DNA of 64,000 nt. Origin: Reticulascus tulasneorum. Lineage: Eukaryota; Ascomycota; Sordariomycetes; Glomerellales; Reticulascaceae. The position numbers and the translations under genes are program-made. Positions within the stretch are counted from its first letter, which is position 1. Each line of letters begins with the position of its first letter. Positions 1-64,000 of this stretch are shown piece by piece. The stretch covers positions 682,001 through 746,000 of the forward strand of contig LSAX01000001.1 of the NCBI GenBank assembly GCA_001557505.1. Direction: 5' to 3'. Below the pieces are notes generated by a model. That model had not been told where the DNA came from and did not search any database. It saw nothing but the letters and a program-made list of their open reading frames with translations.

Positions 1-2278
1 GCGGTCGTGGGTGTGCACGACGGCAGTAGCTGAGTGGTTGACACGAGGCTGAATGAGGTGGCAGGTCGGATTACAGGACGCGGATCGAGTGGTCTATGGC
101 TCGTGGGGGGGAAAAGCAAATTCGGGGCCGCGGCCAAGGGGGCCAAGTGTGTTGTAGAGAGGGTATATACAATAACAAAAAGAGTAGAATGAAGGCTGGG
201 CTGGCTAGCTGACTGGTCGAGGACCTGTGATTGCGATTCCAGGTTTAAAAGAATGACAACGAACAGAATTCAAAGAGAGGGAGAAAGGAATGGACTGGAG
301 CTGGAGGGAGGGACCCGAGCGAGCAGAAGAAAAAGAAGAGACGACGGGAAGATAGCTGCTCTCTCGCACAGATGCTGCGGCGGCAACATGGGATCTTATT
401 CAACATGAATCAGACGCTCCCGGCTTCCCATCGTCACACAGCGCTTCTCCCTCTTAATCTCATCACCACATCCTGTCCCGAGCTTCATTGGATCCGTGGC
501 GTGCAGTGGAGATCAATCACCCAGTCAGGGGTGGTGCACCACCTGGGACGACAGGATAACGCCTCCCCAGCCAGTCAGTCGACGATTTCGGGGGGGCTAC
601 CATTCCAAAAACAGTATCTGCAGCAGAAAGTCATGTACTTCAACGGGCTTCGCAATTGCCGGGACCATTGGACGACGGAATTTAGTCTGTGCCTGGGCGT
701 TTCTTGCACCGAGGGAGGCAATACGACACTGAGCTATCACGTACACACATGGTCCAGTGCGAGTCGATATAGCTCTTCAACAGCAAAGTGGATTCCCTCC
801 CAATTCTCAAAGAATGAAAATGTTTCAATGTTTCTCAATGCTTATGCTTATTATGGGGGCCTTCTTTGTCGCAAGCCTCCCAATAGCACCGGATGTTAAT
901 AGTCGAGTTTCATGTCCCCTCGACTACGTGGTGGGGCGGGATGGTCAGTGCCCCGAAATTGCTTCCTCTCGAAGGGAGTTTAGTTCAGGGGCTTTGGGCG
1001 GTTGGCGATATCGCCTTGCCTCTAGTCATTATCCAGCCATTGACTCGATTACCGAAATTGGCATCATGGTGGCCCGGTGACTTCTCCTCCCCCGTCCCCT
1101 TTCGTCAGTCTGAATATCCCAATCCAGATCGTCCGTCTCCTTCTCGAAGCCGCACGTCACATCCTTCGCTCCACCCACCCGCACCGCACCAGGTCGGAGA
1201 CACAGATCACACTCGAAAATCTGCATACACACGTTGCCCAGATTCATGCTTACCAGACTGTCTGACGCCCATATGTCCACAACGAAGCCCCACGCTGCCT
1301 GTTGCAGACGCTGCCGGTCTGCCAATGCGTTGCATATATCTGTCTCCAGCCCTCTCTGACCCCCATGAGTCGCGTCCAGCTCGTCCGGAAAAAGCGGTTC
1401 TCGACCACTTTGATACTTCGGGATTGCTTTGGATACGACGTTGAAACCCGATCGAGCACTTGCCTCCCGCGGATTTCATCTGATTTCGTGTCCCGCACGA
1501 CTACCCTCAGGTAAGATCACCCATCTGCCCGTCTCTTCTTCGGTAGCTTCCGACGCATTTGCTTTCCGTGTGAGGTTGTTGGCTCCACACTCCGTGCCTC
1601 TGGAAAGAATACTTTGTGGTTCCGGTTTGGCCGATGGAAGATTAGAAGAGTTGATGTTCGACTTGAACCCCCACGCCTGTACAATCTATCAGGCCTCCAA
1701 TCCTCGGATCTCGCACCTTGAGCTACGAACGTCTCTGTAAATCTTCATGCCGCGATACAATAATTACCAGATCATGCCAATCTTTCGGCACGGCTGGCCG
1801 AACGGCATTCGCGAATCTTATGCCATGAACCAGGTCCACCGTCACACGTGTGCCCTGTGCCAGTCTGTGTCAATCAACAAGGTCAGGCAGTTATATTGGG
1901 CTGGAGAGTGCAGCGCTGCGCGGACAAGCCATCATGATAGTAAAATCTGCAAATATACTGGGGCTCTGCATAAAGCTCTGCAATGCCAGCGTCTAGATTC
2001 CCGCAGCAGAGGTGAGTAAATCGTAGGGCATGGCCCAAGAATATATGTACAATGACTTCTAACACAAAAACTACCGAGCCAGGATGGCGATATCGCGCAT
2101 CCTCCAACGCCTTTTCCCCTCGCTAAGTATATGCTATGTGTTTGACCTCTCTGGTAACCAAGAGCGTGATTATATGTACCAGGAAGTCTAATATGCCCCC
2201 ACAGAAGAAGACCAGGCGGCCCTCCTTCGGTTCGAACACCGTCCTGCTTGCCATAAGTTCGGTGGTCTTCTTTAAGAG
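1..2278. other. Gene-free stretch at left edge
   Basis: Open frames on both strands here are short, overlap one another and have unnatural composition (Ser/Pro/Arg/His-rich). None carries a recognisable domain or can be joined to another by convincing splice sites. The first few hundred bases are purine-rich and could be the upstream flank of a gene to the left. No RNA gene was seen. Confidence 0.5.
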
Positions 2279-4785
2279 CTAGGCTGGCGACTGGGAGGTC
2301 TTCGCGAGCGGTGGAAGCTCCGCCGGGATGTCGCCACCACCACCGCCATCGGAATCGGAGTTGGAGTCGGAGTCGTCTCTTATGGTCAACGGCTGCGACT
2401 CCGATCCGCCGCCGACATCAGCAACCGGTGCAATCGCTCCATTCGTCCCTGGGGTCACGGCGGCCGGTGCAGCGGATCGCACTGGCTTAGATGGACTTGG
2501 CAAATGGACTTGGACGCGAAGATCGCCTTGTTGATATGCCTGCGTAGATGAGGGCTGTTGAGGCGGGGATGATCGGACCTGAGAAGGTCGCGGGTTTTGA
2601 TGCCAAATGCCCGCTGTCGGATCTGCCGTTGCAGCCGTCGCGGCCACGCCAGATAGACCCCCTCCCATTTGGGACACAGCGACACCCTTTCTGTTAGGCG
2701 TCTCGGCCTGGGAGGACTGTGTCGTCACTGATTCTCCCGCACCATTCTTCCTCGCTCGCTTGTCTGCATGGTCGCCACCACTGTCACGTGAAGGGGTGGG
2801 TGCTTTGCCTGCCATTCGGAGACGCTCCTCTTCAATTTGAGTCCGACTGCGTCGCTCACGAAGCCGGATGCCATACTTTTTTCGGATCATGCTCTGTTTT
2901 GTGGCGAAGCTGTTCTTCAAACTAACCAGCTTCTGCTCCGTAGCTGTGGGATTTGGCAGCCGACGAGCCTCCGCCATCCTGGCGGAAAACATCTCTTCCG
3001 CGGCTTTGAGTTCCTCTTCCATTGCCCTCTTTTGACCAGTAGTCAAATGAGCGGCTGTATCTTTCGCCGCACTTGCTGGGGACGAATACGCTCCGTGTGG
3101 AGCAGCTCGGTTCGCCGTTGGGGTCTTATTTGAAGCAGAACTATGCTGTGAAGTAGGAGGAGCCTCATGGGAGACTTTTTGAACGGGTTGCGTAACCGCC
3201 GAAGGTTGGCCCAATGATGCTTTCCTATTTGCTTTCGTTGGAACCATCTCGCCAAAGTCTCCGCAAACCTTGTGGGCCACATGGTATTGAAGCCCAACAA
3301 TGTTGGTAAAACCTTGGCCGCAGTGGTGGCATGAACACTTGAACCCTGCCCCAGAGGGAGGCTGTCGAGTGCAGACACTCTTCTTCATATGCTATTGATG
3401 ACTGGTTAGCTTGGCCCACAGAGTTTTTAACGTATACTCACATGATCATATGTAGAGTGCTGTGTGAATATTTTGAGGCAAAGGTCGCATTGGAGCGGAT
3501 CCGGACGTTTAGAAGGGGCTGCTGGTGGTGGTTGCTCACGCACCTGGACTGATCGTGGCGGTGCCTGCGGCACACCAGTGGGGGGACCTCGTGGAATGAC
3601 ATGCTCGGGATCTTCCACTATGTCTCCTGCATCGTATCCGAGACGTTCCGCTCTGGCCAACGCGTTTAGCAGTGGTCGTGCCTCGATGGTGTGTAGTCGC
3701 TTTTCGAGAGCTTTGTCAAGGAATCGATTACCTGCCTTGGCGAGAATCGCATCGGCGACCTCATCAATGTCGGCAGGGGACAAATGTGCGATAATATCAA
3801 ACTTGGCCGCCGGGACCATTGTTGAACCAAAGTCCCGAATCGCTCTCTTCACGATGTCACCTTTTGCATGGTGGATTGTTGCATTCATCTATGTAATGGT
3901 TAGTCAGAGTAACAAGATAGGTCTATTGGGTTGGAGAAACAGTGGGAAGAGCAGAGATTGTGTCAGGAGCCCGATGACATGGCTATAAGTGACCAGGGGG
4001 GGCCGAGAGACGCGTCGCTCGGCGAGGATTCGACTTGGGGGCAGGGAGAAGTGAATCATGCTTACAACAAAGGCAAGATGGTAGTCGGTCCCCAACAGGC
4101 ACTTTTCCCAGTTGTCTCTCACAATGCGCCGCACAGCGTCAGGGATAGCCTGCTGGACAGCACGATTAAGCATCGCGCAATCGTTGCTGAATTTAGGGTT
4201 GTCTGACGGGTCGGACGTGCCATTGACCGGCGATAAGCCATAACCGCTGGTCGGTGATCTTGCAGCAGCCGAGGGTGGGTCCAAGATCTTTAGCTTCTGC
4301 GGCTTGGGCATGCCCATCATAGAGCCCTCAAGAGCTGGGGAGTTCTGAGAATGTGGGAAGTACGAGCCCAAGGCTGGAGCTTGGATTGGCGGGAGGTGCG
4401 GTGCGTGAGAAGTGAAAGCATAGTGAGAGGGCAAGGATGTATGGGATTGTGATGATGACGGTCGAGATTGGGGGTGGCCATTGACGTGTGGGTGCGGGTG
4501 TGGGATAGCAGGTGAGGCCGTCTGTTGGTGACTTCCGGGCCGTGAATAGCTATTTGGAGCTGCGGTTGCTACGCCATATGAAGAGTAGTTGGCAGGCGGA
4601 ACCGTACCATTTGCCGAAGAGAGCGGCCCGCCGTATTGGATCGGTATTGGTGATGCCGACGCCGACACTGAAGCCGATCCTCCTCCGTTCACAGACTGGT
4701 TCTGCGATTGTTGATAATGTTGCTCTGTCAAGCCATTCGGAAAAGGCAGCGGCCCTGCCATAGTTGCTTCATTCATCGCTACCAT
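2279..4785 (-). CDS. C2HC-type zinc-finger protein with disordered flanks
   Basis: Three exons (4785-4066, 3888-3442, 3391-2279) give 759 residues. The introns 3889-4065 (branch CTAAC, acceptor TAG) and 3392-3441 (GTGAGT donor) both fall between codons. The first about 200 residues are Ser/Pro/Gly/His-rich and look disordered. The middle, spanning the first junction, is a helical domain with motifs such as AIHHAKGD-like and NALARAERLGYD. Two Cys2-His-Cys fingers follow: CDLC...YDH..MKKSVC is completed only by joining exons 2 and 3, and CHHC...YHVAHKVC lies just after. The C-terminal third is a basic coiled region (RRSRTQIEEERLR) and then a low-complexity acidic Asp/Ser/Gly tail. This suggests a nuclear nucleic-acid-binding or chromatin protein, but the function is inferred only from the fingers. 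ATG 4785 is used; ATG 4776 is an alternative start. Confidence 0.8.
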
Positions 4786-6414
4786 GATGGGTTTTCATGG
4801 GCGATGAATGAGCATATGAGCGAGTTTGAGGATTCGCACACGTGATGATATAAGACAGACCAGGGAAGCTTGCTCAGGTCGTCCTGCCCAAAATGTGTGA
4901 ACGCGCGCTTCGAAAGATATGTAGCTTGTTTTGAAGCGTGGTGAAAGTGCTAAGAGAGAAGCGACTGTCGATGTCTTTCAGCAAGCAAAAGGCCAAATTT
5001 CAAGGTTGAAAGAAGTTGGACCTCTTGGTTGGTTGGCGGTCTTTCAGTCAGTCGCGGTGCAAGAAAGTGACAGGGGGAGGAACGCCCGGGCGAGACGCGA
5101 GGATTTTAATCGTGACTCGTCTCCAGTGTGTAAAAAGAAGGATGGGGCCTTCTTAATTAATAATTAAAAACCCCCTTAGCGCCAAAATTATAGCACAGTA
5201 TCGCGCAAAGGGAAGATCCACACTTATATCTTTTCTGCTTCCTATTGGCTGCTGCCGCATAGTTTCCCTGACAAAAACTTCCGGGGCTACCGTACGCAGT
5301 TGGCCAAATATTTCCTTTTAGAGATCAAGCTCTTTCTTGCATGAACCTTTTGGCCAACCTACCTAAACTGATAAAGAGGATCCCGGTCTCAAAGAAAAGC
5401 GCGCTAGTCCTCTGGATGGCAAACGGGGATCGATCGATATATGTACCTTCGCGTGCTGGGAAACTCGAGCCTTGGACTTTGCGCACTGGGCCCTAGATTT
5501 CTTTCCAGGGCACCAGAATGGACCATGTGGCAGACAGCAGTGAACCGACTTTTGACATTTGACACATTCCAAAACCTGAGACGTTGTCTCATGCGCTATC
5601 GCCTCATCCATCATGAAATAATATACGCCGTTATTAACTTCCCTTAGCGAGCAGCTGATTTATTACAGCGGCCCATGGCTAGGATTGGCTCGCTAAGATA
5701 TGTACTCATAAGAGTGTTTTAAAAACAGGGTCCCATCAGTAAACGTTTGAAATGGGGCGGGTGGGTTCCAATTCATTGGCCCCTAAAGCTTATAATTAAT
5801 TATTTCCTTCGCCTTCTGTAGCCGATATTGCCCGATCGCCACATCCCATGTGTTAGGTATTCCCAATCCAGCATGGAACTCTGATATTGCTCCATATAGC
5901 TGGTATGAACACGATCGCGTGGTCTAGCCTATTCTCTTCAAGGACAATAGAAATCCACGCCATCTAACTCGTATACCATGCCAAACACCACACGAATCAT
6001 CGAGGTCAGACAGGTGAACATTGTGGTACGACTACCAGGCCTATCATACTCTTGCCGTCAATAGGATCAACGGGAAAACAAAGAGAGGCGGCGTAGCTCT
6101 AGATGATGTAGATCAGACGGCAAGATTAGTAAGAAAAGACATACTTATACACAGTCACTGCCATTCACATATATCCCGTCTGAGATATCATGGCATGGAA
6201 ACCACCTCGATGAGGGAGAAAGGGGCAAAGGCGCGACCACACCTCCAAACGTGGTGCAGTGAGCAACAAACGAGATCGATGAATGGTTTTGAACAGGTCT
6301 TCGAAAATAGTGAGCCTAACCTTTTGGTCATGCCCAGAACACGCCCAAGGTCTGCTTCTTGGACCAACCCTTCTGAACAGCCATCTCGCCGAGCAGTTCG
6401 TCCACCGGTTTCCA
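4786..6414. other. Intergenic, probable promoter of zinc-finger gene
   Basis: No coding region could be supported. Frames are short and overlapping. Pyrimidine-rich and AT-rich patches near 5150-5170 and 5790-5810 are ordinary fungal intergenic sequence. This lies upstream of the gene at 2279-4785 and downstream of the one ending at 6415. Confidence 0.5.
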
Positions 6415-7437
6415 CTAATTCTGTCGTCTTGGAGGAGGTTGACATGATCTTCCCATTTTCTCCCTGATCCAGTTATCAGTCCACCAATACCGCTGTACCA
6501 TCTCTGGCTCGGTCCCCCAGAAATCCATTCGCTCCTTTCGCCCCTTCAGCTTCCGCCCGAATCTTGCCATCAGTCGAGTCTCGACCAACTTGTCTCGTAG
6601 CTTGACGAGATACCGATACCAGTCTTCCCATTTGATGTTGCTGTGGTTGTCTCTATTGCATGTTGGTACCATGCTACTTGAGAGCAGCTCAGATACTGGC
6701 GTCAATCCTTTGGCCATGGCTTGCTTATGTCGCTCGGTCTCCCACAATCTTGCTTGGACGCATGTTGATCACCAGATTTCTCAGCTCTTCCATTCCTGGG
6801 ACGAGCTGCCTATCAACAACCCCAGTCGCATACCAACCGATACAGAAAGAGCTGTTTTGCGAAAACTCGACACCCTCATCACTCAGTTTGACAGTCTCAT
6901 TGGCCATGGCGATGATGGATTTTACGAGTGGACTGCCATCCTAGGCACTAAGCCTGCTCAAGTCAGTACTGCTTCAAAAGATGGGATGCTGAGATAGGCG
7001 TACTCGGATTCTCATCTCAGATATTTCCGGAGTATGGGCGGCGCTATTAATGGGATGCTTCATTTGGTGAGTGAACGACGCGAGGCCAGCAAGTTCAGTG
7101 TTGCTCATAAGCAGTTTTGAAGCCGAGAGAATACTGGGTAGGTAAAAAGCAGCAAATTCTACCCTTCGGAAATCCAGAAGGTCGGATGGTAATTCCTTGC
7201 TAACAGGGCCTTGGGCAATCATGGTCTGGAGCCCGGGGAAAGAGCCTATGGCGTGAAGTAACAAAAGCGAAAGGCAGAATCTAAGCGGGGCCATGCCATC
7301 AAGCCGGACAGCAAGACCTACCTATCCCGGTAAGAACGAGGAGTAAAGTCAACTCGCTGGGTACTCAGACACGTCTAACAATGTACTTCACTGGCTGCAC
7401 TGGACGCGTGGAAGAGAGCCTGCGATTTAAGCACCAT
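6415..7437 (-). pseudogene. Unrecognised protein gene with an apparent frameshift
   Basis: A convincing three-exon model exists: exon 1 7437-7387 (17 codons), exon 2 7321-7004 (106 codons), exon 3 6940-6415. The introns are 65 and 63 bases with GTAC donors and TAG acceptors, and the frame holds across both joins. Exon 2 has a Leu-rich helix (LLLLHAIGSFPGLQTM). In exon 3 the frame runs well to ...LVINMRPSK and then hits a stop at 6725. The clearly protein-like continuation (WETERHKQAMAKG, then IKWEDWYRYLVKLRDKLVE and a Trp/Arg-rich end) lies one frame over and is open to 6415. I found no intron that repairs it. The shift maps to about 6745-6752. It is either a recent pseudogene or a one-base assembly error. 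The family was not recognised. If real, the shortened product would be about 195 residues. Confidence 0.55.
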
Positions 7438-7782
7438 CCCTCAGAGCAAGTTGCCATAATGTCCCCTTCTCTAGAGATTTCCACTTCGGTCCAACATGTG
7501 GTGAGTTGAATGGATATGTTTCTGGACATGGTAAGACGCTCTAAACGCAACATATCACATGTCACGCATGTTGCTGACTTGTTGACTAAAGTTATGTTTA
7601 TTCAGGCGAGTACTCAACAGAGGTTGAATATGCCGTTACATAATAATACAGCATGAGGATGTTATCGATCCATGGAGCTGAAAGAAGCCTACCACACTGC
7701 GTTGCGGTGGCGGCCAACGGCAAAAGAAACATCCAACCGAAACTAAACCCATATTTGCAACTGGAACGATTTGATCGCAGTC
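7438..7782. other. Intergenic
   Basis: Short spacer between two minus-strand genes. It holds the 5' flank of the frameshifted gene and the 3' flank of the annexin gene. No further coding signal was seen. A small upstream frame (7565-7365) overlaps exon 1 of the frameshifted gene in another frame and is probably not used. Confidence 0.4.
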
Positions 7783-9376
7783 TTAATCTCCGATGCAAGC
7801 CACCAACAACTTCTCGTAATCGCCGCTCGTCTCACCCTTGATCCTACTCCCCAAGCTGCGACGAAACCTCTGCTGGTAAGCAGCCTTGATGTTGGTCATG
7901 GTGGCACGATCCCAGTGGAAGCGAACGACGCGGCCAATGAGCAGCTGATCCTTGGTACCGGCACCAGACATGGCATCCTCCAGCAGTTGGGCTGCATGCA
8001 TGTACTTGTCCACAGCATGGCGTAGCTGGAATAGTAGAGCGTCCTCCATGTGACCACTAAATTCCTGCAAGACTGTTAGTTGCCGTAGGACAGACAAGAT
8101 TTCGGGTAGCGTACCTTCTTGATCACATCCTCCAACTTCTTCCTGAACTTTTGCTCATAAGTCTGGGCAATGGCGCGAATTTGGTTATCGTTTCTGGTGC
8201 TGAGAATGTTGCAAACGAGTATCTCGTCGGTTCCAACCTTCCCTTCCGTCGCCTTGTATAACTCCATCACATCAGCGTCGATTTGCTGCGGTATCACCGG
8301 TGCCGAGTCCTCTGCTCTGTTGGCAGCCAACACGATCAGGAAGTGCCTTTCCGTTTTCATGCTTAGGTCGTCTTTGACAGCATCCTCCAGCTTTCGCCGG
8401 GTGAGCTGCTGGTAAGCGCTCTTAATGGCCCGGAGATCCGCATTTGATCGACCCAGCAGCACATCGTTCAGCACCTTTTCCTTGGTGCCTGGTCCATCCA
8501 TAGCTTCGAAGAGCTCATAGACGTCCGCGTAAAGTGGTCCGCGAACAATGGACAGCAGACCTCTCTCGAGCCAACCGCCCGTCTCTTTCTTAATGTCTTG
8601 GTCTAATTGTCGGTTGAAGCTCCTCTGGAAAGCAGATTTGATAGCCTCGACTTGTAGTGGATCTTTCGTCGCCAGGGCCCGGATCAGCGCCTTCTCGTCT
8701 GTGCCGAATCCCTTCATAGCATTCCGGCAGGCCGAAGCATCCGGGTTACCATCCCACTGAATGATCTGCGGGGGTCCGTATCCCACGGAAGGCGGCGTAG
8801 GCGCCGTCGCCGGTTGCCCATACTGTGGCTGGGGAGCTCCATACTGACCGGGAGGTGGCCCTGGGGGAGCGCCATACTGGCCGGGAGGTGGTCCTGGAGG
8901 AGCGCCGTATTGGCCAGGCGGAGCAGGTGATGGCTGACCGTATGGTGCTGGTGGCGGCGCGCCGTATTGACCTGGAGGCGGTCCTGGCGGAGCGCCATAC
9001 TGGCCAGGCGGAGCGGGCGACCCATACGGAGCCGGTGGTTGCTGCCCGTAGTATGATGCCTGCTGCGGTGGAGGATACTGGCCCGGAGGAGGCTGGCCGT
9101 AAGCCTGCTGCGGAGGGTACTGACCCTGGGGAGGGGGATATTGTCCTGGGGGAGGCTGACCGTAACCCTGTTGCGGAGGAGGGTACTGGCCCTGGGGAGG
9201 AGGATATTGACCCGGGGGAGGTTGCCCATAGGCCGGCTGCGCTGGAGGGTATTGTTGGCCGTAGCCCTGCTGGGGCTGCTCTGTTCAAACTGTTAGATGC
9301 ATCCCGAATGAGCAAGAGGTCGCATGATGGAATGCTACGTACGAGCGCCGTAACCGTACTGGCCTTGGTGAGACAT
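7783..9376 (-). CDS. Annexin with Pro/Gln/Gly/Tyr-rich N-terminal domain
   Basis: Annexins bind acidic phospholipids in a calcium-dependent way at membranes. Three exons (9376-9343, 9280-8115, 8064-7783) give 493 residues. The first coding exon is only 34 bases (MSHQGQYGYG start, codon split at a GTACGT donor). Residues about 10-180 are a low-complexity domain built from units like QYGAPPGPPPG and QYPPPQ. The annexin core starts near residue 190 and has four repeats, recognisable by the loops GFGTDEKALIRAL, GPGTKEKVLNDVL, KVGTDEILVCNIL and GAGTKDQLLIGRV. The first and third keep the GT-D type calcium-loop pattern. The second and fourth have Lys after GT, which may weaken calcium binding. The layout matches the long-tailed fungal annexins (AnxC3-like) and resembles animal annexin A7/A11. 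The translation ends in ACIGD. Confidence 0.93.
8800..9270 (-). repeat. Imperfect coding repeat, annexin tail
   Basis: Degenerate tandem units of roughly 24-45 bases encode Pro/Gly/Gln/Tyr blocks (for example GQYGAPP and GYGQPPP). The GC-rich strand bias opens long false frames in all other phases of this stretch. They should not be annotated as genes. Confidence 0.75.
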
Positions 9377-10787
9377 TGCGACTCTCGATAGTTGGTTGCG
9401 CCTCAGGCGTTGGGAAGCCGGGAATCGTGGGGCGCGGGGTAAAAGTTTGGATGATGATGAATCGAGGATTACGAAACACTACCAGGAGGAGAAGAGCGCG
9501 ATGGACCTGGGGAGGCAAGGTAATTTATTGAAGAAGCTCAGGCAAATTCACAAAGGAGGGGCTGTGAAAGCTGAGGTGGACTTGTCGCCTGGGCGTGCCG
9601 CCGAGAAAGGTTGTTGGGCTGACAGTGGCTTAGCCGCATGCGAAGTGAGGAATACAAAACGTCATGTTTATCGCCTCGGTGTCTTTGCTCTTCATTTTCG
9701 TATGTCGCACCCCACTAATGATTTATCTTAGTTCCTTAGCACACAGCTCACGAATCCGGTTCCCACGGTTCGTAGCATGTTTGCGCCTTGGCATTAGGTA
9801 CCTTGCAAGACTGGTGTGGCTGACTTGACCTGCTTCGGAATCTAAGCTTCTGCGTCGCAACTGTCCTGTGGTGATACTGTTGATGCTCGATATCTACACT
9901 TGAACCAAGAAGCTCTGGATCTCAATTTCTGCCCTACGAGACTCCATACTCCATATCGCCTTGGGGGGGATCATGACGAAATCCATGTGTACAGGGGGGG
10001 AGATCTTCCACTTCAAGCCACATCCCAGCTGCGAAGACCCTGGCGCTAAGATGCCCCACTTTTGCCTAGAGGATGCATGCATGCACAGCCACGGTGCGTT
10101 AGGTAGGTACCCTACAGTACAACATCACGGCTTCCATCCAATTCGGTGCATTTGTGCGAACCAACCAACTATCATTGACCTGGCTGGCCGGGCACTGTCT
10201 TCCAGAATCCAGAGTTTGATATTCCCCGGCTGCCTCTGATAATTGTGTTGTGAAGCGCGAAAAAGGACTGCAAGGTTTCCCAACCATGTCTCCATCTCCG
10301 AGATTGAGTTTGAATTGGGGTGGCTGGTGTTGCTGGACCCGCTTCCGGCACCTGAAATCCTTAAGCACTCTCTGTTCTAGGTGCTGCAGGCAGTGCCTAC
10401 GAATCCTGGCGTTCTGGCTAAGCTTATAAGGTAAGCGAACACTACTTAACAATTTCTTCCCTGACCCCGCCAATTCGGAGAGGCACGTGCCTAGCAGTGG
10501 TGCCTGTTTCACATGCTGGAGGGGCAATTTACTTCGCCAAAACTCCCCAACCACCAAAATTTCCATCACCACAGAACTTTATACCCTTCCAGCCATCTCC
10601 ATTGCGTAGCGTAAATTCAACGCTCCCACAATTAAAAAGAATGGCTTCTTCTCCAGGTTTGTGTCATCTCCATTCCTCTACTCTCCCAATCTGTCATAAC
10701 TTCCGCAATTGACAAGGTCTCACTTGCTTCTCTGTCGCATTCCCCGAATCAATTGTCAAAGCCGTCAGATCTTGGATCACTGTCAAG
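9377..10787. other. Intergenic, divergent promoter region
   Basis: Lies between the annexin gene (-) and the secreted Ser/Thr-rich protein gene (+), so it serves as promoter for both. A short upstream frame starting at ATG 10641 (24 codons, ends before 10788) could be a uORF in the leader of the plus-strand gene. No other coding signal was seen. Confidence 0.45.
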
Positions 10788-11441
10788 ATGCGAGCCACTC
10801 TCTCTACTCTGCTGCTTCTCACCTTCTCTACCCTCTCAGCTGCTCAACCATTTCTGGGCCGCTTCAATCGAAGGGCTTCTGCAGCGAAACCTTCTTACTC
10901 TGTCGTCAATGTTGATGGGAGCGATGGCACAAGGCAAGGTGGTGGCAATGGCGGTGCACCGACTGTGACGGTAACTCGAACTGCCGCGCCGATAACAACC
11001 ACTATTACGAGATCTTCTCCGCCGACAACAGTCACACACCCAGTCACCGCGACAGTTGTTTCCATCGTCCCGGTAGACGGGGGGCCAGAGTCGGACCCAG
11101 CACCAATCACTGTAACCGTTTACAAATCTCTACCTCCAGCACCGGCGCCGGCATCGACTACTGTTTCCACTTCCACAAGGTCGACGTCCACCTCAACGTC
11201 CACATCAGCCTCAAGTACGACAGCGTCCTCTACTGCATTGGCCTCCTCCACCTCGATTGCATCAGTTCCGACATCCTCTACTTCGGAAGTTGCTACCCAA
11301 GTCTTCACCACACTCGTCACAAGCATTACGACGGCCCCCACAACGACCTCAACCACGAAGACATATGATGATGGTCTGTGGCACACCACCTATCCTGCAT
11401 GGAACGGCACTACACTACACCGGTTCCGACGGGCCAACTGA
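10788..11441 (+). CDS. Secreted Ser/Thr-rich cell-surface protein
   Basis: Single exon, 217 residues. It opens with a clear signal peptide (MRATLSTLLLLTFSTLSA) and probable cleavage after SAA. Two likely dibasic processing points follow (GRFNRR near residue 28, and HRFRRAN at the very end). The middle is rich in Thr/Val repeats (TVTVTRT, TTTITR, TATVVS), then long Ser/Thr runs typical of heavily O-mannosylated fungal wall proteins. There is no hydrophobic tail, so a GPI anchor is unlikely. There are no cysteines and no enzymatic domain. It is probably a structural wall or secreted mannoprotein, and the specific role is unknown. Confidence 0.75.
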   Translation: MRATLSTLLLLTFSTLSAAQPFLGRFNRRASAAKPSYSVVNVDGSDGTRQGGGNGGAPTVTVTRTAAPITTTITRSSPPTTVTHPVTATVVSIVPVDGGPESDPAPITVTVYKSLPPAPAPASTTVSTSTRSTSTSTSTSASSTTASSTALASSTSIASVPTSSTSEVATQVFTTLVTSITTAPTTTSTTKTYDDGLWHTTYPAWNGTTLHRFRRAN

Positions 11442-12172
11442 GAAACGGAATCACGGTCGTTTGATATGCGAATTAGAACATTAGATTGGGAACAGGATTG
11501 GTAATACACGGCGCATTGGGTCCAAGGATGGAAAAGCGCATGTCTCTTTGGGTATGATGTACCACTATACGTACGAAAAAGATGGATCAACGATCGATGT
11601 ACGATTCGGGGCCTCACCTGGCTTCGTATTAGCACTGACCAAGAGCTGGAAAGAGCTGTCGTCATAGGACGTCATAATTTTAATTAGAATAACAATAATA
11701 GATGCATAACAGCCTTGAATGCCTGGTCCTACCGTGCTCGTCGCCTCGTCATTGTAATAACACCATGGCTTTCGTGCAGCACAGGCGCAATTGGGGTATC
11801 GTTAGTCGGCAAGCTGCGATTCAATCGGCTCACAGGTGTTGCTTTCCATAAGCTTTCACCATAAACTTAAGAATGCTCTCAGCTTTAGGATCTAACAAGT
11901 CGGCCAAAAACTAGAAATGAGACATCTTCGGGGGGTAAAGATATTCCACATTCTCGGCCGGGCGTTTTGTGGTAATGTACTGTAGGCCGGCCGAACGATT
12001 GTCCGTAAGATAAGATTGTGGATAGCTCACCACCCATTCGGTACCTATCATGGAGGGGCATGGAAATTTATCCCAATGCATCCAGGATATTTTTTTCTTT
12101 CGGTGCCAAAGCCAACGCTCTACATAACATCATAGACGATTCTAGCCATTGTCATTGAACAATTCCTTCAAT
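11442..12172. other. Intergenic
   Basis: An AT-rich 3' flank, then the promoter of the dioxygenase gene. No coding signal is visible. Confidence 0.5.
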
Positions 12173-13697
12173 ATGTCCAAACACAAAGCAGCAAAGCGAA
12201 AGCGGAACCCGCAAGCCGACCTTCCAAACAAGTCGCTCAAGCCTGCAAACCCCACCACCCAAGATGCTGCAGCCAGCGTCGAACCGAAACATCTCAGCAC
12301 CCTCTTGTCCGACGAAGAACTGGAGCTCACAATTGAGACGCTGCAGACGCTAACGGAATATCCCAACGTGATAAGATCTAAGGCCTGCAAGGATTTAAGA
12401 GTTGCCGTGTATGATTTCAGGCAGGCCTGCACGACGGGTGTTAATGCTGCCGGTATGAAAGCTTCATAGTTCCCCTCCATCAAAGGTCCATGGCTAATGA
12501 TATTCAGGAGACACTAGCTTGACAGCCCGAATATCTGCGGCCCTGACAGATCATAAGTACACCGATGCGCTTGTATTGCTGGCGGAGATGAGAATACGCA
12601 ACGAGGCACCGAAATTAGGCGCTTTGTGTCGTTGGGTTCGCGATTTGGATACGGTGTCCGGGATATCAATGCAAGTGGACGGCGTCAGCCATGCAAAGAC
12701 CCCGAGGTCTGCGAAAGACCTGGAACTTCTACGAGTTCTGGACTCCATTTTGAGGGTGACTGGTCCTACCGATTTGAGCTCTATTGAAAAGCCGGTCTTG
12801 GCAGCGGACCCAATTGCTCTGCAGGAAATTTGGAATCTTGGAGACACCGCGCAGCCAACGCTCAACATAAGGGACCAGGTGTTGGACGGTACAATATCCC
12901 AATTTTGTCCTCCGGATGCAGCAAAACACTTCACAGCCATCGAAACTACCCCTGGCTCTCAAAGAAAACCGCCAAATCTTCATGAGTTGGTCGTCTGGCT
13001 GACGACCGACAACACAGTGCCCTTATCAGCATCGCACACTCCATCTGTATATCACAAACATCCCCATGTTCCAAACCTTTCACTCATCAAAGATGTGTTT
13101 ACATCTGAAGAGTGCAAGTCCATCGTCGCGGCCACAGAGACGGTTGGCTTCCTTCCTGATGCTCCCATTCGGGACGACGGTTCCGAGTCTAGCATTTTGG
13201 CGCACAACGTATGTTGGGTAGTCGATCAGGCATTCCACGACCAGCTCTGGTCGCGTGTCCGTCCGCATGTGCCGTCTCACATTGCCGGCAAGAAAGCCCG
13301 CGGTATCAACCGTCGCTTCAGAGTCTACCGCTATGTCCCGGGTGCGGAGTATCGGTGCCATATCGATGGTGCTTGGCCTCCGAGCGGCGTCCATCCCGTC
13401 ACGAAATCATACCAATATGACAGCTCGCCTCCCGGCGCGAAACAGTCCTCTCTCTTTACTTTTCTAATCTACCTCAATGACGAGTTCGAGGGTGGGGAGA
13501 CGACGTTCTTTGTTCCCAGCGCGCGGGAAGGGGTGATGAATGCCTATCCAGTCCAACCTATTATGGGATCCGCGGCCCTCTTCCCACACGGCGAAGCTAA
13601 AGGAGCATTGCTGCACGAAGGTACTGGAGTGAGGAAGGGAGCGAAGTACATTATCCGAACCGAAATCGAGTATGATGTTGTTGCGGGAAGCGACTAG
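12173..13697 (+). CDS. 2-oxoglutarate/Fe(II)-dependent dioxygenase (prolyl-4-hydroxylase-like)
   Basis: Two exons, 12173-12452 and 12508-13697, give 489 residues. The 55-base intron has a GTATGA donor, CTAATG branch and CAG acceptor. The N-terminus is strongly basic (MSKHKAAKRKRNP), suggesting nuclear targeting. A helical region follows that probably forms an accessory domain. The catalytic jelly-roll is in the C-terminal half. The iron triad is visible as H378-x-D380 in EYRCHIDGAW and distal H463 in LLHEGTGVRKGAKYIIRTE, whose downstream Lys/Arg would hold 2-oxoglutarate. GGETTFFVP is the usual strand before the distal His. Fungal proteins of this type are typically uncharacterised oxidoreductases. 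The substrate is unknown; the N-terminus would allow a nuclear or translational protein target (inference). A TTG-started longer frame upstream was rejected in favour of this ATG. Confidence 0.88.
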
Positions 13698-14511
13698 TTT
13701 ATCATACATGGAACTAGGTACCAGACTGGCCTGGAGGAGTCTCCCAAATGAGAACCAGCGAAACCTACTCCCAAGAACCGCGTCGTACCTATGGTGATGT
13801 GGTGTTGTTTCAACGAGCAGCCCCGAAGTGGACCGGCACTATGTGAGACTCGACGCGCATAGGAGCAGCCGCATAACGGGGAACAACATCGACAGCACGA
13901 TTAACATTGTTCAACGTGTGTTCAATGTTTGTACTTCAAGCTCTGTAAAATGGCTCAAGTGTTCCTTAAAAGATATTCCTGTAACGGTGGTCCGTCTTGG
14001 ATGAGTACATAGTGTTACAGTCTACCCGTTTCTGTGGCGGCCCGATCTGGAGCCCAGGGCCATGTCGACAACACAGCTTCCGGATCTCGACACAGATTCC
14101 CCACAATCCTGCCCTTGCATAGCATGCAGATGCAGACAATCGAGTCCGACCCCGGTATTGAGTGAATTTGGAAAAAAATTGTGTGTTTGTGGCCCGTCTC
14201 TCCAATAGGAGCCCACCACGTCCCGGAAACCAGCATGTGATCCACCGCTGGGCAGCAATGCTGAATCCCCAAATTGCGCACATATAAGTGAATAAAACGC
14301 TGCCAAAAAGCTTGAGTATTTTATTATTTCCGCTTGGTTTGAGATTGGAAACTTGCTACAGGAATTCGGGGGACTGTAAAAGTCTCGACTCAAGTCACGA
14401 ATACTTGGCTTCTCCACATACCTACCTGTCGTGTCCGGAGCAACTCCCGATCGGTCTCCACATTCTCGGCCGCCACCCGATCTCACAGATACCTACTTTA
14501 CTCCCGCAAAA
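13698..14511. other. Intergenic
   Basis: 3' flank of the dioxygenase gene and promoter of the small surface protein gene. Minus-strand frames at 14015-14486 overlap in three phases and have no domain. Nothing else was seen. Confidence 0.5.
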
Positions 14512-14973
14512 ATGTCTGGCGACATTCGAAAACAACAGATTATTATGCCAAGCATGGCTCTCTTGACGCTGTTGCTTCTACTTCACACACACTTAGCATC
14601 AGCGCATCGGATACAACACGCAACCAACGACATCGACGTCCGAGACGTTCCGGAGAATGTGACAGAGGACATCGTGCGCCTCGCCGAAACCGCCGGCCAG
14701 TCATGCGGTGGCTCGGAAGGGCAATGGAATTGCATGACGAGCTCGTGGCAGCGATGCGCTTCCGGTCGTTGGAGCGTCGTCATGCAATGCGCAGCTGGGA
14801 CGATCTGTACCCCTTCAGGCTTGACATACGACTTTAGGATTCAACACTCCAACAGCGGTGGGGGAGGCTCCACGAGCGGAGGGAGTGGCAGTTCTAGCAC
14901 TGGCTTTGCCACGCAAGTCTCCGTGGTCTTGGTATTGGGATCGTTATGTGCATTTGCGGCTATGCTTGCGTGA
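14512..14973 (+). CDS. Small GPI-anchored CBM19-like surface protein
   Basis: Single exon, 153 residues from ATG 14512, or 142 from ATG 14545, which would put the signal peptide (MPSMALLTLLLLLHTHLASA) directly at the start. The mature part has a Cys-rich module: CGGSEGQWNCMTSSWQRC, then SGRWSVVMQCAAGTIC. This matches the pattern of chitin-binding CBM19-type domains in fungal wall proteins. A Gly/Ser-rich linker (residues about 115-133) leads to a hydrophobic C-terminus (VSVVLVLGSLCAFAAMLA), typical of a GPI-attachment signal. The likely role is a wall-bound protein that touches chitin, either structural or host/environment-facing. Family assignment is by motif only. Confidence 0.75.
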   Translation: MSGDIRKQQIIMPSMALLTLLLLLHTHLASAHRIQHATNDIDVRDVPENVTEDIVRLAETAGQSCGGSEGQWNCMTSSWQRCASGRWSVVMQCAAGTICTPSGLTYDFRIQHSNSGGGGSTSGGSGSSSTGFATQVSVVLVLGSLCAFAAMLA

Positions 14974-15535
14974 CCGCGGCAGGCTTGCATCGACCATTCG
15001 CGAGGCCGGTGGTGGCCAGTGCTTGCGCCGTGTGGAGCGCCATCCTCAGATGTGATCACTGAGAACTCAGCAAAGAAGTTGCTACGGAGGAGTCTGCTCG
15101 AAGCAGACCCGTGGTGTTTCTGGGAAGTGGAATCGGGGTTCTGTCCCTTCCTGTCGTGGATGTAGTCAAAAGGGGGTTGGGCATATAGATGTCACCAAGG
15201 AGCAGTGCTTGAATGGCGCTGTACACACATTTTGGGTTGTTTCTCGTTGGAATCTCCAACTTTATCTTATCCCAAAAGAAAATACCGAAATCAATTTCTA
15301 CGCCATCGGTACTGATGCGAACAAACTTTGCTCTATCTGGAGACGAAACTCGTGAGATCTGCAGTTGCAAGCTGTTAGCCTAGGCAGAGCTAGGATAAGT
15401 CAAGCCAAACCAAACTGGCAGCTAGCCAACATCATACAGTGGCCATGTTTCGTTTAAGAGCTATTATTTTCTCTATTTAATCGGATCGAAAAGTACTGAA
15501 TCTTCCTCATGGGTCAAAGAGTGCTTCTATAAGCA
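14974..15535. other. Intergenic (convergent 3' flanks)
   Basis: Spacer between convergent genes. No coding signal could be supported. Confidence 0.5.
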
Positions 15536-16848
15536 TCAACGGAGCAGCTTCGTTACTGTGGAGTTGTAGCCGGAAATGCAACTTCCGAGGAAGGTCGAAG
15601 TCAAAGACGCAGTGGTGTTCTTCGCCATCTTCCCCAACGGGCTCGTCCCACATTCAAGACCCAGAACAAAGGCCTTGGCCATCACATCCGCCAAATAAGG
15701 CCCTGTATGTGTGTGGTCATTGGGATAATTTGCGTTGACGGTCGAGGCCCCCAGGTTTTTCATGGCTTGCGCACAGTACTCTCCGTGTGGAACGAAGTAG
15801 ATTCCTTTGGCAGGGCCACCGAGTTGGGACGTTGCAAGCCTAGAATCGATTAGCATTAGTACAGTTTCGGGGTTTCGGGATTTCGGTTCAAACTGACCAG
15901 TCATAGTAGTAGAACCGATCAGGACCCCAGCCAAACGATCCAGACTCCCATACGTTGTTCGGCGTCGCACTTGAGATGATGACTTTTGCGCCTTTGGCGA
16001 GCATTTTGGTGGCGGCTTGCTTAAGATAAGTCGGAAAGGTCTGCACAACCTCTGAAACGCCACTATGAAGAATTAGCATTCAAAAAACAAGTGACTCAAA
16101 TCCCAGTGTTAGTAAGTTGGACAGTGTTCTCACTTATATACGGTGTTGCAAGTCTGCGTTCCGTCGCCAAAGCAGTCACTTCTTCCATTGTCGGTGCTCA
16201 ACGACCCGCCATCGTTGTGTCCAAATTCAATCACAACCCAATCACCAGCCTTGAGTAAACCCACAACGGTATCAAATCGACCTTCGCGGGAGTAGGACCG
16301 GGCACTTCGGCCGCCGATGGCTCTGTTGTCAACTACGGCAACACTAGAGAGGAAAGAGTACTGCAGGAAAGTCCCCCACCCCTCTGTTCCGGAGCCGCCG
16401 CCCGCACGCGCCATGGTGCTGTCACCGCACAGGTAGACTGTTGGGATGCGAGTTGAGGCCGATGCTGTGGTTGTTGCCTTCGTCGGTGTGGTCGTTGTTG
16501 TAGCAGCTTCAGACTTGTCAACCACTCGACTCGGAGTCTTGTCCGGTGATGGGAACGTAATAGTCCCACAAATAATTCACTTACCTGCACCACCGTCGCT
16601 TCCTTGCTGACATTGAGAGTAATACTCATTTTGCCGAATGCAGGTCAAACCAGACTGGCAAACGGTACTTCCAGTCCATGAAGCACCTCCGCCTATAATA
16701 GTTAGCCAAATTTCGTTGAGAAGGCGACAACATGCCACCTACACTGTTCCCAAGCCGCTTGATCTCGTCTCTCAACATTGGGTCCGTCCGCTGGAAGACT
16801 GGCACCTAAGCCCACAAGACAGGCGGCCAATAAAGTGCTACGATGCAT
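15536..16848 (-). CDS. Rhamnogalacturonan acetylesterase (CE12) with N-terminal CBM1
   Basis: Five exons: 16848-16743, 16692-16585, about 16524-16134, 16062-15898 and 15839-15536, giving 357 residues. The secreted enzyme removes acetyl groups from the rhamnogalacturonan backbone of pectin. After a signal peptide ([19 protein letters not shown]), residues about 33-66 form a CBM1 cellulose-binding module ([14 protein letters not shown]...NEYYSQCQ), which is completed only by splicing exon 1 to exon 2. A Thr-rich linker follows. The SGNH-hydrolase domain shows block I GDSTMA (nucleophile S107), the oxyanion Gly in RAIGGRS, block III FGHNDG, and the catalytic Asp/His pair in NDHTHTG near the end. 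The start of exon 3 is the least certain splice site, because several weak AG acceptors lie close together. TATATAA at about 17046-17052 could be a TATA element. Confidence 0.92.
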
Positions 16849-18234
16849 CACGATAGCTATTTGTGAACAATCGGTTTCACAGATACCACGTTTTGCGCGG
16901 AATTAGGAGTGAAGACCAAAAGTGCGTGTGGCGATCGTCGTTGTTATATCTGTTGTCGAGTCCTGATACCCATTCTAGTCCTGACAACGCTACCCAGCTG
17001 TTGTGTTGCAATCCTCTGACCCTTTCGATTGCCAGGTGTCGATGCTTATATAAATCCGAGAAAACAAACCAAGGCCCGGTTTTACAGTAGATAGATGGCC
17101 GTGGGCGGCACACATGATAGCCCAGTCCACTATGGCTCATAGAAGAGGGGCTATTGCCAGAGCCATTCCGTCGCATATCGCTCCGACTAGAGTGGAGAAT
17201 AACTATACCAAATGCCGGAGGTAGCTCCTCGGTATCCCCAAATTCGAAACATTTCACCGCCGAATAGGGCATGTGGTATATTTTCTCCGGGCTCCGCGAT
17301 CTTAAACCAAACTGTCCATTTTCCCGGATATTGTGAATGGGGTAGCGGCATCTGCGAGAATATCCGCCAATGGCGTCCAACTTCATAAATAAAAAGGGTC
17401 AGTTGCCCAGACTCAATGCCCTCTGATAAAGTTTATTAGCAGACGTTAGAACCCACAATTCAGGGTCATACCCGGTAGAGACCGAGGATGCAGCGTGCAG
17501 GCGTCGAGTTTGACGTCTTGATTCCTGTGTACGATGACACCCGCCGCCATGCCATAGAGACTATGCATAAAACACCCTTAGTTTGGACATAATTTTCCTT
17601 CTGTTTACCAAGCAGAGGACAATTGAAAAAGAAGATCACGGCACTGGTCAAGAGTTTTTGGCGATGAGGAGAGCGATGAGGTGCTAAATCTCTTATCCAA
17701 AATGCCTGTCAAGCTTGTGGGCCACCCCGGCACTATCTACCGGGCTGAAGAGCTTCTTTGGGAATAAGAATGGGTGGCAGAGTGCGGCCGGGTAGGTTTC
17801 TGTTGCGGGTCTGGCATAGCGTGGCGGTTGGCGCTTGGCGAAGCTCGTGGGATCTAGCCCGTTCCGGGACCGACTCTTGGTGATGAAAGCTAGACGTCAA
17901 CGGCAATTGGTGTCCACTGACTTCACCTTTGACAGTGCCTTTGATCTTCAAGGACCGCGCAATTTTACATGTAATATTTGTTCCGTTGTGTTCCCTGGCC
18001 CACTAGTAATCCCACTGGGACCATGATGCGTTCTAGCTGGTGTATTCACTCAGCCCTCGTCCTATGACCTTCTCATTTTACACAGGCAATGCCAGGCCGG
18101 TCTTAGAAAACCACACGCCATTCGTCTTCCACTCGAATTCAACACTCTTGCCCCTGTGTTGTTGGTATAAGCATTACACCGCCCATCCCTTCTCATCCAT
18201 TATGCTACGCTCCCATTCTCGCCCACTCTCTTCC
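16849..18234. other. Intergenic, promoter of the CBM1-esterase gene
   Basis: Contains TATA-like TATATAA near 17046. No coding region could be supported. Small frames at 16877-17386 and 17733-18246 lack domains and splice partners. Confidence 0.45.
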
Positions 18235-19329
18235 CTAGCCTGGTAATTCCGCAACGGGGCCGGTATGCCGTTTCTCGCCAGCGAATGTCTGATCCAACAG
18301 TGGGCTGTGCCCCGCCGAGTCCGGATGTAACCTATCCTGGATCTTCACGCCGTCGTCGCCTCTCGTCGCTCCCACCGGCGTAACCCGCGGCGTCCCATCA
18401 AGCTCCGACCGCGGCCTTGCGACAGTCGGTTCCAGCTCTGATATAACGGTGGCAGGGGTGACGGGCGTGCGCGGCCCCGCAGGTACTGCGGCATCAGTGT
18501 GCGGTGTCCCGTCCTCAGGCTTTGAGCTGTCAAGCTCGGCCACGGCGGACTTCTGCCTACGGCGGCGGGAAAGGAACAGGAAAGCCAATACGGCCAGCAA
18601 GATCGCGCCGCCGACACCCACACCGACGCCAATACCAATCTTGGCACTGCTACTGAGGCCGGACTGGTCCGATGACGAGGGAGGTGGGGTTGTTGAGGGC
18701 GTGGGCGTGGACGTCGGTGTGGCTGAGCTGAAGCTTACTGAGGTGCTTGAAGCAGACGTTGAAGTGGTGCTGGGATTCGTGGGGGTGGGCACGTAGCCGG
18801 GCTGCCATATGACGCTGCCACCTAGTGCTGTCGGCAGTGAGACGACATTTGTGAGCACCGACGCATCTGTGAAGGCGACAGTACGTGATGTCTCGGGGCA
18901 GAAGCACGCATCTGCGACCGTGATGGTTGTTTGAGCAGCGGCCTGCTCGCAGGCAACCCATTGCTCTGATGTGCCGTTGCAGTATACGAGCCCGGCCCAA
19001 GGTTGGTCTGAGTGGTGGCATTAGCTACGCTTGTCCTCATTGAGATATATCGGGCCTCGACGCCACATCAAATGAGCAACTGCAGACTCACCATCGAAAG
19101 CGCCCTTCTCTGGGCAGCTCTCATCCGCATATTCGGGATCGCTGCATCCAGCAAGATACGTCACGCCAAATCTGCTATTGTAACAGGCGTTACTTGACAG
19201 GCACATATCACCACTTTGGCAGCATGATTTGTGCCCAAAGACATCGTTGCCGCAGGGGAAAAACGGCGTCACCTCGCCGGGGCCGGAGTAGCAGGTGCCA
19301 TTGCTGATGAATGCGTTTGGCGAGCTCAT
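18235..19329 (-). CDS. Single-pass membrane protein with Cys-rich ectodomain
   Basis: Two exons, 19329-19092 and 19007-18235, give 336 residues. The 84-base intron has a GTGAGT donor and CAG acceptor. Residues 1-130 contain 14 or more cysteines (CYSGPGEVTPFFPCGN, SCCQSGDMCLSSNACYN, CNGTSEQWVAC). A Ser/Thr/Pro-rich stalk follows (about 150-190), then a strong transmembrane helix (IGIGVGVGVGGAILLAVLAF) and a basic stop-transfer RRRRQ. The cytosolic tail is about 110 residues and rich in Pro/Thr/Asp. This architecture is shared by fungal stress-sensor-like or receptor-like surface proteins. No classical signal peptide precedes the ectodomain (MSSPNAFISNGTC start), so the helix may act as the signal anchor or a further 5' exon may be missed. 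Function unknown. Confidence 0.8.
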
Positions 19330-20226
19330 GGCTCATAGCAGGTGAGTCCCTTTCCCCGATCGTGATGGTTCCGTTCCGGTGTCCTGGATTTGCTACGCGC
19401 GGGGTGAGATGCAGTTCGACGATGAGGCTGACTTTGAGAAGGGTGGTAGGATGTTGCGGTACTGGGGAGGTCGCGAAATGTCCTTCATCGTGACCACGGG
19501 TAAATTGTGGGAATTCTTTCCGCGGTGTCAGTGTGGCACAGCCATGGAATTGATTGGCGGTACCCCTGAGGTTGGGGAAATACGAGCTCGGCGATACCTG
19601 AATTTGGCAGCGCTCATTTTTCTGTAATTGCCCCTACCACTTCATCATTTCATCACCGATTTTGAAAGGGGTTAGCGTTGGCCCGGGACACGGCATCCAG
19701 TTAGAAGTCGCGCTGGTCGTTTGTCCTGCCAGCCATTTTGCGAAGCACGTCGGCCGGTGATGTCACTCTCCGTCCTTGAGAATGGGATTGGCAACCCCTG
19801 GTGTAGGGAGTGGGCAGCCTTTGGTGGCTCAGCTCCCACCCTGGATTCGTAGATCTCATTCTCGCCAAATTTCAGCTCCGTCGCGGCTGGGGGACAACCC
19901 CGTTTGACCAACCAATCATGAAGACCACTGGTTGATCACCTCTCACATGGCACCTGTTCGTGCCCCCCTATTTAGATGCTCAGCTGCAGGTTTAATTCTC
20001 TTGGGTGTGAGAATGTCTCGCCCGCGAAGATGTACGAATCACGGCCCTCTGCTATTCCCGAAAGGAGAACCATTTGGCATTTCAACGGTATCCTTCAAGG
20101 AGATCCGAGTCGACCTGCGGCTTTATCGAGATTGCTCCCATACGGAGAATTGGCATATTCTATTCATTTTAGCGCTTGATATCTTTGAGATCCCCTAGAA
20201 TACATTTAACTACCGACTCTGGGCCA
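19330..20226. other. Intergenic
   Basis: Promoter of the membrane protein gene and 3' flank of the next minus-strand gene. No supported coding region. Confidence 0.5.
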
Positions 20227-21477
20227 TTAAACCGCTGCCATCTTAAAACCAAGCACCCCTAGTATCCCTCCGTCTTGCTCCCGCTCAACAACATCTTGCT
20301 CTTCATCGTGCATTGCGCAATTGGCAATAGCAGTGGACTCTATTTCAGTCTGAATAAATCTCTCCGCCACACGTCGTGCATCATAATCTCGGCCGTAGCT
20401 TCCCAGGAACGTCATCTCACCACAGGGAACATATCGCCCCGTCGCAACCAGGTGCCAATGAAGGTCCTCTCGGTCAATCGATGGGAGAGGGCCGAGGCCG
20501 TCTCTTTGCCCTAGTGGATATCTAAATCGGCTCCGGACAAGATCGCATTCCTCTCGACTCATCAGTCGCGGATTTTGGGCTGCCTTGATAAGCAACTCAT
20601 CCTCTGTTGTTGGCGTTCCCAGAACATCCCCTCGAATCATATCCGCCAGTGTCTCTTCCGGATAGCCCATGGCAGTGCGGCGCTCCTCGGTGCTCACTAA
20701 ATCTGGAAAGACGATTGCTTTACCCAGTACTTGTAGATCAAAGCGACCGAGACCAGCGAGCAGGTACACACCGTCTTCAGGAGTAAGTTTCTTTGGGTTT
20801 TTATCCGCAATCGCGATCACGTCGTCCCATTCCTTCTCAGCCCATCTCATGTTTCTTGCATCCAGGCCTCGAAGCAGTCCAGGAAGACGATTGATGTTTC
20901 CGTCTTCCAATTCGATAAAGAATTTGTCTCGTAGGCCCCGAGAGCCGATCTGGTTCGGCAGCACGCGAAGATCCCCGATCGGTACGTCAAGTTCATCCAG
21001 CGGTAGTGCGTGCGCTACGTGACATTGCCATTCAGATGCGAGTCCAAGAGTTTCTATGACATCTCGAATAGTTCCGGCAGCTATGTTGAACTTTTGAGCG
21101 ATGTCATCGTCGCTCAAGTGCGCCATGGGCGGTTCCTTGACAGGAGGCTCTGGACTGGCGAGGCTAGCGTACTTTGGTGGGCTATTCAGCGCACCAGAGA
21201 GTTGGTTCACGTCACTAGGATCCCAGGGATCCCAGCCAACGTCAGCTGCATAATCGTTGACGTTCCCCGTGTCCCTTCCCGTGAGGAGGCCATGCAACAT
21301 ATGCCACTCGTGCACATTTGTATTGGTGCTGAGAGGCAGGCCACGATCGCGGCGGTATGCCGCATAAATTGCGAATAAGACAACAAGAGACCATATCAGT
21401 CTGTAAGCAATGTTAGCAACGAGGGCATTCCAATTCTGTAGATACAACATTGCGTGATTTTACCTTTGACTCGCCAT
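20227..21477 (-). CDS. Membrane-anchored protein of unknown function
   Basis: Two exons: a 14-base first exon 21477-21464 (MASQR) and 21400-20227, giving 395 residues. The intron 21401-21463 has a GTAAAA donor, GCTAAC branch and CAG acceptor. Reading without it from ATG 21450 would replace the start by translated intron. With splicing the protein begins MASQRLIWSLVVLFAIYAAYRR, a clean N-terminal signal anchor, which supports the short exon. The rest is soluble: a helical central part (DDDIAQKFNIAAGTIRDVIETL), a region with LTPEDGVYLLAGLGRFDLQ, and an acidic C-terminal segment. I recognise no enzyme motif. It is probably an endomembrane-facing protein; its role cannot be inferred. Confidence 0.72.
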
Positions 21478-21875
21478 TTTCGCGTTTTCCCCCCTTCCTG
21501 ATCTCTAGGCACCGGCCACCATGCACCCACTGCTGCAGAAGAGACGCGTGAGTAAAGCTGAGAGCTCTGATCCGGTATCAATGACAATTAATGTACATTG
21601 CTGCTGAGGATTTCATCAGTCGTGTGCTTCGCAGTGTCCTGGAGCCTTTGTATTTTCGTTGATGATTTATTCAAGCATGAGAAGCGTGTTGGTACTTTTG
21701 AAGATGAAAGGATTGCGAAGTGGGCGAAGCTCTCGCTAGTCTTGGCGCGACCAACACGGTCCCTTGAAGCTTACTAAGCTAGGCAACCTCGGCCTCAGAC
21801 ACCTGCAATTGTGACTGTTTTATTCTGTGCATAGCTATTAGAATACTTTGTATATTTCTTTCACACTAATCATAT
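21478..21875. other. Intergenic
   Basis: Promoter of the membrane-anchored protein gene and 3' flank of the F-box gene. Nothing coding was seen. Confidence 0.5.
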
Positions 21876-23681
21876 CTAGCCTAGATTCCCCCTTCCCGTT
21901 CTTGCATAGTAACTCTCCGATGTCAGTCTTGCATCAATCCGGAGGCCGGGCCTTATTTTCCCCTCAGTACGGAGCTCGGAGATTCTATCAAGAATTGTGT
22001 TGCAGTCTTTCCAAATTCTTTCTCTATTCTGGAGACCCTTAAGCTCGTTTCGTCTCCGAGATATGCTCAGATAAACTCCATACCAATCCGTCTGCCCTTT
22101 TGGCAACTGGTCCGCCTCGACTGGTCGACGAGGTAGTCTTTCCTCCTCCTCGATCACTATTAAGCGCGCTCTGAGTGCCTCAATAGCTGAGAGGTTCTCA
22201 CCGTGCGGCTCCCCTTCTTCGACTAAAATCTCGATAGATCTCTGGATGGCTGATCTCTTGGACTGCCACTCTTTATTCTCTTCTTTTAACTTAGCCGCAG
22301 TTGTAGTTGCCCAGCAAGCATAGGGAATAGTGCACCACGCCTCCCATAGCCAAGGCTGCTCTCGTACGATGAGAGTGTGAAATAGAGATTGCGGGAGCTG
22401 CCGGAATGTTCGAGACGCGAGACGCAGATTGGCGAGGTCTTGCGATGCAAGATGAGAAATGACGTCGAGTCGAAGCTCTAGAGGAAAGCGAGTGAAGTAG
22501 TCATTTGGCAGAGTCGCTGTTGTAGTGCCGCTGAGAGTGAAGGCATCTCGATGAGGGTCGGGGGCGGCTGATTCGTGCATGTGCGAGAGCAGAATCTGGA
22601 CTAAAATCTCGCGCAAAACAGGCACAAAGCAGGGATTTGCGGCGAGATACTCATCGCCTGCCACATGGCGCCACCATTGCTCATTTGCCAGCTTGACAGC
22701 AGGGACCCGGTCAAAGCTTTGGAACACATCATACGCCCCGTCATGTCGGAACCAATCCAATAGATCTTTGAAATCCACCTTGCCGAATCGGAAAACAGAC
22801 GCACGTTTGTACACCTCTAGGCAGGTGGGATGAAAGGGCATGGCAGTGTCATTCGCCATCTCCGGCGCGAAAAAGGTGTTGTCGGCCTCCGGGCTACTGC
22901 AGCCGTGACGATCAGGAAAGACAGTAGGACGATTCTCGTCTCGGCTGGGCATGTGGTCAGTAAGACCACTGAGAAAGAAGTCCCCTTCGACTTCGAAACT
23001 CTCGTCATCCGGCTCTGGACGCCACCAATTGGGCTTGGGCACAAGAAACTGGGCGGTGCAGCACCCGCGCATCTCTTCGAGAGATATCAACTGCCCATCG
23101 TAGCCGAGCTCGTGGGAGCACCCTGGGCCGGCGATGTGCTCAAGGTAGTAACTGTCTAAATCTTCTACATTCTCCTGCGGACGGATTGTTTTGAGAGTAG
23201 GATCCTCGATCACTGAAGACTCAGGCAATTGAAGCGAATCAAGAGCCTCTAGAGCAGCGTCAGAGTCATTTTCACCGTCATCCATCATATCAACATCAGA
23301 ATCCCCGAGCTCGCTTTCTTGCGGTGTATGAAGCTCATAAGGGTCGGAACCAGGTTCCACGGGGAGGTAGTCGAAATCTGAGTTCGACAGATCCATATCT
23401 GAGTGCCCTAAGCGTGTAGCGTCCGACTCGTCTCCATAATCTTCTTCAGATTGGCTGTCATCTGGACGGCGGACCCGGCTCGGCCGGTCCTTCACCATGC
23501 AGCCACCTTTTACGCAATAGCTTCTGGAGGCACAGCTGCATTCACTGTTGTAAAGCAAACGCCGGAGGGCCACTGCTTCCATGCCTTTGGGAGCGGCACC
23601 GCGTACTTCGTCGAGGGAGCGAATGCGTCCAATATTGAAGCTCACCCCGCATAATTGGCACAGGACTTCCGAATACCCCAT
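21876..23681 (-). CDS. F-box-like protein with Cys-rich N-terminus
   Basis: Single exon, 601 residues from ATG 23681. The N-terminus has clustered cysteines (LCQLCGVSF, then SECSCASRSYCVKGGC), which could bind a metal. Residues about 70-160 are very acidic (many Asp/Glu/Ser). A central stretch (HPTCLEVYKRASVFRFGKVD) matches a conserved block of fungal F-box proteins of this layout. An F-box-like motif lies near residue 410: RFPLELRLDVISHLASQDLANLRLASRTF. A long charged helix or coiled coil follows (residues about 480-590). F-box proteins recruit substrates to SCF ubiquitin ligases through Skp1. Fungal genomes carry many such poorly conserved copies, and the target is unknown. The gene sits beside a HET-domain gene, a common arrangement in variable subgenomic regions. 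Confidence 0.82.
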   Translation of the reverse strand: MGYSEVLCQLCGVSFNIGRIRSLDEVRGAAPKGMEAVALRRLLYNSECSCASRSYCVKGGCMVKDRPSRVRRPDDSQSEEDYGDESDATRLGHSDMDLSNSDFDYLPVEPGSDPYELHTPQESELGDSDVDMMDDGENDSDAALEALDSLQLPESSVIEDPTLKTIRPQENVEDLDSYYLEHIAGPGCSHELGYDGQLISLEEMRGCCTAQFLVPKPNWWRPEPDDESFEVEGDFFLSGLTDHMPSRDENRPTVFPDRHGCSSPEADNTFFAPEMANDTAMPFHPTCLEVYKRASVFRFGKVDFKDLLDWFRHDGAYDVFQSFDRVPAVKLANEQWWRHVAGDEYLAANPCFVPVLREILVQILLSHMHESAAPDPHRDAFTLSGTTTATLPNDYFTRFPLELRLDVISHLASQDLANLRLASRTFRQLPQSLFHTLIVREQPWLWEAWCTIPYACWATTTAAKLKEENKEWQSKRSAIQRSIEILVEEGEPHGENLSAIEALRARLIVIEEEERLPRRPVEADQLPKGQTDWYGVYLSISRRRNELKGLQNRERIWKDCNTILDRISELRTEGKIRPGLRIDARLTSESYYARTGRGNLG

Positions 23682-24167
23682 GGTTGGAATTTCTAAGCAA
23701 GTACTTGGCTACAATAAAGTAAGGAGAGAATTTTGTGATCCAGGGAAATGGGAGACGTGAATTTTGGCCCTAGTAGGTGAGATTAAAGAAGTGCAAATGC
23801 TCTGGCTTGGCACTACGCCAGGCAGGCTGCAGTTAGGCGCACGGACAGGCAGAGGAGGTTGGTGTGGGGGGTACCGCCCCGTGCCTCGTGAATTAGGCTC
23901 ATAGTTTATTACCACACGTCCGTAGGTCATTCACAAACTGCTAGAAAGGCCGACTTGTCTGACTAATTGACTGGGCAACTGTGTGATCTACGGTTGATAG
24001 AATGTATCTTAGAAGCTCAATATTAGGCACCCAGGGCTGAAACTGGCTCGCAAGAAGCGTGATATTCGCAGAAAACAGCGGACTGATCCAAACCGAATGG
24101 AGCAATTCAAGAGCACGATGCAGGAATACAACGTTAATTATGACAACTACAGGTTCCATGGAGAATA
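23682..24167. other. Intergenic
   Basis: Promoter of the F-box gene and 3' flank of the HET gene. No coding signal. Confidence 0.5.
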
Positions 24168-26648
24168 TCAAGCAATGGCAAGCGTGACCATTGGGCTTGT
24201 AAGTTTATCTACCATTTCTCCATTCATGAAACCATGTAGGTATGCCTCGCCCACGAGACTCCAGCCTGGAAATTTGTCCCTGCGCAGGATGAACGGCACC
24301 GTGGCCCCCTGTAGCATCCACACCTCATCTCCAATCTTTGTAGACTCGGGTGCAAGTCCCAGATAACCCATTTCCGTCCTGAAGAGCCGCCGGTGTCTCA
24401 TTGCATCGCATAGTGCTTTGTGATAGCGATCATGCAGTCGCCGCACACCGGCGTTTAACACAGCGCGACAATTATACGCTGATGCAATACTATTACAATA
24501 GTCAAGGTCATGATTCGGGCCTGATACTTTCACCTTGGACGAGCTGGCCATGAGTGAGGTACGCCCATACTCCAGCAGCTCTTCTGCTGAGGGAGTAGCA
24601 CCGTTGTCGGTGGCTGGTGTATCTTGCAGAGGCTGTATCAGTTCTTGATACGGCTTGCTGTTGACATGCGCCGAAACGTCATTGATGAAATCCGGGGTAA
24701 TGATATGCAGGGCCTGAAAATATTGCCAGCTTAAGAACTGTTTGAAGCAGTCTCTCACTTCTCCTTGTGCGGGTTCCCGTTGATGCGTGTCAGCAATCAA
24801 CGTGCGCCACAAGACCTCGCTAAGATTCTGCCCCATGTTCAGGTACGGCACTTGAGCCTTTCGTGCAACTTGGACCAGCGGAATTATGTGATGTATATTG
24901 ACCGCGTCCTTAGTCGAGATGGAAATGTCGACAATCTGGTCAACATATATGCCCTTGACTATCAATAAAGGTCCAGCCGTGGTCACCTCCGTAGTATGCT
25001 TGTATTGAGGCCAGCAGTCGAATGAATGCCCAGCTGAACGCATGGTAATGAGTGGCTCGGGCGTCACCTCGCAGCTGTAGTCAGGAATCCACGATGGCAG
25101 TCCCTGGACGTTGCGGCTTGATCTGTCCTCGACGTAAGAAAGGGTCTTCAGTCTTGGCACTTTCATGAGCAACAGACACCCCACCCTCTTGTACAGCTCT
25201 ACTGTAGTGCATGTGTCAGAGTAGTCAGGCTCGATAGGCATGTTTGGCCCGTCGTGGATTCGCTGCATGATTCCAAGGTAGGCAAAGATCTTGTCTCGAG
25301 GATCTCGGCATCCTTGGCTGCGTGTTTTCCAAAGCAAGTGCTGAAAGAACTTAAACCAAAACATTGGTTTCCTTTCACCAGGCTTGCCTAACAAATTCAG
25401 CGGATTCGTACTCGATTGGCTGTCGCCGTAACTTGTTCGAACAAACGTAGTCGGCTCATTTGAGAATCTTTCTAGGGTGTAGTCGAGCTTTTGTCCAAGA
25501 ACGCCTCCAAGAAACGAAGCTCGGCCGTCCAGGTCGGCATATTGATCCAAGGCGTCACTCCAACCCCACATGCTGTCCAACTCTGAGCCGAAACGAGGTC
25601 CGGCAATCGTCGCTCCCATTCGGACATGACATATTCGAATCAGTTCCTTAGCACCCTGTCCCCAGAGCGATGGGTTGTTTGGTGCGGCGGCATAATCCCA
25701 CCCCAGGATGTCTATCAAGTAGCTGAAAGCGAGTATATCTGACCATGCAAGGTCCGCTGTCCCACACTTGACCACAATCAACTTGGCCAGAGCTACCTCT
25801 TGGACCACCCAGGCTCGTGAAAACCAGCGGCGGCGCCGAAAAAAACTGAAGTATTCGGTCCAGCACTCGCTCCATGTCGAGCCGTTAGGAGGCACTACTT
25901 TAAGTTCGAACAGCAACTCAAGATCATATGGATGCTGCTGCTGGAGTTTTCTGATGCCATGCTTCTCTACATACTCCATCAGTGCTTCACGAACAGTAGA
26001 GTTCATCCACATGAAGTTCTCCATCCCAGATATGTCGGGCCCCATCCACACGCATACCATCAGTGCTTTCGAATATATCTCGCCCATGAGCCGCACTTGG
26101 GAAGCTTTTTCCTGCGTATTGGACTGGTTGATACATAGTGAATCAATCCATATAGAATGTATTGGGATATTCTGGTAAGCAAATGCTTTAATTGCCATCA
26201 ACGCGTTTTTCGGTATCTCAAACATTGCACCGCCGACACTGTATAGAACTGCCGAAGGAGTTTCCAGGGCCGTCTCGGCTTCTTCCTCAGCCTTCATGGG
26301 GTCCCCCCAACAGTATGACAGTGCTATGAACGGCGGATTGTCGTCTAAGTTGACGGTGTATTGAATGGGGGATATGATAATGTCGTCCCAGGAATCAAGC
26401 TTCTCTCCAGGTTTTACGATCTCGTACTCGTCGACCGTTAAGTTCCGAAGCCAAACATCATCTTCCGAACGCTGCTTCCCAGAACACTGCTTCTCTAAAC
26501 GCTGCTTCTCCGAAATCCACTTTTCTGACCTGAGCCTCAGCAAATCAAACCTGAGCAGCCGTATTGATCGCTCGTTTGGTAATGGTATGTGAGCACTGTC
26601 TGCTGGAGAGGTGGAGGCACTAGCATCTGCAGCAGTCGAATGCTCCAT
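24168..26648 (-). CDS. HET-domain protein (heterokaryon incompatibility)
   Basis: Single exon, 826 residues from ATG 26648 (GCCATGG context; six more codons open from a TTG upstream). HET proteins trigger cell death when genetically different fungal strains fuse. The HET domain spans about residues 100-270 and shows its three hallmarks: PFIALSYCWGD, IHSIWIDSLCINQ, and QVRLMGEIYSKALMVCVWMG. RRRWFSRAWVVQEVALA and CRDPRDKIFAYLGIM follow, both usual in this family. The C-terminal third ends with GDEVWMLQGATVPFILRR and a LVGEAYLHGFMNGEM-type motif common to HET proteins. Just before the domain is a five-residue tandem repeat (SEKWI, SEKQR, LEKQC, SGKQR). No NACHT or WD40 part is present. It is divergent from a second HET gene. 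Confidence 0.93.
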   Translation of the reverse strand: MEHSTAADASASTSPADSAHIPLPNERSIRLLRFDLLRLRSEKWISEKQRLEKQCSGKQRSEDDVWLRNLTVDEYEIVKPGEKLDSWDDIIISPIQYTVNLDDNPPFIALSYCWGDPMKAEEEAETALETPSAVLYSVGGAMFEIPKNALMAIKAFAYQNIPIHSIWIDSLCINQSNTQEKASQVRLMGEIYSKALMVCVWMGPDISGMENFMWMNSTVREALMEYVEKHGIRKLQQQHPYDLELLFELKVVPPNGSTWSECWTEYFSFFRRRRWFSRAWVVQEVALAKLIVVKCGTADLAWSDILAFSYLIDILGWDYAAAPNNPSLWGQGAKELIRICHVRMGATIAGPRFGSELDSMWGWSDALDQYADLDGRASFLGGVLGQKLDYTLERFSNEPTTFVRTSYGDSQSSTNPLNLLGKPGERKPMFWFKFFQHLLWKTRSQGCRDPRDKIFAYLGIMQRIHDGPNMPIEPDYSDTCTTVELYKRVGCLLLMKVPRLKTLSYVEDRSSRNVQGLPSWIPDYSCEVTPEPLITMRSAGHSFDCWPQYKHTTEVTTAGPLLIVKGIYVDQIVDISISTKDAVNIHHIIPLVQVARKAQVPYLNMGQNLSEVLWRTLIADTHQREPAQGEVRDCFKQFLSWQYFQALHIITPDFINDVSAHVNSKPYQELIQPLQDTPATDNGATPSAEELLEYGRTSLMASSSKVKVSGPNHDLDYCNSIASAYNCRAVLNAGVRRLHDRYHKALCDAMRHRRLFRTEMGYLGLAPESTKIGDEVWMLQGATVPFILRRDKFPGWSLVGEAYLHGFMNGEMVDKLTSPMVTLAIA
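26468..26527 (-). repeat. 15-base in-frame minisatellite in HET gene
   Basis: Four head-to-tail 15-base units, aacgctgcttcccag and variants, run from 26468, the last one more divergent. They encode five-residue steps upstream of the HET domain. Unit length is a multiple of three, so copy-number change keeps the frame. Confidence 0.8.
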
Positions 26649-27615
26649 GGCTTCCTGGCATAACAAAAGTGATCACGATAAAGCGCAACAGATCTAAAGC
26701 AGAATAACGAAAATTGGAGGAGACTCGAACGAATCAGATTTTCGACGACCTGGGTCCAAGATAAAAGGGTTGATCGCTTAAGGCCTCGAGATCAGCCTTG
26801 TGAGCCGCCAAGACTGCATGATGCCCGACTTTATAGGTAAAATCCGTAAATGTGACTCCCATTCCCCGAAGTTACTCCGAGATGTCTGCTGAGTTGGTTT
26901 TGACTAGAAAAGAATTCGAAGAGGGCTGGGCTTTGATGATTAATTGGTCATTGTGCCGAGTTATCTTTTACGTAGAATCACACGAACTGATAATATCTGT
27001 CAGACTGCGATCATTCTGTGCCTTGTCGAGAACACCGGCGGTCGAGAGGAAACCAAGCCTTTGCGGGGGTGTTCGTGGCTTTGGCAATGATTTAGTAGCC
27101 ACGTGCTAGGTGCTACACACCTTGCCGCCTAATAAATGTGTGGCCTTCAAGTTTTCATTTATACGTGCATGGGTTCAAACAATGTTTCAATCATTCTCAA
27201 GACTTTTCTTCGTGAAATTTAACTGTTGTAAAGTTAGATGTGCCAAATTCTATCTAGTTCAAATATAAGGTAGTGCAATAAGTTAATCTGTAGTCTGTAA
27301 TGGGTTGAAATTTGTGCAGTTCTGGAGGCGGCGTGAAGAAAGCCCGGCTTATTACGCAGATAACCTCCAGCCAAGCCCGCCCAGCAGAACGCCACAGGAC
27401 GAATCCCTCGGCGGCTGGGAGAAACCCCCCTAATGCTAATATCCCTAAGCCAGTAAGGGGTTCACTAACTTCACAGCGCCGGCCTAGTAAATCGTGAAAC
27501 AGTGTTCAAAATACCATGCTTTCATCTCTTCATGCGAAATTCCGATCACTCCTCTCTCAAGGCGGACAAATTAAGACATCTCGGCATTGAAGTCATCCCT
27601 CACTCATCAGTGACA
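26649..27615. other. Shared divergent promoter of the two HET genes
   Basis: About 970 bases between divergent HET genes, AT-rich in the part from 27120 to 27300. No coding region supported. The frame of the plus-strand HET gene stays open upstream to about 27502, but there it has only a GTG and a weaker ATG (27532). Confidence 0.5.
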
Positions 27616-29622
27616 ATGGCTCAGAACCAGAAATCTGATGGCGACTTGGATTATATAATTGGACAGCTCGTCAGCACAGCCTTGACGGCGCAAAGCTCAT
27701 GCCCCGTCCACGAGCAATGCGACAGTAGTTGTCCGCATCGAATTGGCGTCACTCGCTACCATGTGTCGCCCTCCGGCGTTCGCTCTAACGTTACTGATCT
27801 AAGAGCCCAGCAAGCAACGACCAGTCCTCCGGTGCAAATTCAAACCAGTGAGGTCAGGAGCATCGACCCCAACACACCTTCGTTCACATATAACCCATTG
27901 GAACCGGGGAAAAGAATGATTCGTTTGCTTAGGATCAGACGAGCGGTCTTCCGTAATAGTCCTGTTGACTGCGAGCTGGTACACTGCCATCTCGACGACG
28001 CGCCTCCCTATGGTGCTTTGTCCTACTGCTGGGGCACTGACCCGGTCGACCGCAAGATATTGTGCAATGGTCGTGTGTTCTCTGCGCGCCCGACTCTTGA
28101 AGGCGCTATGAAACGGCTACGGGCGGGCTTTGCTCCAGGGCAGAGGGAGGACTTCTTGTGGGCCGATGCCATCTGCATCAACCAGCAAGATCTCTTGGAG
28201 AAGAGCGAGCAGATCGTGCTAATGGATCGGATTTACTCCAATGCGCAGACGGTCTACATAGATCTAGGCGCTGCAGAACAGGAGACTTTCACAGTCGGCG
28301 GCGTAAAGGCGACCTGGTCAAGCAACTCCGGCATGGGATCCCCTGATGCTCTGATTCCATCTGCCGAGCTCCCGACGCCGTTTACTTACAAGACAGGGTT
28401 CTTTAGTTTGACGAAGCCCTGGTTCAGGCGTACCTGGATCATACAGGAAATTTCTCTGGCCCGGAAGGCAAAGTTCATGTTTGAGGGTAGGATCTTTGAG
28501 AAGCACGAGCTCGATGGCATCCTCGACAAGAACGAATTGCGCAAAGACCCAGAGCGCATGAAAGAACTCATGGCGAGCCCATTGACTGCACACGGGTTTA
28601 TGAACTATGTGAAGATCAAGGAGATTAGGGACTCGTTCATTGCGGGCAATAAAGACTCTCTTAAATTCATCCAGTTGACGAGGGATTTCTTGGCCACGGA
28701 GCCAAAAGATAAGATCTTTGGCCTGATGGCTTTGATGACGGAGGCAGATCGTGCCGCAATCGGTGCTTACTCTCAATCTGTACAAACAGTCTATCGTCGG
28801 TTTGCTGCCCTGCATGTCCGCCTTGGCAAAGCGATTGTTATGCTGGATAGTGCTGGAACCCAGAGACGGCAGCTGACTGGCGAGTATCTACCGTCATGGG
28901 TCCCAGACTGGACTGCGCAAGATGCTAGTCTCTGGCCAAAAGTCATCTCCAGTATGCGATACATACCATATTCGGCATCTAGTACCCTTCAACCTCGAAT
29001 AGGTCTCGTGGGAGATGAGTATGGAGTTGGCGGCATGATGGTTCGAGGAGTTCTTTTCGACAAACTGTTGTCAGTCCATGAAATTGCCAAGGACAAACGC
29101 GGCGACGATATTCAGGACTTCCTCGCCAGGCACTCTCGAATCAGGGCGGCATTTGAGAGCTCGCTCGGAATGTGCAGGACAGTCTACACCGACCCAGACG
29201 ACGCTTTTGCACGTCTGCTACTCATGGATGACACTTACACTAGTGGTAATGCCATTCCGTGGAGTACTCCAATCACAGATCCTGCTGCGGTCTACAAGAG
29301 CGCCATCCTGAGTTGGCAGCAAGGCCAGAAAGGCAAGATAGCTGGGAAGATGGACCCCGTAGACACCTTCAAAATGCAAGCTTTCGTCGCATGTGGTGGA
29401 AGGCGGTTTGCTATCACTCAAAAGGGATATATTGCGCTGGTCCCGCCTAACGCACAGGCAGGTGATTCAACTGCAGTGCTGTTTGGAGCGACAGTCCCAT
29501 ATCTCTTGAGGGAAGTACAAGGCGGATATATCCTCATTGGAGACTCATTCGTACATGGAGCAATGTATGGGGAGATGATACAGAAGCCGGGCTTGCTGCC
29601 TGTGGATGCGGTGCTGCTGTAG
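27616..29622 (+). CDS. HET-domain protein (heterokaryon incompatibility)
   Basis: Single exon, 668 residues from ATG 27616 (GACAATGG context). ATG 27532 in the same frame would add 28 residues. A Cys/His cluster near the start (SCPVHEQCDSSCPH) is unusual and may bind metal. The HET domain at about residues 90-260 shows PPYGALSYCWGTD, DFLWADAICINQQD and QIVLMDRIYSNAQTVYIDLG. WFRRTWIIQEISLA and ATEPKDKIFGLMALM follow, as in the neighbouring HET gene, but the two proteins differ strongly elsewhere, so this is not a recent duplication. The C-terminus has AVLFGATVPYLLR and YILIGDSFVHGAMYGEM. Its likely role is self/non-self recognition leading to cell death. Confidence 0.92.
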   Translation: MAQNQKSDGDLDYIIGQLVSTALTAQSSCPVHEQCDSSCPHRIGVTRYHVSPSGVRSNVTDLRAQQATTSPPVQIQTSEVRSIDPNTPSFTYNPLEPGKRMIRLLRIRRAVFRNSPVDCELVHCHLDDAPPYGALSYCWGTDPVDRKILCNGRVFSARPTLEGAMKRLRAGFAPGQREDFLWADAICINQQDLLEKSEQIVLMDRIYSNAQTVYIDLGAAEQETFTVGGVKATWSSNSGMGSPDALIPSAELPTPFTYKTGFFSLTKPWFRRTWIIQEISLARKAKFMFEGRIFEKHELDGILDKNELRKDPERMKELMASPLTAHGFMNYVKIKEIRDSFIAGNKDSLKFIQLTRDFLATEPKDKIFGLMALMTEADRAAIGAYSQSVQTVYRRFAALHVRLGKAIVMLDSAGTQRRQLTGEYLPSWVPDWTAQDASLWPKVISSMRYIPYSASSTLQPRIGLVGDEYGVGGMMVRGVLFDKLLSVHEIAKDKRGDDIQDFLARHSRIRAAFESSLGMCRTVYTDPDDAFARLLLMDDTYTSGNAIPWSTPITDPAAVYKSAILSWQQGQKGKIAGKMDPVDTFKMQAFVACGGRRFAITQKGYIALVPPNAQAGDSTAVLFGATVPYLLREVQGGYILIGDSFVHGAMYGEMIQKPGLLPVDAVLL

Positions 29623-30834
29623 GGGAAACATCTCCAACTTATGTTATAGCATTGAAAATATAGCAAAGTTCTTGTGAGCAGACGGGTATTCTGACTCTAC
29701 TCTTCAAATATCTTGACGAGCTTGATGTTGACGTAGTGTTCCTGGATTGAACTTTGTGGCCTCATATCCGCAGGGCAGCAGGGAGACGACATAGCCACGT
29801 TGTTTTAATGAGACCTGCCATATTGCTCCGCATAGCTGCAGAACCTTGCTGAAGGTCTATGCATTCATTTTGCGAGCAAACACTGAGACGTTTCTGTAGC
29901 CTTGCATGGCAAACGGTTCGGAGCAGAATTGAGTTAACACGAACTACACTATAGCCTAAGAGAGTTCGAATCTGCCCCGAACTACGTTATCTAACTTTAG
30001 GGAGAGTCTGGTAGGCCTCGTCAATCCCAAACAGGGATACACTAGCAAGAAAATAAAAACTGCAGCAACTGCTGGGAACCTTTAATATCAGACAGGCTGC
30101 ACTGCAATGCAGGAGTAGCATGATGCTCTTCCCGTCCCAACAGCCTATCAGCTGATGTGCCCGGGACACGGCACAAGCAAGCATGCATCTACGACCGAGT
30201 TTTTGGGACACGAAACCAAAGATAACAATCTAACGCGGAAATGCACGGCAAACCGGGAATTTTAAGAATTAGTGACAAGAGCGTCCCACAAATCTTTACA
30301 CTTTACATTTGGACCCGGAATCTGATATGTGAATCTGGGGTGCCGCTGGCGACACTGAGCTTGAGCTTGACTGTAGGCAGCCCGAATCAAAGGTCGCAAT
30401 TTGACGAAAACAAGCGGCTTGTTCGATTGATGGCTGTGAGTACGAAGCATAAGAGCCTGGCTATTTCTGTCGCCTCTGTCGCATCAGCGAGACCTGCATC
30501 TCGGTATGCGGTGTAGGGATCTTTCGCAAGCATGCCCGCAGCTTTCCTAAATCCGCGTCGGCATGCTTTGAAAAGTAGCATTTGAGGTGAAGCTTTTTTG
30601 GAGATGGTAAAGCGACTGATTCCCAATGCCATTGCTGTAGTAATGACTTTGGACGAACGTGCATATTCAGCCCCATAGTGGCATAATGATGACACTGGCC
30701 TACATCATGCATTGAAGCACATATCATTGTGTGCCCTTGGCAACACTTTTATGAATTAAGCTTCAGTTTATCTTTTCAAATCGGTTTTGATTTTTAGGAA
30801 TTGAAATCTTCTGAGCTCTTCCAGTACCCTCGTC
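29623..30834. other. Intergenic, promoter of the peroxidase gene
   Basis: AT-rich spacer about 1.2 kb long. Small frames on both strands (30387-30727, 30241-30516) overlap each other and have no domains. Nothing else was seen. Confidence 0.5.
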
Positions 30835-31959
30835 ATGAAATCGACCATAATCTTATTTGTGTTTGCCACTGGCAACTCTCTCGCTTACCCGGGGATGGCA
30901 AATGTTGTAGAGGAAGTGGAGGCGCTGGGCAAGGGAACGCAGTCTCGTGGGTCGACCGAGATGATTGGCGATCTGAAGACTCTCTCTGAAAACCAGCTGA
31001 CTGAGACCGGCCGACTTCTCAAAGGGATCTTGGGGGGTACAATTCTTCCTCTTGATGCCACCACGACCTACACACCTCCGCCTGGAGGAAAGGATGCAGC
31101 TGCTTGTAAGGCAGATAAATGTTGTATTTGGAGCTACGTTGCGGCCGACATGAGGGCCAGGTTTCGTGATTCCAATGGAGAGTGCACGCCTCTAGCTCGC
31201 GGTGCCGTAAGACTAGGGTTCCATGATGCGGCTACTTGGACCCGGACGATGACTTGGGGTGGTGCCGACGGCTCGATCTTGCTATCAAACGAGCTGTCAA
31301 GATTAGATAACAACGGATTGCATGGCATTGGGTCTTTGACAACGACTTGGTATCACTCGTACAAGAACAACGGAGTGAAGATGGCGGATCTGATCCAGTT
31401 CGGTGCGAAGGTCGCAACCGTATTATGTCCAGGTGGTCCTCGCATTCGAACCTTCGTTGGCAGAGTGGACAGCAACACAGCCAATCCAACTGGTCTTTTA
31501 CCCTCACCAACCCAGTCAGCACAAACTCTCATCAACATCTTCGCCGCAAAAACCTTCGTTGCAAATGGTCTTGTGGCACTTGTTGGTGCACACACGGTTA
31601 GCCGGCAGCAATTCTTCAACTCGACTCGGTCTCTCGATCCTCAAGATTCGACACCTGGGAAATGGGACGCGTCTTTCTACTCCCAGATCCGGGGCACCGC
31701 GCCCTCCAATGTACTGAAGTTTCCGAGCGATACTGCGCTGTCCAACTACTCGGCGACTACGCAGGCATGGCAGCTCTTCGCCAATAATGGGCAGGCAATA
31801 TGGGGAATCGTAAGTTCTCAAGTGCCACATCGAACTGGAACACAACTAATTTAGCGCTTGAAGGCTTTTGCTGCTGAGTATCTGCGTATGAGTATGTTGG
31901 GTGTCAACGTTATGAACCACATGACTGAATGCACAAAGGTGCTGCCCCTGCCGTCTTGA
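30835..31959 (+). CDS. Secreted class II (lignin-type) haem peroxidase
   Basis: Two exons, 30835-31809 and 31855-31959, give 359 residues. The 45-base intron has a GTAAGT donor, CTAAT branch and TAG acceptor. The signal peptide is MKSTIILFVFATGNSLA. The distal haem pocket is ARGAVRLGFHDAATW (R126, H130), followed by WGGADGSI, the calcium-binding Asp/Gly/Ser loop. The proximal haem ligand is H253 in LVALVGAHTVSRQ. The many cysteines (CKADKCC, C117, C198, C-terminal TECTK) fit the class II disulfide set. The final exon carries a conserved helix before CTKVLPLPS. Class II peroxidases (CAZy AA2) oxidise phenols and lignin-like aromatics with hydrogen peroxide. Whether this one has a manganese site or a surface catalytic Trp needs a structure-based alignment. 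Confidence 0.92.
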
Positions 31960-32340
31960 GAACGGTTTGAACGAAATCAGATGTATATCACGCCACCCTG
32001 CCGAATATATCAAGCAATGTGTCCTTGACATGGCGCTCGGAGTTTTGATGGGCGGAGTACTAACAGGAAGTTGCAAGGTTATGTTATTGTATAAATAGTC
32101 ATGAGGGCATTATAATGAAAATTCAGATTCAACAGTTACATCAGCCTTTGCTAGTGAGGCACCTGTCTTTTAATCATCTTACAATTCACATAGGGTTGCC
32201 TCAAACTAATTACTAGAGGTAGAGTATAGGCATTGATGATGAACTGCAATGAGACCGATACACTGACCTCCTGTATGATTACACATGCGGGAGGCTTCAG
32301 AAAATTTCATATTTAGAATATGGCAATATGTAGGTGCTAC
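31960..32340. other. Intergenic (convergent 3' flanks)
   Basis: AT-rich spacer between convergent genes. No coding signal. Confidence 0.5.
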
Positions 32341-33856
32341 TTAAACCAAGAGCCCAAGAGCCTCTCGGCGAGACTGGGAGTTAGGGTCAAAGTATGGCTT
32401 CTCTCCCAGCGACACGACACGGTTGCCCTGGCGTTTGCCCCTGTAATCGCTACATTCAAAGTTAGCTAACACGTTCCTGGTATCGCCATAATAACTTACT
32501 TGGTAGCAGTGTGGAAGACCGAGCGACTAAGGTGAAAGATATTGTTAGTACAGGCATAACGATATTGCACCACCGTGGTATCTTACTTGTCCCAAACCGC
32601 AAGATCGTTAGTTCCCCATCTGAAGCGAACTTGAAGATCATGGTTCTCGGCGATAAGCTGATTGACTAGGATAGTAGATTGTCAGCAATTAGACCGATGG
32701 GAGCTGTTTTGTATGCCAAACTGACAGTATGCCTTCAAAATGTCACTCTCTCGCTCGGTCACATCGTTGATCCAACCAGCCTCGATCTGATGGGCAGCAC
32801 CAAACAGACTCTTCCACCCAGTAACCGGATTGGTACGAACAACGGGACTGCACGATACATATTTAGCATTTGGATTTCAATGCTCCATTATAATTGGACT
32901 TACTGCTCGGCCTTGAAGTCAAGGCCTTTATTCTCTGGCGCGCCGCGATACTCATCAATTAGCTCTTCGCCAAACTCATCCTTTACACGAACGAAATTGG
33001 GTTGGTAATGAGTGGCCGTCAAGCTCTCAGCCAATTTCTGGATGGTTGGGGAGAGGCGATCATAAGCCTCGTAGCCTGATGCCCAGAGCGTGTCACCGCC
33101 TGCGTCATCGGGTTTCTGGGTAATCTTGAGAATGGCGTAGTCGGAGGGGATATGTTCAAACGTGATACTGTAGATTGTATGAGCACACATATCTCCTGGC
33201 AGTAGTAAAGATGAGTGCAGCTTACTCGGCGTGCCAGCCATGGCTCGCAATACGCTTAGAAGTCGAATTGAATCGGTCCTTGTAGAACTTGCGGTTCTGT
33301 TCCGATGAGATGACTGAGACTTCGTCGTCCAGCTTTCCGTTCTCATCCACGGCAATTCCGCGCTTGCTGTTTGAAAGCGCGTGTCTATGGAGCTAGTAAC
33401 CAGGCGTTAGATCCATAGTCAAAGTAGCTGTTGGGGCCCCACGAACCTTGGAAGTCTCGGGTTTGCCAGTGAGCTCTCCTAGTCTCTGGCCGAGAACCTT
33501 CTGGTCGTCGATGCTAAGATCCTGGTTGCGGAAGAAGACTACCCCACGCTGAGATACTGCCATAGGGTCAGCAAGCCGATTCATACAAAACGCATACCAT
33601 AATACGAACTCAAAATTGCTAAGTCACGGATCTTAGTGTCATCATTGAGAATTTCGCTGATTTGAAGCCCAGGGAACTCTCGGCCAATAACAGCGGTGAC
33701 ATCGAACTGCTTGTATGAGTCGAGGCTGCCAGAGTACTTCAGTGGGCCAGAAAGGCGTGAGGCGCTAGAGCTGTTGACGGTTTTGATGCCTTTCGACACA
33801 AACTCGGTGGGTGGAGTGGAGGATTCAACATCAATATCTGCAGCGGGAGGAGCCAT
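32341..33856 (-). CDS. TauD/TfdA-type 2-oxoglutarate dioxygenase
   Basis: Eight exons: 33856-33598, 33556-33447, 33392-33226, 33167-32904, 32847-32726, 32665-32587, 32526-32500 and 32449-32341. They give 378 residues, with every splice phase matching. Exon 7 is only 27 bases and carries the distal iron ligand. The fold's signature is complete: GVVFFRNQDL near the start, iron ligands H177 and D179 in SHGWHADITFE, EHPVVRTNPVTGWKSLF (2-oxoglutarate Thr region), distal H339 in RSVFHTATN, and the closing Arg segment YRGKRQGNRVVSLG. Family members hydroxylate taurine, other sulfonates or related acids. In fungi they often allow use of sulfonates as sulfur source. The exact substrate is not readable here. 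Confidence 0.93.
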
Positions 33857-35710
33857 GATGGTTGATTCTTATCAGATCTTCGATGGGTTACAAGGTTCAG
33901 ATAATTCGTCTTATAGATCGTTCTTGATGCTACAACAGTTCTCTGTCCATCCTGCCTTCGGGATATTCTGAGGTCTTATATATTTGTCTTGATGCAGACA
34001 TCCTGTTATCTGATCTGTAAGCGGCACAAGCGGCCCACACGTTCGATACGAGGACATTGATATACCGATCCACCATTGGACCTCAATGAGGTGCGATGTT
34101 TTCTTCATGGCGTCAACTGAACCATGAGGTCCCAAGACTCTGGGGACCTTTAACTCTTCTTGTATCCGTAAACTCCGGACGAGCAATCGAATCATATCTC
34201 AAACAACCTAGGCTCGGCTTTCCACATTTGGATCGTACCGAGCATCAGCCTCCGTCCACCTTGTAAGAATGATAACACTCAAGGAATTGTCAATTTTAGG
34301 ATGGTCAGTATCGATGCGTAGTGGATGAGGATGCATTTTCCTCTTCATTGTGTATGGTCGCAATTTGACTAAAGATATCGCACCATCTTGCGCCATCAGC
34401 ACTGCATAATCGCATCCCCGCATTCTTGACATCTAGATCTTGTCGATTAAGATAGCTTCGTGGAAGCTATTAGCCGTTACGCCATCAAAGTCATATCGAT
34501 GACCTTATGGGTTCGCCTTCCGCCATTGATTCCTGCTCTTGCATCACTCAGTCCAGAGTGATTCATGTTGTGAAGGTGACTTTGCCATGGTTCTCCTATT
34601 CAGAGAAATACGAATCAACCCTTCCCCGATCTTGTTCCACTGAATCCCAACCAAACGGCATTTCAAGGTTCGAGTAAGTCGTAGTTGATTCTGCCGAAAC
34701 CGGCTAGTGCAACGCCCGCAGACTGCGAATGTGCCGAAGTCGAGGCCGTGTGCCCAGCGTTGCGGTTTGTGGAGATGCCGACTCTGCCTCGTGGATGCCA
34801 CAGCAGCTTGAGCCAGATACTTGGGTGTCCAATCGGAATGTCCAATTATTCCGATCGTTTCTTTTGCAAATGCACGACCGCAGAGGGGTGCCGAGTCGGG
34901 CACAGAGATAGAAAATGCTGACCCAGGTCGAACACACACCTTTTCATGTTCGATGGTCACGCCATAGGCCAATTGGTCCCACTCGTTCTCAATTTGTGTG
35001 CCTCTGCACAAGTCTTAGCAATATCACAACATCTTTACGATTGCGCCATGTTAGAATGACCGCAAATGGGACCCTTTTGACTTGCTATGCGGTATCAGGA
35101 GACGAAGCGAGTGCTTGGTCTTCTCTAGTTGGAGATCCATAGGCACAATAATTATCGAACTCGTATTTAAATGTCAGTCTTGTAAATATACGTCCCGCAG
35201 ACTCAGGCATTGTTCTTCCTTTCGAAAGCTGCTGCCTCTGACTAATATCGTCCTTATTTCGAGTTGAAGCAATCTTACTGTACTTGTGGACCCCATCGGC
35301 ACGTTCATGGCGAAATCCATGCCGATGGCAAGCTACTAGCATAACTGGCCTAGCTGCTGAACTATGATGTTGTGGGCTGGGATGGATCCGACGGCGCCTG
35401 GGATTCTCAACAACATTTTGATTGCGAAAGTATCAACTACGTACAGTAGATAACAAGGGAATCTTGTATCTCCGTTATTTTACCACAGATCAAATTTGGA
35501 ATGAGAAACTTCATTATCTACACATTCTCAGCTGCCGTGAATGCACAGCCATCCCGAGTCAACTTGGCGTTGGTGAAAACCCGCTCGAAATCGACGATGA
35601 GTCCAGAGTTTCACTGCCCTACACACCATATTCCCACAACATTCCGTTGGCAGAGAACCGACCACCTAGTTAGAGGATCTTTTCGTAGACGGACGATGCC
35701 AGGGGAAAAT
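33857..35710. other. Intergenic, about 1.85 kb
   Basis: Promoter of the dioxygenase gene and 3' flank of the next minus-strand gene. Frames at 33911-34195 and 34544-35011 (-) and 34685-35267 (+) overlap in several phases, with no domain or splice partner. I see no supported feature. Confidence 0.45.
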
Positions 35711-36511
35711 TCAGTGCCTCCTGTTTTGTTTGGCCCTCCTCAGAATGGTAAAGATTCCCAGCGCCGATGTCACGGCCATAATGGCCCACCTTTCACCAAG
35801 GGCTCCAGACTCCCCTGTTCCCAGGAAAGAAAACTTAAGAACCTTACTCAGGCTAATCACCGAGTCGGTGAAAACAGCAACAATCTCCCGTCCAGCGTCC
35901 GTAGTGTATCCACCCGGGACGAAGTTCGCACCTTGCATGCCTGGTGGCGGGCTGGTCGCCATTCGCACGAGCTGCCAGCCACGGAGACCATCTAGCTGCG
36001 CTATTGCATCGCCGGCGCTATAATGCCATTCAAAGTGTTCGCGGCGAGTCTCGCCCAGACCGACTTCAATAGAGAACGAGTACTTCCAATTCCACACGCC
36101 CGTACCCAGAACCTCCTCATCGACTGGCGGTCCACCAGGCACGCCGAGAGGGGGTGGCAACCTCACGGTCATCTTGGAGCTGAATGCATGGAATTCGACT
36201 TCTGCCAGTGTGGGAAAGGTATCCGTAGGACCCGAATGGAGGACGAGCGGTGCGCTACTCGACCAGGCGCTGTGGAACTTGAGGGCATAGAAAGGGTGGT
36301 CTTGATGCTCAGCTAGCGTCATCGTCCGGCTGAAGGACTGAGCATACACGTTGAACGCGGGTGGAAATTGCCTAGGGATTGATCGGACTCGGTTTGCTGG
36401 AGCTCCTGGAGGCGCATTGCTAGGAGCTGTTTGAGAATACGGGGGTTGCGACTGTGTACTTGGACCGGGATATGGCGGTGGCGGCTCGTCCGGGATATCT
36501 CTGTCGGCCAT
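35711..36511 (-). CDS. Conserved-looking protein of unknown function, C-terminal hydrophobic segment
   Basis: Single exon, 266 residues from ATG 36511; the frame stays open upstream only from a TTG. It starts MADRDIPDEPPPPYPG, and residues 1-50 are Pro/Gln/Ser-rich with a PPPY motif, a possible WW-domain (Rsp5-type ubiquitin ligase) ligand. The rest has alternating hydrophobic strands (FYALKFHSAW, LAEVEFHAF, KYSFSIEVGLGETRREHFEWHYS) that suggest a beta-rich fold, then WQLVRM and IVAVFTDS. It ends with a hydrophobic stretch (WAIMAVTSALGIFTIL) and basic RRAKQNRRH, which could be a tail anchor. I do not recognise the family. Confidence 0.72.
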   Translation of the reverse strand: MADRDIPDEPPPPYPGPSTQSQPPYSQTAPSNAPPGAPANRVRSIPRQFPPAFNVYAQSFSRTMTLAEHQDHPFYALKFHSAWSSSAPLVLHSGPTDTFPTLAEVEFHAFSSKMTVRLPPPLGVPGGPPVDEEVLGTGVWNWKYSFSIEVGLGETRREHFEWHYSAGDAIAQLDGLRGWQLVRMATSPPPGMQGANFVPGGYTTDAGREIVAVFTDSVISLSKVLKFSFLGTGESGALGERWAIMAVTSALGIFTILRRAKQNRRH

Positions 36512-39500
36512 CGTTGATTGAAGAATGGCGAGAACCGGGGGAGACAATCGTATCCGTCCTTGATTCCACGTTGAGGGTGAAGACAGATTTGGTCAGGTTT
36601 AGGTGAAGGAGTGAGAATGAAAGATGAGGTCATCTTTCGGTTCCCTGCTGGCCTCTGGGCTTTTGAAGCCACTCCGAATAGTGGAGTAAGCTGCTGCTAA
36701 TTATGGCTGCTGATAACCCCACACAGTGTGAAAAACGCATTACGCACCGGTTGCTATCGCCAATCCAGTCAACTACCAACCTTGCCTTGCACCAGCTATT
36801 CAGAGTAGTCTAGACAACTGGGCGGTATTTTGCGACGTGGTTAGGTTTTGAACATGAAAAAATCAACTTTTCGCGAGGGAACACTTCTGGGCACCTGGGA
36901 CCTAGAGATGGTTCCGTCCCCTTTCTATCTACCCGTCTTCCATATACTCGGACAATGCCTCGCTGGCCTCATTCATGTTATGGCAGTTTAGCCAGGAGAC
37001 CCCTATAAGAGCTCTTTTGAGATCTAAGATCCTATAAGCGAGTTCGCGCGCTCTCAATGAAGTGCGGCGGGCACGAGAAAGATGGCCTCACGATGCGCGA
37101 ATTTTCTCGTGCGTCAAGCAACTAAAACTAGAGACAACACATTGGTACCTTCTCTGCATTCAGATACTTGGCGCCCCAGCAAGGCAATAAGGTGATCACG
37201 ACCGCCAAATGAAGATAAGAGTGATTGCTTGTCCCCAATGGACATCAGTTTAGCAGGCTGAGAGTATGGACGCCGCAGCTATTCCCCGACCTACCCACTC
37301 CCGCTCGATGACTTTTATCGGCCCAGCTCCACTCCTGACGCGGATATGAGTTGATGCTAAAGGCCAGCATAAGTTAAGACGAGAGAGTAGGCTAAGCTTG
37401 ACTGTTCGCGATGCGTATTGACCAGGTACAGCTCTTTCAATGATTCTACAATACTTCACCATGTAGATGAAAGAATGATCAGGTTGCTCCATCATTCGTT
37501 CTGTTGCTCGCGAAGAACTACATTAAATCAAACTTAGTGAGCTACGACAGTCGAGTTCTTCAAGTTGCGGGCTACGGAGCATCAGTATCTCCTACCCTTC
37601 CCGCGACAATCATTACCATGACACGCACAGTTAATTTTTGGTTATGCTGAACATCAGAAATAATAGCGGATTCTCTTGGCACGGCAGATTATGTGGAGAT
37701 CGGGGATTATTTCCAGCAATCTTTAAACCCCCCTTTCCCCAGCAGATCTCACAAGCCGATCTCAGGAGACTCTTAGAATGGAGTGTCGGTCTCCAGAATT
37801 GGGGATCTCCTCTTGCGGGGTTGGCCCATTAGCATTTAGAGTCGATAGCAACTCAAAAACCGACCATTCGATGAGCTTCGTAGACTCACAGAGGTCTCGC
37901 GCCTAGGTGCTGTCTGGCGGATGGAGCAAAGCTAAGATTTGACTTCAAATAAGCTTACACTAGGGCTTGCTTGACCTGCTTTAGGCGGTTTCTGTGCTAG
38001 TGAATACATTTGTACCTAACGGGGAATGTGCATTATTCAATAATTAAGCCAGAACATGGCGTTCCATAATGGTATCTGTGAATTGCTGATGAGGGAAACA
38101 GGATAATTAGCTGGATGAGAATTACAAAACCCCTGCTCTTAGGGTGGAAAGATTCGCCATCGTTTATAACGGCTTGAAGCTAGCTGTTGTACAAGTTATC
38201 GAACTAGAAACTATGGGTATCCACGTCAACGAGCAATGGCTGGCATCTCTGAATCAGAAAAGCTACGAGAAGGCACCTACTAGTGTTCCTATGTCCGCAT
38301 CTTTTCAGCATCGCATTTCTAAATCGCATCTACACTATCACTGGGAAACTCTGACATAGTGCCTATTTGACAATGATTGAGGCTGGACGAAGCCACTCGA
38401 GGAGACTCCGCAAAGTCGCACGTCCATTGCTCGGTCTTAATATGGATGAAGTTTGCCTCCTTGAATCTAGCAGGACCAGGTGGAGAAATCTAAGAGATGA
38501 AATATGGATTGTTCCCGCTCAAGTGGAGCAAGACTAGACGATGGGTTGAGGCTTGGGGGCTGGGCGGTGGCTAGCTCTCGAGGCGTGTGCTCGATCAAGA
38601 CTCGGTGAGAGCTATTAGGGCTCGACGCTGTGGGGATCTTCTAATCTCATTACCATAGCTGGCGCATTTGTCGGATTGGACCTGGTTTGCGAACGTGGGT
38701 CAAGTGCATGGGAATCTAAAAAATCAAATATTCCATGCTGGTCTTGACAGTTCGTGGCGAATTTCTCTGAACGTGGTTTCCATGCCTCGTCGCCATCCAA
38801 TATGACCCGGATCTCATTGACTCCCCAATCCCCAAACTTTCCCAGCATAAACCATTCCAACCTCCCCGAGAATAGCATGAGCATGCCATAATCAAGAATA
38901 GCGAATTGATAAACTGAGTGAAATCGTCGACAGCCACAATATTGTACGAAAAGCTAAATCTCGAATACATTACAGGTGAGAGAATTGGAGGCAGTCAGTC
39001 AAAGGGGTGATTTTGAGATCTCCACCAGGCCAATCTGCAACTGGCTCGGCGCCTCGAGTAGTGAGCGAGCGCAAGCGGTCAGGGATGGGCCATGGCTGAG
39101 TCAGACGACGGGTCACTTGATGAGAGAGGCTGGATACTTTCGGGCCATTACAATGTGTCGGGCACTTGCGATTTCAGATACCCCAGGAAGCTCGGTGGAC
39201 AAGCGATGGCCTGATACGGGTCGAGTGCCGCGTCGAACAGCCGTAGGTGGTTGGTGGAGGGCTCCACGGCCAATGGATGCCAATGGTTTGCCAATGCGGG
39301 CAATGCGGGTGAGAGATCGTGCTCAATGCTTGACTGGGGAGAAACCCGGAGAGAAAAGCTTCGAACAAGCCCGTAACGAAACGAAACATTTCTTGGCGCT
39401 GGGCAAGTAGTCCGGAGGGAGATAGATTGATGTACGACCTTGGCGCCACATATCGTAGAAGCTGAACCTTGTATTCCTAGATGATCTGGCTAGGGCCGGA

Positions 39501-41414
39501 CATCTGTCCGTTACAGACCTTTATTTAGCTCCATCCAGAGGCTTATGCTCAATTAAAAAGAAATGCGTGGTATCAGGGACGCTAGACGCACGACCAGGAT
39601 CGGCGCTACCTCGATCTGTTTCTGTTTGATATGTGTTTGTTTACCTGCTCGCTGTCTGAGATGAAAGCCAACCCACCTAGGTAGGGCCTGGACATTGCCA
39701 ACAGAAATAGATGCGCACGTCCCGCGAATCTCAAGACAGCCATCCAGGTCGGGGGCGAGCACACGTAGGGAAGGGCTGGGGAGGTTTGGTCTCCGAATTG
39801 ACCAGATGCCAATGGATGTCAAATACGTACCATTTATTCGTACCGTGTGGGTTGGGTTGGGTTGGTGGCTGGTCCCGCTTGTTGGAGCGAGCCCATCGAA
39901 CCCGTCATCCACACACACGCCATCAAACGTTAAACATTTCCCTACCCTTCGCAATAGCGACAATGGTTTAATCGACGAACGCGGGCGTCGTTCAGTTCCC
40001 GTCTAGTCCCGGCCCTTCCTTCGTTTCGTCCGGGAACTTTCGGGGCCTGTCGATTGACTGGGGGAAGCGTGTGTGTCCAATTGCTATCGGATGCAATTGG
40101 TATGTGGTGGTGCGCGATGCGGTGAATCTCACGAGTCGGGTAGGCAGACTAATAAATTTTGCCATCGGCTCCGCCGAGGGGGGGCCAAGTGCCGAATGAA
40201 CCCTCGCAAATCCACTGATAACCCTGTAGGTTGATCTTCGCTAGCAATCAACCCCGCAAGAGGAGATCGACCGACAGCATCAAGCCAAACCAGCGTCAAT
40301 GACTCGAACATGATGCCACAAAACTATCTGGGGTGGTGTGGAGGAGAAGGTGGAGGTGGAGTGAATATTGGGATGCCACGGCGATGTTTGGTGCGAACAA
40401 GGTCTTGCGGCGTATTTCACCACGTAGTCCATACCTAGTACTCTCACGAAGTCGGTAGTGCTGCCCCCTGCTGTCGGTCGGCGCTTGGTCCACGGAGAAT
40501 GGGGGTCAGGGCAAACACGAACGATATTTAGATATATACAGAACCTCTATCAATGCGCATCCCTGACAGCTGTTCCATCGTCAATCGGACCCCCTACCTA
40601 AGACAGCGAACAGCAGAAGAACGAGAGCTGGAGTCAGAAAGCTCGGCGATGCGGCGGTCGCCAAGCTACTTGGCAAAACGGGGTGGCTTGCCCAGAGATG
40701 GATGGGTAAGGAATGGGCGCTGCTTCAGTGGGCTGCAGCGGGCTCTTGGCTGCGTTTAAGCATGAGATCCTGCGAGAAGCGAGCCTTGGCTTACACCACC
40801 GAGCTTTTATCTCCCGGCTTGGAAGATGCCCGGCCGAGGAACCCAACTCTTGACTACACGCTACCTACTTTGATAACGCACAACGGTTCTGACTACGTTC
40901 GCCCAGGCAGGTGGTTGAAGTAGACTAGATCCATCGCCGTGAGATGTTCCCACATCACCCAGTGCCGGACCCTATGTAGATAGTGAACTCACCATTGAAA
41001 TGCCGCGAAAATGCAATCTCACCGCGCCGCGTCTTCCTTGGCAGCGTCGACATGGCGTGCGGTCCACAGAGCGAGTCTATCACACCCTGGGTCTGGATCT
41101 AGCGCCGTGCAGTGGTCCGTATTCAGTGTCGTCACGAACAGCCACTCCACACCAAGTCCGAAGAACCTCCTCATCTCCCCGACCCTTGATCCCATGATTG
41201 AACCTCCCACCTCCCCTCGTTATTTTCGTCCACAGAAGCGCCTATTCTGCTTCGTTGTTCGTCTTAGAACGTTTCCGCAACTTCCTTATCTGGCACGCTC
41301 TAGTCAGACAGATCCAGGGATGAGACGCCCGGCTGACGGTATTACCGCTCGCTGACTGCAGAAGCGGCTTGCGAACACTCCCGACCTCGTGCGCCTCTCA
41401 TCGCTCGTTCCCTC

Positions 41415-41475
41415 CCCCGGCCGCACTAGACTCGTGCTATCCCGGGCTGGCAAACTTCTTTTTAGCTTACCCCGC
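41415..41475 (-). promoter_or_regulatory. Two CreA-type (SYGGRG) sites upstream of the permease gene
   Basis: On the minus strand CCGGGG (41415-41420) and GCGGGG (41470-41475) match the carbon-catabolite repressor consensus SYGGRG. They lie about 530 and 475 bases before the permease ATG. Such six-base sites occur by chance, so this is only suggestive. It fits the known glucose repression of JEN permeases. Confidence 0.35.
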
Positions 41476-41482
41476 AGATTTA

Positions 41483-41507
41483 TCCCCCCCTCCCCCCCCT
41501 CTCTCCC
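41483..41507 (+). repeat. Polypyrimidine tract in permease promoter or leader
   Basis: An uninterrupted C/T run dominated by C. Such CT-rich tracts are common close to transcription starts of strongly expressed fungal genes. No start site can be fixed from sequence alone. Confidence 0.5.
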
Positions 41508-41945
41508 GGGTTCCCCACGACGAGGAAGAAGAAGCACCAGAAACAGAGCAGGGATGGCAGTGATCTTCATTGGAGTTTCGTCAGCATCAAAACTCCAAAT
41601 CCGCTAGTCAAAGTACTCGACGACCAGCGGAGCTTGGTCGGTAACTTGCGACGTAGCTTGTGACGATCGTGCTGTGATTTGGGATGCATCGGTGCCACCG
41701 CGGCCACTCTTTGGAGTCGTCCGACATCGTGGTCTCCCGTGGATACATTAATACGCCTTGATTCCCTTCCCAAAGTTTGTTTTTCGAATCAGCACGACCC
41801 ATTCCCTTTCTCTTGTGTCCCTCTCGATTCCCCACCATATTCACTTTTAGCAAGCCTTTCCCCAAGAATCTTATCTTTGCATCCTCTTGTGCACGGCACT
41901 GCTCGCCATTCTCCTCCAATCCCGTGACGCAAGTAGCTTGCCATC

Positions 41946-43663
41946 ATGGCCCCGAACACACAGGCCGACCCTCTGGCCAAGGGCGTCCTCGCAACAGCAA
42001 AACAATCTTTCAAAGACCTCTTCGTGTGGCGGCAACGCGTGGTCGTCACCAACGAATTCGGCGAGTCTCACACAGAATGGCAGGACCCCGATCCAATTCA
42101 AAACCCGTTCAGCCTGATGGCCCAGCTTACCGCTCGTGGCTGGCTCTTCTTCGTTGTCGGCTTCCTTGCATGGACGGCCGATGCCTTCGACTTTCACGCT
42201 CTCTCCATCCAGACTGTCAAGCTCGCCAAGTATTATGGGCGCAGCAAGACTGATATCACCACAGCCATCACCCTCACGTTGCTGCTGCGTTCTGTTGGTG
42301 CTGCGTTCTTTGGTCTTGCGGGAGACAAGTGGGGACGAAAGTGGCCCATGGTCATCAACATGATCGTGCTCGGCGTCCTCCAGATCGCAACCATCTACAG
42401 CAGCACCTTCCAGCAGTTCCTTGCTGTGCGAAGTCTTTTCGGCCTCTTCATGGGCGGAGTGTGAGTAGCTTGCTGGATCTCCCATTGGCCTTTTTTTCAT
42501 GCTGACTGACAATAACAGGTACGGAAATGCGATTGCCATGGCCCTCGAACATTGCCCGTAAGATTTCCCCCACCACTTGGTCTGACATGAGATTCCTAAC
42601 GAGAAACTCAATAGTTCCAACGCCCGTGGCTTGATGTCCGGTATCCTTCAGCAAGGTTACTCCTTCGGCTACGTCCTAGCTGCATGTGCCAACCTCGGTG
42701 TTGGAGGCGGAGTAGAGACATGGAAGACAGTTTTCTGGGCAGCAGGTGAGTTCACCCCGAAGCGAGCTTCACTGACCCATCGTATGCTTCAATGTCAACT
42801 AACACCACGCAGCTGGAATCTCAATCGGAATTGGTATCATCCGGATGTTCTTCCCCGAGTCCCAGCAATTCCTAGAAGCCAAAGCAAAGGGCAAAAAGAC
42901 TGCCTCGCCGGGTGCCTTCTGGAGAGAGACCAGAAAGATGCTCCGACAGGAGTGGAAGATGTGCATCTACTGCATTATCCTGATGACCTGGTTCAACTTC
43001 TACTCCCACACATCGCAGGATTCGTACACCACTTTCATGATTGAGCAGAAACAGCTCAACAACAGCGGTGCAACCCGTGCTTCCATTTTGATGAAGACTG
43101 GTGCTTGTGTCGGCGGTACCATCATCGGCTATCTCAGTCAGTTCTTTGGCCGTCGCCGAGCCATCATGGCCTCGGCGCTCGTGTCGGCCATCCTCATCCC
43201 CGCATGGATTCTACCCACCACGGAGCGAAGCCTCAGTGCAACCGGCTTTTTCATGCAGTTTTTCGTCCAAGGCGCCTGGGGCGTCATTCCCATCCACCTC
43301 AACGAACTCTCACCGCCAGCATTCCGCTCCTCCTTCCCTGGCATCACTTACCAGATCGGTAACATGATCTCATCCCCCTCCGCCCAGATCGTCAATGCTA
43401 TCTCCGAAAAGACTTTCGTCACCATCGGTAACGGTGATAAGGTCGAAGCCTACGGACCGGTCATGGGAATCGCGACTGCCATCATCGCGACCGGCATCTT
43501 CGTCACCGCAATGTTCGGTCCCGAGCGCCGGGGCCGTAGTTTCGAGCATGCTGTCGCAGGTGTACAGGACGAAGTTGAGCGCAAGATTTATGATGATCCG
43601 AATGACGAGGAGAAAGCAAGCACAGAGGTTGTTGAGAAGACAAGCGTGACCGAGAAGGTTTAA
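41946..43663 (+). CDS. JEN-type monocarboxylate/proton symporter (MFS)
   Basis: Four exons (41946-42460, 42519-42557, 42615-42745, 42813-43663) give 511 residues. The introns have GTGAGT or GTAAGA donors, with one 39-base exon. It is a plasma-membrane importer of lactate, acetate or related acids with protons. The JEN signature NxxS/THxS/TQDxxxT is intact at residues 290-302 (NFYSHTSQDSYTT). Other family marks are WTADAFDFHAL in the first helix, LAGDKWGRKW in the helix 2-3 loop, and GNAIAMALEHCPSNARG, whose codons span exons 2 and 3. About 12 hydrophobic helices are visible. The soluble tail is acidic and Lys/Glu-rich, a usual site for ubiquitin-driven endocytosis. Dicarboxylate and monocarboxylate members cannot be separated by eye. 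Confidence 0.95.
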
Positions 43664-44203
43664 GGGGTTCGAAGTGATTGATTCGAGCGCCGTGCGTCTG
43701 GAACATGATTGCGCTGGGCGTTTGTCTTGGGCGGGGAATTTGGGTTGTTATTGTACTGTCCATCTGTCAAAGCTTGGGGCAATGGCTTCCCTGGGTTTGG
43801 ATACCTGACTTTGCCTATGAATGTTTCTCGGCAAGGCAAGGGTCCTGATGCGTTTGAGAGGCGACTCAGTTCCCCCACGACTACCACGAGATCAACTATA
43901 CCCTACCAAGCAGTTATGGTACATGTTCTAGCTATAGTGTGATGCAATTATCGGTAAAAAGAAAGCTAAGCATATGTGATTCGTGCATGTGATATATTTG
44001 CCACATTGGCTTATGGCCAGTGACACCACATATTTGCGGTACCCGAGACGTGAAGTACGAGAAGAAATTTGCTGGAGGGAGAGCTCAAGCAATGCGCGAA
44101 AGTAACTGTGACCTTGTATGTCCCTACAGAGTCTGGATGAAAGAATGCTGCCATTTAAACTAGGATCCAATAGGAGAAACGTCTGCATAGAATATTCTGC
44201 TGA
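43664..44203. other. Intergenic (convergent 3' flanks)
   Basis: AT-rich spacer between convergent genes. No coding signal. Confidence 0.5.
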
Positions 44204-45191
44204 TCATGCAGTCGGCTTTTGTCCAGTAACGACATACATCAAGAAAGTAGCTCCCTCCTCCATCATTTCTTTCTCAAACCGTTCGGTTAGCCCGTCAGTC
44301 ACCGCTTCCGGAAGCTCAACTCCAGCCTCTGGTGTTCCATGTTAGCAGCAGCTCATTTGTTCGAATCGAAGCTGATCTTGCCACTGACTGGATGAGCCCA
44401 TAATGAGCGATGGAATCGTGATCTTGAATGGCTCTATAGAGTTTTTGGCATCTTCGTCATTTCCCATCTTCTTACCTCCAGGCAGGTCGATTTTCTGTGC
44501 CTTTACGTTCTCCAAGCCTAGTTTCTTGAATATGCCTTCTAGGGATAATGCAAAAGCTGGGTCAACTCCAAGTTTGCCGATCAACTGGCGCATAATGAAC
44601 ATCAAGTCGTTGCCTGCTGGGCAATAACGGTGCGGGTCCTCAGACATGTCCAGTTCCTGAACTTGCAACCACCCCCCTGGGGCGAGCGTGTCTACAACGT
44701 TCTTGATTGCGGCCTCTATCCCGAGTCGTCCTGAACCGGCGAGTACATAACGTACATTCGTTAGATCAAAAGCCGACTGGAGGTCGGTGGCGAATGGTTC
44801 GCAGATATCTTGGACTGCGTATCTGATGCTGCCCTCGGGATTCTCTTTTGGGAAGAACGAGGGCATCAAGTCCACTCCAACCAGTTCAGAAGACGATGAG
44901 ACTTGCTTTTGCATGTCTCTCAGAAGCGTTCCTGGTTGTATTAGTGTTGATGCCGTAAGAAGAGATATGCGAGTTTGTGGACTGCCAATTCCTCAATTGT
45001 GTAAGAAGTCACGCACCATCAGCACAGCCCACATCTAGCACCTTCAGCCCTTCCTTCTGCAAGTCAATTGGAGCAAAGATCGTCTGCCCTTTGAGAACAG
45101 TCTGAACCCATGCGTGTTGCTTTTTGAGACGCTCAATCTCGCGTGTCGTTGCACCCAGAATGTACTCAGAATCTTGCTGTTCTGCCATCAT
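44204..45191 (-). CDS. Class I SAM-dependent methyltransferase
   Basis: Three exons (45191-45017, 44931-44389, 44328-44204) give 280 residues. The last exon is easily missed, because exon 2 reads through to a stop at 44342. Splicing at GTCAGT (44388) and CAG (44329), with a GCTAAC branch, restores a typical ending ...EGATFFMYVVTGQKPTA. The SAM-binding motif I VLDVGCADGTLL is assembled across the first intron. VGVDLMP is the acidic loop after strand 2, YAVQDI follows, and LAPGGWLQVQELD is the post-I strand. The layout is that of fungal LaeA/UMTA-like small-molecule or unassigned methyltransferases. No polyketide or peptide synthase lies nearby, so no product is implied. Two Met codons in tandem open the gene. 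Confidence 0.9.
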
Positions 45192-46501
45192 GAACAGTGC
45201 TGCTTGAATTCAGGTGATTGACACCACACAATTAAGACAATGTGGGAAACGAGATAGCTGCAAGACGAAGTTGATCTTTATAGTTGCTTGCCAGACGTTC
45301 TTGGCAGGATTATGACCTGTGGGGCTCTGCTACAAAGTCTCCGGTGTGAAGGATTCAGATCCCGAGCTACTCTCTCGAAATGTCTCCGAGGCGTAATCCT
45401 GCGGAAGCACATTCATTCGCCAATCAAATGCAAATCAGCATAGCCGATTAAAGCGGAAATATCTTCAGACGTTACGCCAGGCGGTATCTAGATTATGTAG
45501 TATTTACTGGAGCTATTACGATCCTCTGTAAGACATCAAGGTATTGGCCTTACTCAAATGAGCTGCACTGACTTGTGATAGTTTACTTGCGGGGTTTGTG
45601 ATCGATTAGCAAAGCCAATATCAAATTGATAAAATTATACAGCATTTGAGCGGCTTTTAAATCTAGTGATTGAGCTTAAATTTCAGATTAGGTCGATAAA
45701 TTGTTCGTGGATCTCATTCGTGAGAACCATTCATTTACATTGTCGTTGTCATCGATGAGAATACTTGTTAACACAGATTGAGGTCCGTTTCGTTTTTGAT
45801 AAGGAATCCGAACTCAAACAGAGGCTTGTCAGTGAAAGCAGGGTAGGCGGCCTTGCTCAGCCACGGTTTTGGGTGAGGCAGCAAGTGCTCGGGTCTTGAG
45901 ATGAGAAAGCTAATTACTTATAAAAAGATTGAGAGAATCTATATGAGAATACAACAGCTTGTCGCGTCTGCCAAAACTTTTCATGGGCAAATTGAGCGGT
46001 GTTGTCTTTGAGTTGCGAAAGCTCTCTGCCTGAGGATGTCGCCAAGCAGCAAGCCACTTGCGTTATTTACGAGGTATCGTACGAGAATTGGGCCTCTGCA
46101 TTGGCTAACGATAGCTTTAAGCCACAATATTATCCTTATAATGCGGTCCGGGACACATATTTCCACATCCTCGTTCCACTCGCCCTACTCAATATAACTT
46201 CATCATCCAGTACGTGAGACATATCAAGAAACCTATCAGACAACCAAGATTTGTTAACCGATCTACAGCAGCCTGACAGCGAGTCCGTGTTGTTGGTATG
46301 TTAGGGCTCCCGAAGATGGTGATTCAACGACTTACTTATAACTCAGCAGCCTCAGACGAGACTTGTCTCCACAGTAAACACCAGGTTAGCCCGATAGTCC
46401 ACCACCATCGCCTCATTCGTCGCTGAGCGAGAGTGAACGCAGTTACTTACTCCGGAGAACCTGGTCAAGAGCGCTGTGATCGAAGCAGGCGAAAAAGCAT
46501 A
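45192..46501. other. AT-rich gene-free stretch left of the bacterial-type gene
   Basis: About 1.3 kb, clearly richer in A/T than the flanking genes, especially 45430-46000. It has only tiny frames. It is the divergent promoter region of the methyltransferase and of the nuclease-helicase. No transposon ends or direct repeats were recognised. Confidence 0.5.
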
Positions 46502-48274
46502 ATGAGGTCTAAACTGGCCGAGCTTGAATTCTCCAAGGCTGCTGTATTGGATTGGGAGCGCCAGGACGAGAAACATGGCAATTGGCCTGTCGTATATGTC
46601 TTAGACGACGGTCGTGACGCCTCACAGGTCAATCCGAACAACCTGCGGGATATCTACGTCGGGGAATCGCGCAACGCCAGGCGTCGACTATGTGACCACC
46701 TCAAAACACCCGAGAAACAGCACCTCAGAAAGATCCGCGTTTTTATCGATGAAAGCTTCAACAAGTCAGTATGCCTCGACTTAGAGTCGTACCTCATCAG
46801 GATGTTGGCCGGCGATGGTCACAATCGCGTGCTCAACCGAAATAACGGGATCACTGAGTCTGAATACTATCAGCGCGAGAGGTATCGCTTAGACTTTCAC
46901 AACATCTTCCAACAACTCAGGTTCGACGGTGTTTTCACACGAAGCATTCCCGAAATCGAAAACAGCGATCTCTTCAAGCTGTCGCCATTCAAAGCGCTGA
47001 CAGAAGATCAAGCAGATTCGGCAGAGGAGATCCTTACAGAGTTCTTCAATGATCTTCAGAGAGGCGCTGAAAGCATGATTGTGATCCAGGGCGATCCAGG
47101 CACTGGCAAGACGGTCTTGGCCATATATATGCTCAAATTGCTGGTTGACATTAAAACTTTTACTTCACTTGAAGATCTAGATAGCGACTCACGATTCTCT
47201 AACTTCTTTACCGAGACCAATCGGAGTCTTTTCAATGATCTCCGCGTTGGCCTAGTTGTTCCGCAGCAATCGCTGCGAGTCTCCATCAAGAATGTCTTCA
47301 AAAACACACCAGGGCTTAACCCGACAATGGTCTTAACCCCCTTCGAAGTTGGAAAAGCAGACGGACAGTTCGATCTGCTCGTGGTTGACGAGACTCATCG
47401 GCTTAATCAACGTGCGAGCCAAGCATCGGGACCGCTCAACGTCAAGTTTGCAGACATTACGAGAGACCTCTTTGGCATCGACGATACCAGCAAGACTCAA
47501 CTTGATTGGATACGGAAGAAGAGCCGACATCGAATCTTACTATTGGACCCAGCTCAGAGTGTTCGGCCGGCTGACCTGCCCTCGGAGCTGCTGTCAGACC
47601 TCGTTGCCGACACTCGTGCGTCGGGGCGGCATTTTCAGCTTCGGACTCAAATGCGGATCCGAGCGGGGTCGGACTTCGTGTCCTACGTTCGCTGGATGCT
47701 CGATCCTAGGCCTCTGTCATATCCGAGGGTAGGATTAAACTTTGGGCAATATGATTTCCGTATATTCGACAGCGTTGCAGACATGCGGGACGAGATTTTC
47801 CAACGCGAGGCCGAGGTGGGTCTTTCACGCATGGTTGCTGGCTTCGCATGGGAGTGGAAGTCCAAAAAGGATAAAGAAGCGTTCGACATCGAAATCGGCG
47901 AGACGCGGCTTCGTTGGAACAGCACCACCACTGACTGGATTGCTTCTGACAAGTCGCTTGAGCAAGTTGGATCGATTCATACGGTTCAGGGATACGACCT
48001 GAACTACGTTGGCGTTATTATTGGTCTTGATCTACGATTCGACCCTGAGCGAAGGCGTCTCTTCATTGATCGCAAATCATACTTCGACAGAAAGGGCAAG
48101 GAGAACAACCCAACGCTCGGCAGGACCTATTCGGACGATGATCTGCTACGATTCATCACGCAGATCTATGCCGTTCTCATGACCCGCGGGATCATGGGAG
48201 CGTACATTTATGTCTGCGATCCGGGGCTGAGGGAGTATCTCAGGGATCGCATCGAATCGGTTCGCCTAAATTAG
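46502..48274 (+). CDS. GIY-YIG nuclease fused to DUF2075/Schlafen-group-3 helicase, bacterial type
   Basis: Single intronless exon, 590 residues from ATG 46502; 23 more codons are open upstream to a GTG. Residues 28-115 form a GIY-YIG endonuclease-like domain: PVVYVL and DIYVGES are the two signature strands, R61/R62 the basic helix, E95 in LDLESYLIRML the metal ligand, and VLNRN the closing Asn. Residues 165-590 form a superfamily-1-like helicase (Pfam DUF2075, PF09848): Walker A GDPGTGKT (197-204), Walker B DLLVVDETHRL (291-301), LLLDPAQSVRP (347-357), TQMRIRAG (motif IV-like), IHTVQGYDLNYVGVIIG (492-508) and VLMTRGIMGAYIYV (motif VI region). This fusion is familiar from bacteria, notably actinobacteria, where such proteins are often in mobile or defence loci. 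It is unexpected in a fungus and points to horizontal transfer. All motifs look intact. The role is inferred as DNA/RNA processing or defence. Confidence 0.9.
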   Translation: MRSKLAELEFSKAAVLDWERQDEKHGNWPVVYVLDDGRDASQVNPNNLRDIYVGESRNARRRLCDHLKTPEKQHLRKIRVFIDESFNKSVCLDLESYLIRMLAGDGHNRVLNRNNGITESEYYQRERYRLDFHNIFQQLRFDGVFTRSIPEIENSDLFKLSPFKALTEDQADSAEEILTEFFNDLQRGAESMIVIQGDPGTGKTVLAIYMLKLLVDIKTFTSLEDLDSDSRFSNFFTETNRSLFNDLRVGLVVPQQSLRVSIKNVFKNTPGLNPTMVLTPFEVGKADGQFDLLVVDETHRLNQRASQASGPLNVKFADITRDLFGIDDTSKTQLDWIRKKSRHRILLLDPAQSVRPADLPSELLSDLVADTRASGRHFQLRTQMRIRAGSDFVSYVRWMLDPRPLSYPRVGLNFGQYDFRIFDSVADMRDEIFQREAEVGLSRMVAGFAWEWKSKKDKEAFDIEIGETRLRWNSTTTDWIASDKSLEQVGSIHTVQGYDLNYVGVIIGLDLRFDPERRRLFIDRKSYFDRKGKENNPTLGRTYSDDDLLRFITQIYAVLMTRGIMGAYIYVCDPGLREYLRDRIESVRLN

Positions 48275-48954
48275 ATCTTTCCTGCGAAGAATGAAGGGGG
48301 CAATTATATCAAGCTCTTGAAAGGCCTGGGGAGATTCGCCATTGTGGTAGAGGAGCTGGAAGATAGAGTTGATTTTGTTGAATTTCATTATGGATGCTCT
48401 TGGCCATCCCTGAAGCGCTTGCTCTTGCAAATCCATGATGCACAGGTCGGGCGAACGTTGGTGTCCCAAATGCTATGGGGGTCGTCGGAGACTTTCCTAA
48501 ATCGTTCGGCTGCAGTGCCGAGGCAGCCAACAGCCGAGCCTAAGCCCTGTTTGGCAGTTCGGCAGGGGATAACGCCTTGGCAGCCAAGATAAGCATCATC
48601 GCCTGCCCTATGCTCTCTACGGCTCCGGCCACTGTTACCGCGCCCCGTGCGACGCAATATCCCACTGCACCAATCGTGACAACCACTGTCAGCCACTCGT
48701 CGGTTCATGGCCAATTCAGATGCCCCTTTGGGACGTTTCAACAAGCTTGGTGGTCGGCGGGATGAGCCGAGGGGATCTTGGATTCGCAGATCCGCATGCG
48801 GATCATATCTGTGTTCGCGCTGCGACGTGCTTGCGTTGGGGGTGATAAAAAGTGACCATACCCCAGGAACGCAGTGTCTCATGATCTGGCCTTGCACCTA
48901 ACTTTGACCGTCAACATCAGCACTCCTTGCGCAGGTTCCTTGAACATCTTCACA
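48275..48954. other. Intergenic
   Basis: 3' flank of the nuclease-helicase gene and promoter of the aminopeptidase gene. The minus-strand frame 48388-48897 has no domain and is probably spurious. Confidence 0.5.
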
Positions 48955-50345
48955 ATGCGCTTCCAGACTTCCGCACTATGGCTCGCTGCATCCGCGTCCC
49001 TGGCGGCAGCATCTCCCGCCAGCCATAAGGCGAAGGCAGGTCTGGGCCTACGCCTCATCAAGACATCGGAGTCTGATCCTGGCGTGTGGGTAACGGAAGA
49101 AGAGAAGATCGTGCAGTTTGTTGCCAAGAAGATTGGATTCTATGATATCACCGATATCACTGTAAGTTACCTGCCATTATTTGGACAATTGACACGGTAT
49201 AAATTTCTACCGCCGGAAACTTCGAAGTGATGAGACATCAACCAGAGAGTGAGCTGACCTCGATCAAGGATGAAGAAGTTCTCGCAGTCATCTCAACTTC
49301 ACCCTCGAACTCGTCGCTTGAGGCAAGACAGGCCGTCACGTATCCCACGACATTGACACATCAGACGGAAGCTAATACCTTGATATCGAGGGTCACTACT
49401 ACCGGCCCTCAGAGTTGGCTCAAGACATTGACCGAGTAAGATCGCTCTGGCGCCACACACGAACATCTTTTCTGACTCTCTGCAGCTATTTCAATCGGTA
49501 TTACCGGTCTACGTACGGTACACAAGCTGGCACTTGGCTGTACAATCAGGTCCAAACCATAGCCTCTGCGAACTCAGCTATTACTGTCACGCAGTTCACG
49601 CACTCCTTCAACCAACCGTCCATTATTGCCAAGATACCTGGAACCAGCAGCAACCTGGTTATAGTAGGCGCGCACTATGACTCAACTGGCGGGTCGTCGA
49701 CGGCTCGCGGACCTGGCGCAGATGACAACGGCTCCGGGGTGGTCGTCATTCTGGAAGCGCTGCGAGTTCTGGCAAGTGCGGGATTCAAGCCCAAGAACAC
49801 TCTAGAGTTCCACTTTTACGCTGGTGAGGAGGGCGGTCTGCTGGGGTCCCAGGCAATCTTTTCCAACTACAAGTCAACGAGCAAGCGCGTGCTCGCCTTT
49901 GTGAATCAGGATATGGCCGGCTACTCACCAAGTGGCAAGGTCTCTGTGTACACCGACTACGTTGACTCCGCATTGACCACGTACGTTCGATTGGTTGCCA
50001 CGCAATACACTGGCTCGGCGCCTACTACTGATACATGCGGGTATGCCTGCTCAGACCACGGAAGTGCTAGGTCAAACGGTTTCCGTAAGTGGTCATTCGG
50101 CAACTTTTTGGTTCGTGACTAATCGCTGTATGTTATTTAGCTGCGGCATATGTCTGCGATGAACCCATGAGAACTTCGACTCCTTATATCCACAGCTCAC
50201 AAGATGTGAGTGGAGGTCCCTCCTCGTTTTATGTCTATGCATAGTTTGCTAATATTTATAGACATATGCTACAATCATGTGGCCCGCAGTCCTCCGCCAC
50301 GCAAAATTCACTGTTGGATTTCTTGTTGAGGCTTCATATTTGTAG
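48955..50345 (+). CDS. Secreted leucine aminopeptidase, peptidase family M28
   Basis: Five exons (48955-49161, 49269-49435, 49486-50084, 50141-50205, 50262-50345) give 373 residues. The enzyme cleaves N-terminal hydrophobic residues from peptides outside the cell. A signal peptide (MRFQTSALWLAASASLAAA) is followed by a propeptide of about 60 residues. The two-zinc site is complete: GAHYDS (His), GADDNGSG (bridging Asp), AGEEGGLLGS (Glu catalytic base and Glu ligand), NQDMAGY (Asp) and CSDHGS (His). The paired Cys in TCGYACSDH form the usual loop. Length and layout match fungal secreted Lap1-type enzymes. The second exon's acceptor (ATCAAG) is weak but is the only one that keeps the frame. Confidence 0.93.
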
Positions 50346-52006
50346 AAATTCGTATAAATCTCATGAGCAAGACTAGCTTAAATTAGTACATATCTAGCGA
50401 AGTTGTATTTAGAATGTTGTGTTCAAGGGAAACCAGTTCTGAACCTGTCTTGTTCGGTCTGTTAACGCACCATCGAAGATGTCGACGGGCCTGATCGATC
50501 TTGCTGCCAAACTCCACACGAAGCGGTGCGTATCCTCCATATCTGATATCTTTCCGCCAGCCTTGAGAGTGACTTAGATTCTCTGCAGCGTGAGCCGCGG
50601 CCTCAGCGTCGTTTGATGTGTGTCTCCTGTCTGCGCCGCCACCTGCCTCGTCTCCCCACAAGTCCAGAATCCCATTTCCTGTATCCCCGTATTAAAGCTG
50701 GGTAAAATTGGGTCTTCCATGTTCATGAATTTCAAATGTGGGGCCGCATGTCAGAGATTCAGGGGGAAACATTTGTTGATTATCACTACGTAAAACATTC
50801 GGCGGAGTCCATTATGCTGCAGGAACGTGTATGCCACAGCATGTGAAGAGACCATTGAGAGTCCATGATTGACTCAAGTTGGGATGGTTAGCCCAAACTG
50901 CGAAAGCTGCCATGAAGACGTTCCCTGTATTTCAAGGATAGACTTTGTTCAAAGCGCGGTGCTAACACCTGTCAGCTACGTAAGGGTCAACGGGAGCGGC
51001 CAACAGAGAGGTGGATCAAAGGGAAGAGGGCATCTTTCTTGTGGTATTTTCGACGCTATCCTCTGTAAAGAGCGGTCACTCCCGCTTTGACATCTCTCGG
51101 CAGCATCGCTCACTTCCCCGTTTAACAAGTCAGCGGCTCCCACATTTCCGAGCGGATCCCAATCCACTTTCGACCCCGGTGACGCCGTTGAACCAGCTCC
51201 AGATAGTCTTAGCTTCCACTGTCTAACTGGACTCTGCCCCTAGGATACCCTCACAGAGTCCTCCGGCTCAGGTGCACAGGTCCTCCCCGGATTTAGAGCA
51301 CACGCGGTAGGTGGATACCATACGAATGTCACAGGCATTGCCCAACCATCAGCGCAATCTCCTCATGGCCAGACATGTTGTGTTGCTCCTCACCCAAGAG
51401 CCCCTGCCAATAAAGCGGAGCTACACACCACTGCTGGCATTGCGATGCGGAACACCGCAAGCATGGCTGCAAGGGCATCTTCAATCTCTGACAGTTGAAA
51501 AAAATCAGCATTCAACGCTAGTGGGTCAGTAACGAGGCCACTGCTCCGCAGATATGTCAAGCCATGTGATTGCCATCGTTTGACACCAGTGCACTTCAAC
51601 GGTAAGCTCTAGTTTGACCTCATTTGACTTGGCATGAACTGGCTTAGTTAGACCAGAACGTTAGTTAAGTTGGTGTCTCCTGAGGCTATGATAATAGTTT
51701 CTCTAATTACGGAATCTCCAGGTCATTGCGGAACCAAGATGTTGTTCGTCATAGGTATTTCATTGAGAATAATTGGGTATCTGGTAGAGATGTATGATCT
51801 CCTAGCTTCTTAGCCTTCGATGAATTACTTTCGCACATTGACAAGTAGTAGTCAGGTCGTTGCATCGACATTTAAAGCACTAGATATGCTTTCGTAGGTC
51901 ATCACATACAAATAAAGTACACAACTCTTGTTAACAGCTTCATGACCCTTGTTCCAAATTTCATCAGAGGCCTCTACAGACTGCCTCTGTCACCTCGAGT
52001 CACATC
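50346..52006. other. Intergenic, about 1.7 kb
   Basis: No supported gene. Small frames at 50383-50661 (-), 50869-51226 (+) and 51311-51599 (both strands) are mutually overlapping and lack domains. Confidence 0.45.
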
Positions 52007-53430
52007 TCAGTTGCGGGACCCGTTCTCGTGGAGGATTCCCATCTCCGACCCCGACGCGGAGCCCAGCCAGGTATCGCCGTGTTCCGGTGTATATGGCTTC
52101 GTAGTATTGTAGCTCGAGGCCGTGAGTTGTTCCTCGGTGAGTTCAAGATCCTTCTTGGGGGCTGGTATGGCAACGGGTGGCGGTCGGATGAGCTCGTGAT
52201 TGCTGCTGGTGTGAGAAGGTTGTGGATCACGGCTAAAGTAGTAGTGATAGAAATGTGGTACTGACTCGGCATTTTTCTTGATTTTGATGAGTGCGCGAAG
52301 GACAGGTATGGAAGCAGCAACAATGGTTATGGCGGTCTCGGCCGTTGCCAAGATCATGAGACTGACACTGTGGACTGTGGACTCGAGGGTGAATACGTGG
52401 ACAACAGAGAGCAGGCAGAGGGGTAGGAGTTTTTCACTCACTGGTATCGGGGTCGCTGATAGCCCACAAAGTTGCGGTCTTGGCTATCGACGTGATCCCG
52501 GCACTAAATCATTCGCATATCGTAAGTGTTTATTCTCCAGTCATGGCGGCACTTGACATGATAGGTGCAGCAAATCTTACAAGACGCCCATGGACATTGC
52601 CACCGAGACACCGACACGCTCCCTTCTGCCTAAGGCGCGTGTGTTGATGATCCACCATGGAAGTAGAGCCAACAGAATATCCATTGCTCCGGAGTATGCT
52701 GAGATTTGCGAAAATTAGCGAAGAGAACGTCCGAGGATGCACCCGAGTGACGGATGTGCAGAGTTGACATTCTTACCCGACGAGAAGGAATTGTAAACAA
52801 CAATGGTGTTTTGAGGCCAGCATGTCCCTTCTGCGCTGTGGTCCCACAACTTAAGGATGGGCCAGCACTGCACGTAGGTAAAGATGCCACTAAGACCAAG
52901 GAAGAGGTTAACAGTGACGATGACGAACCAGACGAGCCATCTCATCCAGCCGTTGGTGAAGCGCAGCAACGTGATTGCGAAAGATGTCTTGCTCCAGGCG
53001 GCGGCGGTGATGGAGCAGACGCCGGTGATATTGGCCACCAGGAGGTAGTTGTACCAGTCCTTAATATCCCAGCTGTGTTTACCAAATCCCAGCGTAACGC
53101 ATACGGACAGTAAAGATGTCTGAGCGACCAAGCAAATCTAGCAGAGATGACTGATGAGCAAATGTTCCAGAGAGGAAATAATCAAAAGATTTGACGGGAA
53201 GGAGAGTTTCGCACAAATGAAGCGACTAGAACATAGTCATCCCACCACAAAGCCCTCCGCCGGATGCGTTTGCAATAGAGTCGAAGGCAGAGGAAGATGC
53301 CGGCTATGATGGTCATGATCCAGATGCCGGCGTTGAATTGGGGACCGTAGTTATCATGGGCAAGCCCGTCGTCGGTGGAGGCGTCTCTGGCCCCCACTGA
53401 CCCTGGTGTTGTGTTCGTATTCGACGCCAT
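52007..53430 (-). CDS. Fungal rhodopsin-family (PTH11/SAT4-like) seven-helix membrane protein
   Basis: Five exons (53430-53215, 53137-52777, 52698-52581, 52503-52442, 52374-52007) give 374 residues, with all phases matching. Hydrophobic helices are visible from IWIMTIIAGIFLCLRLYCK, through LVWFVIVTVNLFLGLSGIF and MDILLALLPWWII, to SVSLMILATAETAITIVAA. Conserved marks of the family are RLYCKRIRRRALWWDDYVL after helix 1, WSKTSFAITLLRFT, and the extracellular QCWPI...C cysteines. The C-terminal tail is soluble, Pro/Ser/Thr-rich, with many possible phosphosites. Members are proposed G-protein-coupled-receptor-like sensors or are uncharacterised, and the ligand is unknown. A related protein lies at 56510-57924 on the same strand. 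Confidence 0.88.
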
Positions 53431-54785
53431 TTTTAACTGATCGATGCCTTCAACGGGTGCCAGACCTCGTTGATGTATGGTTCTATGACATGATCTTGGA
53501 GGTCGGCGGCATAGGATATCTCCAACAAGGGATCGAAGCGGTCTTTCATTAAAGCCCGGCCGAACAGGCTGCCCACCTAGATATAATACATATTCACTCC
53601 GCTAACTCAATTAGAAGAAAGAGGCTGTGGGTGGAGCCACATCAGCTTTTAAAGTGTCGCGCCATTGTTGCGAAACCCTTACTGAATCCGTCGAGCAGAA
53701 CGACAAGGCGTCGTTTTCCAAACCAGGAATTAACCCCGGTGGCTTTTTTCCTGTTCCACCTACGTATTCGCGTGAGGTTTAACTCTGCACCAATCGCTGG
53801 GCAGGCCAGAAGCCCTTGCAACGCTACGAGAACGAGAATAGGAGATTTTGGGGGCTTGTCCCTAGTCCATACCATGCTGACAGGCATACTACGTAGGGGA
53901 CAAGTGAGGGTTCTTGCGATGGGATCCCTGTACTTCTATCACATCAGGCTTCGTCGCGTGTCTGCGCACAGACGCTACAGGATTCTAGCGTCCTTGCACG
54001 GACATGGCCATGCTGTCGCCCCCGCTATTGACATGCAGCAGGACAAAAGCAACAATTCAGCGGCCGTTGGAGCTGTCGATCGCTGCAAAAGTTGAAACCA
54101 GTTTGTGAGGTGCTGGCTCGTGGGAGGTGTGTATCTTGGTTGCTGGCTGTTTTGGCTGGCTTGCAAGTGCTGCTCTTTATCTGATCTTCCAAACGATGTG
54201 CCGTTTCCAAAACCATGGTTGGAAATCCATGGTACCGTCCGTCAATCCCGGGGGAAAAGCAATTACAATGCCCGTACAATATGTGAATAATATGGGAGAT
54301 AGCGAACCCTTGGACTGTGCGTGCATCCCACAGCGCATCAAGGACTCAGCACGTTTTCCTGCCCCTCGGCACGTCCATGTAATAAGGTATGTAAATGAGA
54401 GAGCTGGAAAGGGGCCGCGCCGAAGGCGGGGGACGGATATTCCTGGCTTTGACCTTCGGGACGGGAACGAACTATCTTACGAACTAAAAGGAGAATCTAT
54501 ATTTGTGCTCAATCGTTCGAACATCCTACCACGACAAGATACCCAATTACGTTCATTAATGCTCATTAATGCCCCATCAACGTCTGATCTGTCAAATGCT
54601 TTTGGTGGGTTCGCGGGGATGTTCCTGTCATTTCTCAACAGGATCTTCCTTGCAACGCTATCGTTGGTACGATTCACCCTGGCTACCCCAGATCAACCAC
54701 AATCGCGCTATGCCCGTCGGTCGGTTGTGTTAATTTCCTACGGGCTGCTCTTAATTGCTCTAATTTCCACAAATGTATTTATGTG
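53431..54785. other. Intergenic
   Basis: Promoter of the first rhodopsin-family gene and 3' flank of the F-box gene. The plus-strand frame 54127-55092 starts at a GTG, runs antisense into the F-box gene, has no domain, and is not annotated. Confidence 0.45.
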
Positions 54786-55961
54786 CTATAGTTTAAGATG
54801 TCGTTCAATGGGCACCACAACTTTTACGTGCTGCAGCTTTGGGAAGCTCGTCGAGATGATGCGCTTGACAGCTTCTGCTGGGTCGTCTGTGGCATCGAGC
54901 TTCTTTTCGAAGTCCTTCCATTCCAGTGGCTCATATGTTAGGTCTGTCAGATCCGGGCACAATGGGCCAAGCCCTCGGACGGATTCAATACCGACAGGAC
55001 TCTTGCGAAATTGTAGTTTTGTAATCTTCTGCCATGCCGATCCGGCCGCCAGATCATCCCGCTCTTCAGAACTGCCACTCTCGTTATCATGAGCAGTGCG
55101 ACTTTGATCGAATGAAAGGTCTCCACCGATGCCAATACCAGCGAGTGTCAGATCTTGGACAGAAGGTATGTGCAGAAGCCCTTTGACGTGCTGAAGGATG
55201 TCTTTTCTTGACCCAAGATCTTCCTCGCTTACCAGGATCAGCTTCTTGAGAGACGGAGCCAAGTATTGTCGAAGTTCTGCGTCTTGGAGTAGCTCATCTA
55301 GGTCAGCATTGAGATCCCACAGCTGTTTGCTCTCCCAGTCTAGCATGACAACCAGCGTCTCAACCCGGCTTGCTAGACACAGCAGTGCTGTGACAATGCT
55401 TTGTACCAGTTTTTCTTCATAGCCTACTCGCGCCGAGAAGCTGGGAATGGCCATCCAATATCCACCTTCATTCAATTCACTCAGTTCATACTCGTCAAAT
55501 TCCTGATACTCAGGTTGGTCAAGTCCAACGTGCTTGAAGACCTTCCAGGCGAATTCGGTCATAGAATTCGGGTTCCACTTCATTCTGAGATCCAGGTCTG
55601 GCGATTCGTCGAGGAACATCTCCCGCGGGGAGAACGGATCGACAAGCCGGTCTCCAAAATAGAGTCCGAAGCACACCGAAATCGTGCGAATGCACTCAGC
55701 CAGGGTCGGACTCTCAACTAGCGTCCGCAGGAGAAGGATCATTGTGCCTGGGTAGTCCAAGACAACAACCTGATACAGATGAGGGGTTGCAATGTGCGAA
55801 ATCAGTTTGCATGTGCGACACAGCACGAGCAACGTTGCTGTGGAAGGGTTCTGCCTCCAGTTCTTGTCGACTGGAAACTCGGTTTCAGCCCGAAGTTCGG
55901 GAAGGAGGAATTCTACAATCTTATTGAGAATCTCTCTCGGAAGAGATAGTAGTCGTGCCAT
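54786..55961 (-). CDS. F-box-like protein
   Basis: Single exon, 391 residues from ATG 55961, which places the F-box directly at the start (MARLLSLPREILNKIVEFLL). An in-frame ATG at 56048 would add 29 residues of unlikely sequence. The F-box is followed by LLVLCRTCKLISHIATPHLY, typical of fungal F-box proteins, then helical or leucine-rich-repeat-like segments (SLKKLILVSEEDLG, VQDLTLAGIGIGG, LTDLTYEPLEW, FPKLQHVKVVVP) that could form the substrate-binding surface. It probably acts as an SCF ubiquitin-ligase adaptor with unknown target. It sits between two rhodopsin-family genes on the same strand. Confidence 0.82.
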   Translation of the reverse strand: MARLLSLPREILNKIVEFLLPELRAETEFPVDKNWRQNPSTATLLVLCRTCKLISHIATPHLYQVVVLDYPGTMILLLRTLVESPTLAECIRTISVCFGLYFGDRLVDPFSPREMFLDESPDLDLRMKWNPNSMTEFAWKVFKHVGLDQPEYQEFDEYELSELNEGGYWMAIPSFSARVGYEEKLVQSIVTALLCLASRVETLVVMLDWESKQLWDLNADLDELLQDAELRQYLAPSLKKLILVSEEDLGSRKDILQHVKGLLHIPSVQDLTLAGIGIGGDLSFDQSRTAHDNESGSSEERDDLAAGSAWQKITKLQFRKSPVGIESVRGLGPLCPDLTDLTYEPLEWKDFEKKLDATDDPAEAVKRIISTSFPKLQHVKVVVPIERHLKL

Positions 55962-56509
55962 GATAGCGAACAGCCAGGTGAGAGAGGGAGCCTTGACTTC
56001 GAAAAGAGGTGAGTATTCCTGTCGAGTTTGATGCTTGATCATGAGCATGAACGAGTCGGTAATTAAGCGAGGCTGATTTAGTGAGATGTTCCTCGGACTA
56101 ACTCATACCCGGTCCCAAAGATTTGTGTCACTCAGCGACCGAGTCATGACACCGATTTCTTGGCCTGGCCAGACATCACATATGAACACATCCTTAATTA
56201 AAGGGGCTATTTGGGGACGCCCAAGATCATCTCTTCGGAGTGAAACTTGGCGCAGATTGCAAATACTGACACCGCCGGGTGCGTCTGGGTGCCAACCACT
56301 TCTCACGAGCAAGAAATCATTTGTAAATTACACGCATGCTAATCGAAGACGAATTGGTATATCAATTCAAATCATTAAGGTACTAGTACAAGATGAAACA
56401 CAGAAGTAGGGAAAAGTACAAGTATCCGGGTATTTGGACTAAAAGAAGGTGGATCTTGGAAATCCCGAACTCCATCGCAACTAAATCATAGTCAAAGGTA
56501 TAATGACCA
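55962..56509. other. Intergenic
   Basis: Promoter of the F-box gene and 3' flank of the second rhodopsin-family gene. Nothing coding. Confidence 0.5.
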
Positions 56510-57924
56510 TTAGTTTTTCCCTTGCCCGTTTGCAGTCTCTTTTACGCCTATCTCCCTCGTTACTCTAATCTGCTGTGGAGTCAACCCAGAGGATCCTGTA
56601 GCCGGATCGCCAACAGAATCAGTTTCATTTCTTTCTTGTCCTCCCTGAATCGATGTTGTCAGTCGAGAGGTCCTGCCAGGATGCTTCGAGTGCGGAGGCG
56701 TCTCGTAGCACGTTGCCTCGAGCTCACTTAGCACGTCTCGGCTATTGTTCCTGCCGACATTGTCCAAGTCGTAGGTGCCGTGTGAAGAACTGCTTCTGGG
56801 GCTCGAGTGTTTCTGGTATCCCGAACCGTATGATTTGTGGAGGTGTGGGAACACAAGGCGCAAAAGGGGACGAAGCGTGGGCAGACAAGCACACACAATG
56901 CCGCAGTTCAGCTCAATAACCGTCCAATACGCAGTTGGCACATTATCCCATGTTGGATCTGCGGTGTGCACAGTAGCTCGCAGCGTGAACAGGCGAACGA
57001 TGGAAATGATGCAAGTGCTGTAAAGTCCTGTGTTAGCTTCATGTAGCACGTCTATGGTGGGCTATTCTGCGCTGGCTACTCACAAGAACCCGAGGCAGAA
57101 GAGAGAGGCAACGGCAATCTTTTGCTTCCGACGAAGCTGCAGGCTCCGAATAGACTTCATTGGAACCATGAACACGACAAAGTCGGTGATAATGTTCATG
57201 ATGGAGGTCAGGTAGAACACCGTAAGGCTGTCGACGCATTTGTCACCCCGGTTGGGGACGAAGACAGATACTGGGAAGCATGCCATGCCGACGAGGACTT
57301 CTTGAGTGATACCCCATGCTACGAGGAAACCCAGCAGCCACAGACATGCCTTGCGAGTGAACTTGTCTGTGAAGAAGATGCGTCGATATAAGAGGAGAAA
57401 TGATATTTTGGTGATAATCTGCGCCAGGTTGTATGTGACCATTGCTGCGAATAGGGACTAGCAAGAACGGTCAGTATCGTTTCGGTACAGTCGGAACAGG
57501 GGCACAGTGGGCCTACCTTGGCCTGGTCGACGGCCCCATCTTCACTTGTCATCCAAACATGTCGGCCTAGGGCATATTTCGCCTCTATTGTGCATTAGTG
57601 CCGTACTTTCAACATGTGGACCTCAATTGGGGTCCTTGAGACCCGCACTCACGGAGAATTGTCGCAGCAGAAACCCCGATGGACAGAATCTAACATCGCA
57701 AAGGATTAGCAGGATGACCAAACCCCAATCTGGTGGAGGGCGCATACCTGAGCAATTCCGATGGTGAAGTCATCCAGACCCAGGGCCTTGATGATAAACT
57801 GCCGAGTATACAGGCGTAGCCCAATTACTATTGATGAGGCGACGACGAAAGCGACCGAGATGCCGATGAGTATGGGCACTCTTGTCTCGGCATCTAGTTG
57901 TGGATTCTCTCCTGGCGCTGGCAT
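56510..57924 (-). CDS. Fungal rhodopsin-family (PTH11/SAT4-like) membrane protein
   Basis: Five exons (57924-57748, 57689-57653, 57584-57517, 57457-57084, 57017-56510) give 387 residues. Exon 2 is only 37 bases. The first helix is PILIGISVAFVVASSIVIGL, followed by RLYTRQFIIKALGLDDFTIG, the same position and pattern as RLYCKRI..WWDDYVL in the paralogue. Further marks are ALGRHVWM, ITKISFLLLYRRIF, ACFPV (extracellular Cys), KCVDSLTVFYLTSIMNIITDFVVFMVP, and the last helix ELNCGIVCACLPTLRPLL. The tail is Ser/Gly/His-rich with a Thr/Arg-rich end. It is a probable surface sensor with unknown ligand. Confidence 0.88.
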
Positions 57925-60919
57925 TGCATGTCAGGTGTAGTAGCTCGGCTTTGCGTGTGAGACCCTAATAGGACTTTGACGCATCTGACGCCGAGAGATT
58001 GACAGGCTGGTCGTGCGCCTCGTGCCTAGTATATAACTCTTTCAGTTCAGAGACCTGGGACAGCCAAGTTGGCAACCAAAAAGCCCGGGCAGATGAATCT
58101 GCATTGTACCCGAACCGAAGAGTGAACCCTTTCGGACCATCGGGCGGGTCAGTGTCTGTGCTCCCAGATCGCTCAGAATCTGTCAGCTCAACGTCAAATA
58201 ATCCCAGGTGCAAGACCATTTGTGATGTGCTACAGAACCGCGGTAACCGGACGAAACCCCCCCTCTGAGGCCGATCGCCAGAACCAACAAGGGACCGTGT
58301 GCTCGAGGGGCCAAGCCGTGTCGCAGAGGGGAACGCAAAGAGGCCGTCCCATGCTGCACTCCGCACGTCACTTGCGTCACAGCGTGCATTGGCCATGACA
58401 GTGCAGACCCTCGCTTGTCGGCGCACGGACACAACGTTCGAGGGGTTTGACATGGCTTGAAAGGTGATAGGCGTTTCTGTGTTACAGCAAAGCAGTTCTT
58501 CCAGGGATTGATGTGACATCAGGGTCGCCGATCAGGACTAGGTGGGTAGTCCGGCTCCGGGACGGAAAACCTGCGACTGAGCAATTTTCGCGGGGCTAAT
58601 AAGGGTCAATTGCACACCGATGCAGGTGCTAACTGGATATGCTAGTGGGACACACCTGCACTAGGAGCATTTGTCGTAGTCCGGTGCTGATCACCTTATC
58701 ACAACGGAGGGTTTCTTTTTCTTCGGAGGCATCTCTTGCTTTTTAGTGTGGCGGGGAAAGAGATCGTGCAAAGGAGAGCATGGCGCCATGGGTGGGTTGG
58801 GTTGTTGGGATTCGGAACGATGTGGGGATCTACGGGTTGGAACCGAGCCATGCGTCCCAGGCAACCTCTGGTTGAACGTATGATCAATGATTTACATTCG
58901 TACATACTTAACCAAGATCAGAAACTTGGCGGCACCCGCACGAGCCATCCATCTGCCCACCTGTTGGTGCTTGTACGGTGTGCATGCTCTGTCATCAACG
59001 ATAGGAGAGGTAACAGCCAGGAACGGGGGCATGGACGTCAGAACGATGTGTTTTGGCACCGGACTGGATCCCGTGTGGCGGCAGGGCCCGCCATGTACCA
59101 AGCAATATTCACCCCAAACCGAAAAGACGGCTTGGTTTTCTTCCCTCCAACACATGCGCAAATGATGGGCTGCTTGAAGTGGGTTTGCGTTGGTGGTCGG
59201 GGGGAGAGACAGCATCTCGAATTGAGCAATTTCCAATCGACCAGCAGGTAATCATGGACCTTTAAAACCCTTGAATACCCTGTGCCATCTAGGGAGAGTG
59301 ACAAAATGACGCGGTCTCCTTGTCTACTTCTCGTTCTACATAGCATCGGGTTTAAACATATCTTTTCAGTCCCAAGGTCGGGACTGAGGCTCCCATCTTC
59401 CAGCTATAGGATGCCGCCATCATAATGTTCTAGCGCCAATTGAACAGACCGGCATCAAGCCCGGCAGCTAATCACAATGGCAATCGAAAGTCTGGGAAGG
59501 ATCTTCAGGCCCTGCTACTTATCACAACCACGCTAACATTTGGATCCAGTGGCAATGCTTTGTTCTCTGTTATCTTCCCCGCCGCTAACAAAACACTAAC
59601 GGCGACCAGTCTGATTGAGGGTATCACCTCGCATGCTTTCGGAAAATAGGTCGTCTACTTTCCAGGAATTAACTCTCCAAGTTGGGTTAGATATTGTGAT
59701 GAACCAAGAAAGCCATGTGTGCTGACTAGATATCACATGTTTGCACAGAGCAGATCGGACAGGGATCATCTACAGTTAGTAAGGATTGGCACACCGTAAA
59801 CTTCTCAGGCATTCAACTTCGGCAAAGCTTTCTGGTGACGTGGTTGCGTTGGTCTGCTTCGAGTAAGCGACTCAGAAGCAAGATTCTGCCTGGCATTCGC
59901 ACAGGATTTCCCGATGACGAACTTGGAGCCGTGATTCGACGTGTTACGCCAAACACCATAATGCTTTTGGGAGGGGGAGGGTCTCGTTCACTGCAATACT
60001 TCTATAGGATAACACATCGGAATCACATCACAGTCATGTTCATTGAGTGCCATTGGAACATTTACAGATCTCATGTCACATAATGCAGGTTATTATGGCT
60101 GCCTGAAGATGGAGATTCTCCCGATGATAATACTGAGTAGCCAACTTCGTCACAAAAGGCTAACAAGCTGGACTAACGTTGCTGTCCGCTAACCAACAAG
60201 AGGAACGTCATGTCTGTTGTCAAGACCATGCTTGCCATGATTTCAGAGAAGTGCGATGTAGTATACAGCCAATCTCTCCCATATACATCTACTTCCGAAA
60301 CGAATCTATCCTCTTCAGCATCGCAACACACGTCACCACGGTGACAAGCGAGAACTAGATCATTAGTTCGGTGTTGTGTTACAGCCACATCCACTTCAAA
60401 ATGACCATACCGCAATGGTGACAGGAATATAGATGAGAGACAGCTGCAACGAGTGGAAACTAGCACTTGCCCAGCAATCCGTCCGACTATCCATCCAAGA
60501 ACCGCAAAAGAAAGAAATATGGTAGAATCCCGTGTAGCTGATGTAATTATAATTAGAGCACAGGAGAACTGACGCTCTCAATTTGCAAAGTCCACCAGCA
60601 CTAATCCATTCATCTCACGGCTTCGTTGATTGGCTCTGTTCCTGGCTGAACTTCTAGAACATAACCGGGGACTGGTATACGCAGTCTGGCGGCAATAACA
60701 CCGGGACAAGCTTATAATTAATCTACGTCTCCTCTTCCAGATTGACTCTCTGTGCACTTACCGTAGTAATGGCTGCTTTCAGCCTAAGCAAGCTCTCCGC
60801 GCCGCTGTGATCCCAAAGTAGAACTCTACTTAAAATCATTAGTCCCAATAAATTAAGGTCGACAGTGTCAACTCTAGAACTCACAAGCTCCGCTGCCCAA
60901 AAATTTGTGGCACAGAAAA
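57925..60919. other. Gene-poor region, about 3 kb, with xylanase promoter
   Basis: No supported gene. The frame 57965-58519 (-) has odd composition and no splice partner, and frames at 58736-59346 overlap in four phases. The right end is the promoter of the GH10 gene. An AT-rich patch with TATAATT lies near 60714. Confidence 0.45.
60158..60163 (+). promoter_or_regulatory. Possible XlnR site (GGCTAA)
   Basis: Matches the xylanase-activator consensus GGCTAR about 760 bases before the xylanase ATG. A single six-base match at this distance is weak evidence. Confidence 0.2.
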
Positions 60920-62190
60920 ATGCGTGTCCAAACGATTCTCGTGGCTGTTTTGGCTGGGTCTGTTCCGGCACTGGCTCAGCTGGACAAGTGGGCGAAAGCG
61001 GCTGGTTTGAAGTATTTCGGTACAGCTGTAGATAATCCAGCATTGAGCAATCAGGCGTACATGAAGATTGCGAGAGACACGGAGGAGTTCGGGTCCATCA
61101 CACCCGCAAATGGACAGAAGTGGGATCAAACAGAGCGAGGGCAGAACCAGTTCAGCTATGGAAGTGGCGACGCGATTTCAAGTGTCACCCGACAAACAGG
61201 CCAGCTTCTTCGATGCCATACGCTTGTATGGCATAGCCAGCTTCCCAGTTGGGGTATGTTCCTCCCGTTCGTCTCGTGACGACAAGAACCGGCAGCTAAT
61301 CTGCTGCGCACAGTCACCAGTGTATACGCGAGAGACCAGATGCAGCGAATCATCACAGCACATATCCAGAATGTCGCTGGTCACTATAAGGGTCAATGCT
61401 ACTCCTGGGACGTCGTCAACGAAGCTCTAGAAGACAATGGGCAATACAGGCAGAGCCCCAGTGCGTAACTCCAGTCGAATGAGACAAGCTTTTCGCTGAC
61501 GCAGTAACTGAATAGTGTATCGAGCGATGGGAGCAGACTTTATTCCCTTTTCATTCAAAGTCGCAGCTGAAACTGATCCAAAGGCCAAACTCTACTATAA
61601 CGATTTTAATATTGAGCGATGCTGTAACGCAAAGATTAATGCCACGATCCCTTTAATACAGAATATTATAAAGTCCGGGGCACGCATTGACGGCATCGGA
61701 ATGCAAGGCCACTCCAGGGTCGCAAACTCACCAAGCAAGCGCGAACTCAAAGAGACCATGGCAAGATTTTCGGAACTGGTCTCGGAGGTGGCCTACTCTG
61801 AAATCGATATCCGGCACACCAAGATGCCCGTCACCGCCCAGGATAGAGAGCAACAGGCTAAGGACTACCTTGAGGTTGTTGGTGCATGTCTGGAGACTCC
61901 CAAATGCGTCGGCATTACAATCTGGGATTTCACAGATCAGGTACGTGATCCACAATTCCTAGCGCTGGTCAGGGAAAGCGCGATATCTGACGTTGAATTA
62001 GTACTCTTGGATTCCCAGCCAGTTCCCCGGAGAGGGCGAGGCCTGTCTTTGGGATCGAAATCTGAACAAAAAGCCTGCATACACGAGCGTCCTCAGTTTA
62101 CTTCAAAGCGCAGCAGCAGCAAAAACCGCCAGTGCAGCCACAGCGACAACGCTCGCGACAGCCGTAGCTGCTGCTACGCCCATTAGATAG
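60920..62190 (+). CDS. Secreted GH10 endo-1,4-beta-xylanase
   Basis: Four exons (60920-61253, 61314-61460, 61516-61940, 62002-62190) give 364 residues. The enzyme cuts the xylan backbone outside the cell. The signal peptide is [21 protein letters not shown]10 marks: [37 protein letters not shown], the acid/base Glu in [25 protein letters not shown], the nucleophile Glu in SEIDIRHT, and [12 protein letters not shown], whose last residues are joined across the third intron. The usual RGHTLVW reads RCHTLVW here. The catalytic domain ends near [15 protein letters not shown]. The last about 25 residues are almost only Ala/Thr/Ser and end TPIR, with no binding module. An upstream TTG-started frame was rejected in favour of the ATG before the signal peptide. 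Confidence 0.93.
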
Positions 62191-62415
62191 CGCCGACTAA
62201 AAGGGTTGACCAAGTCTACCGGAGTTGCTGAAATAGAGTATATGACTGTGCTAATGTCGTCGTGATATAATTAAATGGAGTGAGCGTAGCGTGACTAGAC
62301 ATTTGCATGAGTACTCAAAGCCTTCGAATCGTAGCCAGCAATTTCAGACACCCAGAGTTATGTTCCGTACGATGCAGACTCAGTAATTGCGTTGCTATAT
62401 GATCTTCAAAAGTAG
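62191..62415. other. Convergent 3' spacer
   Basis: Short AT-rich spacer between the xylanase and amine oxidase genes. Nothing else was seen. Confidence 0.5.
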
Positions 62416-64000
62416 CTACGTGTGGTGAACGACGAGCTCACCTGGCCCGGCGCTCGAACTCTGTTCCCCATCGCCAATGAGCACGCTGCAGTTATCCTTC
62501 TGATTAGATAACTGTACGTCCAAGCCAGGATTTCTAAGGAAAAAGTTGACAGGCTTCAAGCCGACTGCCATCTTCTCGCAAGGCATAACCGGCCAGTCTT
62601 CGACTCGTGGATTGTGTGTCGACCCGAACGTATGCCAAACCACGATGTCCTCGTTCCGGACAGAAGAGGACTCCGCGGGATCTTCCTGTCTGTTCTTGAT
62701 CCAAGATGAAATACCTTCTCCGCCAAGAGATTGCATCGTAAACTTTCCAGCTGCAAAGCGCTCTTCATCTGAGTGACGAGTTACCCAGATTGCGTGTGCA
62801 GCATATTCCGACCGCTTTGCATGCCACGACTCTGGATGGGCCAAGAGTAGTTGGCTATAGCATGGAAGGAGCTTGAAACCAATGTGCGTGCCCGTGATGG
62901 GATTCGCTTTATTCTCATTTACGATCTTGAACGTCCGATTAGTCGTGAAATCCAAGTTCAGGCCCGACTCATTCTCCACGATATGTGACTTTGTAGTATA
63001 TCCGACTCCGAAGGGGTTGTGGGTGTGGGGATCCCCAAAGGGCATGGGATGGGACTCCTCGACGACCAAGGAGTTCTTATGGCCGTCGATCGCAGGATCG
63101 ATTCGAAGGCAAAACAGATGTTGATGAAAGGGCGCCAGGACCCCGGGAGCAACGATTGTCCCGTACGGAACTGTGTCTCCAACATCGATTGGGGCAGTGG
63201 ACATGATCCCTGTTGCTCGAACCTCGTATGACATCGAGCCGTCTTGCTGGAAATAGAAGAGAAAGATGTACTCGTAGTTGCTCACAGTGACGATGGTTTG
63301 CAGGACAAGAACTCTGGATCGTGTTACCGCTGCATTTCCTGTCCGGAAGTTTGTGTGTTTCCAGAGAATGCCATCGTCGATCTCATGGCAGCAGATAACA
63401 TTGGGCATTTTGAGTGGCTCGCCGGCCGCTGTAGTTAGCCAGCCGTCAAAGTATTTGATGTGGCCTAGACAGTCGCAACCCAACTTGAGGTTATTTGCGG
63501 TCACGCCCGCACCATCATTGCCAAGATCAAAAGCTGCCTTCCTGGGATATGGACATCGCGGATCGCTATAGGGGACAAACATCTCCGAAAGCGAAAGACG
63601 ATAGAAGAGGCTTCGACCATCGTATCGCACATCATGCAGAGTCATTCCCTCCCGGTAGTTGAATCCGACCCGCATGGTCCACTTCTCCCAGGAGACGAGG
63701 TTGCCATCCGTGCGGAACGATGGCCCATCCGGCTGTCGGACCTGGTACGGGCGTGTCGAGGTCCTTCGCTCCTGGATGAAATCTGGATAGTACTCGCTTG
63801 TGTTGTGAATTCTCCGGCGATCAAACTCTTTTGCCTCGTTATGAATCTGATCGTGCTCTCCGGATGGAAGGCGATAAACCTTCGTGACTTCCAGTGTGGA
63901 CGACACCTCGGCGCAGATGTCCAGCGGGTACGCGTAGTAGTTTGAGTCAGGATTATCGGACAAACGCATGTAGAACCAAGCCTGCCGACTATAAGTATGC
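62416..64000 (-). CDS. Copper amine oxidase, 5' part beyond window
   Basis: Open from the right edge to a stop at 62416, about 527 residues. The frame continues past 64000 (...RQAWFYMRLSDN), so the N-terminal part is missing from view. The enzyme oxidises primary amines to aldehydes, ammonia and hydrogen peroxide. All active-site marks are present: catalytic-base Asp in KAAFDLGNDGAG, the cofactor-forming Tyr in SNYEYIF (self-processed to topaquinone), copper ligands HQH in APFHQHLFCLR, and the third His in FGSTHNPRVEDWPVMP. The closing NFFLRNPGLDV is typical. YDGRSLFYRLSLSEM is the conserved strand before the base. No intron is visible in this part. The product may supply nitrogen from amines, and peroxide if secreted. 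Its location cannot be told without the N-terminus. Confidence 0.95.
   Translation of the reverse strand, partial: HTYSRQAWFYMRLSDNPDSNYYAYPLDICAEVSSTLEVTKVYRLPSGEHDQIHNEAKEFDRRRIHNTSEYYPDFIQERRTSTRPYQVRQPDGPSFRTDGNLVSWEKWTMRVGFNYREGMTLHDVRYDGRSLFYRLSLSEMFVPYSDPRCPYPRKAAFDLGNDGAGVTANNLKLGCDCLGHIKYFDGWLTTAAGEPLKMPNVICCHEIDDGILWKHTNFRTGNAAVTRSRVLVLQTIVTVSNYEYIFLFYFQQDGSMSYEVRATGIMSTAPIDVGDTVPYGTIVAPGVLAPFHQHLFCLRIDPAIDGHKNSLVVEESHPMPFGDPHTHNPFGVGYTTKSHIVENESGLNLDFTTNRTFKIVNENKANPITGTHIGFKLLPCYSQLLLAHPESWHAKRSEYAAHAIWVTRHSDEERFAAGKFTMQSLGGEGISSWIKNRQEDPAESSSVRNEDIVVWHTFGSTHNPRVEDWPVMPCEKMAVGLKPVNFFLRNPGLDVQLSNQKDNCSVLIGDGEQSSSAGPGELVVHHT

What the first reader, a model, noticed from the sequence alone, without database searches (positions are those of the whole stretch)
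46502..48274. Bacterial-type GIY-YIG nuclease-DUF2075 helicase in a fungal chromosome
One intronless frame joins a GIY-YIG endonuclease-like domain to a Schlafen-group-3 type helicase, with every key motif intact (GDPGTGKT, DLLVVDE, IHTVQGYDL). This fusion is familiar from bacteria, especially actinobacteria, where relatives sit in mobile and phage-defence loci. Most other genes in the window with comparable length have introns. The simplest explanation is horizontal gain followed by selection to keep it intact. In a fungus it could act on mycoviruses, transposons or stalled nucleic acids, none of which is shown here.
Basis: partly seen in the sequence, partly recalled or inferred. Interest (0 to 1): 0.88.

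Follow-up and report, generated by a model that had tools for sequence, protein, structure and literature searches.

The report
Bacterial nuclease-helicase operon captured by fungi
This fungal gene for a probable nucleic-acid-cutting helicase traces back to actinobacteria, came together with a neighbour gene, is found intact in many distantly related fungi, and in this fungus the neighbour has decayed to a fossil that still hints at the original bacterial layout.

Summary
The frame is real: 46502-48274 (+), 590 codons, no intron, key motifs intact, single copy in a 42.8 Mb fungal assembly. (1) It is not a rare, recent gain. In three trees (92, 45 and 43 rows) the window protein falls in one strongly supported clade with every named fungal row except Xylographa; rooted on other bacteria, that clade lies inside actinobacterial rows. 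No sampled bacterial locus exceeds 69% identity to the five clade members compared. One ancient capture, then patchy retention and probably some fungus-to-fungus movement, fits best. (2) What moved was a two-gene operon: a MazG-like pyrophosphohydrolase gene lies upstream in the 30 best-matching loci of the Leifsonia family, its stop overlapping the helicase start by 14 nt in 25 of 30. Eight fungal gene models still have MazG, or its first third, joined to the nuclease-helicase. (3) Here MazG is a fossil (46407-46493 plus a short tail) ending on the helicase start with an 11-nt overlap. Function (surveillance or destruction of foreign or stalled nucleic acid) is inferred; expression and activity are untested. 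No paper found in the open-licence library searched describes the combination.

The parts
46502..48274 (+). intronless gene for a 590-aa GIY-YIG nuclease / Schlafen-group-3 (SF1) helicase
46589..46849 (+). GIY-YIG nuclease core (residues 30-116) with Y32, Y52, R62, E95, N112 invariant
47072..48220 (+). SLFN-g3 / DUF2075 SF1 helicase domain (residues 191-573)
47090..47113 (+). Walker A GDPGTGKT
47372..47401 (+). Walker B DLLVVDETHR
47972..48025 (+). C-terminal helicase motif SIHTVQGYDLNYVGVIIG
46407..46493 (+). MazG remnant: 29 codons matching residues 10-38 of fungal MazG, one internal stop (46434-46436), the rest of the domain missing
   Evidence: tblastn 62-69% identity; 41.6 bits against at most 27.7 for 100 shuffled MazG sequences; no other match in the genome at E 0.001
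46495..46512 (+). six codons 'KHNEV*' resembling the MazG C-terminus (KYDxL*/KHDxL*), overlapping the helicase ATG by 11 nt; suggestive only, significance not tested
   Evidence: compared
49376..50119 (+). flanking M28 peptidase frame (context, not part of the system)

Best explanation
The gene is half of a bacterial two-gene operon, MazG followed by a GIY-YIG-SF1 helicase, that passed from a Micrococcales-like actinobacterium into the ancestor of one fungal gene clade and was then retained, lost and probably at times passed between fungi. The protein most likely works as a motor-coupled nuclease: the SF1 helicase (UvrD/Schlafen-like) loads on single-stranded or branched nucleic acid and moves by ATP hydrolysis, and the N-terminal GIY-YIG domain nicks or cuts the strand. 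In bacteria the MazG partner would hydrolyse nucleotides alongside it. In this fungus MazG has been lost and the intact nuclease-helicase would act alone. Its most likely role is surveillance or destruction of foreign or stalled nucleic acid. Shown: anatomy, intactness, operon layout in bacteria, MazG decay here, phylogenetic nesting. Inferred: biochemical activity, expression, biological role (about 0.4 for defence, about 0.3 for repair or replication stress).
For: Nesting: rooted on five Bacteroidetes/Bacillota rows, the fungal clade (16 rows, 100/100) lies inside actinobacterial rows, in a 31-row group with Microbacteriaceae-type rows at 97/93; 100/100 also in the 45-row tree and SH-aLRT 100 in the 92-row tree. 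Nearest bacterial match to the window protein: 65%; at most 69% for 30 loci against five clade members. Operon: MazG adjoins or lies near in 50 of 54 loci (Leifsonia counted twice, as L003 and L049) and upstream in 30 of 30 loci of the Leifsonia family (the best 30 of 51 positive genomes), overlapping by 14 nt in 25 and 11 nt in 3. MazG parts in 8 fungal gene models; fossil in the window. Intactness: 95 of 95 invariant residues; model pLDDT 87.5, pTM 0.89. GC3 0.588 against 0.54-0.60 for eight window frames and 0.66-0.91 for five bacterial homologues. Helicase fold: UvrD and SLFN11. Defence-type neighbours in 4 of 6 loci probed, 6 of 10 frames, picked by eye.
Against: No expression, activity or phenotype evidence. 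No PADLOC model matches the protein over its length (best AbiO 5.8e-8 over 50 residues). The defence neighbours were hand-picked without a control, and one of the four loci (L020) holds only a distant helicase (29%). Presence in 51 of 199 genomes of the family (one of them a match to the first 170 residues only) fits any accessory function. GIY-YIG Pfam score is below cut-off. RSCU correlates slightly better with bacterial homologues (0.62) than with other window frames (0.56). In one search the bootstrap had not quite settled, several bacterial rows are long, and the exact bacterial sister is unresolved (86/29).
Confidence: 0.7

Rival explanations
1. Several independent transfers from a bacterial lineage not yet sampled, instead of one capture plus fungal spread.
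For: Xylographa parallela P0235 lies outside the clade, among bacterial rows. The genome-collection scan used exact peptide patterns and could miss such relatives.
Against: No bacterial match above 65% to clade member P0041 in 396 genomes of the order (42 positive) and 396 of the phylum (3 positive); at most 69% in the 30 family loci. Hypocreales, Mycenaceae, Trypetheliales and Cenococcum rows each form supported clades. These are samples, not all genomes.
Confidence: 0.15
2. A DNA repair / replication-stress enzyme of the UvrD/SLFN11 type, not a defence protein.
For: Best fold matches are UvrD, FBH1 and SLFN11, tied with other SF1 helicases; the nuclease fold is nearest plant Grx and UvrC domains; Salinibacterium L002 has an SbcC-like frame directly upstream (my reading of the frame, recalled, not searched).
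Against: Patchy distribution in the donor family (51 of 199) and restriction or OLD-like neighbours in hand-picked loci are less typical of core repair.
Confidence: 0.3
3. Bacterial contamination or mis-assembly.
For: Bacterial-type protein without introns; RSCU slightly closer to bacterial homologues.
Against: Position 728 kb in contig C1, single copy; fungal genes around; host-like GC3; membership in a clade of named fungi with MazG already decayed.
Confidence: 0.01

Closest known systems
Bacterial DUF2075 / SLFN-g3 helicase proteins with GIY-YIG N-terminus next to a MazG-like gene (Leifsonia, Salinibacterium, Agromyces and kin)
   Same: same domain order, up to 65% identity to the window protein, same gene order and overlapping junction
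   Different: fungal chromosome, MazG decayed, host-like GC3
Vertebrate group III Schlafens (SLFN11, SLFN14)
   Same: same Pfam helicase family name and helicase fold
   Different: no Schlafen-core nuclease found by Pfam; the nuclease is GIY-YIG; origin is bacterial transfer
Bacterial operons captured by yeasts (Kominek et al. 2019, seen only as a reference inside PMC11952965)
   Same: bacterial operon moved into fungi
   Different: the introduction of PMC11952965 (passages seen) says that in none of the examples it cites was the polycistronic structure retained; here gene order, and in the window fossil apparently the overlapping junction, persisted
AbiO / Nhi, PDC-S14, PDC-S41 (PADLOC)
   Same: weak local matches to the Walker A region, the GIY-YIG part and the C-terminus
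   Different: no full-length match; not these systems

Membership tests
SLFN-g3 helicase (PF09848, DUF2075) | full-length profile match with intact Walker A and B | tested here: met
   2.3e-63, 2-354 of 354; motifs
GIY-YIG nuclease | Pfam score above curated cut-off | tested here: not met
   18.3 against 22.6 bits
GIY-YIG nuclease | GIY-YIG fold and conserved Tyr, Tyr, Arg, Glu, Asn | tested here: met
Group III Schlafen protein | N-terminal Schlafen core nuclease | tested here: not met
   no such Pfam domain at E up to 1; GIY-YIG instead
MazG-like NTP pyrophosphohydrolase partner | complete MazG ORF upstream | tested here: not met
   only a remnant with a stop and most of the domain missing; met in bacteria (PF12643 3.2e-19)
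Known anti-phage system (PADLOC) | full-length match to a system gene | tested here: not met
Bacteria-to-fungus gene transfer | fungal clade nested among bacterial homologues with an independent bacterial outgroup | tested here: met
   (97/93 for the fungal plus Microbacteriaceae-type group, 100/100 for the fungal clade)
Starship cargo | DUF3435 captain on the same contig | tested here: not met
   7 matches on contigs C2, C12 and C17, none on C1; that DUF3435 marks captains is recalled
Anti-viral or defence function | activity or phenotype | not testable with these tools
   needs experiment

The most novel reading that the evidence does not exclude
A bacterial conflict operon (nucleotide pyrophosphohydrolase plus nuclease-helicase) was captured once and has served since as cell-autonomous nucleic-acid immunity across Ascomycota and Mycenaceae, with its compact layout kept and both products made from one transcript in the fungi that retain MazG: a eukaryote running an unrearranged bacterial operon.
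Probability: 0.15. Interest if true: 0.88.

Novelty: new variant of a known kind. Interest (0 to 1): 0.62.

Why it matters
It would add a nuclease-helicase module to the bacterial conflict genes known to be fixed in eukaryotes, with a Schlafen-type helicase as the shared engine of bacterial, fungal and vertebrate proteins. It also makes an open question testable: how fungi express a bacterial operon whose two reading frames overlapped, and what happens when one partner is lost. The fungi with MazG and the one here without it form a natural comparison.

Tried and rejected
A recent, isolated gain: rejected. Lack of introns as evidence of foreignness: weak, two HET frames are also long and open. 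Codon usage as a donor signal: GC3 is host-like, RSCU leans slightly to the bacterial homologues (0.62 against 0.56), so it does not decide. Starship transport: no captain-type match on C1. Repeats around the gene: only short imperfect ones. Relatives in viral contigs: 6 pattern matches, none confirmed. Plasmids: 40 records, all under 60%, best listed 32.2%. Phages: 4 records, one unannotated gut scaffold at 51.7%. Sequence match of the nuclease domain to solved structures: nothing significant, best E 0.57. Helicase to solved structures by sequence: best E 0.012. Foldseek on the whole model: Dna2, Upf1, RecD at E 1e-9 to 1e-8 but TM-scores of only about 0.3. Foldseek on the nuclease domain: no E below 0.001; the GIY-YIG match comes from VIA-align of Foldseek's candidates (641 chains aligned). 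NCBIfam: only sub-threshold matches. PHROGs: none for the protein at E 1e-5.

Papers (open-licence PMC library only): no paper holds Schlafen group 3 + GIY-YIG + fungi, DUF2075 + GIY-YIG, MazG + DUF2075 or GIY-YIG + Schlafen. DUF2075 + fungal gave two papers on lactobacilli (listing); MazG + GIY-YIG + helicase + defense gave one on a Vibrio phage (listing). Searches were seen as listings with abstract starts. PMC10197012, PMC11249213 and PMC3710099 were searched for terms, passages seen: GIY-YIG in none, Schlafen only in PMC3710099. PMC11952965: abstract, outline and passages.

Fungal MazG-helicase fusions as real proteins: doubtful. In the six models with complete or nearly complete MazG the helicase part starts at residue 9, 14, 9, 38, 19 or 43 of an intact relative, and P0105 and P0078 thereby lose the first catalytic Tyr region.

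Full report

Where it sits. The gene is single copy in a 42.8 Mb, 35-contig assembly, at 728 kb of contig C1, and gives the only PF09848 match there. Of 20 neighbouring frames scanned, 10 have Pfam matches, including two HET domains, fungal rhodopsin, GH10, M28 peptidase, copper amine oxidase, peroxidase and annexin: a filamentous fungus. The host species was not identified. GC3 of the gene is 0.588, within the 0.54-0.60 of eight other window frames and below the 0.66-0.91 of five bacterial homologues; RSCU leans slightly the other way (0.56 to the window frames, 0.62 to the bacterial genes). DUF3435 matches (Starship captain type, recalled) lie on C2, C12 and C17, none on C1.

Relatives. A Mycena query adds seven more Mycena species and Roridomyces. 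In the bacterial genome collection, scanned with exact peptide patterns, 23 loci were found, the best from Salinibacterium (65%), Leifsonia (60%), Agromyces and Cellulomonas (56%). With the Salinibacterium protein as query the 120 listed hits are unnamed or named as actinobacteria (Cryobacterium, Agromyces, Frigoribacterium, Arthrobacter and others), plus one Xylographa (lichen) record. In whole genomes, 51 of 199 from the Leifsonia family match at E 1e-60 or better, one of them over the first 170 residues only. With fungal-clade protein P0041 as query, 42 of 396 genomes of the order match, best 65%, and 3 of 396 of the phylum, best 60%. None of the 30 fetched family loci exceeds 69% to any of five members of the fungal clade.

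Trees. Rooted on five Bacteroidetes and Bacillota rows, 16 fungal-clade rows form one clade (100/100) inside actinobacterial rows: the group of fungal clade, 14 Microbacteriaceae-type and Arthrobacter rows and Xylographa has 97/93, while other actinobacterial rows (Agromyces L004/L006, Nesterenkonia, Citricoccus, Ferrithrix, Cellulomonas, Curtobacterium) lie outside it. The bootstrap had not quite settled, several outer rows are long, and the exact sister is unresolved (86/29). The 45-row tree gives the fungal clade 100/100 and the 92-row quick tree SH-aLRT 100 (its chosen outgroup was not one side of a branch). Within the clade, Mycenaceae (100/100), seven Hypocreales (100/100), Trypetheliales (100/100) and Cenococcum (100/99) are coherent; orders are recalled except where looked up. 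Against simple vertical descent, Monosporascus (Sordariomycetes) is sister to Westerdykella (Dothideomycetes) at 99/95 inside a group with Clohesyomyces and Alternaria at 100/99, and Sordariomycetes form one clade in 0% of 200 bootstrap trees; a mislabelled genome could also cause this. The window row groups with an unnamed sequence (92/87) or weakly with Cadophora (85/41). I conclude one ancient capture from a Micrococcales-type donor, followed by patchy retention and probably some fungus-to-fungus movement.

The operon. Six fungal models carry a complete or nearly complete MazG domain in front of the helicase and two more carry about its first 31 residues. tblastn of these MazG parts found MazG in 19 of the 23 bacterial loci: directly upstream in 15, upstream at some distance in L021, L022 and L024, downstream in L020. 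MazG from Leifsonia found it in 50 of 54 loci when a gut phage scaffold and 30 loci of the Leifsonia family were added (the Leifsonia locus itself is in twice). In those 30 (the best-matching of 51 positive genomes) all have MazG upstream: 25 overlap the helicase start by 14 nt, 3 by 11 nt, one by 32 nt at the nearest start codon found, and one lies about 1 kb away. In the ten actinobacterial loci L002-L011 MazG ends in K/R-Y/H-D-x-L with its stop inside the helicase start, a 14-nt overlap in all ten.

The fossil. Window 46407-46493 reads IASFVAERE*TQLLTPENLVKSAVIEAGE, 69% identical to residues 10-38 of Fusarium torulosum MazG; it scores 41.6 bits against at most 27.7 for 100 shuffled MazG sequences. 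It holds one stop and lacks the rest of the domain, and the six-frame genome search found no other match at E 0.001. Right after it, 46495-46512 reads KHNEV*, like the MazG C-terminus, and overlaps the helicase ATG by 11 nt, a spacing also seen in 3 of 30 bacterial loci. The tail is short and its significance was not tested. The simplest reading is that the ancestral fungal copy still had the bacterial overlapping junction, and MazG decayed in this lineage while the nuclease-helicase did not: 95 of 95 residues invariant in the other 90 rows are kept (of the 25 other named fungal rows five differ at one such site each).

How it may work. From the folds, an SF1 motor carries a GIY-YIG nuclease; MazG, where present, would cleave nucleotides. 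Of ten neighbouring frames chosen by eye in six bacterial loci, six match PADLOC: a type IV restriction enzyme and a PDC-S07 gene (L004), a methyltransferase and an OLD-like gene (L006), a DpdE/DrmD-like helicase (L009), a Tmn-like protein (L020, whose helicase is only a distant relative); four frames, among them the single ones from L018 and L024, have no match. With the patchy distribution this leans toward defence, but no PADLOC model matches the protein at full length, no control for neighbour enrichment was run, and repair or replication-stress handling remains a real rival. Expression, activity and phenotype are untested.

Against print. The library searched holds no paper joining these terms. 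PMC11952965 (abstract and passages seen) states that in none of the transferred operons it cites was the polycistronic structure retained, and shows that yeast can be induced to translate a second cistron. If the MazG-bearing fungi keep the overlapping layout, they would be an exception; their DNA was out of reach here.

Noticed in passing
P0064 (Neonectria ditissima), P0065 (Fusarium ambrosium): Both carry an unrelated N-terminal stretch of about 200 aa (66% identical to each other) in front of the GIY-YIG domain, with no Pfam match there at E 0.1: a possible fungal domain fusion or a gene-prediction join.
   Followed up: partly
P0235 (Xylographa parallela): A lichen-labelled record that falls outside the fungal clade, among bacterial rows: bacterial contamination of the lichen assembly or a second, separate transfer.
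   Followed up: partly
L027 (MT836409.1) 6661-8677: An unannotated, 'unverified' gut bacteriophage scaffold carries MazG next to the GIY-YIG-helicase (helicase 51.7% to the window protein).
   Followed up: partly
L020, L021, L022, L024: MazG also lies near SLFN-g3 helicases that match the window protein mainly in the helicase part (Clostridium, Opitutae, Gemmatimonadetes, Uhrbacteria), in L020 downstream: the MazG-DUF2075 link may be wider than the GIY-YIG fusion.
   Followed up: partly
L004 7798-11112: Next to the Agromyces copy lies a PDC-S07 gene (NUDIX-like, recalled) followed by a type IV restriction enzyme.
   Followed up: partly
window 24171-26672 (-) and 27469-29619 (+): Two HET-domain (heterokaryon incompatibility) frames in divergent orientation, about 17-22 kb upstream of the gene.
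   Followed up: no
G000 contigs C2, C12, C17: DUF3435 (Starship captain-like, recalled) matches at three places, some with in-frame stops.
   Followed up: no
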